DNA of 64,000 nucleotides from Aliikangiella sp. G2MR2-5 (lineage in GTDB: Bacteria > Pseudomonadota > Gammaproteobacteria > Enterobacterales > Kangiellaceae), in assembly GCF_015687155.1 (NCBI RefSeq), contig NZ_JADPQF010000005.1:1-64000 (forward strand), written 5' to 3'. The translations under genes and the position numbers were made by a program. The notes under the pieces were generated by a model. It had not been told where the DNA came from and did not search any database. It saw nothing but the letters and a program-made list of their open reading frames with translations. This document shows, one piece after another, positions 1 to 64,000 of the stretch. Within the stretch, counting starts at the first letter, position 1. Each line of letters starts with the position of its first letter.

Positions 1-14
1 CTAAGGAACAGAGA

Positions 15-317
15 GTGAATCGAGAAGTCCAAAAAATAGTCCAAAAACTTAGTTTTGTTTTTTCTCTATTTGTACTGTTGGCCCTTGCTGTAGGCTTCTT
101 CTTTGGTGAATATATTGGCGCGCTTGAACCTACCGCACAGTTTTGGGTAGTGTTTGGTTATATCATATTTTTTAGCATAGCCTTCGCCATTATTGGTGCT
201 CCAATCAGAAAGTACGATACTTCCCAATATGATTTATACCCTTTACTGATAAGACAACCGATGACGATTATTACTGTTCTAATAAGTATAATTGTTATGT
301 TAATTAACAATAGTTAA
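15..317 (+). CDS. Small integral membrane protein, unknown function
   Basis: A 100-residue protein with three hydrophobic segments, at roughly residues 13-33, 41-62 and 82-98, so it is probably an inner-membrane protein. The start is GTG, 8 bases after an AAGGA ribosome site at the very beginning of the window. No family is recognised. It is the first of four same-strand genes (to 2085) separated by non-coding spacers with attC-like ends. That layout, with short unknown genes each followed by a folded site, is what integron gene cassettes look like. Coding status is supported by the RBS and the membrane-protein composition; function is unknown. Confidence 0.55.
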   Translation: MNREVQKIVQKLSFVFSLFVLLALAVGFFFGEYIGALEPTAQFWVVFGYIIFFSIAFAIIGAPIRKYDTSQYDLYPLLIRQPMTIITVLISIIVMLINNS

Positions 318-371
318 CAAGACATTGGAAAAACGACGCGAGAAATATGCGCGTTTCAATTTTGCGTTATG
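315..371 (+). other. Possible attC-like recombination site (weak)
   Basis: The spacer after the first gene begins with TTAACAAG at its stop codon and runs to GCGTTATG about 57 bases later. These resemble the outer R'' and R' boxes of an integron attC site. The interior is partly self-complementary (AAACG ... CGTTT). The outer boxes do not match the RYYYAAC/GTTRRRY consensus perfectly, so this is suggestive only. Confidence 0.3.
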
Positions 372-497
372 TTTAAAAAATCGCTTTCGTGTTTTGATAC
401 TCAGAGTCGTGTTATGTTGAACTTACTTGCATAGAATTGATTTTAATTAATAGAAGGTAGATTATTCTGTCTCACAAATTAAGCATGGGATTTTCGA

Positions 498-845
498 ATG
501 ATTCAACTTGGTACTATTTTTATTCTTTTATATGCTGGTATAGCTACTATAGCTTGGTTTAAGGCAAAGAAAAGAAATGCGTTATTTTGGACTGATATAA
601 GCGCGCCAATACTTGTTGTAGTTTTTTGGGTGATTATTACATCCTTTGGATATGGTCACCAAAGTTTAAGTCATTTTGTTGAGGTGCCGATTGCGTTGTT
701 GTTTTCTTTGATAGCGCTATTTGTAAGAGTCTTTATCTTGGACAACTATAGCAAGAAATATAGGCGTAACTCGGTTTTGGTACTAGCATTGTCGCTGATG
801 TTTGTATTTGTACTGCGTACATTTATGCCTTATTTGCCCGAATAG
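498..845 (+). CDS. Small integral membrane protein, unknown function
   Basis: A 115-residue protein with about four hydrophobic segments (near residues 3-20, 32-50, 62-80 and 92-108), mostly aliphatic and aromatic, typical of an inner-membrane protein. No domain is recognised. It lies between a 180 bp spacer upstream and a 92 bp spacer downstream. The downstream spacer contains CATAACC at its start and ACGTTATG near its end, loosely like the boxes of an attC site. Its position in a run of orphan genes suggests a mobile cassette, but nothing in the protein identifies its role. Confidence 0.5.
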   Translation: MIQLGTIFILLYAGIATIAWFKAKKRNALFWTDISAPILVVVFWVIITSFGYGHQSLSHFVEVPIALLFSLIALFVRVFILDNYSKKYRRNSVLVLALSLMFVFVLRTFMPYLPE

Positions 846-937
846 CTAAAACTAAAAACATAACCAGAATTAGAAATAGATTCGGCGAAAAAAAAGCCTC
901 ACAATTTAAATAAACGTTATGTAATATGGAATAAAAC

Positions 938-1369
938 ATGATGAGCTTTAAAGAGACTTTAGTTGAATACGTAATTGTTCAGTTACCTACTGAATTAATT
1001 TCTGAGGAAGGTTTATTAAATGAAGGTAGATGGGTTCCATCTGGCCACAAAAATTTCATGATGCGAATAGACCCCGAAGATCCATCTATACCATTACAAA
1101 GACATGTTCATATCGCGCAAGCAAAACATGTACGCTCTAAAAATATGCAAGCCTCATGGAATGCAGATGGCAGTATTCACGATCGAAAATCATTTAATCG
1201 GCAAGTGGCGACTCAAAATACAGTCCAAGATATAGCTCGCCAAGCATTAAACTTAGCTGCTGATTTTCCACTAGAAGAGAGTGCTCCACCACAAGATGGC
1301 ATGCTAATAGAGTCAGTCGAAAATAATGATGGTATTAGCTATGAGCCTATTTTTTTAAAGGCAGCATAG
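938..1369 (+). CDS. Hypothetical protein, possibly DUF6367-like
   Basis: A 143-residue soluble protein. The central segment (about residues 30-90) has a run of basic and aromatic residues, with the sequence QRHVHIAQAKH followed by an ASWN...DGSIHDRKSFN stretch. I associate this pattern with the uncharacterised DUF6367 family, from memory and with modest confidence. Its stop codon lies 2 bases before the start of the next gene, so the two are almost certainly co-transcribed and possibly translationally coupled. A tightly coupled pair of unknown genes in a cassette-like region could be a toxin-antitoxin or defence pair; no motif confirms this. Confidence 0.55.
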   Translation: MMSFKETLVEYVIVQLPTELISEEGLLNEGRWVPSGHKNFMMRIDPEDPSIPLQRHVHIAQAKHVRSKNMQASWNADGSIHDRKSFNRQVATQNTVQDIARQALNLAADFPLEESAPPQDGMLIESVENNDGISYEPIFLKAA

Positions 1370-1371
1370 AA

Positions 1372-2085
1372 ATGGCAACAATCTTCGCTTTTGTAAAGAT
1401 ATTTGAAAATAGAGAATTCGCTGAAGACTTTATTAATGGAAAGTTATTCATGAATACTATTCGTTCATTCAAAGAGTATCGTGATGAATCCGGAGAGTTA
1501 CGTGGTGATACATTCGAAGGTATTGCGGCACATTATCAACCGGATAAACTTGGAGAAATCAAGATAGGTGATATTACAATTCCTCCGTCTGATTTAGCAT
1601 CGCCTGTTGTTGTTCACGGCAATGATTTTTTAGATCATAACGTTTTTTGTATATATTCATTAAACAGTAGAGGTCATGATTCAGTATCATCAAAAACGAT
1701 TGATGATTTCAAAAAAACCTTAGCACTGCACGAGTCATGTTTTGGTCTAGGTAAGTATTGCGTAATAATCATAAATTCTTCCGAATTCATTTCAAGGTGC
1801 TCTGATGCAATAAAAGCTCTAAACCTAGATGGAAGAATGGGACTGGTTGATTATTTTGATGAACATACATTTCATGGAAATATGCCTCAAGAGGAATTAG
1901 GGTTCCATAAGCGAAGCATTTTTAAAGAACAAAGAGAATATCGAATTAAGATTGATACTCGAAGAGATACCCCTGGGCCATATTTTCTAGAAGTTGGAGA
2001 CCTGTCAGATATAGCGATATTGACAACACCTCAAGAGTTTAATGAAAAATTGGAGATTAAGTTACCTGATGGTAGTCATGCATAA
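1372..2085 (+). CDS. Hypothetical protein, partner of the preceding gene
   Basis: A 237-residue soluble protein that starts 2 bases after the stop of the upstream gene. The N-terminal part has a short pattern (FINGKLFMNTIRSFKEY ... RGDTFEG) and the C-terminal part has an FKEQREYRIKI motif around residue 188. This arrangement is reminiscent of DUF2971-type proteins found in accessory regions, but I do not recognise it firmly. No catalytic motif, signal peptide or membrane segment is evident. Its stop codon is inside the left box of a longer attC-like structure, as in a cassette. Function unknown. Confidence 0.55.
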   Translation: MATIFAFVKIFENREFAEDFINGKLFMNTIRSFKEYRDESGELRGDTFEGIAAHYQPDKLGEIKIGDITIPPSDLASPVVVHGNDFLDHNVFCIYSLNSRGHDSVSSKTIDDFKKTLALHESCFGLGKYCVIIINSSEFISRCSDAIKALNLDGRMGLVDYFDEHTFHGNMPQEELGFHKRSIFKEQREYRIKIDTRRDTPGPYFLEVGDLSDIAILTTPQEFNEKLEIKLPDGSHA

Positions 2086-2359
2086 CAAGCAGCAGCAACG
2101 GACAATCAAACCTGTCACTCAAAATGCTGCGCAATTACGTTCCAGCTTTGCCAGCCGCTGTGCTGGGCGTAATGTCTCCTTTTGGCCGTTTTGATGCCAG
2201 ATACAGTTTATAAGTAAACTTCCGCCTTATTGCGGTTGCTGTCAGTTTATACTGCGCATCACTTTGAAGAGAAGTTACAACTATCAGTGTCAGATTTAAT
2301 CGAGACTTGATTTGAAGTTTGTAAGTTCAAGCCTTAATATTCTCAATTTAGTTGTTAGG
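2082..2359 (+). other. attC-like folded site at the end of a possible gene-cassette array
   Basis: This non-coding stretch begins ATAACAAGC at the stop codon of the last cassette-like gene and ends GTTGTTAGGC. These are close to the outer boxes of integron attC sites, which are cut at G/TTAGGC. Just inside are GCAGCAACGGACAATC and CCTGTCACTC, strings typical of many attC sites. An imperfect hairpin, ATTACGTTCCAGC at 2134-2146 with GCTGGGCGTAAT at 2162-2173, lies inside. At 278 bases it is longer than usual, so it may be two merged or decayed sites. Established operon genes on the opposite strand follow directly. Confidence 0.4.
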
Positions 2360-2396
2360 CAAACGTAAATTTTTCAGGTTGCCTACTATTGAATAG

Positions 2397-3353
2397 CTAG
2401 TTTTGAGTTAGGTAGTGCATACTCACCAGACGCTCCTTGTCCATCCAGTGCTTTTCACTTTTTAATCCCGCTTTGTCTGCCAGTTCAATAAAAGCCTGGT
2501 TTGAATATTTATACGAGTTTTCAGTATGGATCGTTTCTTCTTTATCAAATTCAAATCTTTGTTTTTCAATTTCAATTGTCTGAGCCTTTCTGCTCTTTAA
2601 GTGCATTTCTATTCGGCTTTCCTCATGATTGAAAAGAGCCTCATGTTGAAAGCTATCCAGATCTATGTCAGCTTCAAGCTCTCGATTAATTCTTGATAAT
2701 ATATTTTTATTAAATTTTGCAGTTACTCCTTTTTTATCGTTATATGCAGCTTCAATACGATCAACCGATTTTTTTAAATCAAAGCCGACAATAACCGCTC
2801 CGTCTACGTCAGCTAATTGTGCAAGATTGCTTAACAGCTTTGAAGCTTGTGTCGGAGAAAAATTGCCTATGGTAGAGCCGGGGAAAAACACTGTCCGGTT
2901 ACTTTCGGTTGTTCTTTTGTCCCAGTGAACTTTGTCGGTAAAATCAGCTTTTATTGGCTGAACTTCCAGGAGTGGAAATTTTTGATTGATTTTTTCTTTT
3001 GAGTAATTGAGAAAGTCCTCGGAGATATCTATCGGTACATATGACTTGGGAGAGTCAAGCGCAGAGAGTAATTTTTGAATTTTTGTACCAGCACCAGCAC
3101 CAGGCTCAATGATGGTCGCCTGGGAGCCAATCATATTCGCGAGTTCCTGCTTAATTGAATCTAACAAAGAGAGTTCCGTTCGCGTAATGTAGTATTCATC
3201 AAGTTCACAAATATCTTCGAAAAGTTGAGAACCTTTAGAATCATAGAAGTATTTGCAAGGTAGTGTTTTTTGTTTCTGAGAAAGCCCTTCTATGACATCT
3301 TGAGCGAATTCTTCGGTTTCTTTTTTTATAACTTTTGCTTTGGCTTCCATCAC
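2397..3353 (-). CDS. egtD: L-histidine N-alpha-methyltransferase EgtD
   Basis: EgtD uses three S-adenosylmethionine molecules to convert histidine to hercynine (trimethylhistidine), the first step of ergothioneine synthesis, in the cytoplasm. The 318 residues match the family's usual length. The N-terminal YDSKGSQLFEDICELDEYY block and the SAM-binding segment IIEPGAGAGTKIQKLL (about residue 80) are family hallmarks. The start overlaps the stop of egtB by 4 bases (ATGA type), so the two form one operon with egtB first. Ergothioneine is a thiol antioxidant. The gene for the final lyase step (EgtE-like) is not adjacent. Confidence 0.92.
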   Translation of the reverse strand: MMEAKAKVIKKETEEFAQDVIEGLSQKQKTLPCKYFYDSKGSQLFEDICELDEYYITRTELSLLDSIKQELANMIGSQATIIEPGAGAGTKIQKLLSALDSPKSYVPIDISEDFLNYSKEKINQKFPLLEVQPIKADFTDKVHWDKRTTESNRTVFFPGSTIGNFSPTQASKLLSNLAQLADVDGAVIVGFDLKKSVDRIEAAYNDKKGVTAKFNKNILSRINRELEADIDLDSFQHEALFNHEESRIEMHLKSRKAQTIEIEKQRFEFDKEETIHTENSYKYSNQAFIELADKAGLKSEKHWMDKERLVSMHYLTQN

Positions 3354-4591
3354 AGTGTCTCCGCAAGTCTAATGCCGGTAAATTGCCAGCTGGCGCCAGG
3401 GTAGAAAAAATTTCGATAAGTTGTGCGTATGTGGTCAGCAGGCGTAGCGACGGAACCTCCGCGAAGTACATATTGATTGACCATAAATTTTCCGTTGTAC
3501 TCACCAATTGCACCCGAAGCTGTTTTGAAGCCGGGATAGGCATTGTAACTACTGCTTGTCCACTGCCATAACTGTTCCATCATGTTAAAGCTATTATTCT
3601 GACTTTGAGCTGCAACTTCCCACTCGTATTCACTTGGTAAGCGTTTTCCTTTCCAGCTAGCAAATGCGTTGGCTTCAAAATAGTTGATATGTTTAACCGG
3701 AAGCTCTGGAACAATTTCTTTTTCTCCTGAAAATGTATGCTCCAACCATTTATTTTCTTTATTTTGCCAATATAAAGGATGTGTAATACTTTTTTCTTTT
3801 ATTTTGTACCAGGCTTCAGAAAGCCAATAGGAAGGTTCCTGATATCCGCCATCGTCAATAAATTCGAGGTACTCCCTATTACTGACTAATTGACTATCGA
3901 TGGCAAAGGCTTCTAAAAACACACGATGTCTGGGACCTTCATTGTCAAAATAGAAGCTATCATCATTTGAACCAATGTTGTAGAGACCTGAAGAAAAACC
4001 TATCGAAGCGTTTGATTTTACCGGAAGCAAGTTTGACTCGATTTTTACCCCTTGAGAAAAATATTGATAATCAAAGGGAGTGAAGGAGGTTAGATGTTTA
4101 AAATCGGTAAACATTAATTCCTGATGTTGTTGCTCATGATGGATAAGTAATTCTATAAGATTATATAGTTCTCTATCTAAGCCTTCATCGAACAAAGCTT
4201 TCATCAATTTGTCGATAGACCGGCGGTAAGTTTCTACTTCGCTACGTGTTGGCCTTATCAATAGTCCTCTATTGGCTCTAGGATATTGAGCGCCAATGGC
4301 GTTGTAATAGGAATTAAACAGGAATTCAAAATGTGGGTTAAAGGGCTGATAATTTGGTATTGAAGGCTTAAGGATAAAAGTTTCAAATGCCCACGTCGTG
4401 TGAGCCAAATGCCACTTTAATGGGGAAGCATCTGACATCGACTGAGATTGAATGTCTTCGTCGGATAATGTAGAGCAAATTTGCAGCGAGTAATCTCGAG
4501 TACGCTGATAATTCTGCCAAAGGGCTTTGATCTTTTCCGTTGCAATTACGTCATAGTGAGATTTCTGGCATTGCTCAGAAACTGCTGTCAT
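3350..4591 (-). CDS. egtB: Ergothioneine biosynthesis sulfoxide synthase EgtB
   Basis: EgtB is a non-heme iron enzyme that joins hercynine to a sulfur donor (gamma-glutamylcysteine or cysteine) using oxygen. The 413-residue protein has the expected two parts: a DinB-like N-terminal helical domain and a formylglycine-generating-enzyme-like C-terminal domain (about residues 200-410). The iron ligands are visible as His61 in a KWHLAHT context and the HxxxHxE motif at His152/His156/Glu158. It is first in a two-gene operon and overlaps egtD by 4 bases. Whether it prefers gamma-glutamylcysteine or cysteine cannot be told from the sequence. A class II glutamine amidotransferase that could be an EgtC lies 18 kb away. 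Confidence 0.92.
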   Translation of the reverse strand: MTAVSEQCQKSHYDVIATEKIKALWQNYQRTRDYSLQICSTLSDEDIQSQSMSDASPLKWHLAHTTWAFETFILKPSIPNYQPFNPHFEFLFNSYYNAIGAQYPRANRGLLIRPTRSEVETYRRSIDKLMKALFDEGLDRELYNLIELLIHHEQQHQELMFTDFKHLTSFTPFDYQYFSQGVKIESNLLPVKSNASIGFSSGLYNIGSNDDSFYFDNEGPRHRVFLEAFAIDSQLVSNREYLEFIDDGGYQEPSYWLSEAWYKIKEKSITHPLYWQNKENKWLEHTFSGEKEIVPELPVKHINYFEANAFASWKGKRLPSEYEWEVAAQSQNNSFNMMEQLWQWTSSSYNAYPGFKTASGAIGEYNGKFMVNQYVLRGGSVATPADHIRTTYRNFFYPGASWQFTGIRLAETL

Positions 4592-4979
4592 TGGATTTGG
4601 TCCTTTTGGTAGACTCGATTATTGTATTTATCGGCTTACTCTTTATTTAGAAAAGCCTCTGTTGCAAGAAACCTGACTAATGTCTTACCAATGAGTTCAC
4701 TATAGTCGAAGGCTAAGGGCATAACAATTGAATTAGACTATCGTTGCTCTACAGACATGAAGTTTGCCAGTATAGAGGATGTCATCATATTGCTTTGCAA
4801 CAGTGGAACTTATCGGCTTTAGTGTAAGACTGAATCAATGCAGAAATATTACAAGCTTTTTCAAAAAAAATTATTTTGAATAAAAGAGAAGCCTTGAAGC
4901 TTAATGGGGAATCAAGGCTTGAATACGCTTAATGCGGTCAGGAGGATTTATAAACAGGTTTTAAACTGATACTAATTTA
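4592..4979. other. 388 bp gap between egtB and the next small gene
   Basis: No convincing gene is seen here. The right part should hold the minus-strand egtB promoter, but no clear box was picked out. At 4889-4920 there is a hairpin with perfect 9-base arms (AAGCCTTGA ... TCAAGGCTT); reading on the minus strand it is followed by a T-rich tract, so it may terminate the small gene at 4980-5204. Confidence 0.4.
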
Positions 4980-5204
4980 TTAGCGATTTACGGATGCAAA
5001 TCTGGATTGTAGTGATTGAATATGCTTCGCTTCACTCTCTTCCATATCACGTTTTTGGTTTAAAACGCTTAAAAATTCTTCCATCGATACTTCTTCGACA
5101 GAGTAATGAAGTCTATTAGTAAATGGGGTTGCGTCTACTTCTCTAATCACTGGAGCTCTCCAAAATAATAACCTCAGCAGTAATAACTGCTCTGAAGCTA
5201 TCAA
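4980..5204 (-). CDS. Possible small protein, unknown function
   Basis: A 74-residue reading frame with a TTG start, preceded on the minus strand by an AGGCAAG string that could act as a ribosome site. The first 17 residues are leucine-rich and hydrophobic; the C-terminal half is charged and helical (MEESEAKHIQSLQSRF). No family is recognised. A hairpin with 9-base arms lies 60 bases after the stop. The short length and rare start leave real doubt that it is translated. Confidence 0.3.
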   Translation of the reverse strand: MIASEQLLLLRLLFWRAPVIREVDATPFTNRLHYSVEEVSMEEFLSVLNQKRDMEESEAKHIQSLQSRFASVNR

Positions 5205-5500
5205 ACTTGCCTATTCTCTATTTGCGATATTTTATGGGGTTGCTTGTAATTTTTATAGTCGTGTTATCTTAAATATTTGTGAGATATTGACCATTTGTTG
5301 CTACAGCTTTGTGCTTGTTGTTTGGCACGCTCAATAGACCCTGTGCCTGGCTTCAGTGATGGATATTTAAAGAATAAGGTCTAAAATTAATACTATAGAG
5401 CTCGTTTAGGGCGAACTTTTCTTCCTTTTTACTCAATGAGTTAAAGTGTTTCGGCAAAATAGGAGGGAAGCTTAGATATTTCGCGGTTTGGGTGTAAATA

Positions 5501-7378
5501 ATGGTCAATAAAGTAGTATTTAGTGCGCTCATCCCTGTTTTCCTGTCTATTTTGTCTTTCGGCTTGAAAGCTACAGGAAAGATTCCTCAATATCAGAATT
5601 TACAGCAAATGCGAGAACTGGTTTTTATAGAGCCGATGAACGCAATTCAAAAGCTGGAATCACTTAGAGAGAATCTGGAGCTTTCAAATCGAAAAACGCA
5701 GGCTTTGTGGCATTTGCTTTATGTACAGGCACTAAACAATTCCTATCACTTTGATGAATATGAAAAAACATTAAAAAATGCTCTCACCTTGATCAGCGGA
5801 GATGTTGATCTGGAAGTCAAGTCGTTGCTGATGACATATCAGGGAATATCTCTCCACAGGAAAGGAGAGTTCCAGGAGTCGATTAATGTACTCAGAGATG
5901 CCGCCGCTGTTGGCCAGGAGGCTGGCTCAGATTTTGCGTATGTTCTTGCTCAGGTTGAATTGACCTACGCTTTGTCGTTAGCAGAGCAGCTGGAATTCGC
6001 CATGCTCGAAGTGCAAAAAGCCTATATTGTCGCATCAAAATTGAATAATGACTTTCTTTCGGGGTTACTTGAAGAGGTCAATGCAACTTTGATGGGGTAT
6101 AGAGATGAGTACGATGGAAGTATTGAAAGCTATCTATCCGCCGCTAATTATTATGCAAAAGTCGATTATCCCTACTACCTGGGGGAAAGTGCTTACGGCA
6201 TAGCATCGACATATCGCTATGCTGGAGAGTTAGAAAAAGCGCACTTTTGGTACGATCGATATCTCAAATATGTCGACTCTTTTAATTCAACTTATACTTA
6301 CTTCTTTTACAACTATGGCAAAGCGATGACATATGCTGCGCAGGGAAACTGTACTTATGCACTGAATTCAATAACCGCTGCGATATCAGTTGTACAATTT
6401 AAAGATTACAAAGCGGAGCTATACAAACAATTGAGTCGTTGTCTTGGAAAGTACAAAGATTTTGTCGGCGCCGAGGCTGCGCTTGATCAGGCTAAGATTA
6501 TTTATCAGGAAATCCCGGAATTGAATGGAACAAGCTGGTCCGTAGAAGTAGAGATGGTAGAAGCAGAGCTACTGGCCTATAGAGGAGAGTTTGACAAGGC
6601 TTATGAGAGAATCCGCTCTTATTATGAGCAACTCAATGAAATTAAAAGAAAAAGCATGACCAAGCGCCTGGATAAGCTAAAGATTGCAATTCAAGCTGAG
6701 CGCCAAAATATGGAAATGAATCTGTTTGATAGCAAGGCCAGATTGTATCAAGCAGAAATGGAAAGTCAGCTTAGAAAAAATCAGGTACAGAAAATGTGGT
6801 TAATGGCTGCTGTTTTATGCATTCTACTGATGATTGCTTTCGGCCTTTATCAATTGACCATTTCAAAGAAGCTCAAAAGGCTTTCGATTACCGATGAGCT
6901 AACCGGTCTAAAAAACAGAAGGTTTATTTTTGATACTATTAAACAAGTACTCGAAGGCCGTCCAGCTCATATTGAAACTCATTCGGTATTACTAATGGAT
7001 CTGGACTGTTTGAAGCAAATCAATGACAGCTATGGACATCATATTGGAGATACCGCTATTAAGGAAGTCGCCCGGCTGGGGTTGAGTATATTAAGAGAAG
7101 GTGATGTTTTTGCCCGAATAGGCGGGGATGAATTTATGATATTACTTTCACGCGTTACCTCCAATAATCAGGCGCCAATGATCGCAGGTAGACTACTTGA
7201 GCAAATATCTGATGCTAAGATTAGTACTGACACAGGTAATCAGATAAATCTTTCTGTTAGTATTGGCGTGGCTCATATGACCAGGGATCTGGATTCACCA
7301 ACCTCAATTTACAGTAGAGCTGACCAAGCACTTTATCAGGCTAAGAGAGACGGAAAAGGTAGAGTTTCCGTTTGGTAA
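5501..7378 (+). CDS. Membrane-anchored TPR diguanylate cyclase
   Basis: This 625-residue protein should make the second messenger cyclic di-GMP from two GTP. An N-terminal signal-like segment (residues 1-26) is followed by a long tetratricopeptide-type helical region (about 30-400), a coiled-coil stretch, one membrane helix (about 432-452) and a C-terminal GGDEF domain. The active-site motif GGDEF is intact at 541-545, and a product-inhibition RxxD site lies five residues before it (532-535). The helical repeats are therefore predicted to be periplasmic, sensing a ligand or protein, with the cyclase in the cytoplasm. It stands alone, 140 bp upstream of the nir operon on the same strand. The signal sensed is unknown. 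Confidence 0.9.
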   Translation: MVNKVVFSALIPVFLSILSFGLKATGKIPQYQNLQQMRELVFIEPMNAIQKLESLRENLELSNRKTQALWHLLYVQALNNSYHFDEYEKTLKNALTLISGDVDLEVKSLLMTYQGISLHRKGEFQESINVLRDAAAVGQEAGSDFAYVLAQVELTYALSLAEQLEFAMLEVQKAYIVASKLNNDFLSGLLEEVNATLMGYRDEYDGSIESYLSAANYYAKVDYPYYLGESAYGIASTYRYAGELEKAHFWYDRYLKYVDSFNSTYTYFFYNYGKAMTYAAQGNCTYALNSITAAISVVQFKDYKAELYKQLSRCLGKYKDFVGAEAALDQAKIIYQEIPELNGTSWSVEVEMVEAELLAYRGEFDKAYERIRSYYEQLNEIKRKSMTKRLDKLKIAIQAERQNMEMNLFDSKARLYQAEMESQLRKNQVQKMWLMAAVLCILLMIAFGLYQLTISKKLKRLSITDELTGLKNRRFIFDTIKQVLEGRPAHIETHSVLLMDLDCLKQINDSYGHHIGDTAIKEVARLGLSILREGDVFARIGGDEFMILLSRVTSNNQAPMIAGRLLEQISDAKISTDTGNQINLSVSIGVAHMTRDLDSPTSIYSRADQALYQAKRDGKGRVSVW

Positions 7379-7447
7379 TTAATTGAATTTGAAAGAATAA
7401 AGTCTGAAGTAGCCCGTTTTTTCTTTAGTTTCTTGCCGCTCTAAACT

Positions 7448-7488
7448 CTGATCCACATCAAAAACAAACAGTACATACTCCTTATAAT
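7448..7488 (+). promoter_or_regulatory. FNR/Dnr-type box and promoter of the nirC operon
   Basis: CTGAT-CCAC-ATCAA at 7448-7461 matches 9 of 10 positions of the FNR/ANR/Dnr consensus TTGAT-N4-ATCAA. A TATAAT -10 hexamer lies at 7483-7488. The implied transcription start (about 7495) is 41 bases from the box centre, which is the geometry of a class II FNR-activated promoter. It sits 60 bases before nirC and suggests induction by low oxygen or NO. Confidence 0.7.
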
Positions 7489-7520
7489 TACATCATGGCC
7501 AACAATAACAGGATCTGGTT

Positions 7521-8012
7521 ATGATTTTTCATAAGAACAGTTCTCTAAAAACACTCCCTGTTTTAGCCGCCCTGATCTATCTGGTGCTAACTGGGGCTAT
7601 CGGTCTATTTTGGCAAACTGTGAATGCGGAAGGTCTTGCTGACAGCGAGTCTTCTTCAAACAAGGAATCTATTGAAAATCCTTCTCTCAAGGAAGTTCCT
7701 CATCTCTCATCGTTAAGCAAAAAAGATAGAGAGGAGTTAATCTACTTGCTAAAACAAGATTGTGGATCTTGTCATGGATTAACGTTACAGGGCGGACTAG
7801 GCCCGCCATTATTGAAAGCCAACTTGAAAGGCAAACCGGAATCCTATATTGCTATTGTAATTGCCGAAGGACGACCTGGCACGCCCATGCCGCCGTGGAA
7901 GTCTATCTTGGATGAACAGCAAATCAATTTTCTCGCTCACTATCTTAAATCCGATTTCAATGTGTTGTCTCGCTATCAGGTAGCTACCAACAACAGTGAA
8001 AAAAATAATTAA
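7521..8012 (+). CDS. nirC: NirC-like c-type cytochrome
   Basis: A 163-residue monoheme cytochrome c. It has an N-terminal hydrophobic signal or anchor (about residues 11-34), a Ser-rich linker, the heme attachment motif CGSCH at 81-85, and a likely axial methionine at Met123 in GTPMPPW. In denitrifiers NirC accompanies cytochrome cd1 nitrite reductase, as an electron carrier or in heme d1 maturation. It is first in the operon, 60 bases after an FNR-type box, and 11 bases separate it from nirF. The segment may remain as a membrane anchor, since no clean cleavage site is evident beyond VNAEG. The NirC assignment rests on gene order as well as the heme motif. Confidence 0.8.
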   Translation: MIFHKNSSLKTLPVLAALIYLVLTGAIGLFWQTVNAEGLADSESSSNKESIENPSLKEVPHLSSLSKKDREELIYLLKQDCGSCHGLTLQGGLGPPLLKANLKGKPESYIAIVIAEGRPGTPMPPWKSILDEQQINFLAHYLKSDFNVLSRYQVATNNSEKNN

Positions 8013-8023
8013 GGAAAAATAAA

Positions 8024-9211
8024 ATGAAAACCTGGTTTAAGCTAGGAGTCTCTCTGTTTCTCTATCTACTTTTAGGTTTCGAAGTTTCCGCGTGCGTAAC
8101 GGGACGAAGTACGGGGGATATGGGAATTATTATCGAAAGAGCCTCGGGGAGTCTTTTGGTGGTTGAGCATAGCCACAATAAAATATTGTGCCGTGTCGAA
8201 GGATTAGGCGACTTGTCGCATGCTTCCGCGGTTTACTCCAGAGATCAGGCTTTCGCCTACATTTTTGCGCGCGATGGCGGTTTAAGCAAAGTTGATCTTC
8301 GCGAAGGAAAAGTCGTTAAGAGAATTATTCAGGGTGGTAACTCCATCGGCGGCGCTATTTCCCAAAGCGGCAAATATATTGCTGTGTCAAACTATGAGCC
8401 TGGCGGTGTAAAGATCTTTAATAGCGATGATTTAACTTTGGTTGCCGATATTCCTGCTCCTATCGAGGGAAGCGACAAGCGTTCAAAAACTGTGGGGCTG
8501 GTTGATATTCCTGGAGAACAATTTGTTTATAGTTCGTTTGAAGGCAACGATATTTTCAAAGTCGATTTGACATCACCTGAAAAACCGCAGGTCACAAGAA
8601 TTCAAAACGTCGGCCGTCAACCTTATGACGCACTGGTTTCTGATGATGGCCGCTTTTATATTGCCGGACTGTTTGGCGAAGACGGACTGGCTCTCGTCGA
8701 TCTATGGGAAAAAGAGCTAAAAGCCAAAAGAATATTGAATCATTACGGTAAAGGTGAGAAAAAATTTCCGGTTTACAAAATGCCGCACCTGGAAGGATGG
8801 GCGATGAATCGAGACAATGCCTTCTTGCCGGCAATAGGTCAAAGACAGTTGCTGGTTCTAGACTTGCAAAACTGGAAAGAAGAAACAAGAATCGATGTTA
8901 AAGCGAACCCAGTATTTGCGATGGCTCAACCGGATGGTAGACAAATATGGGTGAACTTTGCTTTTCCGGATAATCAATGGCTTCAGGTGATCGATGCCGT
9001 ATCTAAGAAAGTGGTCAAAACAATAGAAGCTGGAAAAGGTGTGCTTCATATGGAGTTTACACCTCGAGGGGAGAGAGTCTGGGTATCTGTAAGAAATAAA
9101 AACGAAGTTCAAATTTACGATACCCGAACCTTGGAAAAAGTTTCGACTTTACCTGCTCAAAGTCCTAGTGGGATTTTCTTTACTAATCGTGCTCATAAAA
9201 TAGGTTTATAG
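8024..9211 (+). CDS. nirF: Heme d1 biosynthesis lipoprotein NirF
   Basis: NirF is a periplasmic eight-bladed beta-propeller, homologous to the d1 domain of nitrite reductase, that acts late in heme d1 synthesis. The 395 residues form one propeller without a heme c motif, which separates it from NirN and NirS. The N-terminus is a lipoprotein signal with lipobox VSAC and lipidated Cys24, as known for NirF. Repeated propeller motifs of the WVSVRNKNEVQIYDTRTLE kind are visible near the C-terminus. It lies between nirC and the nirDLGH group in an operon transcribed rightwards. Confidence 0.88.
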   Translation: MKTWFKLGVSLFLYLLLGFEVSACVTGRSTGDMGIIIERASGSLLVVEHSHNKILCRVEGLGDLSHASAVYSRDQAFAYIFARDGGLSKVDLREGKVVKRIIQGGNSIGGAISQSGKYIAVSNYEPGGVKIFNSDDLTLVADIPAPIEGSDKRSKTVGLVDIPGEQFVYSSFEGNDIFKVDLTSPEKPQVTRIQNVGRQPYDALVSDDGRFYIAGLFGEDGLALVDLWEKELKAKRILNHYGKGEKKFPVYKMPHLEGWAMNRDNAFLPAIGQRQLLVLDLQNWKEETRIDVKANPVFAMAQPDGRQIWVNFAFPDNQWLQVIDAVSKKVVKTIEAGKGVLHMEFTPRGERVWVSVRNKNEVQIYDTRTLEKVSTLPAQSPSGIFFTNRAHKIGL

Positions 9212-9238
9212 AGAGCGTAATATAGCGGGGACTATAGA

Positions 9239-9685
9239 GTGGATATTTCAGCGCAAGATATTGAGCTTCTCAACCGGGTACAAAAGAACTTTCCGATTGT
9301 TAGTGACCCATTTGCTGAAATCGCCAGTGAATTAGGTCGTGATAAAAGCGAAATGATTAATCGGCTTGCGCTGTTAGAGCAGGCTGGCTTTATTGCCCGT
9401 TTTGGAGGTGTCAATAACCATAAAAAAATGGGCGCTAGTACCTTGGCTGCGCTCAATGTGCCGACGGAAAAAATCGATGAGATTTCTACCCTGGTAAATT
9501 CATTTCGGGAAGTTAACCACAATTATTTGAGAGAAAATGCATTTAATTTGTGGTTTGTAGTAACGGCCGCGACTGAAGGTAAATTGCAAGAGATCTTGTC
9601 CGAAATTCAGCGCCGAAGCGAGTGCGAGTTATTAGACTTGCCAATGGTAAAAAGCTATCACATTGATCTGGCTTTCCAAATATGA
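9239..9685 (+). CDS. nirD: Siroheme decarboxylase subunit NirD
   Basis: One of four consecutive AsnC/Lrp-like proteins that together decarboxylate siroheme to didecarboxysiroheme, the first dedicated step toward heme d1. The 148 residues contain an N-terminal winged-helix-like part (1-60) and a C-terminal ligand-binding fold with the NirD-like segments GASTLAALNVP and NHNYLRENAFNLWFV. The start is GTG, preceded by GCGGGG. The stop overlaps the next start by 4 bases (ATGA), so translation is probably coupled. In this family the AsnC fold is enzymatic rather than regulatory. Confidence 0.85.
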   Translation: MDISAQDIELLNRVQKNFPIVSDPFAEIASELGRDKSEMINRLALLEQAGFIARFGGVNNHKKMGASTLAALNVPTEKIDEISTLVNSFREVNHNYLRENAFNLWFVVTAATEGKLQEILSEIQRRSECELLDLPMVKSYHIDLAFQI

Positions 9686-10161
9686 TCCCGGCCGAAAAAC
9701 AACAGCTACTGCTTGATAAACTTTCTTCGGGACTTCCGATTTGTGAATTTCCGTTTAGACGGATTGCGGAAGAATTGAGCCTGGATGAGCAGGATGTACT
9801 TGAATTTTATCGAACTTCTTTAGCAAACGGAACAACCAAAAGAGTTGGCATGGTATTAAACCATCAGCGTCTTGGTTACCGCTCTAACGCGATGGTGGTT
9901 TGGAACGTTCCAGGTGAACTGGTCGATCATGTTGGCGAACTCCTGGGACGCGAAGACAAGGTTACATTGTGCTATCAACGACCACGCAGAGCGCCGCATT
10001 GGCCCTATAATTTATTTGCCATGATTCATGGCAAATGTCGGCAGGCCGTTCTAGCGGAGATAGCGCGTATTCGTAAAGAAAACGGACTGGAAAATATCGA
10101 GCATGATGTGCTTTTTAGTACGCGCAAGTTTAAGCAAACAGGGGCAAGATATGCATCCTGA
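9682..10161 (+). CDS. nirL: Siroheme decarboxylase subunit NirL
   Basis: The second AsnC/Lrp-like subunit, 159 residues, overlapping nirD by 4 bases and nirG by 11. It has the segment KRVGMVLNHQRLGY and the CYQRPRRAPHWPYNLFAMIHG block (about residues 105-126) that marks the NirL/NirH branch. NirD-type and NirL-type chains pair to form the siroheme decarboxylase. The tight overlaps suggest the subunits are made in fixed proportion. Naming within the four-gene set follows the usual nirD-L-G-H order. Confidence 0.83.
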   Translation: MIPAEKQQLLLDKLSSGLPICEFPFRRIAEELSLDEQDVLEFYRTSLANGTTKRVGMVLNHQRLGYRSNAMVVWNVPGELVDHVGELLGREDKVTLCYQRPRRAPHWPYNLFAMIHGKCRQAVLAEIARIRKENGLENIEHDVLFSTRKFKQTGARYAS

Positions 10162-10669
10162 CTCAGTTGAAAAAAAAATATCGAAACAAAAGTCGCGTTC
10201 ACACTTGTTACAAGAGCCGGTAAATCTTAACGAGCTGGAAAAGCAGTTGATCAATAGGCTCCAGGGTGATCTGCCGTTAACCGAAAGACCTTTTTTGCAA
10301 ATTGCCGATGAATTAGGGACAACCGAATCAGAGGTTATTCTGGTATTGAACCGACTGCTGGAAGAAGGCGTCATTACCCGCTTTGGACCTCTATTTGATA
10401 TTAGCAAAGGAAGCGGTTGTTTCTCTCTGTGCGCGCTTAAAGTTCCGCAAACAGATATTGATAGAATTGCATCGATAGTCAATGAATTTCCGCAAGTCGC
10501 GCATAACTATTTACGAGACAATGAGTGGAATATGTGGTTTGTTCTTGCCGCAAAATGTCAGGATGAGTTAACCGCTATTTTCGAACAGATAGTTGAACTG
10601 ACAGGTTGCCCGGGAATTAACTGTCCCAAAGAAAAAGAGTTTTTTGTCGGTCTTAATCTGCCTGTTTAA
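10151..10669 (+). CDS. nirG: Siroheme decarboxylase subunit NirG
   Basis: The third AsnC/Lrp-like subunit. It has the NirD/NirG-type features: a GSGCFSLCALKVP segment, AHNYLRDNEWNMWFVLAA, and a C-terminal FFVGLNLPV. The ATG at 10151 is chosen because it overlaps nirL by only 11 bases; an in-frame start at 10103 would overlap far more and adds no conserved sequence. From this start the protein is 172 residues and carries a 30-residue charged extension before the AsnC fold. It would pair with NirH in the same way as NirD pairs with NirL. Confidence 0.82.
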   Translation: MHPDSVEKKISKQKSRSHLLQEPVNLNELEKQLINRLQGDLPLTERPFLQIADELGTTESEVILVLNRLLEEGVITRFGPLFDISKGSGCFSLCALKVPQTDIDRIASIVNEFPQVAHNYLRDNEWNMWFVLAAKCQDELTAIFEQIVELTGCPGINCPKEKEFFVGLNLPV

Positions 10670-10674
10670 TAAGA

Positions 10675-11157
10675 GTGACTGATTCTGCTATGAATACAAT
10701 AGAAAAAAAGATAATAGAAAAGATGCAGGCCGGCATGCCTATTAGCGAAAAGCCCTATGAAGAAATCGCTGAAGCATTAAATATTAGTCAGACGCAACTG
10801 CTTCGAACTCTTGACGGCATGAAAAAAAGTGGTCTGATTCGAAGGATAGGTTTGGTTCCCAATCATTATGCAATCGGTTACACCGTAAATTTAATGACGG
10901 TTTGGGATATCAAGGATAGTGATATTGATCAGGTTGGAGTATCTGTTGGTGCGTTAGACTTTGTTAGTCATTGCTATCAGCGGCCAAGACACTTACCAGA
11001 TTGGCCATATAACTTTTTTGCCATGGTGCACGGGAAAAGTGAAGCGGAAGCCAATGATAAAATGCAGCAGATAAATCTGCTGATTAAAGACAGCTGTCGC
11101 CAGTTTACATCTTTAAAGAGTACCAAAATTTTGAAGAAAACAGGGCTTAGAATTTAA
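10675..11157 (+). CDS. nirH: Siroheme decarboxylase subunit NirH
   Basis: The fourth AsnC/Lrp-like subunit, up to 160 residues from the GTG at 10675. An ATG five codons later (10690) is an alternative start. It carries RRIGLVPNHYAIGY and the CYQRPRHLPDWPYNFFAMVHG block also seen in NirL, so the NirD-L-G-H quartet is complete. The gene follows nirG after 5 bases and precedes nirJ by 87 bases. The role is siroheme decarboxylation in heme d1 synthesis. Confidence 0.82.
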   Translation: MTDSAMNTIEKKIIEKMQAGMPISEKPYEEIAEALNISQTQLLRTLDGMKKSGLIRRIGLVPNHYAIGYTVNLMTVWDIKDSDIDQVGVSVGALDFVSHCYQRPRHLPDWPYNFFAMVHGKSEAEANDKMQQINLLIKDSCRQFTSLKSTKILKKTGLRI

Positions 11158-11244
11158 CCTGTAAGACTGAGCCTCGCAGGGTTGGCGACAAATACTTAAG
11201 CGACAAAGAGAATAGTGCCCAGGCCAGCACAAAAGAGGTAGAAA

Positions 11245-12489
11245 ATGTTTAGAGTAACTCAATTTATGCAGGCGGTTGCCGACCCTGAAGCAACCCGTCC
11301 TTTAAGACAGCCTCCGGGTCCGGTTGTTATCTGGAATCTAATTCGTCGATGTAATCTTTGCTGTAAACATTGCTACTCGATTAGCGCCGATACTGATTTT
11401 CCGGGAGAACTTTCTACCGAGCAGGTTTTTGACACTTTAGACGATCTAAAACAGTTTCGTGTACCCGCTCTCATTCTTTCAGGAGGCGAGCCGCTACTAC
11501 GTCCCGATATTTACGATATTTCAAAACGTGCAAAAGACCTGGGTTTTTATATCGGACTCTCAACCAATGGTACCCTTATTGATGAAAATAATATTGAGCG
11601 ACTAGCCGAAACTGGCTTTGATTATCTGGGAATCAGTATCGACGGTATCGGTAAAACCCATGATGAATTTCGCCAGATGGAAGGGGCGTTTGATAAGTCG
11701 ATGCATGCAATAAAACTTTGTCAGGAACGAGGGATTAAAGTCGGTCTTAGATTTACCTTGACTCAGGATAATGAGAAAGAACTGCCGAGAATTCTTGAAC
11801 TCGTCGATAAACACAATATCGATAAGTTTTACCTTTCTCACTTGAACTATGCAGGACGAGGTAACAAGAATCGAGGCGACGATGTTGTCCACCAAATGAC
11901 CAGGCGCGCAATGGATTTTATTTTCAACGAAGCCTGGAGTCGACTGGGTACCGAAAGAGAAATAGAGTTTGTAACAGGCAATAACGATGCTGACGGTGTT
12001 TATTTCTTGCAGTGGGTTGAAAAAAACAAACCGGAGCTTAAAGATTTTATTCACGAACGTCTTACCCAATGGGGTGGCAATTCAACCGGTAAGAATGTTG
12101 CTAACATTGACAACCTTGGTGAAGTTCATCCGGATACTTTCTGGTGGAACTATAAACTCGGTAATGTCAAAGACAGGAAGTTCTCAGAGATATGGTCTGA
12201 CTTAAGCGATCCTTTAATGGCCGGGCTAAAACTGGGTGAAAGACCGTTAAAAGGTCGTTGTGGCTTGTGTCCGTTCAAAAATGTTTGCGGCGGTAATACT
12301 CGAGTCCGCGCTTATCAATTAACCGGAGACCCCTGGCAAGAAGATCCTGCTTGTTATTTAACTGATGAAGACCTGGGTATTAACAATGCCGCTGAACGAA
12401 TTCAGGTTGTCCCTTACGCCAAAGGGAAAGGAAGTAAACAGGCCAATCAGAAAATTCAGGAAGAAAATCGGTCAAGTCTCGAAGTTTAA
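11245..12489 (+). CDS. nirJ: Heme d1 biosynthesis radical SAM protein NirJ
   Basis: NirJ removes the two propionate chains of didecarboxysiroheme in heme d1 synthesis, using radical S-adenosylmethionine chemistry in the cytoplasm. The 414 residues include the cluster-binding CxxxCxxC at Cys36/Cys40/Cys43 and a C-terminal SPASM-like cysteine group (CGLCPFKNVCGG) for a second iron-sulfur cluster. GGEP and other radical SAM barrel motifs are present. An AGAGGTAG-like ribosome site precedes the ATG. It sits between nirH and nirN, as in other heme d1 operons. Confidence 0.93.
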   Translation: MFRVTQFMQAVADPEATRPLRQPPGPVVIWNLIRRCNLCCKHCYSISADTDFPGELSTEQVFDTLDDLKQFRVPALILSGGEPLLRPDIYDISKRAKDLGFYIGLSTNGTLIDENNIERLAETGFDYLGISIDGIGKTHDEFRQMEGAFDKSMHAIKLCQERGIKVGLRFTLTQDNEKELPRILELVDKHNIDKFYLSHLNYAGRGNKNRGDDVVHQMTRRAMDFIFNEAWSRLGTEREIEFVTGNNDADGVYFLQWVEKNKPELKDFIHERLTQWGGNSTGKNVANIDNLGEVHPDTFWWNYKLGNVKDRKFSEIWSDLSDPLMAGLKLGERPLKGRCGLCPFKNVCGGNTRVRAYQLTGDPWQEDPACYLTDEDLGINNAAERIQVVPYAKGKGSKQANQKIQEENRSSLEV

Positions 12490-12586
12490 CAGGCATCTGT
12501 GAATGAACTTAACCAGCACTTGAGGCAGTGGAAATTTTAGAACGAAACATTGAATCGAGCATAAACAAATTGAGAAGAGTAGGGCT

Positions 12587-14128
12587 ATGAATTTAAAGCA
12601 AGTTCTTTGGGGAATTAGTGGCTTATTAGCGTTTGCTGGCGGAAGCATTGCTTTGGCTGCAACTGTAGATTCGGATTCCGATAGTAGCGCGAAAAAAGAC
12701 TATCTGCAGCACTGTGCCAGTTGTCATGGCGAAGCTCGTCTTGGCGGAATTGGACCCGCTTTGCTTCCGGATAATTTGAGTCGAACTCGAAAGAAAGCGG
12801 CGATTGATGTTATTAGTAACGGGCGTGCGCTAACACAGATGCCCGGGTTTGGGGCGCTGTTATCTGAAAAGCAAATCAAGGCGGTTGCAGATTATGTTTA
12901 TCAGCCGCCAAAGTTACTACCTAAGTGGGAAGCCAAAGAAATAGGCGCCAGCAGAGTCGAGCACTTTGATCAGGATAAACTAGGCAATAAGCCCGTTTTT
13001 AAAGCAGACCTGCAAAATCTTTTTATTGTGGTCGAAACCGGTGATCATCACGCGACTTTACTTAACGGTGATACTTTCGAACCGATACATCGTTTTAAAA
13101 CGCGGTTTGCGGTTCATGGTGGTCCCAAGTATTCTCCCGATGGTCGCTATGTCTATTTTGCCAGTCGTGACGGATGGATTTCCAAATTTGATATATACAA
13201 TTTAAAAACCGTCGCTGAAGTAAGAGCCGGGATTAATACTCGAAATGCGGCTATGTCTTTCGATGGAAAAACAATCGCTGTCGGTAACTACCTGCCGAAT
13301 AATATGGTTTTGCTCGACGCTCGAGATTTATCTCTGATAAAAATTATCGATGCAAAAAATGATGAGGGAAAAAGTTCCAGAGTGAGTGCTGTTTATACCG
13401 CGCCTACTCGAGGCAGTTTTGTCGCAGCGATGAAAGATTTTACTGAGATTTGGGAGATCCCTTATAGCGGAGAAAATAAATTTAAGGCTCGACGAGTTGT
13501 GCTGGAAGATTATCTCGATGACTTTTTCTTTAATCAGGACTACTCGCTGGTGATAGGTGCATCTCGACCTGCCAATAGTAAAGGGCATCAGAAAAATTTA
13601 ACTGGTAAGGTAATCAATCTGGACACAGGTAAACTGGTATCCAATATCGATATTAAAGGAATGCCTCATTTAGGTTCAGGAATCACCTGGGACTATCAGG
13701 GAACGGAAGTTCTGGCATCTCCAAATTTGAGCAAAGGCGAAGTCAGTGTTATCGATATGAAAAGCTGGAAGACAGTTAAAACCTTAAAAACTGAAGGTCC
13801 CGGATTTTTTATGCGTAGTCATGAAGGAAGTAAATATGCCTGGGCGGATGTTTTCTTCGGACCGAACAAAGACAAGATCCATGTAATAGACAAGTCGACT
13901 TTGGAAATAGTAAAAACCCTGCAGCCGGAGCCGGGAAAGACTGCAGCACACATTGAATATACCAAAGACGGAAAGTATGCACTCTTGTCTATCTGGGATA
14001 TGGATGGGGCGGTAATTGTTTATGATGCCGAAACCCTGAAAGAGGTAAAGCGGCTACCTATGAAAAAACCATCCGGCAAATACAATGTTTACAACAAAAC
14101 TCACTATGAAAGAGGAACCAGTCACTAA
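12587..14128 (+). CDS. nirN: NirN, cytochrome c/d1-type dihydro-heme d1 dehydrogenase
   Basis: A 513-residue periplasmic protein with a signal peptide (about residues 1-25), a cytochrome c domain with heme motif CASCH at 43-47, and a C-terminal d1-type beta-propeller. NirN oxidises dihydro-heme d1 in the last step and hands heme d1 to NirS. Domain order is the same as in NirS, but this protein lies with the maturation genes and is clearly divergent from the NirS at 25.3 kb, which supports NirN. It follows nirJ by 97 bases, with a GAAGAGTAGGG stretch before the ATG. Confidence 0.85.
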   Translation: MNLKQVLWGISGLLAFAGGSIALAATVDSDSDSSAKKDYLQHCASCHGEARLGGIGPALLPDNLSRTRKKAAIDVISNGRALTQMPGFGALLSEKQIKAVADYVYQPPKLLPKWEAKEIGASRVEHFDQDKLGNKPVFKADLQNLFIVVETGDHHATLLNGDTFEPIHRFKTRFAVHGGPKYSPDGRYVYFASRDGWISKFDIYNLKTVAEVRAGINTRNAAMSFDGKTIAVGNYLPNNMVLLDARDLSLIKIIDAKNDEGKSSRVSAVYTAPTRGSFVAAMKDFTEIWEIPYSGENKFKARRVVLEDYLDDFFFNQDYSLVIGASRPANSKGHQKNLTGKVINLDTGKLVSNIDIKGMPHLGSGITWDYQGTEVLASPNLSKGEVSVIDMKSWKTVKTLKTEGPGFFMRSHEGSKYAWADVFFGPNKDKIHVIDKSTLEIVKTLQPEPGKTAAHIEYTKDGKYALLSIWDMDGAVIVYDAETLKEVKRLPMKKPSGKYNVYNKTHYERGTSH

Positions 14129-14158
14129 ACTGGCTCTTTGCTTCAGCCCAGAATAAGA

Positions 14159-14428
14159 ATGAAACCGGATCGGGTAACGGCAATGATTCAATTGATCGCA
14201 CAGGTTCGAGATGCGATCCCCTTTGATACGCCTGAATCCAGTTTATGCAGGGGACCCTGCCTCGGCTGTTCAAAAAAGCTTATCGAGTTTCTTGACGATA
14301 AATTATGTGACTGGGAATCGCGTCTCGATACTGGTGAAGTGCCAAATCTTGGGGAAATCTCTAAGCTTGCCAGAATGTCGAAAAAAATTTATGACGTTCT
14401 GGCAATTAATGGATTTGTTACAAAGTAG
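14159..14428 (+). CDS. Small Cys-rich protein of the nir operon, unknown function
   Basis: An 89-residue soluble protein from the ATG at 14159; a TTG seven codons earlier would give 96 residues. A cysteine cluster CRGPCLGC lies near residue 32, with another Cys about 20 residues later. The rest is helical and charged. It begins 30 bases after nirN, on the same strand, so it is probably co-transcribed. The cysteines could bind a metal or an iron-sulfur cluster, which would fit a partner of the heme d1 pathway, but this is inference. A hairpin with perfect 8-base arms (TTTTAAGC/GCTTAAAA, 14447-14473) lies just after the stop. Confidence 0.6.
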   Translation: MKPDRVTAMIQLIAQVRDAIPFDTPESSLCRGPCLGCSKKLIEFLDDKLCDWESRLDTGEVPNLGEISKLARMSKKIYDVLAINGFVTK

Positions 14429-14671
14429 CATCTCGGTTGCCTCGGATTTTAAGCGCATACTGGCGGCTTAAAAGGCAGGTAAAACCATAAATAGAGACAT
14501 TATGTCAATTACGACTCTAAATAGATCCTGTTATATCAAAAAGAAATAAATCTAATAGTTTTCAGTTTTGAAATGGGTTATAGACAAGGATAAGATTAAT
14601 TTATTGGACTATTATTTTAAAAGTAATTTCCATTTTTACTCGACGACCAGTACTCTGATTCTTGATAATTT

Positions 14672-15316
14672 ATGGCCCTCAAAAATAAATCGAAATCGGC
14701 TGAAACGAGACCTGTAATCTATATTATTGATGATGAGCCGACTCAACGAGAATTTTGCTCCTTAGTTCTGGATACTTTGGGGGTGGAAATTATCAAGTCT
14801 GAAAGTGTAGAACAATTTCTCAAGGTATTTCAGAATGAAAGCATTGGATGTATTTTATCTGATGTTGTTATGCCTGGTCTAAGCGGTTCTGATTTCCTGG
14901 AAATCGCGATAAAACATAATTTCAGACTACCGATTATTTTTTTTACAGCTTATGCCAATGTAGACATGGCAAAGTCAATGCTGAAGAAAGGGGCTTTTGA
15001 TTTTCTGGAAAAACCAATTAATGCTGAAGAGCTGATATCTTCTGTCAGAAAAGCAATTGCTAAGTCTGTTACTGAGAAAATTCAGTTTGATAGAGAATTG
15101 GAAGTAAAGAACAAAGTCGAGCGCCTGACAAAGAGAGAAAAGCAGGTACTTTATTTAATGCTGGATGGTTTGTCATCTTCACAAATTTCAAATGAATTAA
15201 GTATTGGCGAAAGAACTGTTGAGACTCATAGGGCGAGCATTCTTAAAAAGTTTGAGAGCAAATCTTTTTCGGAGTTGACATGTAACCTGATTCAGATCTC
15301 TGGACTCAATATCTGA
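14672..15316 (+). CDS. LuxR/FixJ-type two-component response regulator
   Basis: A 214-residue regulator with an N-terminal receiver domain (about residues 14-130) and a C-terminal LuxR-type helix-turn-helix (about 150-210). The phospho-acceptor is the Asp in ILSDVVMPGLSG, with paired acidic residues in YIIDDEPT and the conserved Lys in LEKPIN. The DNA-binding part has LTKREKQVLYLMLDGLSSSQI and a TVETHRASI recognition region, as in FixJ/NarL proteins. No histidine kinase is adjacent. It may be partnered by the following sensor protein, although that protein has no kinase domain. The 243 bp upstream holds no obvious FNR box. Confidence 0.9.
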   Translation: MALKNKSKSAETRPVIYIIDDEPTQREFCSLVLDTLGVEIIKSESVEQFLKVFQNESIGCILSDVVMPGLSGSDFLEIAIKHNFRLPIIFFTAYANVDMAKSMLKKGAFDFLEKPINAEELISSVRKAIAKSVTEKIQFDRELEVKNKVERLTKREKQVLYLMLDGLSSSQISNELSIGERTVETHRASILKKFESKSFSELTCNLIQISGLNI

Positions 15317-15385
15317 CCAGTGCTACGACTTCTATATTGCTGATTTGAGATATATGTTTGCTTAAAGGAGGCTGTTGCCGAAGTG

Positions 15386-15403
15386 CTCCGTATTTATACG
15401 GAG
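15386..15403 (+). terminator. Palindrome with T-rich tail, possible terminator
   Basis: CTCCGTAT-TT-ATACGGAG is a perfect 18-base palindrome followed by TTTGTCCTTT. It lies 70 bases after the response regulator stop and could act as its terminator or attenuator. Its position argues that the next gene starts downstream of it. Confidence 0.4.
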
Positions 15404-15514
15404 TTTGTCCTTTGGTCTTCAGTATTCCTGCGAATATACAACCTTGTTGATAACCGCTATCTTGATCTAGAGTCGCCCGATCAGGTCTACATCATCATGT
15501 CAGAGGATATGACT

Positions 15515-18500
15515 ATGGATAGTTTTCGTAAAGCAGAAAAAGATACAATTCGGCTTGGTTTGATGCCGCCGCTTAGCGGTTTGGTATCTCTCTACGGAAA
15601 AGAAATCATGTGGGCCGGACAAATAGCTTGCGACGAAGTGAATGAGGCTGGAGGCGTCCTCGGGCAGAAGCTGGAGTTGATTATACGTGATGATGGAAGT
15701 ATGCCGGAAACGGCGGTTCCTGCAGCGAAAGCTTTAATAGAAAGAGATAAATGTGTCGCAATAATAGGGAATCTTTTATCTAATTCGAGGATTTCGGTCG
15801 CCTATCAAGTAGCCAATGTATATAAAGTTCCTTATCTTAATTTTTCTTTTTATGAAGGAAGTATCTATTCAGATTATTTCTTTCATTTTGCGGCTCTACC
15901 GAATCAACAAATTGATAAGATGATCCCTTATGTTGTCGAAAATTTTGGTCCTAAAATTTACTTTGCGGGAAGTAACTATGAATGGCCAAGAGGGTCAATT
16001 GATGCAGCCAAGCGAGTTCTCAGGAAACACAATGGAACTGTTGTTGGAGAGAGATATATTCCAATGGGAGAGCTTAGAAGACATGTTGACGGATTACTAA
16101 GCGAACTTTCCTGCTCCGGGGCGAATGTTTTTGTTCCATATTTTGCTGGCGCCGACCAGCAAGCATTGCTGAATGAATTTTCAGCGAGAGGCCTAAAAGA
16201 TAGATTCACTGTAGTTATGGGACATTATGACGAAGCTATGGCCGCAACGCTGCTTCCTGAAGTGAGGGAAGGATTTTATTCCAGCAATACTTATTTTATG
16301 TCTTTAGATACGCCTGAAAATAAAAACTATCTTGAACGCTTGACAAAAGTAAGAGACGTTACCAGCTTGGCTCCTTCGGGAAATGGAATCCTAACTAATT
16401 TTGGAGAAGGAACCTATATCTGTGTTAAGGCTTTTGCCCAGGCGCTAAATGAGGCCGGCTCTACCAATGCTGACAAATTAATCGAAAAGCTGGAAAATAT
16501 CTGCCTGGTAGGTCCACAAGGTTCGATAACGATGGACTCCAGAACTCATCATGCAACAGTGAATTCCTATATTTCAAAATGTAACCGGGATGGGGTTTTC
16601 GAAATTGTTGAAAGTTTTGGGGCTCTCAAGCCTGAAATACCTGAGATATACAAGCCTAAGTTTGCGCTAGAATCTGACAGAACACCACACAGAAGAGCTT
16701 TAAGTAGTTCAGGTTCAGGAATTATAGATTTCTTGAGCTCCGAAGTAACCAAAAAAGCTCGACAGTTTTCGACAGCCATTTGCATTCTTGATTTAAATGA
16801 CAACATTTTGCAGGTTAATGTAACCTTTGAAAAAATATGGGGCGATAAAGAAAGACTATCTAGTTGTAAGGGCCAGGACTTATGGCTGGATAAGAAGCTT
16901 TATCAAAATATTATATTACATCTGGATGAATATGGAGAGTGGATAGGCAGTATTGATGCGAATGGCATGGCTGGTTTTATTCCTGATGTACAAACCAGTT
17001 TTGAAGCGCTTCATGATAATAGCGGACGGCGAGTCGGTTATAAGTTCACTTGCTTAATACCCGATGAGTTACAACAAAATAGTGATAAAGATTCCTCTAC
17101 CGCCAAGCAGATTTTTTCTATTGCCGATGTTGCGATTATTGCAACCGACAAAGAGGGAAATATTGTTCAACTTAATAGAAGGGCCTGTGAAACATTTGGC
17201 TATAAAGAATCTGAACTTCTGGGGGAGTCTATTCACATGCTTTTGCCTCCTCGCTATAGAGTGACCCATAAAGAATATTTTGAAGGGTTTATTTCGGGAA
17301 GCGAAAGTGAAGTAACCATGGGAAAACGCGGAGAGATCTCTGGTTACAAAAAAGACGGCTCGATCTTTCCAGCTGAAGCTTCCATTTCGAAATTCTGTTA
17401 TGGAGAAGAGCGTTATGGTGTGATTACTTTAAGGGATATTACTCGAAGAAAACAGGAAAAGGAACGTCTTGTTTGGAAAGCAACTCACGACCCTTTGACT
17501 AAGCTCCCTAACAGAGCATTAATTTCAGAAAGAATTAATCAGGCTTTAAGTCGTGCAGAATTATCCGAAGGCGTTGTTGCGATTCTATTTATTGATATTG
17601 ATGAATTTAAATTGATCAATGATTCTCATGGGCATGATATAGGCGACCAGCTATTAAAAGTTATTGGGGAGCGAATTCTAAACTGCGTTGGTCAGGGGGA
17701 TGTGGTTGCACGCTTTGGTGGAGATGAGTTTGTAATACTGTGTGAATCCGTCGCTGATCCGGAAAAAGTATCATATCTAGCGGAAAATCTGAGCAAGAAA
17801 ATCAGTATTCCGGTCGTAGTCGATGAGCTGGAGTTGATCGTCTCAAGCAGTATAGGAATTGCTTATAGTGACAACAATAAGCATACGCAGAATGACCTGC
17901 TCAGAATGGCTGATGCAGCGATGTATGTTGCCAAGGGCGAAGGGCGAGGTAAATACAAGATTTTTGATGAAAGTATTCATGACAATGCAAAGCTTAATTT
18001 GCAAATTAGTAGTGGACTCCACAGCGCAATTGCCAGAAAAGAGTTCGAACTTAGATATCAGCCCATCGTCAATGCAAGTACCCAGTGTATTATTGGTGCG
18101 GAAGCTTTATTGCGCTGGTATCCCGCGGGCTGTGAAATCTCTCCCGCTATTTTTATCCCTATTGCCGAGATTACCGGTACCATCAAACCTATTGGACACT
18201 GGGTTTTTCAGAAGGCTTGCGAAGATTTGGTAGAACTTGAAAAACAGGTTTCATTGCACGACGACTTTTATTGCTCCATCAATCTTTCTGCTAAACAGTT
18301 AAATGAGCCCGATATTGCTCAGCAGTTTAATCAGGTTGCCAGACTTCACCACCTGTCTCCACACAATTTACTGCTGGAAATTACCGAAACTTCGTTGATG
18401 TCCGATGTTGAGTCTAATGTTCGAGTCCTACAGCAACTGAATGAACTAGGATTTGGAATGGCTGTTGATGATTTTGGTACCGGTTACTCTTCTCTTGCTC

Positions 18501-18823
18501 AACTGCTTCGTATGCCTGTCAGCAAGTTGAAAGTCGATAGAGTTTTTGTGAATGGAATGGAAAATAGTAAAGAGTTAAGAACTATTGTTTCGGCAGTTAT
18601 CAATATGGCTCACACTCTGGGCTATGAAACAGTCGCTGAAGGCGTTGAAAATGAGGCACAGGTTCAAATTTTAAAAGAGTTAAACTGTGAATATATTCAG
18701 GGGTTTTATTATTATAAACCTCTGACATTGAAAGAATTTCAATTGGCTCTTAAACAGCAGGAGAAGGCTAATATTGGAGTCGATGGTCGATTACAAAAAA
18801 AAAGACCGTTAGAAGTTAAATAA
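15515..18823 (+). CDS. AmiC-like sensor with PAS, GGDEF and EAL domains
   Basis: A large cyclic di-GMP signalling protein. The N-terminal ~400 residues are a type 1 periplasmic-binding-protein fold of the branched-chain amino acid/amide/urea kind (IRLGLMPPLSG..., then DEVNEAGGVLGQKLELIIRDD). Two PAS-like regions follow, then a GGDEF domain with intact GGDEF at 17717-17731 and an EAL domain with intact EALLRW near 18101. The usual RxxD inhibitory site before GGDEF is GQGD here. No signal peptide or membrane helix is visible, so the binding domain is predicted to be cytoplasmic, as in AmiC. The start at 15515 has GAGG at a good distance; in-frame starts at 15497 and 15383 (GTG after AGGAGG) are alternatives. 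Confidence 0.85.
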   Translation: MDSFRKAEKDTIRLGLMPPLSGLVSLYGKEIMWAGQIACDEVNEAGGVLGQKLELIIRDDGSMPETAVPAAKALIERDKCVAIIGNLLSNSRISVAYQVANVYKVPYLNFSFYEGSIYSDYFFHFAALPNQQIDKMIPYVVENFGPKIYFAGSNYEWPRGSIDAAKRVLRKHNGTVVGERYIPMGELRRHVDGLLSELSCSGANVFVPYFAGADQQALLNEFSARGLKDRFTVVMGHYDEAMAATLLPEVREGFYSSNTYFMSLDTPENKNYLERLTKVRDVTSLAPSGNGILTNFGEGTYICVKAFAQALNEAGSTNADKLIEKLENICLVGPQGSITMDSRTHHATVNSYISKCNRDGVFEIVESFGALKPEIPEIYKPKFALESDRTPHRRALSSSGSGIIDFLSSEVTKKARQFSTAICILDLNDNILQVNVTFEKIWGDKERLSSCKGQDLWLDKKLYQNIILHLDEYGEWIGSIDANGMAGFIPDVQTSFEALHDNSGRRVGYKFTCLIPDELQQNSDKDSSTAKQIFSIADVAIIATDKEGNIVQLNRRACETFGYKESELLGESIHMLLPPRYRVTHKEYFEGFISGSESEVTMGKRGEISGYKKDGSIFPAEASISKFCYGEERYGVITLRDITRRKQEKERLVWKATHDPLTKLPNRALISERINQALSRAELSEGVVAILFIDIDEFKLINDSHGHDIGDQLLKVIGERILNCVGQGDVVARFGGDEFVILCESVADPEKVSYLAENLSKKISIPVVVDELELIVSSSIGIAYSDNNKHTQNDLLRMADAAMYVAKGEGRGKYKIFDESIHDNAKLNLQISSGLHSAIARKEFELRYQPIVNASTQCIIGAEALLRWYPAGCEISPAIFIPIAEITGTIKPIGHWVFQKACEDLVELEKQVSLHDDFYCSINLSAKQLNEPDIAQQFNQVARLHHLSPHNLLLEITETSLMSDVESNVRVLQQLNELGFGMAVDDFGTGYSSLAQLLRMPVSKLKVDRVFVNGMENSKELRTIVSAVINMAHTLGYETVAEGVENEAQVQILKELNCEYIQGFYYYKPLTLKEFQLALKQQEKANIGVDGRLQKKRPLEVK

Positions 18824-18880
18824 CATTTTTGAGCGTCGGACTGGAAAAGGTGAAATTTCACTTTTCGACTACTTAAAATA

Positions 18881-18909
18881 CCGCCAAAGTGCTTAATGCA
18901 TTTTGGCGG
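18881..18909. terminator. Bidirectional terminator between convergent genes
   Basis: CCGCCAAA ... TTTGGCGG (extended by GTGC/GCAT) forms a strong hairpin between two convergent genes. A second A-rich palindrome (AAAAGGTGAAATTTCACTTTT) lies 20 bases to the left. Confidence 0.6.
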
Positions 18910-18936
18910 CTACTTTGTTAAAGCTATCCAATAGAA

Positions 18937-19971
18937 TTAGATTTTGAGCTTCCAGCTCACTTTTTCTCCAGCAAAAAAAGGAACAATAGAACTTCCGTTT
19001 GGCAATGTAATTTCATCAGGAATCTTCCAGGCTTCTTTTATCAGAGTAACTGTGTCGTTATTTCTCGGAAGACCATAAAAGTCAGGACCGTGAGTACTTG
19101 CAAATCCTTCCAGTTTATCAATGATTCCCAGCTCTTCGAAACAATGAGCGTATAACTCAATCGCACTCCAGGCGCTGTAACAACCTGCACACCCACATGC
19201 AGACTCTTTACGATGCTTTTCATGAGGAGCAGAGTCTGTGCCGAGGAAAAATTTGCTTGAGCCGGTCACTACCGCATCTTGCAGTGCCTGCTGGTGAATA
19301 TTTCTTTTAAGTACCGGAAGGCAGAAATTGTGAGGACGAATGCCGCCAACCAGCAAATCATTACGATTTAACAGGAGATGTTGTGGGGTAATTGTTGCTG
19401 CAATTTTATCGGATGACTGGGCAACAAACTCAACCGCATCTTTGGTTGTAATATGCTCCAGTACCACGCGAAGCGATGGAAAATCCTGGACTATTTTTTG
19501 TAGCTTTTGTTCGATAAATACTTTTTCACGATCAAAAATATCAATATGACTTTCAGTTACTTCGCCATGAACCAGTAAAAGCATATCCTGTTCGGCCATG
19601 GCTTCAAAAACCGGATTGAGAGCATCCAGTTGACTGACTGCTGCATCCGAATTAGTCGTCGCTCCAGCTGGATAAAGCTTGGCGGCGATTACGCCTGCTT
19701 TTTTGGCGTCAATAATATCCTGTTTGGTCGTTTCGTTGGTCAGGTAAATGGTCATCAACGGGGTAAAGTTTTGTTCGGCCGGAATTGCCGCTTCAATTCG
19801 GCTCTTATATTCCATTGCCATTTGTGCGTTAACCACAGGCGGCACCAGGTTGGGCATCACTATCGCTCGTCGAAAGCAGCGAGCAGTCGCCGGAACCGTT
19901 TCTTTGAGCATATCGCCATCGCGAAAATGCAGGTGCCAATCGTCGGGTGCAATGATGGTTAGTTCATTCAT
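18937..19971 (-). CDS. pyrC: Dihydroorotase
   Basis: PyrC cyclises N-carbamoyl-aspartate to dihydroorotate, the third step of pyrimidine synthesis, in the cytoplasm. The 344-residue length is that of the class II enzyme of E. coli. The N-terminal metal-binding HLHFRDG motif (about residues 13-19) and the downstream [20 protein letters not shown] and GCAGCYSA segments are typical. It is a housekeeping gene lying between the two halves of the nir genes and is not expected to belong to that pathway. It is followed by a shared bidirectional terminator. Confidence 0.95.
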
Positions 19972-20027
19972 AGGTAAATTTTTGCTCTTTCAATTTAATG
20001 GTTTAATTGTATTGCAGGCTTCCAACT

Positions 20028-22313
20028 TTAGCGACGTTTTCCGCCAGCCGTGTTAGCGGAGCGACGACTCGCCGAGCCTGTGCGACGATTTCTATTTTTT
20101 GAAAAACTTCTCGTTTTTTCGCCGGCTTTGTTGGCAGATGGTTTACCTTTGTGATGGCCTTTAATTATCGGATCATTCACCGGGATAAGCTGGTTAGGAC
20201 CATCACCAATCAGCTCCTCTCGATTTAACTTTTTTAACGCCTGTCTCAGTAAAGGCCAGCTTCGATGATCATGATAGCGCAAAAATGCTTTTTGAACCCT
20301 ACGCTGCTCAAGATCTTTGATAGAGTCGACTGATTCGCTTTTGTAAGTCACTTTCTTCAGTGGATTTTTCCCTGAGTGGTACATGGCAGTGGCCAGTGAC
20401 ATCGGAGAGGGATAGAAGGTTTGTACCTGATCCACTCGGAATTTATTTTTCTTCAACCAGAGCGCGAGATTCAACATATCTTCGTCATCGCACCCGGGGT
20501 GCGCGGCAATAAAGTAAGGGATCAAATATTGCTCTTTGCCGGCTTCTTTGGAAAATTGGTCAAACATACGCTTGAAATCATCGTAGGTTTTCATTTCCGG
20601 TTTCATCATTTTGTCGAGCGTATTTTTCTCGCTGTGTTCCGGCGCTATTTTTAAGTATCCACCTACATGATGAGTCACCAGTTCTCTGACATACTCAGGA
20701 TCTTCTACCGCCAGATCATATCTGAGCCCTGAAGCAATTGCGACGCGTTTAACTCCCGGGATCGCTCGCGCTTTCCGATAGAGCTCGGTGGTTTGTTTAT
20801 GATCAGTTATCAGGTTTTTGCAAATCGTTGGAAATACACAGGATAGCTTACGACAGTTTCGTTGTATTTCATCGTCCTTACAGTTCAGGTGATACATGTT
20901 GGCAGTGGGGCCGCCCAGATCGGATACGGTGCCGGTAAAGCCGGGGACCTTGTCGCGCATATCTTCAATTTCGTTCAGCACCGACTGTTGCGAGCGACTT
21001 TGAATTACCCGGCCTTCGTGTTCGGTAATAGAGCAAAAAGTACAACCTCCAAAACAGCCGCGCATGATATTGACTGAAAACCGAATCATTTCATAGGCAG
21101 GAATACGAGCATCGCCGTAAGTTGGATGAGGAACTCTTTCATATTCCAGGTCAAACACACCATCTATCTCGTCAGTATTGAGCGGGATAGGAGGGGTATT
21201 GATCCAGACTTCCTTGGTTCCGTGTTTTTGCACCAGAGTATGGGCGTTGTGCGGGTTGGACTCCAGATGCAATATTCTTGATGCATGGGCGTAAAGCGCA
21301 GAGTCGCTGCGAATTTTTTCAAAGGAAGGCAGGCGAATCACTGTCCGGGTTCGCTCCAGCCCTTTTTTACCCATTAGCGGCATAGGGACAACTTTTATCG
21401 GAATATTTGCCGGGTCGTCAATTTCTGAGCGGACCTGGTCCTGTTTACTCTGGCAGCTAGCAGATTGCGGATCTTCATATTCGTAGGGATTTGCCTCGAA
21501 TGGGTTGGGAATATCCTTCAGATTGCCGGGCCAATCGATACGGGTGGAGTCAACTACCGTCCATCCTTGTGGTACTTCATCTCTGACGACTGCAGTGCCC
21601 GGGACATCCGTAATTTCCGAAATATCGCGACCCATCGATATTTGATGGGCGATCTCCGCCATAGCGCGCTCGGCATTACCGTAAAGCAGAATATCGGCAG
21701 CAGAATCGATGAGAATGGAACGGCGAACTTCATCACTCCAGTAATCATACTGAGCTATTCGACGCAGGCTGGCTTCGATACCGCCTATTACCGTAGGAAT
21801 CCCGGGATAGACCGCCTTAATTTTCTGGGTATAGACGATAACCGAACGGTCTGGACGCTTACCTGCCTCTCCATGAGGTGTGTAGGCATCGTCATTCCTG
21901 ACTTTCTTATCTGCGGTATACCGATTGATCATTGAGTCCATGTTGCCTGCTGTAATACCGAAAAACAGGTTCGGCTCTCCCAATACTTTGAAAGATTCAG
22001 GATTATTCCAGTCTGGCTGAGAAATGATGCCGACTCGAAACCCCTGGGACTCGAGAAAACGACCGATGACGGCCATGCCAAAGCTAGGGTGATCAACGTA
22101 AGCATCACCGGTTACAATGATAATATCGCAACTATCCCAGCCCAACTCATCCATTTCCGCTTTACTCATGGGCAGGAATTTGGCGCGGCCATAGCATTCA
22201 GCCCAGTATTTTGGGTAGGAAAAGAGGTGTTTATCGGCTTTGATCATCGAAATTTCGGCAAAATACGGCAGTGTTATTACTTCGGGCGCGTATTCTCTCA
22301 GAATCTGGCTCAA
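20028..22313 (-). CDS. YgiQ-family radical SAM protein
   Basis: A 761-residue radical SAM enzyme of the YgiQ family (UPF0313), widespread in bacteria but without an established reaction. The N-terminal part (about 1-330) is cobalamin-binding-like and includes [23 protein letters not shown]. The central radical SAM domain has the iron-sulfur CxxxCxxC in [18 protein letters not shown] (about residue 405). The extreme C-terminus is basic and rich in Lys, Arg and Ser (about 715-761), suggesting contact with nucleic acid. It lies 56 bases upstream of pyrC on the same strand. Function in this organism is unknown. Confidence 0.9.
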
Positions 22314-22438
22314 TTTGCACTAGCTGTTCAAAAAATAACCTGTTTCTGAGCTTGCCTTAGCCTGACGAGTAACTTCTACATAATATGCTATCTCTTAACC
22401 ACAAAGCTTGTATTGGACTCAACCGTCAATTATTTCAC

Positions 22439-23326
22439 TCAAGCATCAATAATAGGTATTGGTGCTATTGTCATCGTTTGTTCGGCAGATACTGAGATGT
22501 AGGTATTTCTCTCCATCTTTTTCCAGCAGTCAGGACATGAGGATAGAGGCTCTGATGCGATGATGGTCGGCAGGTTTGACTGATTGGAAGTGGAGTTCTT
22601 CGATATGTCTGGTGGTGAAAACCAGGTTCTCTTACTACTGCCAAGTATCTTTCCCTGAAAATAAAAAAGTGAAGCAGGCTTCTCTTTAACCAGACTTGAA
22701 AAGCGAGTAACCGTTGTTGTTTTGCCGTTACTAACAGCAAAATTCATCTGTGCGTTACTTTCTATTCCAAGCTTTATTCGGTACCAGCAAATTTTGCTGA
22801 TGACCTCAAACAGTGCTTGATTCATTTGCTCCTGGCTAGCATCTTGCCTGAACTGGATTTCATCAAGGAAAAGAGCAAATGCATATTCAGAATCGGTATT
22901 ACCCTGAATGGTCAAATAGGCTTTCTGTGACAGTGCCCCGGCAATTGTTTGCTTCATAAGATAAAAATCTTCGAGCCATCCGTTATGCATCCACATAAAA
23001 TTTCCCCAACGAAATGGATGACAATTAGTTCGTGTTACCGGTAAGTCCGGTGAAGCATCGCGTACATGAGCAAAAAATAGAGAGGTTTGAATCTTCGAAC
23101 TGATAGACAACAGGTTTTCATTGTTCCAGGCTGGCTCGATGCTTTTAAACATTCCAGGTTCAGGATCTGAGTGTACGGGATACCAGCCTAATCCAAATCC
23201 ATCCCCATTAACTGGTTCGGACCTCTGCTGAGCGTGTCTGCTTTGATGAACCAAAGAATACTCGGTTTCAAAAACGAGTCGCTGAGGTAGAATAGGTTGT
23301 CCCTGATAACAAACGAAACGGCACAC
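22439..23326 (-). CDS. Class II glutamine amidotransferase (YafJ/EgtC-like)
   Basis: A 295-residue protein of the N-terminal nucleophile glutaminase family. The catalytic Cys2 is exposed after removal of the initial Met (MCRFVCYQG). Other hallmarks are NGDGFGLGWY, RDASPDLPVTRTNCHPF, MWMHNGW and QGNTDSEYAFAL. The family includes YafJ (unknown role) and EgtC, which removes the glutamyl group in ergothioneine synthesis. As egtB and egtD are in the window, an EgtC role is possible, but this gene is 18 kb away and not linked to them, so the substrate stays open. The gene is alone on the minus strand, 125 bases upstream of the ygiQ-type gene. Confidence 0.85.
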   Translation of the reverse strand: MCRFVCYQGQPILPQRLVFETEYSLVHQSRHAQQRSEPVNGDGFGLGWYPVHSDPEPGMFKSIEPAWNNENLLSISSKIQTSLFFAHVRDASPDLPVTRTNCHPFRWGNFMWMHNGWLEDFYLMKQTIAGALSQKAYLTIQGNTDSEYAFALFLDEIQFRQDASQEQMNQALFEVISKICWYRIKLGIESNAQMNFAVSNGKTTTVTRFSSLVKEKPASLFYFQGKILGSSKRTWFSPPDISKNSTSNQSNLPTIIASEPLSSCPDCWKKMERNTYISVSAEQTMTIAPIPIIDA

Positions 23327-23522
23327 AAAATAACTCCAAAAGGTCCGGTAAATAGTCCCGCCAACTCTAATAGATTTTAGTCCATAAAGTTAGAAGAAAA
23401 TTAGATTTTCCTTATTTGTTTGCTAAAGACTCATTTTGAATAACTAGAAGCTCAGTCTAAAGCCAATATTTTGATTAAATTCATATTAATATTGGAAAAT
23501 AGCCTGATGGTGATAAAACGGG

Positions 23523-23548
23523 AAAAAAAAGACCCCAGGAATGGGGTC
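23523..23548 (-). terminator. Rho-independent terminator of cysG
   Basis: On the minus strand, GACCCCA-TTCC-TGGGGTC is followed by eight T residues, 31 bases after the cysG stop. This is a textbook intrinsic terminator. Confidence 0.85.
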
Positions 23549-23578
23549 TGAAAAATGTAAATGAAAACTAAATTAAAT

Positions 23579-25015
23579 TCAGGCTGTTCTTTCTAGTGCC
23601 AAATTTCCATGCGCTTCAGCTAATGGTTGAGACCGGTTCTCCTGAGATAAGGTCTCATGAAGGTTTATTACTTCTCCAACGACAATCAATGCCGGTGAAA
23701 TGATATTTTTTTGTCGCGAAACTCGCTCAATTGTTTCAAGGTTACCAATCGCAATTTTCTGATTTGTACGAGTAGCATTCTGAATTAAAGCTACCGGGGT
23801 CTCCCCTGGAAGCCCGTGTGAGGTAAGTTCTCTCGCTATAGTTTTTAGTCCTGATAAGCCCATGTAAATGACTAGTGTTTGACCTGGTTGAGCAAGTGCT
23901 TTCCAGTTTAGATCGCAAGTGTCATTTTTTAAATGTCCAGTAACAAAGGTCACACTGTGGGCGTAATCTCTATGAGTTAGTGGTATGCCGCAGTAAGTTG
24001 ATGCGCCTGCAGCTGAAGTGATCCCTGGTACAACTTGAAAGGGAATATTTCGCTTTACGAGCTCTTCTGCTTCTTCACCTCCTCGACCAAAGATAAAAGG
24101 ATCCCCGCCTTTTAATCTAAGTACTCTGTGACCTTTTTCAGCATATTCAAGAAGTAGTTTATTGATATCGCTTTGCGGTACACAATGAAACTTTGACTTT
24201 TTACCAACGTAAATTTTTTGAGCATCTCGGCGAGTAAGGTCAAGAATTTCTGGAGTTACCAGACGATCATAGATAACAACATCAGCCTGTTGCATCAAAC
24301 GAAGTGCTTTAAATGTGAGTAGTTCCGGATCGCCTGGACCGGCACCGACCAAATATACTTCTCCTCTAGTCTCCTGAGCAAAACTCCTGGCTGCCAGTTT
24401 TTGCTGGAGTAAAGCTTCAGCTCTCTCAAATTTTCCTTCAAAAATTGTATGAGCAATTTTACCTTCGAATACAGATTCCCAAAAATCTCGGCGCTGATTA
24501 GTATTACTGAAAACGGATTTTACTTTTGCACGATACTTTTGTGCCAATTCAGCCAGCTTGCCATATTGAAACGGAATAATAGATTCAATCTTGGCCCTGA
24601 GAAGACGACCTAAAACTGGTGCGTTACCATTGCTACAAACAGCTATTGTCATCGGCCCTCTTTCAACAATGGCGGGAAATATAAAAGTACAAAGGTCTGG
24701 ATTGTCAACAACGTTTACGGGTATCGAGGCGTCTTTTGCACTTTGATATACTTGTTTATTGACGCTTCTATCATTTGTTGCTGCGATTACGAGAACTTTG
24801 TTTAGTAGATGAGAAGGATTAAAACATTCTCGAATTAACTCACACTTTTCCTGGTGCTTAAGTTCAAGGACTTCGTCACTGAACTCTGGAGCTGCGATAC
24901 TGACACACGCTCCCGCTCTTAACAGCGCATTGGCTTTTCGAAAAGCGATTTCTCCACCGCCCACAACCAGGCAGGATTTATTTTTGATATCCATGAACAA
25001 TGGAAAATAGTCCAT
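23579..25015 (-). CDS. cysG: Siroheme synthase CysG (trifunctional)
   Basis: CysG makes siroheme from uroporphyrinogen III through methylation, oxidation and iron insertion. The N-terminal half (1-~205) has the NAD-binding GGGEIAFRKA motif and the precorrin-2 dehydrogenase/ferrochelatase domain. The C-terminal half (about 218-460) is the methyltransferase, with VYLVGAGPGDPELLTFKALR and the RLKGGDPFIFGRGGEE block. At 478 residues it matches full-length CysG. It is divergent from nirS and has its own FNR-type box. There is no separate nirE (methyltransferase for heme d1) in the window, so CysG probably supplies both siroheme and the heme d1 precursor. Confidence 0.93.
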   Translation of the reverse strand: MDYFPLFMDIKNKSCLVVGGGEIAFRKANALLRAGACVSIAAPEFSDEVLELKHQEKCELIRECFNPSHLLNKVLVIAATNDRSVNKQVYQSAKDASIPVNVVDNPDLCTFIFPAIVERGPMTIAVCSNGNAPVLGRLLRAKIESIIPFQYGKLAELAQKYRAKVKSVFSNTNQRRDFWESVFEGKIAHTIFEGKFERAEALLQQKLAARSFAQETRGEVYLVGAGPGDPELLTFKALRLMQQADVVIYDRLVTPEILDLTRRDAQKIYVGKKSKFHCVPQSDINKLLLEYAEKGHRVLRLKGGDPFIFGRGGEEAEELVKRNIPFQVVPGITSAAGASTYCGIPLTHRDYAHSVTFVTGHLKNDTCDLNWKALAQPGQTLVIYMGLSGLKTIARELTSHGLPGETPVALIQNATRTNQKIAIGNLETIERVSRQKNIISPALIVVGEVINLHETLSQENRSQPLAEAHGNLALERTA

Positions 25016-25078
25016 CCTGTTATTCTCTCTGTTGCAATTTTTGTGTTAACCAGCTTACTACGCTTACTTAAAGATACA

Positions 25079-25092
25079 TTGATTTGAGTCAA
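25079..25092 (-). promoter_or_regulatory. FNR/Dnr-type box upstream of cysG
   Basis: TTGAT-TTGA-GTCAA matches the FNR/Dnr consensus at 9 of 10 positions. Reading toward cysG, a TAGTAA -10-like hexamer (complement of 25055-25060) places the start about 38 bases from the box centre, close to class II geometry. The box is 64 bases before the cysG ATG. Confidence 0.55.
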
Positions 25093-25195
25093 CAGATAGG
25101 GGGCAACAGGTGTTTTTGCTATACAGAAAATAATTTGCTTGTGAGTTTGATTATAAATCCCCTAAAAAAATTGTGGAAAATCAGCGGTGTATATA

Positions 25196-25236
25196 TTGAT
25201 TTTGATCAAAGTGATGGTAAGTGGCAGGCGTATGAT
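25196..25236 (+). promoter_or_regulatory. Perfect FNR/Dnr box and promoter of nirS
   Basis: TTGAT-TTTG-ATCAA at 25196-25209 is a perfect 10 of 10 match to the FNR/ANR/Dnr consensus. TATGAT at 25231-25236 is a good -10, giving a start about 40 bases from the box centre, as in class II activation. It lies 100 bases before the nirS ATG and inside the longer upstream reading frame, which supports the internal start. Confidence 0.8.
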
Positions 25237-25308
25237 GAGTCTCGAGTTAATCAAATTAATTTGTTGAACCACTCAATTTTATATTCCAAACAAACGAGGG
25301 GATTAGTC

Positions 25309-26937
25309 ATGAAAAAGACAAAGGTAGGTCTCTCTGCACTGGGGATGGCTGCCGGGCTGTTTGCATCAGGTATTAGTATGAATGCATTTGCAGCAGCGCC
25401 AACTTTATCTGAGGCAGAATTTGAAAAGGCAAAAACGCTTTATTTCCAGCGCTGTGCTGGTTGTCATGGTGTTTTGCGTAAAGGTGCTACAGGTAAAAAT
25501 CTTGAACCAAAATCTACACTGAAACTTGGCCAGAAACGCTTAGAAAAAATTATTGCCTACGGCACAGAAGGCGGCATGAACAACTTTGATGACATTTTTA
25601 CCAAAGATGAAATCAAACTTGTTTCGACTTATATCCAGATGGAACCTCCAGTGCCACCAGAAATGTCTTTAGATATGATGAAAAAGCGCACTAAACAATT
25701 TGTTGCTTTGAAGGACTATCCCACAAAGCCATTACACACTCGTAATTGGCAAAATTTCTTCGTTGTTATCGAACGAGATGCGGGTAAAGCTGCGATCATT
25801 GATGGTGATACGAAAGAAGTAGTCGCTCATCTTGATACAGGTTATGCGGTCCATGTTATTAAAGGAACAGAGCATCATAAAACTCAGCACGCAAAAGATG
25901 TTGGTCGTTTCTGGTATACCATTGGTCGTGATGGACGAGTAAATAAAATAGACCTTTGGCAAACGCCAGACAAAATGTTAGTTGCTGAAACTCAAATGGC
26001 ATATGATGCACGAGATATTGCGGTATCAGGAGACGGTAAATATGTTATCGCGGGTGGTTACTGGCCTGCGCATTTTGTCATTATGGATGCGGATACGTTA
26101 GAGCCTCTTAAAGTTGTTTCAACTCGTGGTTATAACACTAAAGGTGAGTTTATTAACGAAGCGCGTGTTGCAGCAATCTACACAACGCCTAATGAACCAA
26201 CGTTCCTTGTTGCGGTTAAAGAACTAGGACAAATGTGGCAAGTTGATTATCGTGATTTAGATAATCTGCGTATCGAACAAATTAACTCAGCTGAGTTCTT
26301 GCACGATGGGTTCTTCGATCCGACTGGTCGTTATTTCCAAATTGCGGCTAATGCTTCCAATAAAATGGTGATTGTTGATACCAAGGATCGCAAGCTCGAG
26401 AAAATGATCGATGTTGACAAGCTTCCACATCCAGGTCCTGGCGCTAACTGGGTTGATGACAAATGCGGTCCTGTTGGTGGTACTACTCACCTGGGCGTAG
26501 GTCTGGTTTCTGTTTGGGGCAATGATCCAATGAACCATCCTGACCAAGCTTGGAAACTTTGTTATGAAGTCGAAACTGACGGCGCAGGCGTATTCATCCG
26601 CACTCATGAAAATTCTCAATACGTATGGGCTGATCAGTTGAAACATCCTGAGCCTGAAGTTCAACAGTCTGTACAAGTTTTCGATAAGAAAACTCGTAAA
26701 ATTGTTAAAACCATCCGTGTGACTGAAGAGAAAGGTAAAGCGGCACTTCACATTGAATTCAATAAAGGTGGTAGTGAGGTTTGGGTATCAGTCTGGAACA
26801 GAAGTGACAACAAGAATCCAACCGGTGAAATCGTAGTCTACGATTCTAAAACTCTTAAAGAGAAGCATCGTATTAAAGGCTTAACGACTCCAACAGGTAA
26901 GTTCAACGTGTTCAATCGCTCTAACCATAAAACTTAA
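25309..26937 (+). CDS. nirS: Cytochrome cd1 nitrite reductase NirS
   Basis: NirS reduces nitrite to nitric oxide in the periplasm, the defining step of denitrification. From the ATG at 25309 (after ACGAGGGG) the protein is 542 residues: a signal peptide (about 1-28, ending NAFA-A), a cytochrome c domain with heme motif CAGCH at 49-53, and the d1-heme eight-bladed propeller (about 130-540). The open frame extends up to 25084, but that stretch contains the FNR box and has no signal-peptide character, so the shorter start is preferred. It is divergent from cysG, followed by a strong terminator, then by a NirT-like cytochrome gene. It depends on the heme d1 operon at 7.5-14.1 kb. Confidence 0.93.
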   Translation: MKKTKVGLSALGMAAGLFASGISMNAFAAAPTLSEAEFEKAKTLYFQRCAGCHGVLRKGATGKNLEPKSTLKLGQKRLEKIIAYGTEGGMNNFDDIFTKDEIKLVSTYIQMEPPVPPEMSLDMMKKRTKQFVALKDYPTKPLHTRNWQNFFVVIERDAGKAAIIDGDTKEVVAHLDTGYAVHVIKGTEHHKTQHAKDVGRFWYTIGRDGRVNKIDLWQTPDKMLVAETQMAYDARDIAVSGDGKYVIAGGYWPAHFVIMDADTLEPLKVVSTRGYNTKGEFINEARVAAIYTTPNEPTFLVAVKELGQMWQVDYRDLDNLRIEQINSAEFLHDGFFDPTGRYFQIAANASNKMVIVDTKDRKLEKMIDVDKLPHPGPGANWVDDKCGPVGGTTHLGVGLVSVWGNDPMNHPDQAWKLCYEVETDGAGVFIRTHENSQYVWADQLKHPEPEVQQSVQVFDKKTRKIVKTIRVTEEKGKAALHIEFNKGGSEVWVSVWNRSDNKNPTGEIVVYDSKTLKEKHRIKGLTTPTGKFNVFNRSNHKT

Positions 26938-26956
26938 TTAATACAACTAGACAAAT

Positions 26957-26990
26957 AAGCGGGTGTGGCATTAGTCACACCTCGCTTTTT
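26957..26990 (+). terminator. Rho-independent terminator of nirS
   Basis: AAGCGGGTGTG ... CACACCTCGCTTTTT forms a stable stem ending in five T residues, 20 bases after the nirS stop. The next gene may be reached by read-through or have its own promoter. Confidence 0.75.
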
Positions 26991-27080
26991 AGAATTGAAA
27001 GTTAATCGAAAGAAAGACCAATAAAAATAATGTTGCGGTATTAAAGTTAAATAGGCTGCCTCTTGTAAGGAGCATAAAAG

Positions 27081-28874
27081 ATGTCACAAAAAGAATCCAA
27101 ACTGAAAAAATTAATGAGAAAGAAAATTTTGATGGGAGCTACGGTCGCTGCCGGATTGGTTTTCTTTGTCGGTGGTATCATCTTTTGGGGTGGTTTCAAC
27201 ACCGCAATGGAAGCAACCAATACACTAGAGTTTTGTATCAGTTGCCACGAAATGGAAAACAATGTCTATCAGGAATATAAGCCGACGATTCATTATTCAA
27301 ATCGTACCGGAGTTAGAGCGGGTTGCCCCGATTGTCACGTTCCGGACCCATGGGTTCACAAAGTTGTTCGAAAAATACAGGCTTCGAATGAACTCTATCA
27401 TAAAATGGTTGGAACCGTTGATACGCCAGAAAAGTTTGAAGAACATCGACTAACTATGGCAAAACGAGTATGGAAAACAATGAAGGAGACTGACTCAAGA
27501 GAGTGTCGTAACTGCCATAATTTTGAGTCTATGGCTCCTCAGTTTCAAAAACCAAGAGCCCGCAAGCAACACCTTAATGCTTTTGAAAATGGGCAAACCT
27601 GTATTGATTGCCATAAAGGAATCGCACATAACAATGTTCGACACATGTTGTCTGACGAGGAGCTAGAAGAACTCGAAGCGCCAAATCCTGAATTTGTTCG
27701 TGAAGTTCCTCAGATGTATCTGGATGGACTTGAATTGGTCGCCAAACAGGAAGCGGAAGAAAAGGAAAAGGCTGCCGCTGAGAAAGATGCTGCTGAAGCG
27801 GCAGAAAAAGCCAGAATCGAAGCTGCAGTCAAAGAGGCTTTGGCGCAATATCAAGGTGATGGAGGAGCTGCCAAGCCCGTGGCGGAACAAGCTACTTCTA
27901 ACGAAGCTTCCAGTAGTATTGATGTGGACTGGTCAAAGGCTGCAAGTAGAGACATTACGATTTTCTACCCTGGACAGGCTTCTATTGAGTGGGTACTTAA
28001 TGGTCGAGATCATGGCGGTGCAAGACCCTTCGAGAAAGGTGGCGATCGGTGTGTTACCTGTCATGACAATGAGACCGCTGATATGGGAGTTAAGATTGTT
28101 ACCGGAGAAAAAGCTGAAGATACGCCTATTTCTGGTAAGCGAGGCAGCATTCCAGTGAAAGTAGAGTCAACTCATGATGGCGAGTACCTGTATTTGAAAT
28201 TTAGTTGGGAAGATACTGAGCATGTGCCAGTACCGTTTGTTGATGGTGGCAAAATGGACCCTGAAAACAAAGTCAAACTGGCAATTATGCTGGCTACTGA
28301 CGAGGTTGAGTTTGCTGATAGAGCAGGTTGCTGGGGCACCTGTCACCACGATGCGCGTAACATGCCTCATGCTCCGGATCAGGCAACTCTTGAAGGTAGC
28401 GAGTTTAAGGAGCGTATCGATCTTGAGTCCGGTGTTACCAAGTATCTAAAGGAAAGTCGTAGCAATATCGAAGTGAAAGGTCGAAGAGGAAAAATGCGCG
28501 GTGGCTGGGATAAACTTGTGGACCAGGCGGCAATAGATGAAGCCAACAGTGCCAACCAATATATGGACCTTATTCGCTATCAAGCCGGAACCAATGTTGT
28601 TGAAGATGGCCACATATTGGAACAACGCGTGATGAGCGGTGGAACAGGTGCAGAATTTGTTGCACAACTAAAAGGCGGCAAGTGGGTTGTAGAAATGAAA
28701 CGAAAGCTGACTGCGAATAAGTCGGGAGACGTCAATATTGAATCGGGTCAACTTTATAACTTTGGATTTGCTATTCATGATGATTACAGCAGTTCTCGTT
28801 TCCATCATGTTTCTCTGGGCTATAAATTGGGACTGGACAACGCTGAAGCCGAAGTAAATGTAAAGAAGCAGTAA
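27081..28874 (+). CDS. NapC/NirT-type tetraheme cytochrome fused to an ethylbenzene-dehydrogenase-like heme domain
   Basis: A 597-residue membrane-anchored cytochrome. Residues 1-16 are basic, followed by one membrane helix (about 17-38). The NapC/NirT domain has four CxxCH hemes at Cys52, 82, 142 and 174. An Ala/Glu/Lys-rich helical linker (about 222-275) leads to a C-terminal domain resembling the heme-binding subunit of ethylbenzene/DMSO dehydrogenases. That domain carries a fifth CxxCH at 324-328 and a CxxxCH at 417-422. NirT proteins pass electrons from membrane quinol to periplasmic reductases, so this is a likely donor to NirS. Plain NirT is about 200 residues; the extra domain is unusual. 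AAGGAG precedes the ATG. Confidence 0.88.
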   Translation: MSQKESKLKKLMRKKILMGATVAAGLVFFVGGIIFWGGFNTAMEATNTLEFCISCHEMENNVYQEYKPTIHYSNRTGVRAGCPDCHVPDPWVHKVVRKIQASNELYHKMVGTVDTPEKFEEHRLTMAKRVWKTMKETDSRECRNCHNFESMAPQFQKPRARKQHLNAFENGQTCIDCHKGIAHNNVRHMLSDEELEELEAPNPEFVREVPQMYLDGLELVAKQEAEEKEKAAAEKDAAEAAEKARIEAAVKEALAQYQGDGGAAKPVAEQATSNEASSSIDVDWSKAASRDITIFYPGQASIEWVLNGRDHGGARPFEKGGDRCVTCHDNETADMGVKIVTGEKAEDTPISGKRGSIPVKVESTHDGEYLYLKFSWEDTEHVPVPFVDGGKMDPENKVKLAIMLATDEVEFADRAGCWGTCHHDARNMPHAPDQATLEGSEFKERIDLESGVTKYLKESRSNIEVKGRRGKMRGGWDKLVDQAAIDEANSANQYMDLIRYQAGTNVVEDGHILEQRVMSGGTGAEFVAQLKGGKWVVEMKRKLTANKSGDVNIESGQLYNFGFAIHDDYSSSRFHHVSLGYKLGLDNAEAEVNVKKQ

Positions 28875-28988
28875 CAGACAGTTTAAAAGTATATTGAAAA
28901 GAAAATTAAACAGGGGGGAAGTATATTCCTCCCGGTAACGCTCTCTGTTGCAAGAGAAAGGGCCCGTGGAAGTTGGGCCCGTTGGCCT

Positions 28989-29015
28989 AACTAAGTCGTA
29001 AGGCTTAGTTTTTTT
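28989..29015 (+). terminator. First of two tandem terminators
   Basis: AACTAAG-TCGTAAGG-CTTAGTT followed by a run of T. A third stem, GGGCCC ... GGGCCC (28960-28980), lies just before it. Confidence 0.6.
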
Positions 29016-29017
29016 GA

Positions 29018-29045
29018 GGGAAGTCGTCTTGACTTCCCTTTTTTT
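29018..29045 (+). terminator. Second tandem terminator
   Basis: GGGAAGTC-GTCTT-GACTTCCC followed by seven T residues; a strong intrinsic terminator closing the nirS/cytochrome region before the cupredoxin gene. Confidence 0.8.
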
Positions 29046-29082
29046 ATGACTTCATAATGGAGCTGATTTTAGGAGACTAGCG

Positions 29083-29448
29083 ATGAAGTTTACGACTTTA
29101 TTAATCATTTTAGGGACTTTTTTCTTGGCAAGCTGTATCCAGGCCTATGAGAGTGAGTCTCCCAGCACACAGCAAATTACCACTGTGAATGATGTCGTTG
29201 AAGTGTCAATTCTAAAATATCAATTTATTCCGCAAGTCATCGTTATCAAGCCGGGACAGACTGTTCGCTGGACAAATCAGGAAAAGCGACAATACCATAG
29301 CGTCTGGTTTGAAAAGTCTGGCGAGCCTGAACCAGACTATTTCTTTCCTGATGAGACCTATGAAAAGGTTTTTAAAGAATCTGGAGAGTTTGACTATCGT
29401 TGTGGACCGCATCCGGAAATGATCGGCAAAGTGATAGTCAAACAATAG
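29083..29448 (+). CDS. Plastocyanin-like cupredoxin lipoprotein
   Basis: A 121-residue type 1 copper protein. The lipoprotein signal has lipobox LASC with Cys18 as the lipidated residue, so it is probably tethered to a membrane facing the periplasm. The copper ligands are readable as His72 (QYHSVWF), Cys107, His110 and Met113 (CGPHPEM), in plastocyanin/azurin order. Such proteins carry single electrons. Its place directly after nirS and the multiheme cytochrome makes it a candidate electron carrier for nitrite reduction, which is inference. The gene has its own AGGAGA ribosome site. Confidence 0.85.
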   Translation: MKFTTLLIILGTFFLASCIQAYESESPSTQQITTVNDVVEVSILKYQFIPQVIVIKPGQTVRWTNQEKRQYHSVWFEKSGEPEPDYFFPDETYEKVFKESGEFDYRCGPHPEMIGKVIVKQ

Positions 29449-29511
29449 AAAACAATAAATAGAAGAGCGAGCAGAATATAATAGCGAATAGATCAAGGTG
29501 AATAGATATAG

Positions 29512-30006
29512 ATGAATAGTACGGAACCTGAAAAAGAGTCGAGTCCTTATGCTTCCCCACAATCTATTGAGCACGATTATATTAATGATGTTGCGGAAAT
29601 CGTCCCCGCCGGTAAATGGCTAAGACTCGCAAACTTCATACTGGACTATTTTGGTTTTTTTCTACTAGCCGTTGTTATCGGTATTCTAGCTGGTCTTTTG
29701 GGGGGGGATGAGTTGCTAAGTAAAATAGATCAGATGGGACCACTTGAAGAACGATTTTTCGGGTTAGCTTTAATGTTGATCTATTATCTGTTCTTTGAAG
29801 GTTTTTTTGGATTCACTCCGGGAAAGTTAGTGACAGGTACCAGAGTCGTCGATCTAAATGGAAGGAAACCGAAAGTTGCTACAATTTTGGGGAGGACATT
29901 ATGTCGATTTATTCCTTTCGAACCCCTTTCGTTTTTTGGGAGTACCAGACGAGGGTGGCATGATTCTATTTCCAATACTTATGTAATCAAAGTTCACCGC
30001 AAGTAA
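29512..30006 (+). CDS. RDD-family membrane protein
   Basis: A 164-residue protein with an acidic N-terminal tail (1-30) and three hydrophobic segments (about 40-62, 82-102 and a weaker one near 105-125). The segment WLRLANFILDYFGFF resembles the RDD family signature, and FFEGFFGFTPGKLVTGTRVVD is the typical second RDD block. RDD proteins are of largely unknown function; some have been linked to ion transport. It follows the cupredoxin by 63 bases and may be co-transcribed. Nothing connects it to nitrite metabolism beyond position. Confidence 0.8.
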   Translation: MNSTEPEKESSPYASPQSIEHDYINDVAEIVPAGKWLRLANFILDYFGFFLLAVVIGILAGLLGGDELLSKIDQMGPLEERFFGLALMLIYYLFFEGFFGFTPGKLVTGTRVVDLNGRKPKVATILGRTLCRFIPFEPLSFFGSTRRGWHDSISNTYVIKVHRK

Positions 30007-30115
30007 AAGTAGATTTACATCGTAGCCAGTTTCTTTATCAATATAGCGATTCTATTAGCTTTCTTTCATTCAGACCGGTAGAGTTGACGTCATTAAATAC
30101 ACAAGTTAATTAGCC

Positions 30116-31048
30116 ATGACGAAAAGCGTTTATAGTTTTGCCTATGGTTCCAACATGTCACCCAAACGACTAAGCGCGAGGGTGACAGTTATTGAATCCT
30201 TAGGAGTTTATCATCTATCGGGTTATCAGCTGAGGTTTCACAAAGCGGGAGACGATGGTTCAGCCAAGTGTGATGCTTACTATACCGGAGACACGCAGGA
30301 CGTTATCTGGGGAAGTCTGTATAAACTCAGTGCTGACGATAAAGCAACTCTGGATAAAATCGAAGGTGTCGGTAACGGATACGAGGAAAAATTGGTTGAG
30401 GTTAGCAATTCTGCAGGAGAAACGGTTAATGCCTGTATTTATGTCGCGACCAGAATCGATGAGAATATGGTTCCTTATGACTGGTATAAGACCCATGTTG
30501 TGAGCGGTGCTGAGCACTTTCAGTTGCCCAGGCACTATATTGAAACTATTCACGCGATAGAAGCTCAACCAGACCCTCACAGAGGACGTTATTTACAGGA
30601 AACAGCAATCTATTCCAGACATCCTGTTTTGCCACAAGAAGATGACAACTATGGGACTTTGGACGCTTCTTTTAAAGCGGCTGGCGGAGAAGAGGGGGTA
30701 AAAAAACTGGTCAATGATTTTTACGACAATATGGAAGCGCTAGCAGAGGCTCGTAATATTTTGAACATGCACCCGAAGGATTTGTCTGCATCAAGAGACA
30801 AGCTATTTCGCTTTCTCTGTGGCTGGCTTGGAGGCCCTAGACTATACAGGGAAAAATACGGTCCTATCAGCATTCCAATGGCACATAAACAGTTTAAAGT
30901 TACCGAGTCTGATCGAGATGCCTGGATGCTGTGTATGGAGAAGGCTATTGCCGACCAGCCCTATACGCCGAAATTCAAGCGCTATCTTTACGAGCAATTG
31001 ATGGTTCCGGCTAATCGTGTGCATCAGGTTAATGTGGCGGCTAAATAG
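30116..31048 (+). CDS. Gamma-glutamylcyclotransferase fused to a group II truncated hemoglobin
   Basis: A 310-residue two-domain protein with no signal peptide. Residues 1-160 are a gamma-glutamylcyclotransferase-like fold with the YGSNM substrate loop (10-14) and likely catalytic Glu83 in DKIEGVGNGYE; such enzymes release 5-oxoproline from gamma-glutamyl peptides. Residues about 180-290 are a group II (TrHbO-type) globin: FYDNM with Tyr204, MHPKDLSASRDKLF, FLCGWLGGP, proximal His258 in PMAHKQF and Trp270. Both sets of key residues look intact. I do not recall this fusion as characterised. The position after nirS suggests handling of NO or O2 linked to glutathione turnover, as inference. Confidence 0.85.
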   Translation: MTKSVYSFAYGSNMSPKRLSARVTVIESLGVYHLSGYQLRFHKAGDDGSAKCDAYYTGDTQDVIWGSLYKLSADDKATLDKIEGVGNGYEEKLVEVSNSAGETVNACIYVATRIDENMVPYDWYKTHVVSGAEHFQLPRHYIETIHAIEAQPDPHRGRYLQETAIYSRHPVLPQEDDNYGTLDASFKAAGGEEGVKKLVNDFYDNMEALAEARNILNMHPKDLSASRDKLFRFLCGWLGGPRLYREKYGPISIPMAHKQFKVTESDRDAWMLCMEKAIADQPYTPKFKRYLYEQLMVPANRVHQVNVAAK

Positions 31049-31187
31049 GTAGCTAGTTAGTTAGCCGATTTAAGACAAGCTTGTTTAATTCGTTACTTTC
31101 ACGCTAGGATTGCCTACCAGATGTCTTAATCCGTTAGAAAAGTCTCCTTTTGTCGTGGCTTTTCGAAACCAGAATAAAAATTTAACA

Positions 31188-32201
31188 ATGATACCTTCAC
31201 ACAGCGAATCGAATAATCGATATCATGCTCGAATTAATCGAGTCGTCGATTATATAAAAAATAATATTGAACATGAGCTTTCTCTCGACACTCTGGCGGA
31301 AGTCAGCCAGTTTTCCAAATTTTATTTTCACCGTATATTTAAGTCGATTATCGGCGAAAATCTGAATGGATTCATTAACCGAAGCAGAGTTGAAAAAGCG
31401 GCTTTTAAACTTTTGAATTCGCCGCAAGAGCCGGTGAGTAATATCGCTTATGACGTTGGCTTTTCAAGTCCTTCGACTTTTTCCCGGGCATTTAAGTCTC
31501 ACTTTACACTCTCACCGAGTGAATGGCGTGAGAAAAACTTTCAAAATAGCAAGATTTGCAAAGTGCATAGCAATCATGGTCAAACGGTTTGCAAATCCGG
31601 ACAACTGAGTTGCTCTATTGAGTTGTATATTGATTCTCGCAACAACAAACCAATATGGAGAATCAATATGAAAAAAAATTTGCAACACGACGCTGAAAAA
31701 AATTTGTCATTTGAAGTGAAAGTAGAACCCATAGAAGACATTTCGATCGCCTACATTCGGCATCAAGGCGCATATAAGGCCAACGATAAAGTACTGTTTC
31801 AACAACTTTTTGGGCGATTAATGAGCTGGGCCATACCGCGAAACCTGTTCGAGCCGCCTAAGAGCAGAGCTTTTACTGTTTATTCCAGCGGCCATCCAGA
31901 TATTACCGAGCCCGATAAACTTACTGTCGACGTTTGCATTAGTGTTGATCCGGCGACCAAGGTCAGTGGCGAAGTCGGGATGCGAAATCTTCCGGGGGGT
32001 AACTATGCCGTGGTTGAACTTGATGAGGCTACGCAGGAAGAATGTGCTCAAGCTTGGGATAGTGTTTTCAACCACTGGTTACCCGAAAGTGGGTATCAGC
32101 CTGGAGAAGGGGCCTATTTTTGTGAGCACTTAAACAACCCTGAGCAGCACCCTGAAGGGTTATATAAAGTTGCCATGTATTTGCCGGTCAAGCCTTTATA
32201 A
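31188..32201 (+). CDS. AraC-family regulator with GyrI-like effector domain
   Basis: A transcription factor of 337 residues from the ATG at 31188. The N-terminal part (about 15-115) has the two AraC helix-turn-helix motifs (LDTLAEVSQFSKFYFHRIFKSI and SNIAYDVGFSSPSTFSRAFKSHF). The C-terminal part (about 180-335) is a GyrI-like small-molecule-binding domain (EVKVEPIEDISIAYIRHQGAY ... GGNYAVVELD). This arrangement is shared with the Rob/SoxS-type multidrug sensors. The frame is open back to a TTG at 31110, but that part lacks conserved sequence. The ligand and targets are unknown. Confidence 0.88.
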   Translation: MIPSHSESNNRYHARINRVVDYIKNNIEHELSLDTLAEVSQFSKFYFHRIFKSIIGENLNGFINRSRVEKAAFKLLNSPQEPVSNIAYDVGFSSPSTFSRAFKSHFTLSPSEWREKNFQNSKICKVHSNHGQTVCKSGQLSCSIELYIDSRNNKPIWRINMKKNLQHDAEKNLSFEVKVEPIEDISIAYIRHQGAYKANDKVLFQQLFGRLMSWAIPRNLFEPPKSRAFTVYSSGHPDITEPDKLTVDVCISVDPATKVSGEVGMRNLPGGNYAVVELDEATQEECAQAWDSVFNHWLPESGYQPGEGAYFCEHLNNPEQHPEGLYKVAMYLPVKPL

Positions 32202-32412
32202 AGTTCTGTCAGATAATCCGGGCCAGGTCAGATAATCGGGTCCGGATTTCTCGGAACTCGATTGAAAAATTTCAATTTTACTTAAAATTTGCCCATAACA
32301 TTTTACTACTTCTCAAGCTAATTGCTCTTCCGAGATTTCCAGGCTCGTGACACAGAAAAACTGATAATTTGTCCCTGAGCCTGCTAACTCCCTAATATTC
32401 CTTAAAAAATGC

Positions 32413-32432
32413 TGAATATTCATGCATATTCA
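32413..32432. promoter_or_regulatory. Palindromic operator-like site before the XRE regulator
   Basis: TGAATAT-TCATGC-ATATTCA has perfect 7-base arms. It lies within a run of ten-base-spaced ATATTCAT/AGTATTCT repeats (about 32414-32450), one helical turn apart. It is 64 bases before the start of a membrane-anchored HTH regulator, which suggests autoregulation. Confidence 0.5.
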
Positions 32433-32495
32433 TCTAGTATTCTCAGTATGACTTGGTAAGAATAACGCTCATCAACCCTCACACTGGAGAGCAAA

Positions 32496-33200
32496 ATGAA
32501 ATTTGGTGACTATCTACGCAATTGCCGGGACAAACTGGAGTGGACCCAGCCTGAAGCGGCCTCAAAAATTGAAATTGAGCAGTCTTACCTGTCAAAGTTG
32601 GAGACTGGTAAATCCTATCCATCGGAAGAAATCTTCGATAAACTGGTTGAGGTTTATCAGATAAAAATTGAAGAACTTTATGAAAAAATATCCTCTGAAG
32701 AGCTGGTCAGGCTGAAAGAACTTAAACAGGTTCGTAGCGCTATCATCAAGAAAGACCATGCAAAGGTAACCACAACCAGAGGCTGGTTGGTTGCCGGGTT
32801 TATCATGATGATGCTGGGCGGGACCTTTCTTGGTATTGCTATTATTCCCAATCACGCGTCGATGGAATACCTGTATCGTTCTCAAGGCGTACTTCATCCG
32901 GATGAACCGCTTGACCAGTTTTCTTTGATTGAACTTCAATTGGATGACGTGCCGGAAAACAAGAATCAAATCACCAAACAAAAAGAGCTGTTGACCCGCC
33001 TCGATCAAATGGATGAAGTTACCGGCCAGGATAAAGGGAGTGCCTTTGTAAAGACTACCCTTAAGGGACGGCGGTTATTTGAGAAAATGAGTCATCGGGA
33101 AATCTCAAGCAGACATACCAACCGCTGGCTTTTAGCGCCTGCCTTAATGCTTATTTTTGGCGCTTTCAGTTGCTTCTATATTAGTCGTCGCTGGAACTAA
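32496..33200 (+). CDS. Membrane-anchored XRE-family regulator
   Basis: A 234-residue protein with an N-terminal Cro/cI-type helix-turn-helix (about residues 1-65; AASKIEIEQSYLSKLETGKSY is the core), a linker, a membrane helix at about 97-117, a loop of about 90 polar residues (predicted periplasmic), and a second helix near 210-229. It is therefore a transcription factor tied to the inner membrane by two helices, which could couple an envelope signal to DNA binding. A palindrome lies just upstream. The ribosome site is GGAGAG. It precedes a secreted serine hydrolase gene by 95 bases, a plausible target. Confidence 0.82.
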   Translation: MKFGDYLRNCRDKLEWTQPEAASKIEIEQSYLSKLETGKSYPSEEIFDKLVEVYQIKIEELYEKISSEELVRLKELKQVRSAIIKKDHAKVTTTRGWLVAGFIMMMLGGTFLGIAIIPNHASMEYLYRSQGVLHPDEPLDQFSLIELQLDDVPENKNQITKQKELLTRLDQMDEVTGQDKGSAFVKTTLKGRRLFEKMSHREISSRHTNRWLLAPALMLIFGAFSCFYISRRWN

Positions 33201-33295
33201 GCCGGGCTCCGGTTACCAATCTATCGAAAAATACTCGGTTGTACTCAATCGTATCAACCGATGAACATTTAATTTCCCATTAAAGGAATTTCATT

Positions 33296-34789
33296 ATGAA
33301 CAAACTGCTTAATCTGGCGGTTGGGGCTTTCTGTTGTCTGCTGTTTTCTAAAATTGCTGCACAAGACCTTGACTCTGGAATCTTAAAAATTGACAACTTT
33401 CTAACTCAGGGAGTCAAAAAAGGATTTTCCGGTTCGGCAATCGTCTTTGATAAGGGACAAACACTTTTAGCCAAAGGTTATGGGTACGCCGATAAAAAAT
33501 CAAAGCTGCTCAACGGGCTTGATACCGTTTTTGATATTGGCTCGAATACAAAACAATTTACCAGCGCCGCTATCTTAAAATTAGTAGAGCTCGGAAAACT
33601 AAAAACCAGCCAGCCCGTCAGTGACTTTTTTGATGGAGTACCGCAAGATAAACGTTCGATCACTATCCATCATTTGCTCTCCCACTCTGCTGGGTTCGTA
33701 GAGTCCATCGATCAAGATTTTAATCACATTGCTGAAGCTGAGTTTTTTGATCGTCTCTTTACCACTAAACTCTTGTTTAAACCGGGAGAAAAATACAGTT
33801 ACTCCAATGTAGGCTACAGTGTGCTTGCCAAAATTATCGAAAAAACTAGCGGTCGAAGCTACGAAGAGTTTTTACAACAGCACTTCTTTAAACCGTTGAA
33901 AATTAAGCAAACGGGCTATCTGCTACCGGATTGGAATAAAGCTAATCTCGCCCATGGTTACCCGAGAAATATAATTGACACCGGCGCAATGGTTGAACGC
34001 TACCTCGAAGACAATAAAGTGAGCTGGAATATTCTTGGGAATGGCGGCATCAACTCTACTCCGCACGATATGCTGATTTGGATGAGAGCACTTGCCAATA
34101 ATAAAGTACTTAGCCGCAAGTCCACGGAGCTCCTGTTAGGATTGCATCAAAAAATCAAAGACTATGAAGACGGAAGAAAACTTTTCTATGCATACGGCTG
34201 GGGGGTCACTTTAAAAAGTGATGGTCTTCGTCGAGTCAGCCATAATGGGTCGAATGGTCGATTCTGGCACTCGATTATCTGGTACCCCGAGCTAGAACGG
34301 ATAGTGCTCTTTTCAACCAATGCTGATAGCCCACAACTTGAGCGAGTAGCATCGGAAATTGACAAGATGTTGAATGATGGCAACTATCACCCAAAGCCCA
34401 TTATTAAAAATTCCTATCTGTTTGCGTTCGAATTTATCGAGGAAAATTCTCCGTCAAATTCAAAGATGCTTTTCAAGCAAATAGAAAATAAATATCCTGA
34501 CACGCTTAAACAAAGTGCATTTCTCAATCGTGTTGGGTTGATGTTGATGGAACGAGGAAAATTTGAATGGTCAATTGAATTGCTGCGAGAAAATACAGCA
34601 CGGTTTTCTGACGATGGTAATTTGTATGATAGTTTAGGTGAAGCCTATTTTAATGCTGGAAAAATTGAAGATGCTGCAGCAAGCTTTAAAACGGCACTAA
34701 AACTTGGTAAGAACCGCGAATGTCACTGGTGTGAAAACTCTCAATTAAAGCTTGAACAGATTGATGGACTGGATAGTAATAAAGAATAA
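33296..34789 (+). CDS. Secreted serine hydrolase (class C beta-lactamase/PBP4-like) with TPR tail
   Basis: A 497-residue protein with a signal peptide (about 1-22) and a beta-lactamase-fold hydrolase domain (about 30-360). The nucleophile motif SxxK is Ser83-Lys86, the second motif YSN is Tyr169-Asn171, and HNGSNGR near 318 is in the place of the KTG motif. A tail of about 110 residues contains tetratricopeptide-like repeats (NLYDSLGEAYFNAGKIEDAAASF). Family members act as peptidases or esterases; true beta-lactamase activity cannot be inferred. It follows the membrane-anchored XRE regulator, which may control it. AAAGGAA precedes the ATG. Confidence 0.85.
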   Translation: MNKLLNLAVGAFCCLLFSKIAAQDLDSGILKIDNFLTQGVKKGFSGSAIVFDKGQTLLAKGYGYADKKSKLLNGLDTVFDIGSNTKQFTSAAILKLVELGKLKTSQPVSDFFDGVPQDKRSITIHHLLSHSAGFVESIDQDFNHIAEAEFFDRLFTTKLLFKPGEKYSYSNVGYSVLAKIIEKTSGRSYEEFLQQHFFKPLKIKQTGYLLPDWNKANLAHGYPRNIIDTGAMVERYLEDNKVSWNILGNGGINSTPHDMLIWMRALANNKVLSRKSTELLLGLHQKIKDYEDGRKLFYAYGWGVTLKSDGLRRVSHNGSNGRFWHSIIWYPELERIVLFSTNADSPQLERVASEIDKMLNDGNYHPKPIIKNSYLFAFEFIEENSPSNSKMLFKQIENKYPDTLKQSAFLNRVGLMLMERGKFEWSIELLRENTARFSDDGNLYDSLGEAYFNAGKIEDAAASFKTALKLGKNRECHWCENSQLKLEQIDGLDSNKE

Positions 34790-35740
34790 CAAGCGAGTGG
34801 CCATTTTAAAAGCGGGGCGTATCCAAAGATATGCCTCCAATATTATAAATAATAGAAAGTCTAATGGTTGTTTTAGTTAATGGTGTGGCAGCTCATTATC
34901 TAAAGGAGACCTTTTAACTTTTCATAAAAGTTTCTAAAACCTATTTCGCACCGCGGCGCTTGCGTGCGAGTAACTTTTTGTCAAGAGCAACAAAAAGTCA
35001 CCAAAAAATGCCCGACACTCAGGCCGCTAGGCCAGCGCCATTGACACCGGATAAGGTCTTGGCAAAAACTAATCGCCCACCTGCAATTTGTACTCACGCC
35101 CCACCCTCTAGTAGGACCTCTCTAGGAACCATGAATAATACATTTTGAGTCGGGACTATAGTCGTTGGCAAGAACTACTTTTGGGATTCGGAAAACCAGT
35201 ACCGATCAAAGCAAGTTAAAGGTATGGATAGGTTTACAGCTTGAGTTTAACTCAATTAGTAACCTCGGCACTAAAGTAACAATGCCTAGCTTTTGGCTGC
35301 AATTACACCGTGAGAGCGATAGCAATGATCAGTTTTATCCTGGTTGAAGTTTTAGATGTCATCAACGCGCTCATGTAAGAGTGCCAGCGCAGCGAAAAAG
35401 GGCGTTTTTGGGTACTTTTTTCGCTCTTGAAAAAAGTATCTCGCACGCAAGCGCAGCGGTGCGAAATCGCTTTAAAAAAGTTTTGCCAAGCTTTTAAGAA
35501 AAGCGAAAGTCCCCTTTAGTAAGAAAGCTACCGTCAGCGTCGACCCGGTTAACCAAAGGCTCCTGATTTCTTCGAAATAGACTGGGAAATTATCCTGGCT
35601 CTACGCGTGTTTAAGCTAGTATTCTTTAACCCAGCCTGAATTTTCTGCGTAAGCGAATTCAGTGAGGGCTCCGAAGAATAAAATTAAAAAACCTTGAAAA
35701 GGCTTTTCATCGTGCCTCTTACGGTATTTTATCGGCATAC
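34790..35740. other. 951 bp intergenic region
   Basis: Apart from the inverted-repeat element, no gene is supported. Short open frames here (for example at 34960-35148) lie in the repeat arm and are likely by-products of it. Confidence 0.5.
34900..35519. repeat. 620 bp inverted-repeat (foldback/MITE-like) element
   Basis: Imperfect inverted arms of about 115 bases bound this stretch. The left arm starts CTAAAGGAGAC and includes TTTCGCACCGCGGCGCTTGC. The right arm, read on the minus strand, starts CTAAAGGGGAC and includes TTTCGCACCGCTGCGCTTGC. Each arm also contains its own small hairpin (ACTTTTTGT/ACAAAAAGT on the left, ACTTTTTTC/GAAAAAAGT on the right). The roughly 390 bp centre has no convincing gene. 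It resembles a non-autonomous mobile or intergenic repeat element; no transposase is present. Confidence 0.65.
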
Positions 35741-35783
35741 AAAAAAGCCACTGAGTAAAACTTTAATCGCTACTCAGCGGCTT
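35741..35783 (-). terminator. Rho-independent terminator of the M1 aminopeptidase gene
   Basis: On the minus strand, a stem with 13-base arms (AAGCCGCTGAGTA ... TACTCAGTGGCTT, one mismatch) is followed by a run of T. It begins 21 bases after the aminopeptidase stop. Confidence 0.75.
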
Positions 35784-35804
35784 AAACATAGTTGCTCAAA
35801 TCAA

Positions 35805-37664
35805 CTATTTAGTTTTAAGTTTCTCATGAAACAACCCGTCAATCGTTCCCTGAGCCAGCGGGTGATATCCCGGTCTGGCTTTTGCGTAAACTTTTTCGGC
35901 AAAGCTATGATACTTGGGCTTTTCCAACAAGGCTTTGTAAAGATTGACAATCAGTCGACGTCGGCCGATCGATATCAGGTGTTGTTCCAGTCGTTGCTCA
36001 ACTTTATCATAACCTTTGTTAACACTTAGCAGTAACCAGGCGAAAGCCACTTCGTTATTGGTTGTCTGGGTAAAGTGGAAAGTGCTATCAAGTTCCGCCA
36101 GTTGCTCTTTACTGATATTTTCCGGCAAGTTATTAATAAAGTAGAGCCACTCATGAATAGTCCAGTTTTTGGTGGGGATATCGGAAAGCGAACCTTTTCC
36201 TTTATGCCAGTTGGCAATATGTTTTTTAACATTGTCAAAAGCATTGGAAACAGGCGATGGTGTAGTCACCGGTAAGCCTGCTTGATAAACCCATTCATTG
36301 ACTTCTTTTTCTGTAACAATACCAGGATATTTCTTGATCAAGTTTTCCATCAAGTATTTAACGAAAGTATTGGTATCAAGACTCTGAAAGGCGTGATCGT
36401 CGAAATGTTTACGAACGAAAGGATCAAATTTTTCCCTGCCAAATCGCTGTTCCAGAAACATCAGGAAAAGCTGGCCTTTGACATAAGGGATATCAGAGAA
36501 AGCATCATCCGGATCACGACCAGCCAACTCTACATGCAGAATAGTATCATTTTTTGAAAGCTCTTTCATTTCTTCCAGTAGTTCCTGCTTGCCCAGAGCC
36601 TGCTCCATGATCGCTCGATCCTGACCGAAAATTTCTTCCATTATTCGGTTTTCTACATAGCTGGTAAAACCTTCGTTTAACCAAAGGTCACGCCAGGTTG
36701 CGTTGGTCACCAAGTTACCTGACCAGGAGTGTGCTAATTCATGAGCTATTAAACTGACCAGGCTCTTGTCTCCAGCGATTACTGTAGGAGTGATAAATGA
36801 AAGTCTCGGATTTTCCATACCTCCAAAAGGAAAAGATGGAGGAAGAATGAGCAAGTCGTATTGATTCCAGCGATAAGGGCCATAAATTTTTTCTGCGGCT
36901 TCAATCATGGCCTGAGTATCTTCGAACTCTTTAGCTGCGGTGTCGAGGTAGGCTTCCTCTGAATAGATTGCGGTTTGTTTTGACATTTTCTTATAGCGAA
37001 TGTCACCGGCGGCAATAGCAATCAGATAGGGTGGAATTGCCTGCGGCATTGTAAATTGATAAACGCCATCTTTACTTCGTTCTGGAGAGTTATCTGCGCT
37101 CATAACGGGGCGAAGATTAGGCGTGGTTGTAATTCTGGCGGAATAGGTAACACGCATTGCCGGAGTATCCTGAATAGGCATCCAGCTTCTCGCATGAATT
37201 GCTTGTGACTGACTGAACATGAATGGGTGTTTTTTACCAGCAGTTTGTTCGTTACTTAACCACTGCAAACCTGAAGCTTGCGGATTTGAATTGTAGTAGA
37301 CCTTTACTTTGCTGGTGTTGGGTTTGATGGCAATGGAGAGTGGAGTTCCTCGTACAGGGTCATATTCGCCTAGCGTAAACTCGGTCTTTTCCCACACCCC
37401 GTTTGACTGGATTTCTGCTTTGTGAATCGCTAAATCTCGAGTGTCTAGCACAAGAAAAGAGGGCATTTTTGCTTGAGGTGCAATTTGATGCTCAATGCTA
37501 CCTTTGAGCTGTTTTTGTTTGAAGTCGACCTCGAGGTCGAGATGAACGTGAGTGCTAATTACCTCCTGATAATTAGACAGGGTATGCCAATCAAGGTTTT
37601 CTTGTTGTGCTTGCGCAAAAGCATTGATACTTAAGCAGGTTAAAAGCAAAAGTAGCTTTTTCAT
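35805..37664 (-). CDS. Secreted M1-family metallopeptidase (aminopeptidase)
   Basis: A 619-residue zinc aminopeptidase of the leukotriene A4 hydrolase/cold-active aminopeptidase branch of family M1. A signal peptide (about 1-19, ending AFAQA) is followed by the N-terminal beta-sandwich, the catalytic domain and a helical C-terminal domain. The exopeptidase motif GGMEN is at 281-285 and the zinc site HELAH at 308-312, with the third ligand Glu331. It should trim N-terminal residues from peptides outside the cytoplasm, fitting the protease-rich, peptide-feeding look of the window. The gene is alone with its own terminator. Confidence 0.92.
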   Translation of the reverse strand: MKKLLLLLTCLSINAFAQAQQENLDWHTLSNYQEVISTHVHLDLEVDFKQKQLKGSIEHQIAPQAKMPSFLVLDTRDLAIHKAEIQSNGVWEKTEFTLGEYDPVRGTPLSIAIKPNTSKVKVYYNSNPQASGLQWLSNEQTAGKKHPFMFSQSQAIHARSWMPIQDTPAMRVTYSARITTTPNLRPVMSADNSPERSKDGVYQFTMPQAIPPYLIAIAAGDIRYKKMSKQTAIYSEEAYLDTAAKEFEDTQAMIEAAEKIYGPYRWNQYDLLILPPSFPFGGMENPRLSFITPTVIAGDKSLVSLIAHELAHSWSGNLVTNATWRDLWLNEGFTSYVENRIMEEIFGQDRAIMEQALGKQELLEEMKELSKNDTILHVELAGRDPDDAFSDIPYVKGQLFLMFLEQRFGREKFDPFVRKHFDDHAFQSLDTNTFVKYLMENLIKKYPGIVTEKEVNEWVYQAGLPVTTPSPVSNAFDNVKKHIANWHKGKGSLSDIPTKNWTIHEWLYFINNLPENISKEQLAELDSTFHFTQTTNNEVAFAWLLLSVNKGYDKVEQRLEQHLISIGRRRLIVNLYKALLEKPKYHSFAEKVYAKARPGYHPLAQGTIDGLFHEKLKTK

Positions 37665-38043
37665 TGATACCGTCCCATTTTGCTAAGATTTTACAGTAAA
37701 TTCAGATAGTTAGGTTTGAATTTTTTTATGTTGATAATCAACTTTGAAAAGAGGGGAGTCTAGCATAGCTTACAAGAGAGGCATAATCCGATGGGTTTTA
37801 AGGCATAACCTGATTTTGCTTGTCGTGGCAAACAGCCAAAATTGCATGCAATTGCTGCCAGACTAGTAGATTTTTCACGATATTTAGGTACTTTTGCGCA
37901 TTTTCTTTAATCTTACATAGAAAATTTATTTTTTCGGTAGATTTTTGCTGAATAACCTTTTAATCTCAGTTTTAAATGGGCAGTACAAAAAACAATCAGA
38001 AAATTACCAACAAAGGCGAACAGAAAGACTTTTAGGGAAGAGT
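37665..38043. other. 379 bp intergenic region between divergent genes
   Basis: AT-rich non-coding stretch that must hold the promoters of the aminopeptidase (minus) and the acyltransferase (plus). An open frame in phase with the acyltransferase runs back to a TTG at 37945, but it is probably untranslated. No regulator box was recognised. Confidence 0.35.
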
Positions 38044-39132
38044 ATGGAACGCATTAAATATCTCGATGGAATGAGAGGGATCGCTATTCTTTTAGTCTTC
38101 TTTTACCACGCATATACAAGATGGATTGAGTTGATGCCCTTTGGAGATCAGTGGGCGGCATTTCCTCTTTTCAAATTTGGTTATCTCGGAGTAGAGCTCT
38201 TCTTTCTAATTTCAGGATTTGTAATTCTAATGACACTAGAAAGGTGTAAAGGATTCTCTCACTTTTTATATAAACGCTGGCTTAGACTTTTTCCGGGAAT
38301 GCTTGTCTGTTCTCTTTTTATTTATTTCTCTGCTAGTTTTTTCTTTGAACGTCCGAGGGGTATACCACCTTCCAAAGATCTAATTCCTGGTCTTTTATTT
38401 ATTGAACCTTATTTAATTGAAAAGATAACAGGATTTCAATTAAGAAGTATGGAAGGGGCTTTCTGGTCGCTCTATATCGAGTTTAAGTTTTATATCATTG
38501 CCGCCTTGCTATATTTTGTATTGGGGTCGAAAAAACTGGTTATTGCTCTTTTTGCATGTTTCCTGTCGTGGGTTCTACTGGGTATATTGTCTGCAAATAT
38601 ATCTTTTAGAGGTATTTCTCTATGTTACTCTGTGGTGGATCTGCTTGGGTTTAAATATTTCGGATGGTTTGCTGCTGGTGCAGCTTATTATAGTTTCGTT
38701 AAAACAAAGCAGCGTTGGTGGTTGTTTGCAGGGATCGTTATATCGATGTTAAGTGGGTTGGTTGAAAGCAAAATGAATTATTCTGCAGCAATTGCCTGTA
38801 GCCTAATTTCGGTGTTTTTCTTTTTAGCAATTACAAATATTAAAGTACAAGATTTTTTGAGTAGCCGTTTGTTACTACTGCTAGGATTTGTGAGCTACCC
38901 ATTATATTTGATTCACGAAAACATGATGCTCTCTTTGGTTATTAAATTTAGTCAATATCTCAGCTTTATTCCCGGAGTGCTATTTCCATTTATTGCAATT
39001 CTTATCCTGATATCAATCGCGTACGCAATATCCAAATATTGTGAACCATTTTTTAGAACTTGTATTTGTTTTATTTCGAACAAGATTTCAGGTTACTACT
39101 CTCCGTACAAAAGGTTTCTAAGAGCTTCTTAG
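38044..39132 (+). CDS. Acyltransferase 3 family membrane protein (OafA-like)
   Basis: A 362-residue integral membrane protein with about ten hydrophobic helices. The start ATG at 38044 follows GGGAAG and opens directly onto the family's N-terminal motif RIKYLDGMRGIAILLVFFYH. A second hallmark is FFLISGF around residue 55. Family members transfer acetyl or other acyl groups to surface sugars such as O-antigen or exopolysaccharide. No sugar-synthesis genes lie nearby, so the substrate is unknown. Local base composition is more AT-rich than its neighbours, a possible mark of transfer. Confidence 0.88.
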   Translation: MERIKYLDGMRGIAILLVFFYHAYTRWIELMPFGDQWAAFPLFKFGYLGVELFFLISGFVILMTLERCKGFSHFLYKRWLRLFPGMLVCSLFIYFSASFFFERPRGIPPSKDLIPGLLFIEPYLIEKITGFQLRSMEGAFWSLYIEFKFYIIAALLYFVLGSKKLVIALFACFLSWVLLGILSANISFRGISLCYSVVDLLGFKYFGWFAAGAAYYSFVKTKQRWWLFAGIVISMLSGLVESKMNYSAAIACSLISVFFFLAITNIKVQDFLSSRLLLLLGFVSYPLYLIHENMMLSLVIKFSQYLSFIPGVLFPFIAILILISIAYAISKYCEPFFRTCICFISNKISGYYSPYKRFLRAS

Positions 39133-39401
39133 GATTAGCATTCTAAGGACAATAAGTTTAACTCCATCTTTAAAATTGTTTCCAATTAATACTCTTGTTT
39201 TAGGACTCTGAGCAAACTGTTTGGGAATCTCCATCAAATAAATCTGGCTTTACCTTGTTAATCTTTGGTGTAGCGATAAATCAAAAATATTCTAACTTGC
39301 TATATCGCTAAGTACTTTTTACGTGAAAGGCTATCTCAGACCAATGCAAAAAGTACTGGGACCTTACTTTACACAATGAAAAATAATAATGGAGAAAAAC
39401 G

Positions 39402-41228
39402 TTGGACATTAACAATAAACAATCAATTTTTAAAAAAGCGATTATTACATCTCTGGTTTTGGGTGCTTGTAATGCTGGTGCTGCAGACAATCGTTATATC
39501 ATTAAACTGAAATCGGGGCTCGATGGAATCAATGTTCCGTTCAAATCGATGAGTCTGGCCGACCGAGAATTAAGAGCGCACAATAATATTCAGCAAATTC
39601 AGAGAGTGGGAGGCGATGTTAAGCGTTCCTTGATTCATTCGAACTCAGTGGCGGCAGTACTCAACGCAGAACAATTGAAAAAGCTCAAGAAAAGTGGTGT
39701 AGCAATTTCTATCGAAGAAGATCCTCGAAGATACCTGATTGAGCCAGTAGAGAAGTCAAGCATTAATCCTATGGCTGAAAGTACTCCTTATGGGATAACT
39801 ATGGTTCAGGCTCTGGATGTGAGTGATGCCAATAGCGGAAGTCGAAAGGTTTGTATTACCGATACCGGCTACGACGGTAATCATGAAGATTTGAGACCCT
39901 ATACAGGAAATAATATCAGTGGTGACGACAATAATGGTAGTGGCAGTGATACCGGTGACTGGTGGGAAGATGGCCATGGTCATGGTACTCATGTTGCAGG
40001 CACAATTTCTGCGCATGGTAATAATGGTGTTGGCGTGATTGGCGTTAATCGCAGTAATCAAATTGGTCTACATATTGTAAAAGTATTCAACAACTCTGGG
40101 CGTTGGGGTTATGGTTCGGATCTTGTTGCGGCAATAAATCAATGTGTTGATGCTGGCGCCAATGTTATCAGTATGAGTCTCGGCGGAAGTGCTTCCAGCA
40201 ATGCTGAAAGAAATGCTTTTGAAGCTGCATATAATCAAGGCGTATTGAGTATTGCTGCTTCTGGGAATGACGGTAGTTCAAGTGGCAACGACGCCTATTC
40301 CTATCCGGCATCTTATGATGTGGTAATGTCTGTTGCTGCTGTAGACAGTAACAAAAATGTTTCTTCGTGGTCGCAAAAAAACTCGCAAGTTGAGATTGCT
40401 GCGCCCGGTGTTGGTGTTAATTCGACCTTACCTAACAACTCATACGATGCATGGTCAGGAACCTCAATGGCCACTCCTCATGTTTCTGGAGTAGCTGCTT
40501 TGGTATGGAGTAACTATACAGATTGTTCCGCGGCAGAAATAAGAAATGCTCTCAATACTTCGGCTGAAGATCTGGGTGCAAGCGGTAGAGATCAGTCATA
40601 TGGTCACGGTCTGGTTCAGGCAAAGGCTGCTGCTGACTATCTGTCATCTACCGGATGTGGTGGTGGAATGCCTCCTGTCGCCAGCTTTAGCGAGAGTTGT
40701 ACTGAACTTAGCTGTAGTTTTGATGCCAGTGCAAGTAGTGATGGAGATGGCTCGATTACTGCTTATAGCTGGGACTTTGGGGATGGTAGTTCGGCAACCG
40801 GCGTCGCGCCAACGCATACTTATGGTGCTGACGGCAGTTATACGGTGACCTTAACGGTTACTGACAACGATGGCGCTACCGACACCGAGACTCGCACTGT
40901 TAATGTATCGACTGGTGGTGGCAGCGGCGATAGCTTTGAGGATGCAGGGATTTCAGCTGTATTCTGGGGATGGCATCGTAAAACGATAGATATACCTGCG
41001 GGTATGTCGAGTTTGACTATTACGACTTCCGGCGGCAGCGGAGATGCTGACTTATACCTTAAGCATGGTTCTGCACCGAGTACTTCAAGCTATGAGTGTC
41101 GCTCTAATGGCAGTGGAAATAGTGAAACCTGCACAATCTCCAACCCTCAGGCGGGTACCTGGCATATAGGAGTAAAGTCTAAAGGTTTCTACTTCTTCGG
41201 TGTAACCTTAAGCGGTGAGTGGAACTAG
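39402..41228 (+). CDS. Secreted subtilisin-like serine protease with PKD and PPC domains
   Basis: A 608-residue secreted S8 protease. The order is a signal segment (about 1-28), an inhibitor I9-like propeptide (about 30-115), the subtilase domain (about 125-415), a PKD domain (about 426-505) and a C-terminal pre-peptidase domain (about 510-608). The triad is visible: Asp154 (TDTG), His197 (HGTHVAG) and Ser355 (GTSMATPH). The start is TTG at 39402, 7 bases after GGAG; the nearby ATG at 39389 reads into a stop. PKD and PPC domains often help export or substrate binding in marine proteases. Confidence 0.93.
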   Translation: MDINNKQSIFKKAIITSLVLGACNAGAADNRYIIKLKSGLDGINVPFKSMSLADRELRAHNNIQQIQRVGGDVKRSLIHSNSVAAVLNAEQLKKLKKSGVAISIEEDPRRYLIEPVEKSSINPMAESTPYGITMVQALDVSDANSGSRKVCITDTGYDGNHEDLRPYTGNNISGDDNNGSGSDTGDWWEDGHGHGTHVAGTISAHGNNGVGVIGVNRSNQIGLHIVKVFNNSGRWGYGSDLVAAINQCVDAGANVISMSLGGSASSNAERNAFEAAYNQGVLSIAASGNDGSSSGNDAYSYPASYDVVMSVAAVDSNKNVSSWSQKNSQVEIAAPGVGVNSTLPNNSYDAWSGTSMATPHVSGVAALVWSNYTDCSAAEIRNALNTSAEDLGASGRDQSYGHGLVQAKAAADYLSSTGCGGGMPPVASFSESCTELSCSFDASASSDGDGSITAYSWDFGDGSSATGVAPTHTYGADGSYTVTLTVTDNDGATDTETRTVNVSTGGGSGDSFEDAGISAVFWGWHRKTIDIPAGMSSLTITTSGGSGDADLYLKHGSAPSTSSYECRSNGSGNSETCTISNPQAGTWHIGVKSKGFYFFGVTLSGEWN

Positions 41229-41249
41229 TTTTTACTAACAGACCACACA

Positions 41250-41285
41250 AAAAACGCCAAGGTTAAATAAAACCTTGGCGTTTTT
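41250..41285. terminator. Bidirectional terminator between subtilase and tryptophanase
   Basis: AAAAAACGCCAAGGTT-AAATAA-AACCTTGGCGTTTTT: perfect 12-base arms with A on one side and T on the other, so it serves both converging genes. Confidence 0.88.
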
Positions 41286-41337
41286 GAGCAACTGACGTCT
41301 CAACCTGGTACGCAGTCCTGCTTGCTACCCGATATTT

Positions 41338-42702
41338 CTATATCTGGAAATGGGCAGTAAAGTGGCGCAACATGGGCGGCTCCCAACTGATTGTTACACC
41401 TTTCAAACGGTGCTTGTTTGCGTTGACTTCTTGTAAACATTCAATACAGTAGTCGATGTGACTTTGCGTATAGACTCTTCTTGGAATAGCCATTCGAACG
41501 AGGTCCATCTGAGCTGCTTTTTCACTTCCATCCGCTTGTCGGCCAAACATTACGGTGCCGATTTCACAGGTTCTAATTCCACCTAGACGATACATTTCAA
41601 TCGCTAGCGACTGACCAGGATATTGTAGAGGATCGATATGCGGTAGCATGGCGCGTGCATCAATATAAACAGCATGCCCGCCAATAGGTTTCATTACGGG
41701 AATACCCAGCCTGTCCAGCGCGTTGCCCAGGTAAGCAGTTGAAGTAATTCGATAGTTTAAATAGTCTTCTTCCACGACTTCTTCCAGACCAATCGCCATT
41801 GCGTCCAGATCGCGACCTGAAAGGCCTCCGTAAGTGGGAAATCCCTCTGTCAGTATCAACATATTTCTGGCGTGCATCGCAAGCTCGTCATCGTTTAGAG
41901 CGAGCCATCCGCCCATGTTAACTAGCGCATCTTTTTTGGCGCTCATAGTCATACCGTCTGCGTAACTGAACATTTCCTGAACTATCTCTTTAGGAGACTT
42001 TTGGGCGTAACCTTCCTCACGCAGCTTTATAAAGTAGGCATTTTCAGCAAAGCGACAAGCGTCCAGAATCAGAGGTTTTCCGAATTCTTTACATAGTGCT
42101 TTGGTTTCACGGATATTCTGCATAGAAACCGGCTGGCCTCCACCAGAGTTGTTGGTGATTGTCAGCATAACTAGCGGGATATCTTCGCTGCGAGTAGATA
42201 AGAGCTCACGTAGCCGAACTAAATCAATGTCTCCCTTAAATGGATGTTCCAGCTTTGGATCGAGTCCTTCTTTTTTTACCAGATCAAGAGCTTCCGCGGT
42301 AGTTGCTTCAACATTCGCTCTGGTTGTGTCGAAGTGGGTATTGTTTGGAATCACTTTTCCCTTCCCACCTACTATTGAAAAAAGAATCTTTTCAGCTGCG
42401 CGTCCCTGGTGAGTCGGAATAATATGTTTGAAAGGAGCTAATTTTTTCAGGGCGCTTTCAAAACGATAAAAAGAAGGCGAACCGGCGTAGCTTTCGTCTC
42501 CCATTTGTATTCCAGCCCATTGCTTGGTGCTCATGGCTGATGTGCCCGAGTCCGTTAGCAGGTCGATTAAGACGTCGTCCGACTTCAATGAGAACAAGTT
42601 ATAATTGGCTTCTTTCAAGTATTGTTCGCGTTCGGTGATTGTCGTCATCCTCAATGGTTCAACCGATTTTATGCGAAAGGGTTCAATGATTGTTTTCATC
42701 AT
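41338..42702 (-). CDS. tnaA: Tryptophanase
   Basis: TnaA splits tryptophan into indole, pyruvate and ammonia using pyridoxal phosphate. The 454-residue protein matches the family along its length. The cofactor lysine lies in MTMSAKKDALVN (Lys256/257), and the Asp that contacts the pyridine ring is in LILDACRFAENA (Asp214). No tnaC-like leader peptide with a Trp codon was found upstream, and no tryptophan permease gene is adjacent, unlike E. coli. Indole made here could be a signal as well as waste. Tyrosine phenol-lyase is the close alternative and cannot be fully excluded by eye. Confidence 0.88.
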   Translation of the reverse strand: MMKTIIEPFRIKSVEPLRMTTITEREQYLKEANYNLFSLKSDDVLIDLLTDSGTSAMSTKQWAGIQMGDESYAGSPSFYRFESALKKLAPFKHIIPTHQGRAAEKILFSIVGGKGKVIPNNTHFDTTRANVEATTAEALDLVKKEGLDPKLEHPFKGDIDLVRLRELLSTRSEDIPLVMLTITNNSGGGQPVSMQNIRETKALCKEFGKPLILDACRFAENAYFIKLREEGYAQKSPKEIVQEMFSYADGMTMSAKKDALVNMGGWLALNDDELAMHARNMLILTEGFPTYGGLSGRDLDAMAIGLEEVVEEDYLNYRITSTAYLGNALDRLGIPVMKPIGGHAVYIDARAMLPHIDPLQYPGQSLAIEMYRLGGIRTCEIGTVMFGRQADGSEKAAQMDLVRMAIPRRVYTQSHIDYCIECLQEVNANKHRLKGVTISWEPPMLRHFTAHFQI

Positions 42703-42810
42703 TTTTCCTCAGGGTTTAGCGTTGCGTCTCTGAAGCAAGACACAACTTATGTTGTTGCGCAAAATTTTCTCAGAAATGCAAGTTTGAGGCGCTGATAATG
42801 GTCAATAAAA

Positions 42811-42825
42811 GGTCAGTTTCTGACC
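42811..42825. promoter_or_regulatory. Palindrome in the tnaA upstream region
   Basis: GGTCAG-TTT-CTGACC has perfect 6-base arms and lies 109 bases before the tnaA start on the minus strand. A degenerate FNR-like string, CTGAT-AATG-GTCAA (8 of 10), lies beside it at 42792-42805. Either could be an operator; neither is proven. Confidence 0.3.
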
Positions 42826-42919
42826 GCAGGATGAATAATTGGAGCTTTGAATCGTTAATTTCATCGCAGTAAGCTAATATAGCCTCATTATGCACTGAAT
42901 TCTTAAGGAGAAAGTTATC

Positions 42920-43135
42920 ATGAAAGAAGAAAGAGATATTGAAAAAAGCTATTCAACCAGCGAGTTTGTCGCGAAGTTGCGTAGACTGGCTGATGCGCTG
43001 GAATCAGGCGACAAGTTTGAAATACAGATTGCTGGAGAGCGAATCTATGTGCCTGTAAGGGCCGTATACAATATCGAGCATGAAAGAGAAGGAAATGAAG
43101 AGGAAATAGAGTTCCAGATCAAATGGAAGAACTAG
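42920..43135 (+). CDS. Amphi-Trp domain protein
   Basis: A 71-residue protein consisting of one amphi-Trp domain (EKSYSTSEFVAKLRRLADALESG ... YVPVRAVYNIEHEREGNEEEIEFQIKW). The family is small, often has a closing Trp after a strongly acidic strand, and has no established function. The gene has a strong AAGGAG ribosome site and is followed 69 bases later by a small membrane-protein gene on the same strand. It is divergent from tryptophanase; the domain name refers to a conserved Trp and does not imply tryptophan metabolism. Confidence 0.8.
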   Translation: MKEERDIEKSYSTSEFVAKLRRLADALESGDKFEIQIAGERIYVPVRAVYNIEHEREGNEEEIEFQIKWKN

Positions 43136-43204
43136 TCTTTTGGAATAGGGGCTATATGATACAAAGCTAGAGTATTTTGCGGTTTAAGCCGAATGGAAAA
43201 GTAG

Positions 43205-43795
43205 ATGGAAATTGCAAGTAACGAAAAAAATCAGGCCAGAGGCTTCTACATACTATCAGCAATATTTGGCTTGATAACCTGTGCGATTTTCTATATCGCT
43301 ATTCAGCCGGCTTCGAAGAGTGGTGTGTGGTTCGCGGCTTTTCTATTTTTGATATTTGCATTACTGTTTTTATTTTTTGCCAAATTTTATCAAAAGAAAT
43401 ATGAAAAACTGGGAGCAACCCCGCTATTTATTGATGAGCTCCCACCTAATATAGGTGAACTGATGACCGGAAAAATTTCTGTTGCTCGCCCTAATTTTAA
43501 AAAAGCCAAAGAGGTAAGTTTGGCTAACATACGCTATCACGGAGGCAATAAGAATAGTCAATATGATGTTCTTTGCAGCACAAAGTCAGAATGTAAACTT
43601 CGCTTTGAGAAGTCGGCTACCTGGTTAGACTTCGAGATAGAAATACCTTCACAAGGCCGAGCTTCTGGTAGAGAACGGAACATTAATATCTATTGGGAGC
43701 TTTCTATTGCATATACCGAAGATCTGTCACTAGTAAAAAGGTCATGGCGAATAACGGTTAATCCAGCAAAGGAAAAGTTTAATTTTCAAGCCTGA
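43205..43795 (+). CDS. Membrane protein of unknown function
   Basis: A 196-residue protein with two hydrophobic helices (about 12-34 and 39-60) and a soluble C-terminal domain of about 130 residues rich in beta-strand-like sequence. The topology recalls DUF3592-like proteins, with a short helical hairpin and an exposed beta domain, but I do not recognise a specific family. The gene follows the amphi-Trp gene on the same strand. Just downstream the gene on the opposite strand converges on it. Confidence 0.6.
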   Translation: MEIASNEKNQARGFYILSAIFGLITCAIFYIAIQPASKSGVWFAAFLFLIFALLFLFFAKFYQKKYEKLGATPLFIDELPPNIGELMTGKISVARPNFKKAKEVSLANIRYHGGNKNSQYDVLCSTKSECKLRFEKSATWLDFEIEIPSQGRASGRERNINIYWELSIAYTEDLSLVKRSWRITVNPAKEKFNFQA

Positions 43796-43839
43796 TGTTA
43801 TTCGCCCTTTAGAATTTGATAAACCGGATTTACCAAGTA

Positions 43840-44175
43840 TTATCCTGCGTGTTTTAATTCGCCCAACTTGTGCAAGGACAGCTGGATTCTACCGTCGCAA
43901 ATTGTTTCAGTAATGTGATACTGGTTAAGTTCCGATTTCAATTCGTTAACCTCAGACTGTAAGAGTTTTATCGCATTTTTTAACGAAGCCACTTCATCAA
44001 AAGAAATTGTATTTGAGTCTGTAACTGAGTCCTTCCTGGTATTTCCTTTTTGGGTTAACCAGCGATATAGCGTTCGTTTGGATAAGCTATATTGTTGAGC
44101 GACATCACCGATTAATCGACCATCTTCAACTACTGCTTTTAATGCGGCAGCTTTAATTTTTGCTTTCGATTGCAT
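43840..44175 (-). CDS. Orphan transposase OrfA-like helix-turn-helix protein
   Basis: A 111-residue protein with a helix-turn-helix (about residues 10-45: ALKAVVEDGRLIGDVAQQYSLSKRTLYRWL) and a coiled-coil segment (about 62-88) rich in Leu and Glu. This is the architecture of IS3-type OrfA transposase subunits. No OrfB with a DDE catalytic domain follows on either side, so it is either the remnant of an insertion sequence or a domesticated regulator. An inverted repeat of 8-base arms (TTGAGATA/TATCTCAA, 44235-44258) lies upstream. The frame is intact. Confidence 0.65.
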   Translation of the reverse strand: MQSKAKIKAAALKAVVEDGRLIGDVAQQYSLSKRTLYRWLTQKGNTRKDSVTDSNTISFDEVASLKNAIKLLQSEVNELKSELNQYHITETICDGRIQLSLHKLGELKHAG

Positions 44176-44500
44176 AGCAATGTCCTCTTAAGTTCGAATG
44201 TAAAGTATCGTAATGAGAACTGTGTCTATCACTATTGAGATAGATCAAGTTATCTCAAAAGTGGGCTCCGACCAGTTTAAAAGACTTAAGAAAATATCAT
44301 GCCAAAACTTTGGTTAATTAGTAAAAAAAGAAAAAAATATAGTAAAAACAAATGGATAGCGAACGTTAGGGCAGGTTTGGTGAGTGTTGGAGTTTTTACT
44401 TTTAGCGCTGACGCACCAACTTAGTCAGTGGGACAAACTTGAAGCACCAATTCGAGCGGGCAAGCATTGAAAAAAAACTTGCCCGTCAATGAGACTAAGT
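44176..44500. other. 325 bp intergenic region with an inverted repeat
   Basis: No gene is seen. TTGAGATA-GATCAAGT-TATCTCAA at 44235-44258 is a perfect inverted repeat with 8-base arms, placed upstream of the OrfA-like gene; it could be its operator. Matching insertion-sequence ends could not be found around the gene. Confidence 0.4.
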
Positions 44501-46252
44501 TCAGGCGACAGTTCCAACCGCTGAAGTTTCCCTTGGCTCGGAAAATTCCTGTCTTGCTCTAAGTCTTTCAGGAGTTTTACCACATGAGTACTTATGGACA
44601 AAATTGGAGCGTCTTTTATGATAACTGCTGTCAGGATTGTTAAATATTGCTTTCATCTCTCTAAGCTCTTCAGTACGGTAGCTCAATAGCGGCTTCGCTT
44701 TTTCATCTTCCTTGCGTAGCGTAGTTTTAGCTTTCAAAAGCTGTTTGTACTGACTACTAGAAGTTAGTTTTGCGCAGTAATCGAACAAGTGCTGATGATA
44801 AGATTCCCAGTCTTCGCAAAAAACTTCGTCAACCAGGTTAATTTCAAGCGCCTGAGTTGCCAAAAGAGGTAAGCACTCTTCGGTCAAAGCATAAGCTTTC
44901 TTTTTCCCGACTCTTTTGGGAAGCAGGTAAGTCCAAAACTCTGAGCCTGTAAGTCCCATCGTTTTATAATGTGGATTCAATACTACACCTTCTCGGGCAA
45001 TAACATAGTCACAGGCTAATGGTAAAATTGCTCCTCCTGCGCCTGCATTACTTCTTAATGCTGCGACGGTAAGCTTGCTTTGGCAGGTAATTATCGCTTC
45101 AACCAGATCGTCTATCGCTTCAATATTTCGCATTGATTCTAAAGCTGGATTATCTGCTGCTTCGATACAGTTCAAGTGGATTCCATTACTGAAGAAGTCT
45201 TGGCCCCCCATCAAGGTAATCACTTTGATATCTTGTCTACTTTCGAGAAGCTTGAATTCACATAGGAGTTGTTGACATTGTTCAGTACTAAAAGCGCCAT
45301 TATAGAAATCAAAATACAGATAGGCAGTTTCATTTTTAATTTCCACTCTGATATCGCCTTGAATATCAGAGTCTAAGGGAGATAATTGAGACCCTTTTGC
45401 AATTTGCGTATTCAATGCTCTTAAAGCGGGTAATTTAAAATAAGGGTTATCAGGATCTGTTAGTTTATGATCCGGCGAACTTTTGCGTAGCTGTCTAATC
45501 CAGACGACACCGCCCTTGCAAGCTCGCGCAATGGCTTCATCTTTATGACCAACAATCATTCCCGGCTCTGCTTCGATATCACTTCTTGCTTCATATCTCG
45601 CACCATATAAATAAACAGGTGTGGTGTATATCCGATCCAGTACGCCAGGAAAACTGTCGGCCGCATTGATTTTCTTTGCGATTAATTCGCCAGAGTCACG
45701 CTGCCAGTCAATCGCTCTATCAGGTTGTTTCATCAATGGACGCCACTCATGCTCAATACGATTGAGTTCACTTCTAGAGAGGCCATTATATCCATTATCC
45801 ATATCGAATTTTCTGATTGCGTTTCGGATCATTTGAGCCCCGACCCGAGTAACCTCTCTACGATATGTACTCGATTTACTTGTTTTACGTGTTTCGAAAT
45901 TTACCGTGTCCCAAATCGCACCAGCATCATATTCATCATTGGCCTGAAGTAATGTTGCTCCCCAATAAGGCTTTTCATTAGTGATCGCCCAGTCGAGAGA
46001 GGAAGGTCCCTGATCGCCAGCGACTCCAGGATGCATAACCAGGCAGGGAACTGCGCGCCAGATTGCATCAGGTATTCGATGTTTCAAAAACGGGCAAACA
46101 ATAATGGAAGGTCTAAATCGACAATAAGATTTAAACATTTGATCATGATCTGCGGACAATTCTATGTCTACAATGTGACCATCCTGCACCAATTCCTTGT
46201 GTACTCTTTGACAGATTCCATTATAGGCCGTAGCAAATATCAAAACTTTCAT
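44501..46252 (-). CDS. hypX: HypX-type hydrogenase maturation protein (formyltransferase/crotonase fusion)
   Basis: A 583-residue two-domain enzyme. The N-terminal half resembles formyl-tetrahydrofolate-using transferases (MHPGVAGDQGPSSLDWAI near residue 73). The C-terminal half is an enoyl-CoA hydratase-like domain with the HypX signature AGAGGAILPLACDYVIAREGVVLNPHYK and GSEFWTYLLPKRVG. In aerobic hydrogen oxidisers HypX releases CO from a formyl group to build the NiFe(CO)(CN)2 centre of [NiFe] hydrogenase. No hydrogenase or hypABCDEF gene is in this window, so here it is an orphan. It is divergent from V4R and MHYT genes. Confidence 0.85.
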   Translation of the reverse strand: MKVLIFATAYNGICQRVHKELVQDGHIVDIELSADHDQMFKSYCRFRPSIIVCPFLKHRIPDAIWRAVPCLVMHPGVAGDQGPSSLDWAITNEKPYWGATLLQANDEYDAGAIWDTVNFETRKTSKSSTYRREVTRVGAQMIRNAIRKFDMDNGYNGLSRSELNRIEHEWRPLMKQPDRAIDWQRDSGELIAKKINAADSFPGVLDRIYTTPVYLYGARYEARSDIEAEPGMIVGHKDEAIARACKGGVVWIRQLRKSSPDHKLTDPDNPYFKLPALRALNTQIAKGSQLSPLDSDIQGDIRVEIKNETAYLYFDFYNGAFSTEQCQQLLCEFKLLESRQDIKVITLMGGQDFFSNGIHLNCIEAADNPALESMRNIEAIDDLVEAIITCQSKLTVAALRSNAGAGGAILPLACDYVIAREGVVLNPHYKTMGLTGSEFWTYLLPKRVGKKKAYALTEECLPLLATQALEINLVDEVFCEDWESYHQHLFDYCAKLTSSSQYKQLLKAKTTLRKEDEKAKPLLSYRTEELREMKAIFNNPDSSYHKRRSNFVHKYSCGKTPERLRARQEFSEPRETSAVGTVA

Positions 46253-46698
46253 AACATCTCACTTCTTGATAAAAACAAGCTATTGCTTAACAACGCACTT
46301 TGGCAAGGTCTTTCTAATATGCAACGCAATCTAGATAGTACTCAAGTTAAAAAGCAAAGAAATTCAATTTTTATTCTACTGAGAGATGCACAAAAATTTT
46401 TCTTAACATTGAATTAATTTCCTGGTGAGATTTTATCTCAAAAAGATTAAACATTTTCTTGTGTTTTATTGGCTTTAAAGATAATTTGCTCCAGATTTTT
46501 GAGCGCTGCTTCAAATTTACTGTAAATAAAAATAAATAATAGCAACATCTCTCTTATAAATTTTTTATGTGAGATAAATCACGTAAATAAAATGTTTTAT
46601 TCCAATTTTATAATTACACTTTATTAGTAGGTAATCTTGAAATTGGTTACCTATAATCATTGTTAAAAACTGTGACTGTATAAAAAATAGACGCCGCT
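46253..46698. other. 446 bp AT-rich divergent intergenic region
   Basis: No gene supported. It separates hypX (minus) from the V4R gene (plus). It contains a TGAGAT-TTT-ATCTCA palindrome (46426-46440) and the CRP-like box described separately. The base composition is markedly AT-rich. Confidence 0.45.
46568..46614 (+). promoter_or_regulatory. CRP-like box and promoter of the V4R gene
   Basis: TGTGA-GATAAA-TCACG at 46568-46583 matches the CRP consensus TGTGA-N6-TCACA at 9 of 10 positions. A TATAAT -10 lies at 46609-46614, giving a start about 45 bases from the box centre, a little more than the usual 41.5. CRP/FNR-family control is likely but unproven. Confidence 0.4.
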
Positions 46699-47421
46699 AT
46701 GCTTTACGTTGTTGTTGAAGAACATTCTGGAATTCTACTAAATATCTATCGTTGTTTAACTGGCGATGGATATAAGATTGTCTCAAATCAATTCGGCAAA
46801 CGTGCCGGAGATAATAAGACATTTGTTAAGTTGGAAATTGAGAATGGAACATTACCATTACCGCCAGAATTAGAAGGAAAGTTACTTAATATTTCTGGAT
46901 GTGAGGATATCCTTTATCAAGAGCCAACAGCAGAGACAGGCGAAACGGCTAATGCTTCAGGAAGTTCTCATTCAAATGAGCAACTGAAAGAAAAAGTTGC
47001 TCAGGTTGCTAAAGAAATAGTCGCTAATTTTTCCAATGTCGGACCTGTGGTTAATAACTTTACACAGAGCTTTCAGGGGACAAATAATTCATCAATCGTT
47101 TTCATGCTCGGACATCAGGTTGGGGCAATGATCTATAAGAAGGATTACGCGCTAGGTAAGCCTCTTAAACTTGAAAAAGCTCTGAAACGTATGCTTTCTC
47201 AGGCCATTTCAAGTTTTGGAAAAGTATCCTGTAATGATCGCATGATTTCGATCGACAATAGTATATTTTGTAATACGGCTAATCCTAACAGCCGCTGTGA
47301 TTTTACAAAGGGATTTATGACAGGATTTTTACATCAATCGCCAACAACCAAGGAAGCTAAGGTTGAAAATATTTCGTGCCGATGTCAGGGACAGATGTCT
47401 TGCTCTTTTGAATTTCGTTAA
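46699..47421 (+). CDS. V4R (4-vinyl reductase) domain protein
   Basis: A 240-residue soluble protein. The N-terminal 70 residues look like an ACT-type fold (MLYVVVEEHSGILLNIYRCL). After a Ser/Gly linker the C-terminal part (about 110-240) has the V4R pattern of spaced cysteines: CDFTKGFMTGFL, then CRCQGQMSCSFEFR. V4R domains bind small hydrophobic ligands and occur in sensors and in heme- or tetrapyrrole-linked proteins. The gene is divergent from hypX and lies 23 bases before the MHYT gene, with which it is probably co-transcribed. The ligand is unknown. Confidence 0.7.
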   Translation: MLYVVVEEHSGILLNIYRCLTGDGYKIVSNQFGKRAGDNKTFVKLEIENGTLPLPPELEGKLLNISGCEDILYQEPTAETGETANASGSSHSNEQLKEKVAQVAKEIVANFSNVGPVVNNFTQSFQGTNNSSIVFMLGHQVGAMIYKKDYALGKPLKLEKALKRMLSQAISSFGKVSCNDRMISIDNSIFCNTANPNSRCDFTKGFMTGFLHQSPTTKEAKVENISCRCQGQMSCSFEFR

Positions 47422-47444
47422 TTTATAGCTAAGAGGATTTTACC

Positions 47445-48182
47445 GTGGAAGATTTACAATCTAGCTACAACCTGGGCCTGGTTGCTCTTTCTTTTTTAAT
47501 GGCAGTTATGGGCTCGTTCACTGCGCTGCAGCTTGCTATCCGTATACCCGTGGCAGAAAAGCATAGATTAGGTTTCTGGGTATTAACTTCAGGCTTGGCA
47601 TTAGGAGGTGGAGCAATCTGGTCGATGCACTTTATCGCGATGCTAGCGATGAATATGGCTTTCCCAATGCAGTTTGATATGGGCTTAACTATTCTTTCAT
47701 TGGTTATTGCGGTAGTGTTTGTAAGCATCGGATTGATTGTTGCCGGTCGCGATTTGTTAGGTGACGCGAGCCTAATTCTCGGTGGAGCTATTGCTGGACT
47801 AGGTGTAGCAAGTATGCATTACCTCGGGATGTATGCAATGCAGGTCCCTGCGAAGATTAGCTATGACTCAACAATTGTTGCCGTTTCGGTGGTTATCGGA
47901 ATTGTTGCGTCAGTTGTCGCACTATGGCTAGCATTTAACTTAAGAGGAATGTTCCAGCGTTTTGGTAGTGCCATCATTATGGGAATAGCGGTTTGTGGTA
48001 TGCACTACACAGGAATGTATGCTGCTACATTTACTCCAGATGCTAGTATTCAAGTAGCAAGTAATGCTGGTTTATCATCTGGCGGATTAGCGGGTACTGT
48101 ATCTGTAATTACCGTTGCTTTGTTGGCTACTGTTTTGTACCTCTCATATCTTAGAAATAAAAGTGCCAATACAGTTGCTTAG
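47445..48182 (+). CDS. MHYT-domain integral membrane protein
   Basis: A 245-residue membrane protein with about seven helices. Three MHYT-type motifs are visible: MHFIAM (near 62), MHYLGMYAM (near 125) and MHYTGMYAA (near 188). The His and Met residues are proposed to bind a copper ion and sense O2, CO or NO; that role is a hypothesis in the literature. No GGDEF, EAL or kinase domain is attached, so it would have to signal through a partner, possibly the V4R protein 23 bases upstream. A strong terminator follows. Confidence 0.88.
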   Translation: MEDLQSSYNLGLVALSFLMAVMGSFTALQLAIRIPVAEKHRLGFWVLTSGLALGGGAIWSMHFIAMLAMNMAFPMQFDMGLTILSLVIAVVFVSIGLIVAGRDLLGDASLILGGAIAGLGVASMHYLGMYAMQVPAKISYDSTIVAVSVVIGIVASVVALWLAFNLRGMFQRFGSAIIMGIAVCGMHYTGMYAATFTPDASIQVASNAGLSSGGLAGTVSVITVALLATVLYLSYLRNKSANTVA

Positions 48183-48206
48183 TTCTCCAAGATTCCGATA
48201 GACTCA

Positions 48207-48233
48207 AACGCCGACTTATGTCGGCGTTTTTGT
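48207..48233 (+). terminator. Rho-independent terminator after the MHYT gene
   Basis: AACGCCGAC-TTAT-GTCGGCGTTTTT, a perfect 9-base stem with a T run, 24 bases after the stop. Confidence 0.85.
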
Positions 48234-48303
48234 TGTTAGGGGGCAGGAAAATAGAAAGGAGACTTGCGAAGTATTTAATTTTTGTTGTCAGTCTAAAAAT
48301 TTT

Positions 48304-50910
48304 TTATAGGTGTTTCTTGCGAAGAATCCATTTATGAAACTCATCTACCAGTATCAAAGAGAGTGCGATTGAAAGTAATTCTGTCCACTGAATGAAGCTG
48401 ACAGGGGTGATTTCTAGCAGAGAGCCAAGTGTATCAGTATACATAGCTCCGATATGAATGGTTTGTGCAACAAGGATACCGATTAGCAATAGCCGATTAC
48501 TAAAGAAATTCATTTTAAACAATGACTGAATCTCTGAACGACTATTGAGTGCATGTACATTTTCAAATAAAACCATTAGAAGCAAAGTAATATTTCTTGC
48601 TTCTGTTTCAGCCATTCCCGCTTTTAGTGATAGGGCGAACAGGGCGAAAGCCAAAGAGCCCATTACAATGGCATTAATTAGTACTCTCTCAATCATAGTC
48701 TTGTTAAATATTGACTCTGATGGTTTTCTTGGAGGCTTTTTCAGCTCGTTACCTTCTGCGGGCTCAAAGGCCAGGGCAACGTCCTGAACTCCATTGGTAA
48801 CTAGATTTAGCCATAGAAGTTGAATCGGATATAAAGGTAGTGGAAGGCCCGCGATCAAACTCAAAATAAAGAGAAGAATTTCTGCTGCACCAGTCGAAAT
48901 AAGAAGAAAAACCACTTTTCGAATGTTCGCGTAAACAATACGTCCTTCTTTAATACCATTTACCAGTGAGGAAAAGTTATCATCGGTTAATATTAGGTCT
49001 GCACTTTCTCGGGCGACATCTGTTCCTCTTTTGCCCATCGCTATACCTACATGAGCTGATTTTAATGCAGGAGCGTCGTTGACCCCGTCCCCAGTGACTG
49101 CAACAAAATGCCCCTGGCTCTCAAGTGACTCTACTATGATCTGCTTTTCTAAGGGTCTCACTCTAGCAAAGGTATGATGATTGATGGTAAGTGAATTCAG
49201 TCTTTCTGTCGAAGTTGACTTAGCTTCTGAAATTTCGCATCCAGAAATAACTCTTTCATCGGGGTCGTTGATTCTTAGTTTTTTTGCAATCGCTCTTGCT
49301 GTTTCTGGATGGTCTCCTGTAATCATGCCGACTTCAATAGAGGCCTGTCGGCATAAGGCAACTGATTCGGCAGCAGTTTTTCTCAATGGATCGATAATTC
49401 CAACCAGGCCAATAAAATTCAGCTGATTAAGACTATCTTCTATTCTTACCGGGACCGATTCGATGACTTTATCGGCCAGGGCCAATACTCGATACCCCTG
49501 TTCAGCCAAAGACAGAACTTGCTGGCTGATTAACCGCCTTTGCTCTTCGTTTAAGTTACTCATCTGTACTAGTTTTTCTGCACTACCTTTTACAGATAAT
49601 CGATATTGTCCATTAATACGATTGAGAGACGCATTGTAGGCATTTTCCGATTCGTACGGAATACGATTAATTTGTCGATATCTGAATTGTAGTTGTTGAT
49701 GATCTTTACCCAGTTTGTTGTATAACACTAGAAAGGCAATATCGACCTGGTCGCCTTGACCTCGCCATTCACCTTCTTGTAAATACAGCTCTGCTTCATT
49801 GGAAAGAACACCGACTTCACATAGCTTTTCGGCTTTAGAATTGTGATTGTTTTTAGCTTCGATTTGTCCATGAATATCGATGCCTTCGCCGGTAACGTCA
49901 AATTCACTTCCGTCAATTAAAAGTATTTTTTGAATAGTCATATTATTGACCGTCAGCGTGCCGGTCTTATCCGAGGCTATATAAGTACATGAGCCCAGAC
50001 TTTCAACTGCAAGCAAAGAGCGGACGATTACATTTTGCTTTGCCATTCGACGCATACCTATCGCAAGAGCTACGGTAATGGCTGCTGGGAGACCTTCGGG
50101 TATAGCAGAAACCGCTAGTGCAACACCGAGGAAAAAAACCTGGGATATAGCTTCTCCCCGGATGAGAGAAATAATAAATATTAGCGCTATAATGACAAGC
50201 GTTGCTATGGTAACACGCAATGTAAAACGTTCAATCCGTTGCAATAATGGAGGCTTGGTTTTGTCTTCTTTGGTTACTGCCTTTGCTATTTTTCCAATTT
50301 CAGTATTAAGACCTGTTGCCCCGACCTTTATTAAGCCTCGCCCTTTGACCACGGTAGTTCCCGCGAAGCAAAGGTTAGTGTCTCGTACAGGGGCGTCCGT
50401 TTCAGGTATTACTTTTAACACAGCAATAGATTCACCAGTAAGTAACGATTCGTCCACTGTGAGCTGATTGGTTTCCATGCATTGACCGTCGGCAGGAACT
50501 TTGTCTCCCGATGCGAGAAGCACATAGTCTCCGGTAACTATACTGCGAGTATCAATTTGTTGAACATGTCCGTCGCGAACTACATTGGCAAGGTGAGGCA
50601 CCATTGCGTTTAGTGCTTTGGCAGCTTTCTCAGCAGAGTATTCCTGAAAACTGCCAATAGACGCGTTGAGCAACAATACCGCAAAGATAAATAAACCATT
50701 GATATTTTGCCCAAGGAAAAAAGAGACAACTGCGGCAATCAGTAGTACATAGATAAATGGACTCTTGAATTGTTTGGCAAAGACTATTACAAAGCTTTCC
50801 GTTTCAGCTTCAGGCAAACGATTTTCGCCTTGTTGCAAAAGGCGGGTTTTTGCTTCGGCTGAAGTTAGTCCTGGATGACTGTTCTTTTTGTTCGCAGAAG
50901 ATTGATTCAA
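48304..50910 (-). CDS. P-type cation-transporting ATPase (type II)
   Basis: An 868-residue ATP-driven ion pump of the inner membrane. The phosphorylation motif DKTGT (near residue 315), the TGES loop (LLTGESIAV), GDGVNDAPAL and ten or so membrane helices are all present. The fourth helix has AIPEGLPAAITVAL; the PEGL form is typical of type II pumps for Ca2+ and related ions. Heavy-metal-binding N-terminal motifs are absent. The ion cannot be fixed from sequence; Ca2+ is the leading guess, and some bacterial relatives move other cations. It is alone on the minus strand. Confidence 0.9.
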   Translation of the reverse strand: MNQSSANKKNSHPGLTSAEAKTRLLQQGENRLPEAETESFVIVFAKQFKSPFIYVLLIAAVVSFFLGQNINGLFIFAVLLLNASIGSFQEYSAEKAAKALNAMVPHLANVVRDGHVQQIDTRSIVTGDYVLLASGDKVPADGQCMETNQLTVDESLLTGESIAVLKVIPETDAPVRDTNLCFAGTTVVKGRGLIKVGATGLNTEIGKIAKAVTKEDKTKPPLLQRIERFTLRVTIATLVIIALIFIISLIRGEAISQVFFLGVALAVSAIPEGLPAAITVALAIGMRRMAKQNVIVRSLLAVESLGSCTYIASDKTGTLTVNNMTIQKILLIDGSEFDVTGEGIDIHGQIEAKNNHNSKAEKLCEVGVLSNEAELYLQEGEWRGQGDQVDIAFLVLYNKLGKDHQQLQFRYRQINRIPYESENAYNASLNRINGQYRLSVKGSAEKLVQMSNLNEEQRRLISQQVLSLAEQGYRVLALADKVIESVPVRIEDSLNQLNFIGLVGIIDPLRKTAAESVALCRQASIEVGMITGDHPETARAIAKKLRINDPDERVISGCEISEAKSTSTERLNSLTINHHTFARVRPLEKQIIVESLESQGHFVAVTGDGVNDAPALKSAHVGIAMGKRGTDVARESADLILTDDNFSSLVNGIKEGRIVYANIRKVVFLLISTGAAEILLFILSLIAGLPLPLYPIQLLWLNLVTNGVQDVALAFEPAEGNELKKPPRKPSESIFNKTMIERVLINAIVMGSLAFALFALSLKAGMAETEARNITLLLMVLFENVHALNSRSEIQSLFKMNFFSNRLLLIGILVAQTIHIGAMYTDTLGSLLEITPVSFIQWTELLSIALSLILVDEFHKWILRKKHL

Positions 50911-51128
50911 TTGACTCCCTCAAAATGTAGGCAAGTTAGTGTTCCTCAATTGGAGGTCATATTGATTATGGTCGGCATTCGAACGATAGGCAAATTGGTA
51001 TTTTTAAGCCCATAGTCGACTTCTGCTAAATGACCTCCAAAATGTTTTTACCAAATACTCTGCGAGCTTGTCAGACACACCAGCTGAAGTGATAATAGTC
51101 TGAAAATAATTTATGCAACTATTAACCT

Positions 51129-51653
51129 ATGATAGTTACTGAAACTAAAAGACTAATATTAAAACAATTTAGCGAAGAGGATGCCGAAGGGTTCTATTTA
51201 ATGAACCTGGATAAAGAGGTGCTTCGTTTCACTGGAGACAAACCATTTTCATCAGTAGAGGAGACCAGAGCATTTATCAATGCTTATCAGGAGTATGAGA
51301 AAAATGGCTTTGGTCGCTGGTCATTATATCTGAAGGAGAATAATCGTTATATTGGATTCAGCGGACTTCGTCGCTCTAGTGATACGGATTTGGTTGATAT
51401 CGGATTTCGGATAGTTCGTGACTACTGGAATCAGGGGGTTGCCACTGAGTCGGCCAACGCGTGTTTGGAGCTCGCATTTGACCGATATAAAGTGGATAAG
51501 GTTGTCGCTAGAGCCATGATTAACAATAAAGCTTCTTTGGCCGTAATAAAAAAGCTCGGAATGAGGTTTCAAAATGACTTTATTGAAGGTACACAAGTTT
51601 GGAAACAGTTTGAATTAACAAGGCAGCTTTGGTCGAAAAGACTGGCTCAGTGA
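51129..51653 (+). CDS. GNAT-family N-acetyltransferase
   Basis: A 174-residue acetyltransferase of the RimJ/RimL type. It opens with the typical ETKRLILKQFSEEDAEGFYLMN and has the acetyl-CoA-binding pattern near RIVRDYWNQGVATESANACLELAF (about 100-123), then NKASLAVIKKLGMRF. Members transfer acetyl from acetyl-CoA to protein N-termini, antibiotics or small amines; the substrate here is unknown. The gene lies alone between a P-type ATPase and an NTF2-like gene, both on the other strand. Confidence 0.88.
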   Translation: MIVTETKRLILKQFSEEDAEGFYLMNLDKEVLRFTGDKPFSSVEETRAFINAYQEYEKNGFGRWSLYLKENNRYIGFSGLRRSSDTDLVDIGFRIVRDYWNQGVATESANACLELAFDRYKVDKVVARAMINNKASLAVIKKLGMRFQNDFIEGTQVWKQFELTRQLWSKRLAQ

Positions 51654-51856
51654 GTATCCACAAATATAATTCGTATGCGGCTGAACAAAAATATAGATGT
51701 TATATTTGGTTTATTATTTTTGGCCTGACAGTGTTGGCACTTACGAGCGCTGAATGATGGATACAAGATGTCTATTTCGGGCATTTTTTCAGGTAGTTAA
51801 TGGTAATAGAGCGCCATTATTTTCAGGCGCTCGGTTTGACGCTATTTAAGAATATA

Positions 51857-52348
51857 TCAATTGTTTTTCTTATCCTCAGAACAGTACTTCTGGCCTTTGT
51901 CCAGTACAATAAGCCATTTACCATTTCTGTCTTTTTTCCAGGTAGAAGTATAGTAAGCAAAGATTTCTCCATCTGAATTCCTTACCGGGCCTGTACTCAA
52001 TGCAAGCTCTCCAGAGGCTATCACCAAAACAGATTCCGGTTCCCAGGAAAACGGAGGAGAGCTCTCTTTATAGTAGCCTTTCCATGCCTCTGACACTGCT
52101 GGCTTTCCTCTTAGCGGACCTTTGCTACTCATAAATACAGCATCTGGGTGAATAAAGGATTTGAATGCTTCAAAATCTCGATCAGACATTGTTTTTGCGA
52201 ATGCTTTTTCTACCGCCGCTACTTCCTTTTCTACGCTAGACATGATTGTAGATTCATTAGCTTCTGTAGGTTCATTCGCTTCAATGAAATTTGAAGCTAC
52301 GCCGAAAAAAAGCATTAGTATAAAAAGGTTGGTTGTCAATATTCGCAT
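51857..52348 (-). CDS. Secreted SnoaL/NTF2-like (DUF4440-type) protein
   Basis: A 163-residue protein with a signal peptide (about residues 1-24) and an NTF2-like cone fold (about 40-155): EKAFAKTMSDRDFEAFKSFIHPDAVFMSSKGPLRGKPAVSEAWKGYY, then YYTSTWKKDRNGKWLIVLDKG. The family covers enzymes and ligand binders with no common reaction. The signal peptide predicts a periplasmic or secreted location. The ligand is unknown. It is divergent from the DUF1272 gene, 73 bases apart. Confidence 0.82.
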   Translation of the reverse strand: MRILTTNLFILMLFFGVASNFIEANEPTEANESTIMSSVEKEVAAVEKAFAKTMSDRDFEAFKSFIHPDAVFMSSKGPLRGKPAVSEAWKGYYKESSPPFSWEPESVLVIASGELALSTGPVRNSDGEIFAYYTSTWKKDRNGKWLIVLDKGQKYCSEDKKNN

Positions 52349-52421
52349 TGGGTTACCTATAGCTTAACAGATATAAATTGGATAAGATGACTGACTATTA
52401 TCAAATAGAAGTGACATCATT

Positions 52422-52730
52422 ATGCTGGAAATTCGACCTAACTGCGAATGTTGTGATAAAGATCTACAGGCACACTCTACTGAGGCAATGATATGCAGCT
52501 ATGAATGTACCTTCTGTAAATCCTGTGTTGATAACATTCTAGAAAATGTCTGCCCCAATTGTGGAGGGGGCTTTGTTGCAAGGCCAATAAGACCCGAAAA
52601 TGACTATCGTGAAGGCGTAAGTCTGAAGTATCAGAAAGCTTCGACTAAACGAGTTCATACGCCATATTCTGAAAAAGAGCTTCGTGACTTTTCCCGACCG
52701 CTAAAACATATAAAGCCGGAAGCGAGATGA
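52422..52730 (+). CDS. DUF1272 zinc-ribbon-like protein
   Basis: A 102-residue protein. The first 60 residues are the DUF1272 domain, with CECC, then CSYECTFCKSC, then CPNCGGGF, about nine cysteines that should bind zinc in a treble-clef or ribbon way. The last 40 residues are basic and less conserved. Function is not known. A stem-loop (CCGGAAGC/GCTTCCGG) spans the stop codon. Confidence 0.88.
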   Translation: MLEIRPNCECCDKDLQAHSTEAMICSYECTFCKSCVDNILENVCPNCGGGFVARPIRPENDYREGVSLKYQKASTKRVHTPYSEKELRDFSRPLKHIKPEAR

Positions 52731-52741
52731 ATTGCTTCCGG
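52716..52741 (+). terminator. Stem-loop spanning the DUF1272 stop codon
   Basis: Perfect 8-base arms CCGGAAGC and GCTTCCGG flank a 10-base loop that contains the stop codon. The tail is only weakly T-rich, so termination is possible but uncertain. Confidence 0.4.
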
Positions 52742-52769
52742 TAGCTTTAGCTTGAAATTTATTAGGTTA

Positions 52770-53159
52770 TTAGATAATTACATCTGACAGGATTTCACCT
52801 GCTTTATCAGAATCAGAGCAACTGAGAGCTACGATTCGATAGCCATCATGTTGCTCAACCATATTGACTCCTCTAATATCTACGCAATTTTCAGCTAGCT
52901 TGCGTGACACTTGCGCGAGTGCACCGGCTTTATCTTTAAGTTTGATTAATAAGCCTGCTTGAGACACAACGTGAAAGCCCGCATCAACCAGTATTTGATA
53001 GGCTTTGTCTGCATCGTCAGAAGTAATTTTAATGAGTGCTGTAGTGTCAATTTTTTCAGCATCGATGCTTTCAATGTTAATATTTTCTTTTCCAAGAACT
53101 TCGGTAATATCTGCGATTAAGCCGGTATAGTCTTTCGTAACAATAGTGATTCGTCTCAT
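52770..53159 (-). CDS. ACT-domain protein, probable partner of histidine decarboxylase
   Basis: A 129-residue protein made of two ACT-like repeats (MRRITIVTKDYTGLIADITEVLG and GLLIKLKDKAGALAQVSRKLAEN). ACT domains bind amino acids and regulate enzymes. Its start codon is 2 bases after the stop of the histidine decarboxylase gene, so the two are co-transcribed and probably coupled. A simple inference is that it senses histidine or histamine and controls the decarboxylase, but this is untested. No catalytic domain is present. Confidence 0.85.
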   Translation of the reverse strand: MRRITIVTKDYTGLIADITEVLGKENINIESIDAEKIDTTALIKITSDDADKAYQILVDAGFHVVSQAGLLIKLKDKAGALAQVSRKLAENCVDIRGVNMVEQHDGYRIVALSCSDSDKAGEILSDVII

Positions 53160-53161
53160 TC

Positions 53162-54289
53162 TTAAACATCCTTTTCTTTTTGTTCTTTTTCTAGATCGGC
53201 AACAAAGGCATCAATGTGATGCTTTTGAATGTTCGGCATGCAAATCAGGTGGGTGATGCCATTCGCTGTTGCCAGTTGATATTTTTCCTTCAGGTCATCT
53301 GAAATTTCAGGAAACACCACGGTGATTGAGTTGTGGTTTCTCCAGGCTTCAATGCCTATAGACTTTAACTGTTGCTCGGTATATTCCGCTGTTTCTACAC
53401 TATGTTTCGCGCGTAGAGCTAACCCTTCCTTCCCCCACTTATTGATAGCGTACCACATGACGAGTGGGGTAAATCCATTGCGAGAGCCGGTAATGGTTGT
53501 ATCAAGGCATCCAATATAAGCAATAGAGCGGGCAATACGATCAACCTTTTCCTTCCTTGCTAATACTATACCGCAGGGGATAGGGGAGCCAATAAATTTG
53601 TGGCCGCTAATCGAGATGCTATCCGCGCCATCTGCAAAGTCATAGTGAGGGCGGGGTTCCAGAAACGGATTGATTGCTCCACAAAGCGCTGCATCAGAGT
53701 GAATGTATCGGTTGGCAATTGAAAACTCATCAAGAATTAGACGGATTTTACTAATATCGTCCTTAGCTTCAGTCATAGTTGTTCCGCTGTTGGCAAAAAT
53801 AATGGCTGGTAAATCTCTATGCAGGCGAATAGTTTCCCGTAAATCTTCATAGTCGATTTCGCCATTATCTTGCGAACGGATCATGATATGTCGCATATTC
53901 AGCAAATGCAGGTTTTTAGATACTGAATAATGGGTATCTTGTGAAAAGTAGCAGATACCTTTGGGGTATAGTTCCCGTGCCAGATAAAGACCATAGAGAT
54001 TGCCTTCGGTGCCGCCATTAGTTACATATCCCCACCAGTTGTTTTTGGGAGCTCGAAGTAATTCAGCAAAAAACTCAATAACTTCTCGCTCAAATTCTCG
54101 ACTATCAACTTTCCAGGTAGAGTCAATAAAGGGATCTCCCAGATTATTGAGCGGGTACTGTAATAACGGAAGCAATGCTTCATACTCGAAGTCTTTGGAA
54201 ACCGGGTATCCCATATAGGATTCAGTCTTTTGTCTGATTTCTTGAGTGAACTTCTTCAACCGTTTGGCAAGTTTTGGACTCAGTGCCAT
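53162..54289 (-). CDS. hdc: Pyridoxal-phosphate histidine decarboxylase
   Basis: A 375-residue group II decarboxylase of the pyridoxal type that makes histamine from histidine, as in Morganella and Photobacterium. The cofactor lysine is Lys231 in SISGHKFIGSPIPCG, with stacking His120 (QDTHYSVSK) and Asp199 (HSDAA). The N-terminal YPVSKDFEYEALLPLLQYPLNNLGDPF segment matches this enzyme group. The close alternative is a serine decarboxylase, which shares the fold. Histamine export or histidine antiporter genes are not adjacent. It is followed by an ACT-domain gene after 2 bases. Confidence 0.85.
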   Translation of the reverse strand: MALSPKLAKRLKKFTQEIRQKTESYMGYPVSKDFEYEALLPLLQYPLNNLGDPFIDSTWKVDSREFEREVIEFFAELLRAPKNNWWGYVTNGGTEGNLYGLYLARELYPKGICYFSQDTHYSVSKNLHLLNMRHIMIRSQDNGEIDYEDLRETIRLHRDLPAIIFANSGTTMTEAKDDISKIRLILDEFSIANRYIHSDAALCGAINPFLEPRPHYDFADGADSISISGHKFIGSPIPCGIVLARKEKVDRIARSIAYIGCLDTTITGSRNGFTPLVMWYAINKWGKEGLALRAKHSVETAEYTEQQLKSIGIEAWRNHNSITVVFPEISDDLKEKYQLATANGITHLICMPNIQKHHIDAFVADLEKEQKEKDV

Positions 54290-54728
54290 ATTCGTTACCT
54301 TTAAAGGGATATCTTCTATTTTGCTAGGTATAAGCCCTTATTTAATGTTTGATATTCTGCCTACCCCAAAACCTGCATGGTGCTAGTACATATGGCCGAG
54401 TTGAAAATGCTGTATTGCTGGACTTTTTAGCCTTAACACAATCATTTTAGCCATAAAAATCAAAACTTACTTTTGGTCCTGTTCACGATTTGTGCCTGCT
54501 AGAAATGAAAAGCAGTCACTTATTTATTCGTTAAATCTATCTATTATTCTGTGCTCGTGATGACCGAATAATTTTAACATTATTTCAATATATCTCAATG
54601 CGGTATGTTTTTTTGAAGTGGAATAATGGGATGGCGTGGGAATCTGCAGGTTTAGTGACAACCTATGAGGTGAATACAGGCATTGCTTGATGGTCAAACA
54701 ATGCCGATACCAGAGGTGGTGAAGCTCG
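54290..54728. other. 439 bp intergenic region
   Basis: No gene, terminator or operator could be supported. It separates the histidine decarboxylase gene (its upstream side) from the end of the zinc-finger membrane protein gene, both on the minus strand, so it should contain the decarboxylase promoter. Confidence 0.35.
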
Positions 54729-56246
54729 CTAGAGCTTAAATTCCAGAGGGGGCAATTCTTTGGGCTTGCTTTCTTCTTCCTGTGCCGCAGGTTTCTCAGA
54801 CAAAAAGTCTGCCTGGTCGCTCGCAACCCTTTGTACTGTAGCGTCTATTTTACTTTTCTTTGCGGCAAAATCAGCTTTTTCAGATGGCTTTTGAGTTGGT
54901 CTCTGTTTCGCTAGTCTTTTTGCCATTTGGCGATATTTTTCGGCCTGATCTGCCAGCTTGGGAATAAAGCCCAGACTTTCTGCCATCATTTCAAACACTT
55001 CGGGAAGTAGTTCAAAATCAGGGTAAAGCTTTTTCATACCATTAAATAATTTAACGGCCAGTTGATGCTCGCCGATATCGTGACAAGCCTTGCCTGCTAG
55101 AAAGCGACCAAAAGCGGTTTGCGGTACGAAGTCAGGAATGAGTTTTACAATCTGCTTGTATCTCGTTCTTATCTTGTCCGGCTGGTTGGTCCGATCCAAA
55201 AATTCAATATATTGAGTTGCAAACTTTTTCAGGGAATCTGCACTTTTAGTCGCTATCAGAAAGTCAAAATACTGATTGTTAAGCGCTTTATCATTGGCAA
55301 ACTTATCGAGCGTTTTGATAAATAACCTATCTGCTGACGAATAGTTTCCTTCTTTTACTAAAATACCAATTTGGGCGATAGATTTTTCCAGATCATTACG
55401 AGGTTGAGTTAGCGCTTCTTCCTCCGCTCGAGCAACAAAACCCAGCTTTCCTTGGTATTGAAATATCATGTACCCCATCATATGAAACATGACAACCATA
55501 TAATAGTAAGTAATCACTGATTCAATCAAAGCTGAGGCAAAAGAAAAACCATAAGTTAGTTCGCTCAGGACTGTTATCGAACCACTCATAATCATTAAAA
55601 ATGCAATGATTAGTCCATAGGGAAGTCCTATCGCAGAAATGAGCTTAACCATTTTGATTGGGTCTACCGAGGCCAGTACCTGACGAGTTAAGCCAAAATT
55701 AATTAACACTGCCGGTAGTCCCAGCATTACAACGAAGCTCACCAGTCCTGCAACGGCCTCTCCCAGAAAGTTATATGCGCCGATAATCATTGCAACCAGA
55801 GAAACCATCATTGCAATCACTTTGACTGCAATCCCCAGTCCGCCGGAATATGCATGAGTGACATCTGGAGGAGTGAGTAAACCCTCCGAAGTTTTTTCCA
55901 GGCAGTCAAAGCAATATTTGATCATGCTACCGAAAAGAGCTAGTTGCACGATCAAGGTAATAATCATTGGTATACTTGAAAGAATGGCCTGCATCAGCGA
56001 AATCGCAACAATTAGCCCCATAACCGACGCATTAAGCGGATAGCGAAAGCTGTCTTCCAGTCGACGCCAGAATGGTGTTGCCGTATAAGTTGCGCCCAGG
56101 CTCTCGACATGAGCGCCACATTTAAAACAACGTTCAGAAGAAGCGAGGCTTCCTTCATCAGTACAATTATCGCAGCTGAAAACCTGGCAGTTTTCACACC
56201 AAAAGGTAGCAGGTGAATTCGGGTGGTATTTACAATACTCCATCAA
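54729..56246 (-). CDS. B-box zinc-finger membrane protein, unknown function
   Basis: A 505-residue protein. Residues 1-45 form a B-box-like zinc finger (CKYHPNSPATFWCENCQVFSCDNCTDEGS...CFKC). A membrane part with about six to seven helices follows (about 72-275), then a soluble helical region with tetratricopeptide-like repeats (about 285-440), and a Lys/Glu/Pro-rich tail. It lies 48 bases downstream of a rhomboid protease gene, with a stem-loop between; both carry TPR-like C-termini, so they may work together. The zinc finger with multi-pass membrane layout is uncommon. Function unknown. Confidence 0.8.
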   Translation of the reverse strand: MMEYCKYHPNSPATFWCENCQVFSCDNCTDEGSLASSERCFKCGAHVESLGATYTATPFWRRLEDSFRYPLNASVMGLIVAISLMQAILSSIPMIITLIVQLALFGSMIKYCFDCLEKTSEGLLTPPDVTHAYSGGLGIAVKVIAMMVSLVAMIIGAYNFLGEAVAGLVSFVVMLGLPAVLINFGLTRQVLASVDPIKMVKLISAIGLPYGLIIAFLMIMSGSITVLSELTYGFSFASALIESVITYYYMVVMFHMMGYMIFQYQGKLGFVARAEEEALTQPRNDLEKSIAQIGILVKEGNYSSADRLFIKTLDKFANDKALNNQYFDFLIATKSADSLKKFATQYIEFLDRTNQPDKIRTRYKQIVKLIPDFVPQTAFGRFLAGKACHDIGEHQLAVKLFNGMKKLYPDFELLPEVFEMMAESLGFIPKLADQAEKYRQMAKRLAKQRPTQKPSEKADFAAKKSKIDATVQRVASDQADFLSEKPAAQEEESKPKELPPLEFKL

Positions 56247-56270
56247 ACTATTCCGTTTTTTCTATTTCTT

Positions 56271-56300
56271 TAAAAATGCCTGGCATACAAGATGTCAGGC
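56271..56300 (-). terminator. Stem-loop after the rhomboid gene
   Basis: On the minus strand, GCCTGACAT-CTTGT-ATGCCAGGC (one mismatch) is followed by ATTTTTA. It overlaps the rhomboid stop codon and could reduce read-through into the next gene. Confidence 0.5.
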
Positions 56301-57731
56301 CAATGTTTTAGACAGCTGTTGATATCTTTTGGCTTTCTGCATGTCTCCCTGTTTGCTAAAACTGCCTGCCAAGTGTTTGGCAAAGTCGCCGAGAGAGGGC
56401 AAGGTTTGATGATGGCGGTAAAGGTCATCGAAGATTGACTCCGCAGCTCCTCCCCCGCGAATGTCGCTAAGACGCCATCCTAATTTTAATTTTTGCTCTG
56501 GTTTAATATATCGATGTGCTTTTTCATTTTCCTGCCATATTGTTTCGAGTTTCTCGACACCTCCCGCAGGGAGCTGAGAAACACTTACCAAGGAGCTGAT
56601 CGTTTGATAAAGCGATTTGCCAGGCGCGAGCTTGAGCAGGTTGTAGCGGAGCATGAGTAAATCAAAATCAGGTCCTTTCTGTTTGATAACTTCATCCAGT
56701 AACTTTAATGCAGAACCAAACTGGTATTTTTCTACAAGATCATAGTATTTCGCCAGCTTTTCTCTTTGTGGATCGTCGTCAGGTTCGGCATCCAGATAGT
56801 CTTCATTAATGCCGTCGGGATTAATTATCTGGTAAGTGAAAATAATAATTGCTCCGGCAATAAAGCCGCCAGCATGAGCCATAAAGTTAACATTGCTGTC
56901 AGGGTTAGCCAAAGAATCTGCGATTTCCTTGGCAATGTAAAAAGGTAGTATAACGAGTGCAGGTAATCTTATATAGCCGATGAAAATGAAGAACCAGTAG
57001 AAAAACTCAATTTTTCTTAGCTTAAAAATTGCCAGGTACATGGCCATGACGCCCGAAATTGCGCCAGAGGCACCTATCGAAGGTGTGGAGCTATTGGGTG
57101 TCAATAGCAAGTCTGGAAGGCAAGCGGCAAAACCCGATAAAAGATAGAAGCCCAGAAATTGGCGATGCCCGATACTGGCTTCCACGGCAAAACCGCAAAG
57201 AACCAGGAAAAACATATTTCCGAGCAGGTGCATGACATCACCATGTAAAAACATGTGAGTTAGTACCTGAATCAATCTGAAATTACTAGGGACTATACCG
57301 TACTTGATAAAGCTGACTTCCCCGATAATTTTGTCTATTTCGTTTCTTTTCCGCTTCCAGTCAAAATATTCTCTACTATTGATATATTTGCGCGCGTTGA
57401 CTTTTAAATATTGATAGAAATTCTGATCGATTAATAAGTTGACCATTAATTCCTGTTGATAGCCGTGACTATGAGCTTCTTCGGCATCGAGTAGTTCGGA
57501 GTCTTTACCTTCTTTTTTTAAATAATCAAGGTAGGCAGGCCATTCCTGCTCGAAGTAATTTTCCTCACTATAGCTTTCTACAGCCTGTAAGAATAGTTCG
57601 TTGTCGCCTGATTGATAGAAAAAGTATACGAGAACATTTAATAAAACGATAGAAAACAAGGAGATAGGAGTGTGTTTCCAGTCAAATCGTTTTTCGGTTG
57701 GGACTATAATCAAAGTTTTGTGCTCCGTCAC
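56295..57731 (-). CDS. Rhomboid-family intramembrane serine protease with TPR tail
   Basis: A 478-residue protease that cuts membrane proteins within the bilayer. The order is one membrane helix (about 24-40), a polar insert (about 42-145), the six-helix rhomboid core, then a helical tetratricopeptide-like tail (about 320-478). Catalytic residues are Ser222 in GASG and His286 in MAHAGG; the HxxxN motif (His168, Asn172) is present. The long N-terminal insert and C-terminal tail make it larger than typical rhomboids such as GlpG. Substrates are unknown. The zinc-finger membrane protein gene lies directly downstream. Confidence 0.9.
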   Translation of the reverse strand: MTEHKTLIIVPTEKRFDWKHTPISLFSIVLLNVLVYFFYQSGDNELFLQAVESYSEENYFEQEWPAYLDYLKKEGKDSELLDAEEAHSHGYQQELMVNLLIDQNFYQYLKVNARKYINSREYFDWKRKRNEIDKIIGEVSFIKYGIVPSNFRLIQVLTHMFLHGDVMHLLGNMFFLVLCGFAVEASIGHRQFLGFYLLSGFAACLPDLLLTPNSSTPSIGASGAISGVMAMYLAIFKLRKIEFFYWFFIFIGYIRLPALVILPFYIAKEIADSLANPDSNVNFMAHAGGFIAGAIIIFTYQIINPDGINEDYLDAEPDDDPQREKLAKYYDLVEKYQFGSALKLLDEVIKQKGPDFDLLMLRYNLLKLAPGKSLYQTISSLVSVSQLPAGGVEKLETIWQENEKAHRYIKPEQKLKLGWRLSDIRGGGAAESIFDDLYRHHQTLPSLGDFAKHLAGSFSKQGDMQKAKRYQQLSKTLA

Positions 57732-57968
57732 TGCATACTTACAAGGAATTTTATATCGACACGCGTAAGAAATATACCCGAGGTAAATATTTACCTTTCT
57801 TGGCGAAAAGCTCTGACGTCATTAAATGGCTCGTTATGCTGTAAGTAAAGATGGTCTCAGAGATATCTGGAAAGAGGCATAGCTACTGCCAGTTTATATG
57901 CTTATTAGTCGATTCACTTGAATTAGTCAGAACTCATGTGCGCTTGCAGAGCAACAGGGTATTTCCGC

Positions 57969-59015
57969 TTACCACTTGGTAATCTGCCCATCTTTCGCTT
58001 TCTTTTGCCAGCGTTTTAACGCTTCTTTTTGCATATCGATTGCTTTGTCTTTTTCATCTACAATTTCGAATCCAAGCATGGTTTCCATAACATCTTCCAT
58101 AGTAATGATACCTTCAACGCCACCATATTCATTGACAATTAATATCATGTGGACTCTTTGCTCGAGCATTTGATTAAGCGCCAGACTCAAGGGGCTTTCT
58201 GGTAAGAGAGCGGGCAGTTTGTGGCAATAATTCTCCAGTGTTTGTGAGCCGTTTCCTCTGGCTTGAGCTAGTAATAAATCGCTTCTAAAGACGTAGCCTG
58301 TGATATTTTCGTTGTCCTGGTGGTAAATAGGAATCCTGGTGAAGGTGATTTGGTCATACCGATGAAAGAATTCTTCCACTGTGACTGTGTCGCTGAGAGT
58401 GAATACAACGGTTCGTGGGGTCATGGCATCTTTTACTTTTGAGTGATGAAGACGCATCAAGTTTTTGAGGAATACTGACTCTTGTTCAAGCAGCTGGCCA
58501 TCCTGATTGCTGATTTCAGCCATTACCGCAAATTCTTCACGGCTAAATCCATTGAGAGTTGGCTCGTTATTCAATTTACCGGTAATCAAATCGGATAACT
58601 TTACAAAAGGATAGAGCATTATGATCAAGTACTTGAGTGAATACGCTGTTAGCGGGGCCAACTGTCTCCAGAAAGTGGCTCCGAGTGTTTTCGGAATGAT
58701 TTCTGAAAATATGAGAATCAGCAAGGTCAGTACTGCTGAAATAATGCCTACATAGGCGTTTCCAAAAACGGCAGCTGCTTGCGCTCCGGCACCGGCGGCG
58801 CCAATCGTATGGGCAATGGTGTTGAGTGTCAAAATAGCTGCTAACGGTTTAGATATATCTTCCTTCAAAGATTTTAAAATTGTTCCAGAAGGATGACCTT
58901 CGTTTTCTTTCATCGCGATAAAGGCGTTGTTGGTAGATAGAATGACCGCTTCAAATATTGAGCAAGCGAAAGAAAAGAGAATGGCAACGAGAATGTAGAT
59001 TGTCAGTAATATCAT
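57969..59015 (-). CDS. DUF21/CNNM-type membrane protein with CBS domains
   Basis: A 348-residue inner-membrane protein. Residues 1-150 are a DUF21 (CNNM) transmembrane domain with about four helices (SFACSIFEAVILSTNNAFIA..., LILIFSEIIPKTLGA). Residues about 195-325 hold a pair of CBS domains (RTVVFTLSDTVTVEEFF, ILIVNEYGGVEGIITMEDVMETMLG). The family, including CorC-like proteins, is linked to Mg2+ transport and nucleotide binding. The transporter-associated CorC/HlyC C-terminal domain seen in longer relatives is missing. Confidence 0.88.
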   Translation of the reverse strand: MILLTIYILVAILFSFACSIFEAVILSTNNAFIAMKENEGHPSGTILKSLKEDISKPLAAILTLNTIAHTIGAAGAGAQAAAVFGNAYVGIISAVLTLLILIFSEIIPKTLGATFWRQLAPLTAYSLKYLIIMLYPFVKLSDLITGKLNNEPTLNGFSREEFAVMAEISNQDGQLLEQESVFLKNLMRLHHSKVKDAMTPRTVVFTLSDTVTVEEFFHRYDQITFTRIPIYHQDNENITGYVFRSDLLLAQARGNGSQTLENYCHKLPALLPESPLSLALNQMLEQRVHMILIVNEYGGVEGIITMEDVMETMLGFEIVDEKDKAIDMQKEALKRWQKKAKDGQITKW

Positions 59016-59219
59016 TGGATTAGTATAGAGTCGGCTATTTATTCTGTAAATGTGACACGCGGAATCGAACGCTATAAATTTTACCCGTTGCTGGTTTTTT
59101 TTCCTAGCTAAATTATCCGCCAGCAGACCTGATTCTACCTTGAATTTTTATCTTGTTGATTGACATGAATATATCTGCAAACATAGTATGATTCAAACTT
59201 AATCATTCTCTATTTTAAT

Positions 59220-59831
59220 ATGCATGTACCTTCAAAATGGGCAATGCCTTCCTTAACCTATATTCATCAGTTCATCAGGCGTTACGGATTTGCGACTGTA
59301 GTTACCGGTAACCTGGATGCTTCTAAGGTTCCGCTTCATCTTGTTGCTGAAGAAGGAGAGTTTGGCACACTTTATGGTCATCTGGCGCGAGCCAATGAGC
59401 ACTCCAAAGAAATTGAAAATCAGCTAGCTTTAGCCATCTTTGACGGGCCCCATAGCTATATATCTCCGAGTTGGTACCCTTCTGCTCCGGCAGTTCCCAC
59501 CTGGAATTATGCTTCAGTACATGTGCACGGTGCTGTTTCTCTTACCGATGACGAAGACACACTTAAGATATTAAAGAAGACGATCGAACAATATGAGCCG
59601 GAGTTATTGGAAAAGAAAGAAATCATAAATGATGATTATGTTCAGCGGTTATTAAAAGGAATTCTTGGGTTTAAAATCATCATTAGTTCGGTGTCCGGAA
59701 AAGAGAAGTTGGGACAGCACAGGTCTTCTTCGGAGCAGCTAGCCGTTTTGAAACACTTGGAGAAAACTGAAAGTATGGAAGAGCTGGCGCTGGCTGAGTA
59801 CATGAAAAAAAATGCCGTTGGCATTGGTTAA
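59220..59831 (+). CDS. PaiB-like FMN-binding protein
   Basis: A 203-residue protein of the PaiB family (FMN-binding negative transcriptional regulator). Visible features are MHVPSKWAM at the N-terminus, then LYGHLARANEH, YISPSWYPSAPAVPTWNYASVHVHG and a KGILGFKIIIS segment near the C-terminus. Members have a split-barrel flavin fold and, in Bacillus, repress protease and sporulation genes. The gene is followed 28 bases later by a methyltransferase gene and may form an operon with it. A TTGACA/TAGTAT promoter may lie at 59160-59189. Confidence 0.88.
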   Translation: MHVPSKWAMPSLTYIHQFIRRYGFATVVTGNLDASKVPLHLVAEEGEFGTLYGHLARANEHSKEIENQLALAIFDGPHSYISPSWYPSAPAVPTWNYASVHVHGAVSLTDDEDTLKILKKTIEQYEPELLEKKEIINDDYVQRLLKGILGFKIIISSVSGKEKLGQHRSSSEQLAVLKHLEKTESMEELALAEYMKKNAVGIG

Positions 59832-59859
59832 TTAATCAGAATTTTGTGGATAAAATACT

Positions 59860-60504
59860 GTGGATCACTGTAAATCGTCTGTATCTATTTTTGATAAGCG
59901 AGCTAAGGATTATGAAGCTAAATTTATGGACTTTCCCCACTATCAGCAAACCTACCGGCCTTTGCTTGATATGTTGCAAGGTAGAAGTATTAGTCTGCTG
60001 GATATCGGATGTGGTCCGGGAAATGTGAGTCAATATTTGTTGGCGCATCACTCAGAACTTTCCGTTTATGGTATTGACCTTTCTCCGCAGATGGTTGAAC
60101 TCGCGCAAACAAACAATCCCGATGCAAGTTTTGAAGTTATGGATAGTCGAAACATTAGCTCTATCAGCAGCAAGTTTGATTGTATCGTATGCGGCTTTTG
60201 CATCCCTTATCTTTCCCCAAATGAAACGCTAAAACTTTTTAGAGACATCGAGTCGCTACTTAACGCTGATGGCGTTTTGTATCTAAGTTGCATGGAAGCT
60301 AATGCGGAGCAAGAAATGGGGATTCCCAGAGTACAGGCTTCCTCCTCAGGAGAGCAAATGTATACCTACCATTACTCTTTTAACTGGTTGAAAAAAAATC
60401 TGTTGATTGCAGGATTGGATTTGTTGAGTTACAAAAAGCTTTTGTATCCATCGGAAGAAGCCGAATCTGTATATGATCTTTTTCTTTACGTCACCAAAAA
60501 ATAG
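59860..60504 (+). CDS. SAM-dependent methyltransferase
   Basis: A 214-residue class I methyltransferase. Motif I is LLDIGCGPGNVSQYLL (about residues 50-65), followed by GIDLSPQMVELA and a later FDCIVCGFCIPYLSP. The cofactor site is clear but the substrate is not; relatives modify small molecules. The first codons overlap no other gene and the start follows the PaiB-like gene by 28 bases. Nothing nearby indicates a biosynthetic pathway. Confidence 0.85.
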   Translation: MDHCKSSVSIFDKRAKDYEAKFMDFPHYQQTYRPLLDMLQGRSISLLDIGCGPGNVSQYLLAHHSELSVYGIDLSPQMVELAQTNNPDASFEVMDSRNISSISSKFDCIVCGFCIPYLSPNETLKLFRDIESLLNADGVLYLSCMEANAEQEMGIPRVQASSSGEQMYTYHYSFNWLKKNLLIAGLDLLSYKKLLYPSEEAESVYDLFLYVTKK

Positions 60505-60896
60505 CAGGCAAATTAACCAGAATTGTTCTGCGAGTATGCTTTGCCTAATAAGTTACTCGTTTTTTGATGGACATGCCGTGGCAACTGTGGTTTCAAGCTA
60601 AAATCCTTCCCGTTAACAGCTTCAGGGTTTTACATATCTCTCATGATGATATTTTGCGCGCGCAAGGATTCCGATTGTCCTATCGGTGCTCAATAATTGT
60701 ACTTTTGGCATGTATATTGAATGTTGTTGCTGGACGACAGTTTTTTGACCATTGATTTACCCAAAAGATTGCTCGGCGTTTGAAGCTATATGCAGAATAT
60801 AGGTAAGGATAACAGTCTTGGTATGGAGTATCGGCAGATAAATAGACCGGATGAACCATGTAGCATCTGTTATTAATTGAGGAAAAGGAGGCTATT
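60505..60896. other. 392 bp intergenic region
   Basis: No convincing gene. A 63-codon frame at 60564-60755 has no recognisable features or good ribosome site. A strong AAAAGGAGG ribosome site for the next gene lies at the right end. Confidence 0.4.
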
Positions 60897-61712
60897 GTGA
60901 GCTATTTAAAAGTTTATAAAGATGATCTCAGACGTTTAATGATCTTCAGTGCAGTTTTACCGGTCTTTTGTTTTACTGGTGGATTTTGGTTTGGTACAAC
61001 TCAATCGACCGGGCTTACGTCGTCGATGAACAGTCAAAAAACTGTCAAGCCCGAGTTCAAATTCTCGACAGCAGTTGTAGAAAAAAACAACAGTGGTCAG
61101 ATAGTTAAGGAAGAACAAAAATTAGCGCCTTCTGCAGCACCCAAGACTCGAACTGAGCTAGTCGTTACCTCTAATGAAGTCGAGTATTCCCTCTCAGACT
61201 CCGTGGAATTAACTGAATCCGAGGCCAGAGCCGTTGCGGAAACAACATCTGACAAAATAGAAGAATCAGACATTGTTTCGGTTGCAGAAAATAATATAGA
61301 GGACAGTAAAATCGAAGTTGCCGCTTCTTCTCTGGTTTCTGCCGACAAAACTGAATACTCTTCTATGAAATATTCAACAGCCGCAGAAAAGCTAGCTCCA
61401 AAGAATGCTTCGTTGATTACTAATTGGAAAAAAGTGAATGATTTCTATGTGCAGGCAGGCCGATTTTCCAGCCTTCATAATGCAGTTAATTATCAGCGCT
61501 TATTGGAAGGAAAGGATATTTCTACTCAAATAGCTATTGATTCTACCGGCAACAATGAAGTTTTTGTCATTATATTGGCTTCTTTCGATTCTCAACTGGA
61601 AGCAAAGGAATATAGCTTGTTTGCCGAAGAGCTCTACCAAATTGATCTTTTTGTAAAGAAGCAGGAAGCCATTGATAAGCAGTTTAAGAAACGCTCAGTG
61701 GCTTCTCTTTAA
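60897..61712 (+). CDS. SPOR-like domain membrane protein
   Basis: A 271-residue protein with a short cytoplasmic N-terminus, one membrane helix (about 15-35), a long low-complexity acidic and Ser/Glu-rich stretch (about 40-180), and a C-terminal SPOR-like domain (about 185-255: YVQAGRFSSLHNAVNYQRLLEGKDI ... FVIILASFDSQLEAKEYSLFAEEL). SPOR domains bind denuded peptidoglycan at division sites. The start is GTG, 4 bases after AAAAGGAGGCTA. It is otherwise unlike known division proteins, so a role in the envelope is inference. Confidence 0.75.
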   Translation: MSYLKVYKDDLRRLMIFSAVLPVFCFTGGFWFGTTQSTGLTSSMNSQKTVKPEFKFSTAVVEKNNSGQIVKEEQKLAPSAAPKTRTELVVTSNEVEYSLSDSVELTESEARAVAETTSDKIEESDIVSVAENNIEDSKIEVAASSLVSADKTEYSSMKYSTAAEKLAPKNASLITNWKKVNDFYVQAGRFSSLHNAVNYQRLLEGKDISTQIAIDSTGNNEVFVIILASFDSQLEAKEYSLFAEELYQIDLFVKKQEAIDKQFKKRSVASL

Positions 61713-61748
61713 ACGTTTGCTTGAATTATGTTTTCCTCAATAAGTAAA

Positions 61749-61768
61749 AAGCGGACCTAGGTCCGCTT
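61749..61768. terminator. Bidirectional terminator between convergent genes
   Basis: AAGCGGACCTAGGTCCGCTT, a perfect palindrome flanked by A and T runs, lies between the SPOR-like and metzincin genes. Confidence 0.65.
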
Positions 61769-61803
61769 ATTACTTTAGAAAAAGGTCAATAAATATTTTA
61801 TTG

Positions 61804-63387
61804 CTATTGACCCGCTCCAGGAACGAAGCCAACACCATTGCCGGATTTACCTGCAACTTTGTAAATACTCAAATTATAGTCTCCAACCCTGAGCGCTCCG
61901 TAACCATTCTCTTCGAGAGGAAAAAGCATTGGAGTGCCATCTGGTTGATAGCCAAAGCTGACAAAGTTAGGTGCTGATACGGCTAATACATAGTCACCTG
62001 ATTTTTCGACTGGAGCATCAATCAGGAAAGCGTCGAGTCCCTCAAAATTCTGAAAATTTTGCGCTACCAATGTCATTGTACCGTCATCTTCAATATAGAA
62101 CATTTGGATAGCACCAATAACTGGATCACCGATCGCTATATCATATCCGTTAAATTCAGCACTGATAAACTCGCCTGATTTTGCAGTAAAACGATAAGTG
62201 TCAACTTCATTAGCAACGCTAATTTGACCGCGAATAAGTGCTTCACGAATATCTAGCTTGCCATCAGCATTATCTCCTTCGAGCAAAGTGTTAGGAGCAA
62301 CAACTTTTCTTAAATGAACTTTCTTGTTACCACCGGAAACTGAACTTTCATTCACCAGTCGACCACGTTCTGCTGCTGCTAACTTGATCACTGAACGTTC
62401 TGATAGGAATCTGTCTCTTGCTGTACTATCGCTCAGGCCAGAGCCGACACTTGCGCCAGAAGCCATAGTGTGCAGAATTGCTTCATCGCCTTCCTGCAAG
62501 CCGTCAAATACCGGGAAGAAACGATCTGCACTTGGTACTCCTGTCGATGGCAATCCGCTACCAGGAGAGCCAAAAGAGTCATGATGACGTAAGCCCAGAT
62601 TATGACCTAGTTCGTGGGCTCCCGTGTTTGCTGCTTGATTGACAACGGCCTTTGAAAGTGCTGCTTGCACGTCACCATTTTCTATGGCGATTCCTGAATA
62701 GCGAGATAACAAATTTCCCGACGGGTCCAGTTGAGCCATTACTTCCCATAATCCTGCATCAACAAAAGCAGAATCGTTTCTGTTGGTATTTTGAATATCA
62801 ATACCTTGTGCAAGCCCGAATAAAATACCTCCAGAGAAGTTAACGCAAACCCTGCTATTTGTCTGGCACTCAAAATTAAGTGTAGAGAAGTCTCCAGAAG
62901 CCGGCTTTTCCTGAGTGAAACTAATGTTAAAGCCTTCGTAGTCCGCAGCAATTCTTGCCTGAATTTCGTCTTTTTCAGATTGTGTGTATTGATGACTGTT
63001 AAAGTACCAGGGTGTACTTCCCGATACTATTGCAGGAAAAGTCGCTTCACTTTGTTCAAAATTCAGGTAGACGATCTGAGTATCATTGTTGCCTTGTCCA
63101 AGACCTAGGCCTTGACCCTTTTTACTTTTTTCGCCTGAGGAATTGTTAGCTTTGGCCACTGATGATGAGCTTGATTTAGATGAAGCGTCCGCTAATTTTG
63201 CTTTAAATGCTTCCAGTGTCAGGGCTCTTCGATCTGCACAGCTTGAAGTTCCGCAATCGTCGGTAATAACGGGTAAAGCTCCGAGATCGGAAAAATCCGA
63301 GGCCAGTGCTGTACCAATCGAGGCGCTTAGCGAACCTAGTGCAAAAGTAGAAATTCCCAGTAGTTTGATAGCCTTTCTATGACTCAT
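61804..63387 (-). CDS. Secreted metzincin zinc metalloprotease with PPC-like domain
   Basis: A 527-residue secreted protease. A signal peptide (about 1-29), a Ser/Lys-rich and then Gly/Gln-rich linker (about 68-102) and a catalytic domain with the metzincin zinc motif HExxHxxGxxH (His258, Glu259, His262, Gly265, His268) followed by a Met-turn-like ILHTMASGAS are visible. The C-terminal half (about 365-515) has PPC-like beta-sandwich repeats (VDTYRFTAKSGEFISAEFNG ... SGDYVLAVSAPNF). It should digest extracellular proteins. It is one of several exported peptidases in the window. Exact metzincin subfamily is unclear. Confidence 0.85.
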   Translation of the reverse strand: MSHRKAIKLLGISTFALGSLSASIGTALASDFSDLGALPVITDDCGTSSCADRRALTLEAFKAKLADASSKSSSSSVAKANNSSGEKSKKGQGLGLGQGNNDTQIVYLNFEQSEATFPAIVSGSTPWYFNSHQYTQSEKDEIQARIAADYEGFNISFTQEKPASGDFSTLNFECQTNSRVCVNFSGGILFGLAQGIDIQNTNRNDSAFVDAGLWEVMAQLDPSGNLLSRYSGIAIENGDVQAALSKAVVNQAANTGAHELGHNLGLRHHDSFGSPGSGLPSTGVPSADRFFPVFDGLQEGDEAILHTMASGASVGSGLSDSTARDRFLSERSVIKLAAAERGRLVNESSVSGGNKKVHLRKVVAPNTLLEGDNADGKLDIREALIRGQISVANEVDTYRFTAKSGEFISAEFNGYDIAIGDPVIGAIQMFYIEDDGTMTLVAQNFQNFEGLDAFLIDAPVEKSGDYVLAVSAPNFVSFGYQPDGTPMLFPLEENGYGALRVGDYNLSIYKVAGKSGNGVGFVPGAGQ

Positions 63388-63830
63388 CGATTTTTTCTCC
63401 GTTGTAATCGTTCCGTTTTATGTTTCATTGTGAGATATGAAAGTCGAAGCCATATTAGCTCAATGAGATTGAATTTAGGTGTTTTAGCTTTGGTAATATT
63501 TCACAAAAATGACTGAGGAGTGCAACAAAATATTACGAGCTCCAGTGATATGTATATGATAACGCGATCAATAAAAGTGGTGCTTTAATTTGTTTTAATA
63601 TTTGAAGGCCGGGAAGAGTCGGTGCGACTCATCAAACTATCTAATTTCTAGATGGTGGCTATTTACTCGTTCGAAATTCTTTACAAAGATTCAGATCCAG
63701 TTACAAAATTATCTTAAATTCTAACTCCAGAGCAAAAAATTTACTTTCAATTTGCGGAATCACCCGTTAAGTTATTCCCAGTTTTAAATACTAAGTTTTA
63801 AATACTATAAATACAACAAAGGGAATATCT
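63388..63830. other. 443 bp intergenic region between divergent protease genes
   Basis: No gene is supported. It should hold the promoters of the metzincin gene (minus) and the prolyl oligopeptidase gene (plus). A small hairpin GAGTC-GGTGC-GACTC lies at 63616-63630. Confidence 0.4.
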
Positions 63831-64000
63831 ATGTTTGATAAAAAGTGGACTGCAGGATTAGTGATCTTTGCAGCACAGGCTGTATCTGCAGCTAAACTCG
63901 ACGATCCTTATCTCTGGCTTGAAGAGGTTCATGGCGAAAAAGCTATGGAGTGGGTGAAGTCTCAAAATGCGGTGTCTGAGCGTGATCTAAGCGCATCTAA
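63831..64000 (+). CDS. Prolyl oligopeptidase family (S9) protein, N-terminal fragment
   Basis: The window ends within this gene; 56 residues are visible. After a signal peptide (about 1-20, ending VSA) comes LDDPYLWLEEVHGEKAMEWVKSQN, the typical opening of S9A prolyl oligopeptidases, where DPY.WLE and AWV..QN are conserved. The enzyme would cleave proline-containing peptides, here probably in the periplasm because of the signal peptide. The catalytic domain lies outside the window. AAGGGAATA precedes the ATG. Confidence 0.85.
   Translation, partial: MFDKKWTAGLVIFAAQAVSAAKLDDPYLWLEEVHGEKAMEWVKSQNAVSERDLSAS

Follow-up and report, generated by a model that had tools for sequence, protein, structure and literature searches.

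The stretch of DNA analysed here (the window) comprises the 64,000 nucleotides at the start of contig NZ_JADPQF010000005.1 of Aliikangiella sp. G2MR2-5, and contains a gene in which an enzyme of the gamma-glutamylcyclotransferase (GGCT) family and a group II truncated haemoglobin (trHb) are encoded in one chain (Table 1). The gene is a single uninterrupted frame of 310 codons from ATG to TAG, with no internal stop; the ATG at 30116 is preceded by no clear Shine-Dalgarno sequence. Three Pfam families match the protein above their curated cut-offs, namely Bac_globin (PF01152, residues 186-283, E = 6.9e-24), AIG2_2 (PF13772, residues 64-144, E = 2.8e-15) and GGACT (PF06094, residues 8-113, E = 5.9e-10). 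No other Pfam domain, and hence no FAD/NAD-binding reductase or electron-transfer domain of the flavohaemoglobin kind, was found on the chain, and no NCBIfam family was matched at an E-value of 0.001. Because one frame holds two domain matches of such strength, chance is not an issue, and the fusion of a cyclotransferase to a globin proposed by the first-pass annotation is real, with both halves apparently intact. A search of the organism's own genome with the full protein gave one match spanning residues 1-310. No signal peptide was recognized by eye, and the protein is presumably cytoplasmic.

Table 1. Features of the fusion gene and its surroundings (positions in the window).
Feature	Position	Strand	Evidence
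NirS, cytochrome cd1 nitrite reductase (context)	25084..26937	+	464 bits to nitrite reductase chain 1bl9; PF02239
NapC/NirT cytochrome joined to ethylbenzene-dehydrogenase-type domain (context)	27081..28874	+	Pfam, NCBIfam, relatives
Adjacent pair of terminator-like hairpins with T runs, following cytochrome gene	28989..29040	+	2 found against 1.9 in shuffles
Cupredoxin (plastocyanin/amicyanin-like), last gene of block common to three relatives	29083..29448	+	Pfam, NCBIfam, synteny
RDD-family membrane protein, ending 109 bases before fusion	29512..30006	+	Pfam
Fusion gene, GGCT-family enzyme and group II truncated haemoglobin, 310 aa	30116..31048	+	Frame, Pfam, full-length own-genome match
GGCT/AIG2_2 half, residues 1-167	30116..30616	+	Pfam, alignment to human GGCT, stand-alone columns
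Junction, residues 168-177	30617..30646	+	Ends and starts of stand-alone GGCTs and trHbs
Group II trHb half, residues 172-310, with Y203, H219, H257 and W270	30629..31045	+	Pfam, alignments
AraC-type regulator with GyrI-like domain, downstream of fusion	31110..32201	+	Pfam

Residues 1-167 constitute a whole GGCT-family protein, and the scores (40.2 bits against a cut-off of 22.8 for PF06094, and 57 bits against 27 for PF13772) place it within the superfamily. Each half was compared with stand-alone proteins encoded at loci of related genomes, 16 GGCTs and 35 trHbs in all; the window itself (L091) and matches covering less than 80% of a half were left out of these counts. The YGSN loop (residues 10-13) and Glu83, given earlier as signs of an active enzyme, are as described: both are kept in all 16 stand-alone GGCTs, and E83 lies in the column (counted by hand) of E98 of human GGCT, which we take to be the catalytic glutamate. 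Human GGCT (PDB 2pn7, 2rbh and 3cry) is the nearest solved chain by sequence and the best fold match, and has in common with the fusion the YGSN loop and an LDxxEGV motif with the Glu98 column; it has no globin, however, is only 22-23% identical in the fold alignment, and its aligned sequence lacks two motifs of the bacterial subfamily that are conserved in the fusion, FHKxxxDGSxKC (residues 41-52) and WYxxHVxxGA (residues 123-132). Because of these additional motifs, the reaction and substrate of the bacterial half are not certain, and the subfamily possibly acts on a substrate different from that of the human enzyme. Glutathione is nevertheless a plausible substrate, as the first enzyme of its synthesis, glutamate-cysteine ligase, is encoded in the genome. 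The cysteine of FHKxxxDGSxKC is present in the fusion and in 15 of the 16 stand-alone GGCTs, and is absent from the aligned human protein. The stand-alone GGCTs have 42 columns with an identity of 90% or more, of which the fused half keeps 41, and stand-alone GGCTs left out in turn keep a median of 98% (lowest 91%). Its branch length equals the median (1.56 changes per column) and is flagged among the long branches of the tree.

Residues from about 172 to 306 form a complete group II trHb (PF01152, 84.8 bits against a cut-off of 21). The residues earlier numbered Tyr204 and His258 are in fact Y203 and H257, each being off by one, and Trp270 was numbered correctly. These three align with the equivalent residues of the group II chain of B. 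anthracis (5v3t), and the Y203 column is Ala in 5v3v, the Tyr26Ala mutant of that chain; we take Y203, W270 and H257 to be Tyr B10, Trp G8 and the proximal His F8, respectively, the residues of a group II trHb. All three are present in each of the 35 stand-alone trHbs, and E83, Y203, H219, H257 and W270 are invariant across the stand-alone sets. By sequence, the nearest solved chains are the truncated haemoglobins 4uur (P. haloplanktis) and 2xyk (A. tumefaciens), which, together with B. subtilis YjbI (1ux8), share Tyr B10, Trp G8 and the proximal His with the fusion; the His in MHP/IHP is also as in 4uur and 2xyk. Of these proteins, the fusion alone carries an enzyme at the N-terminus of the globin. 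Preceding the proximal His, the fusion has a loop with the sequence YGPISIPMAH, compared with HGHPMLRARH in the aligned Bacillus-type chains. Loops of the (Y/F)GxIxIP kind before the heme histidine are a feature of a subclade comprising the fused trHb, L027, L028 and L030-L032, and in L033-L035 the loop is YGHPRLRARH. In the stand-alone trHbs, 35 columns have an identity of 90% or more, and the fused trHb retains 34 of them (median 97%, lowest 79%, when these are left out in turn), with a branch length of 0.40 compared with a median of 0.38. As the conserved columns are kept and the branch lengths are near the median, no decay is seen in either half. Both trees are poorly resolved (1 of 14 inner branches well supported for GGCT and 10 of 33 for trHb), and they gave no answer as to the origin of the halves.

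The genome has three matches to PF01152. The two outside the fusion, on contigs C35 (123 aa) and C34 (122 aa), are most similar to cyanoglobin-, HbN- and other group I-type chains, not to group II. The AIG2_2 profile, the one cyclotransferase profile used on the genome, matched it only once, in the fusion. Thus, the fusion holds the sole copy found in this genome of both the GGCT (AIG2_2) type and the group II trHb type. The idea that both other globins lack the group II tryptophan proved wrong; the C34 globin lacks it, but the C35 globin (L057 1489-1860, minus strand), a group I-type trHb by its best matches, has a Trp in the group II G8 column.

The join between the halves is end to end. All 16 stand-alone GGCTs have their C-terminus no more than four residues away from column 166-167. 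Of the 35 stand-alone trHbs, 29 begin within columns 167-179, and the remaining six begin further upstream, which may reflect mechanical choice of the start codon; the linker is therefore of about 10 residues or fewer. One stand-alone GGCT ends in ...GIYSP where the fusion reads ...AIYSRHP. Within residues 150-189, the only in-frame starts are TTG 172 and TTG 182, and since neither has an evident ribosome site, one product is expected. These starts also bear on a sequencing or assembly error joining two overlapping genes, which we think highly improbable: the fusion is known from a single genome, and an insertion or deletion within codons 167-172 could have brought two frames together, but a separate trHb in this frame would have just those TTG starts, the fusion frame has no stop at the junction, and the genome is 100% complete with 0.95% contamination, figures that are by themselves no measure of base accuracy. 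A structure was predicted with AlphaFold2 from four sequences (alignment A2; alignment A1, with the GGCT row L029 misplaced, was left out). The model has a mean pLDDT of 70 and a pTM of 0.45; the top Foldseek match was human GGCT (E = 7e-9), and the other half was matched by group II trHbs (4uur, TM-score by target 0.79). The pLDDT is below 50 at residues 252-256, adjoining the heme histidine, and at residues 134-176, which include the junction, and for the latter reason the arrangement of the domains and their interface cannot be read from the model.

The fusion was recognized only in its own genome. The full protein gave some match in 20 of the 40 genomes sampled from the family, 99 of 394 from the order, 125 of 369 from the class and 136 of 398 from the phylum; these four samples overlap and together comprise about 1,090 distinct genomes. 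No match outside the own genome covered both halves among the matches listed; for class and phylum these were the strongest, and a fused relative is not expected among the weak ones. None of six other members of the genus has the fusion, and a scan of genome contigs gave nine loci, each matching just one half. A mobile origin was not indicated either: no plasmid DNA matched, and none of the 59 plasmid records and one phage record with a protein match covers 80% of the fusion. Further fusions were sought in 14 loci hand-picked for long open frames, 10 of which were scanned with Pfam. One of these (L107) has another domain family, and the other nine have GGCT only or globin only; most of the nine have a Met shortly before the domain, so that they are probably open upstream frames, most of these loci being G+C-rich. 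In the samples covered here, the fusion is thus private to one genome.

Nor did the separate genes show a link in the relatives sampled. Of the 39 other family genomes, 13 have a trHb, 10 have a GGCT and four have both, compared with 3.3 expected. Among the matches listed from the four samples, no conserved GGCT-trHb operon or adjacent pair was found, and the nearest pairs on one contig are separated by about 14 kb in G692 and 16 kb in G002. In the relatives looked at, the trHb gene lies by CN-hydrolase and ThrE genes or is clustered with a GMC oxidoreductase gene, and no neighbor common to several genera was seen in the stretches fetched around GGCT loci. Because the sampled relatives show no such link, the argument from gene fusion to functional association rests on one case.

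The first-pass annotation placed the fusion about 1 kb after the cytochrome region of NirS, an NO-generating enzyme. The nirS gene is genuine, but its frame ends at 26937, 3.2 kb upstream of the fusion; the gene that stops 1.24 kb before the fusion (at 28874) is a different one, encoding a NapC/NirT cytochrome joined to an ethylbenzene-dehydrogenase-type domain. Three family genomes with a close NirS (94, 87 and 84% identity) keep the order nirS, NapC/NirT cytochrome, cupredoxin. In the stretches fetched from these three relatives, neither the RDD gene nor the fusion follows the cupredoxin gene, and no AraC gene is directly next to the block, a distant AraC homologue (28% identity over 109 residues) being found about 11 kb further in L101. 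Synteny therefore stops at the cupredoxin gene, upstream of the fusion, which is not a member of the conserved nir block. The terminator-like hairpins between the cytochrome gene and the fusion are weak evidence, as their number is at the level of shuffled sequences. The window lacks an NO reductase, as had been stated, in that none of the four COX1-family matches of the genome lies in it; however, a NorB of 784 aa with a NorB cytochrome-c-like domain (L066 1318-3672, minus strand) is present on contig C35, and from its length it is presumably of the quinol type. Since the shared block stops before the fusion and the genome has its own NorB elsewhere, the NO source beside the fusion is most likely a coincidence of place, and a functional tie of the fusion to NirS was rejected as unsupported, with none of the three relatives carrying the fusion at the nir block.

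Three further features of the nir genes and NorB were noted. The NapC/NirT cytochrome directly after nirS is kept in the three relatives at 70-79% identity, and could be an electron donor of NirS in this lineage. At 8024-14128 the window has a heme d1 cluster containing a NirJ above the equivalog cut-off, four ORFs related to one another (9239-11157) and two d1-type propellers; these two propeller proteins are taken as NirF and NirN from their sizes and the cytochrome c domain of the second, and the four ORFs could be NirDLGH. On C35, a hemerythrin-domain protein (L066 3697-4239, minus strand) adjoins NorB, an arrangement resembling a Ric/YtfE pair.

With moderate confidence, we interpret the gene as a lineage-restricted, in-frame fusion of two complete and formerly separate genes, giving a tethered bifunctional redox-stress protein. 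The product would be a single cytoplasmic polypeptide whose two active sites work independently. Its N-terminal half would most likely cyclise a gamma-glutamyl group and release 5-oxoproline, from glutathione or another gamma-glutamyl compound, and its C-terminal half would most likely bind heme and carry out O2, NO or peroxide chemistry as other group II truncated haemoglobins do. The short junction would tether the two activities, both serving in the handling of redox or nitrosative stress, and tight coupling between the halves is presumably absent. For group II and related globins such tasks have been discussed: passages of PMC3820574 treat truncated haemoglobins, including mycobacterial GlbO, as NO-metabolising or protective, and in PMC9536834 the group II protein YjbI of B. 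subtilis is discussed as removing protein hydroperoxides.

Three other explanations have to be weighed against this tethered bifunctional protein. The first, a chance fusion of neighboring genes in which one half or none is in use and which has no biological meaning, is unlikely but deserves serious consideration: the fusion is a singleton among the sampled genomes, and the stand-alone relatives of its halves lie in different neighborhoods in the family genomes looked at. However, a product out of use sits poorly with the lack of decay (all but one of the conserved columns kept in each half, and branches near the median) and with the fusion being the only copy of each type found in the genome. 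The second, put forward in the first-pass annotation, is a heme-gated enzyme, whose cyclotransferase rate would depend on O2 or NO at the heme or on its redox state, so that glutathione turnover would follow. To our knowledge, direct control of gamma-glutamyl turnover by a gas is without an earlier case. Both active sites look intact, the short linker means that the domains must lie close together, and other globins are coupled to output domains (PMC1457004 and PMC7082302, in part). Against this, no fused homologue was found among the matches listed from the sampled genomes, the two genes show no co-occurrence signal in the family, and the poorly predicted stretch at residues 134-176 leaves no readable interface. 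We therefore regard heme gating as doubtful, and a shade more doubtful still is its boldest form, in which the breakdown of a gamma-glutamyl compound (glutathione or S-nitrosoglutathione) would be paced by the globin through its ligand or redox state. The third is a putative processing of S-nitrosothiols, in which the GGCT half would remove the gamma-glutamyl group of S-nitrosoglutathione and the tethered globin would take up NO released by the less stable product. The genome has both the NO-forming NirS and glutathione synthesis, but the gene shows no link to the nir block and the bacterial GGCT subfamily may act on a different substrate, and we give this explanation little credence.

Multidomain truncated haemoglobins are already known; the new feature is the cyclotransferase as a partner. 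In the parts of PMC3820574 and PMC7082302 consulted, the fusions in print are a raphidophyte nitrate reductase-trHb, a trHb-antibiotic monooxygenase and a kinase-linked 2/2Hb, which likewise join a trHb to an enzyme but differ in the partner, the trHb here being C-terminal to a cyclotransferase. No paper on a pairing of GGCT or cyclotransferase with a globin was found in the open-access literature with a few term variants (a subscription review on multidomain trHbs may list it), in agreement with the earlier remark that the fusion is not characterized. Because the task of many group II trHbs is unclear, their fusion to a simply assayed enzyme provides a test of their role. If the halves communicate, gamma-glutamyl turnover could be read against O2, NO or the redox state of the heme in one pure protein; if they do not, the gene is a clean example of a new domain pairing arising in a single lineage. 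A GGCT of the same subfamily (44% identity) also forms part of a larger frame in genome G989, where a 707-aa protein (L107 1867-3990, minus strand) has an HEPN/RES N-terminal domain, a RES domain and a GGCT-family domain in a row, with the GGCT at the C-terminus and HEPN/RES, instead of a globin, as its partner.
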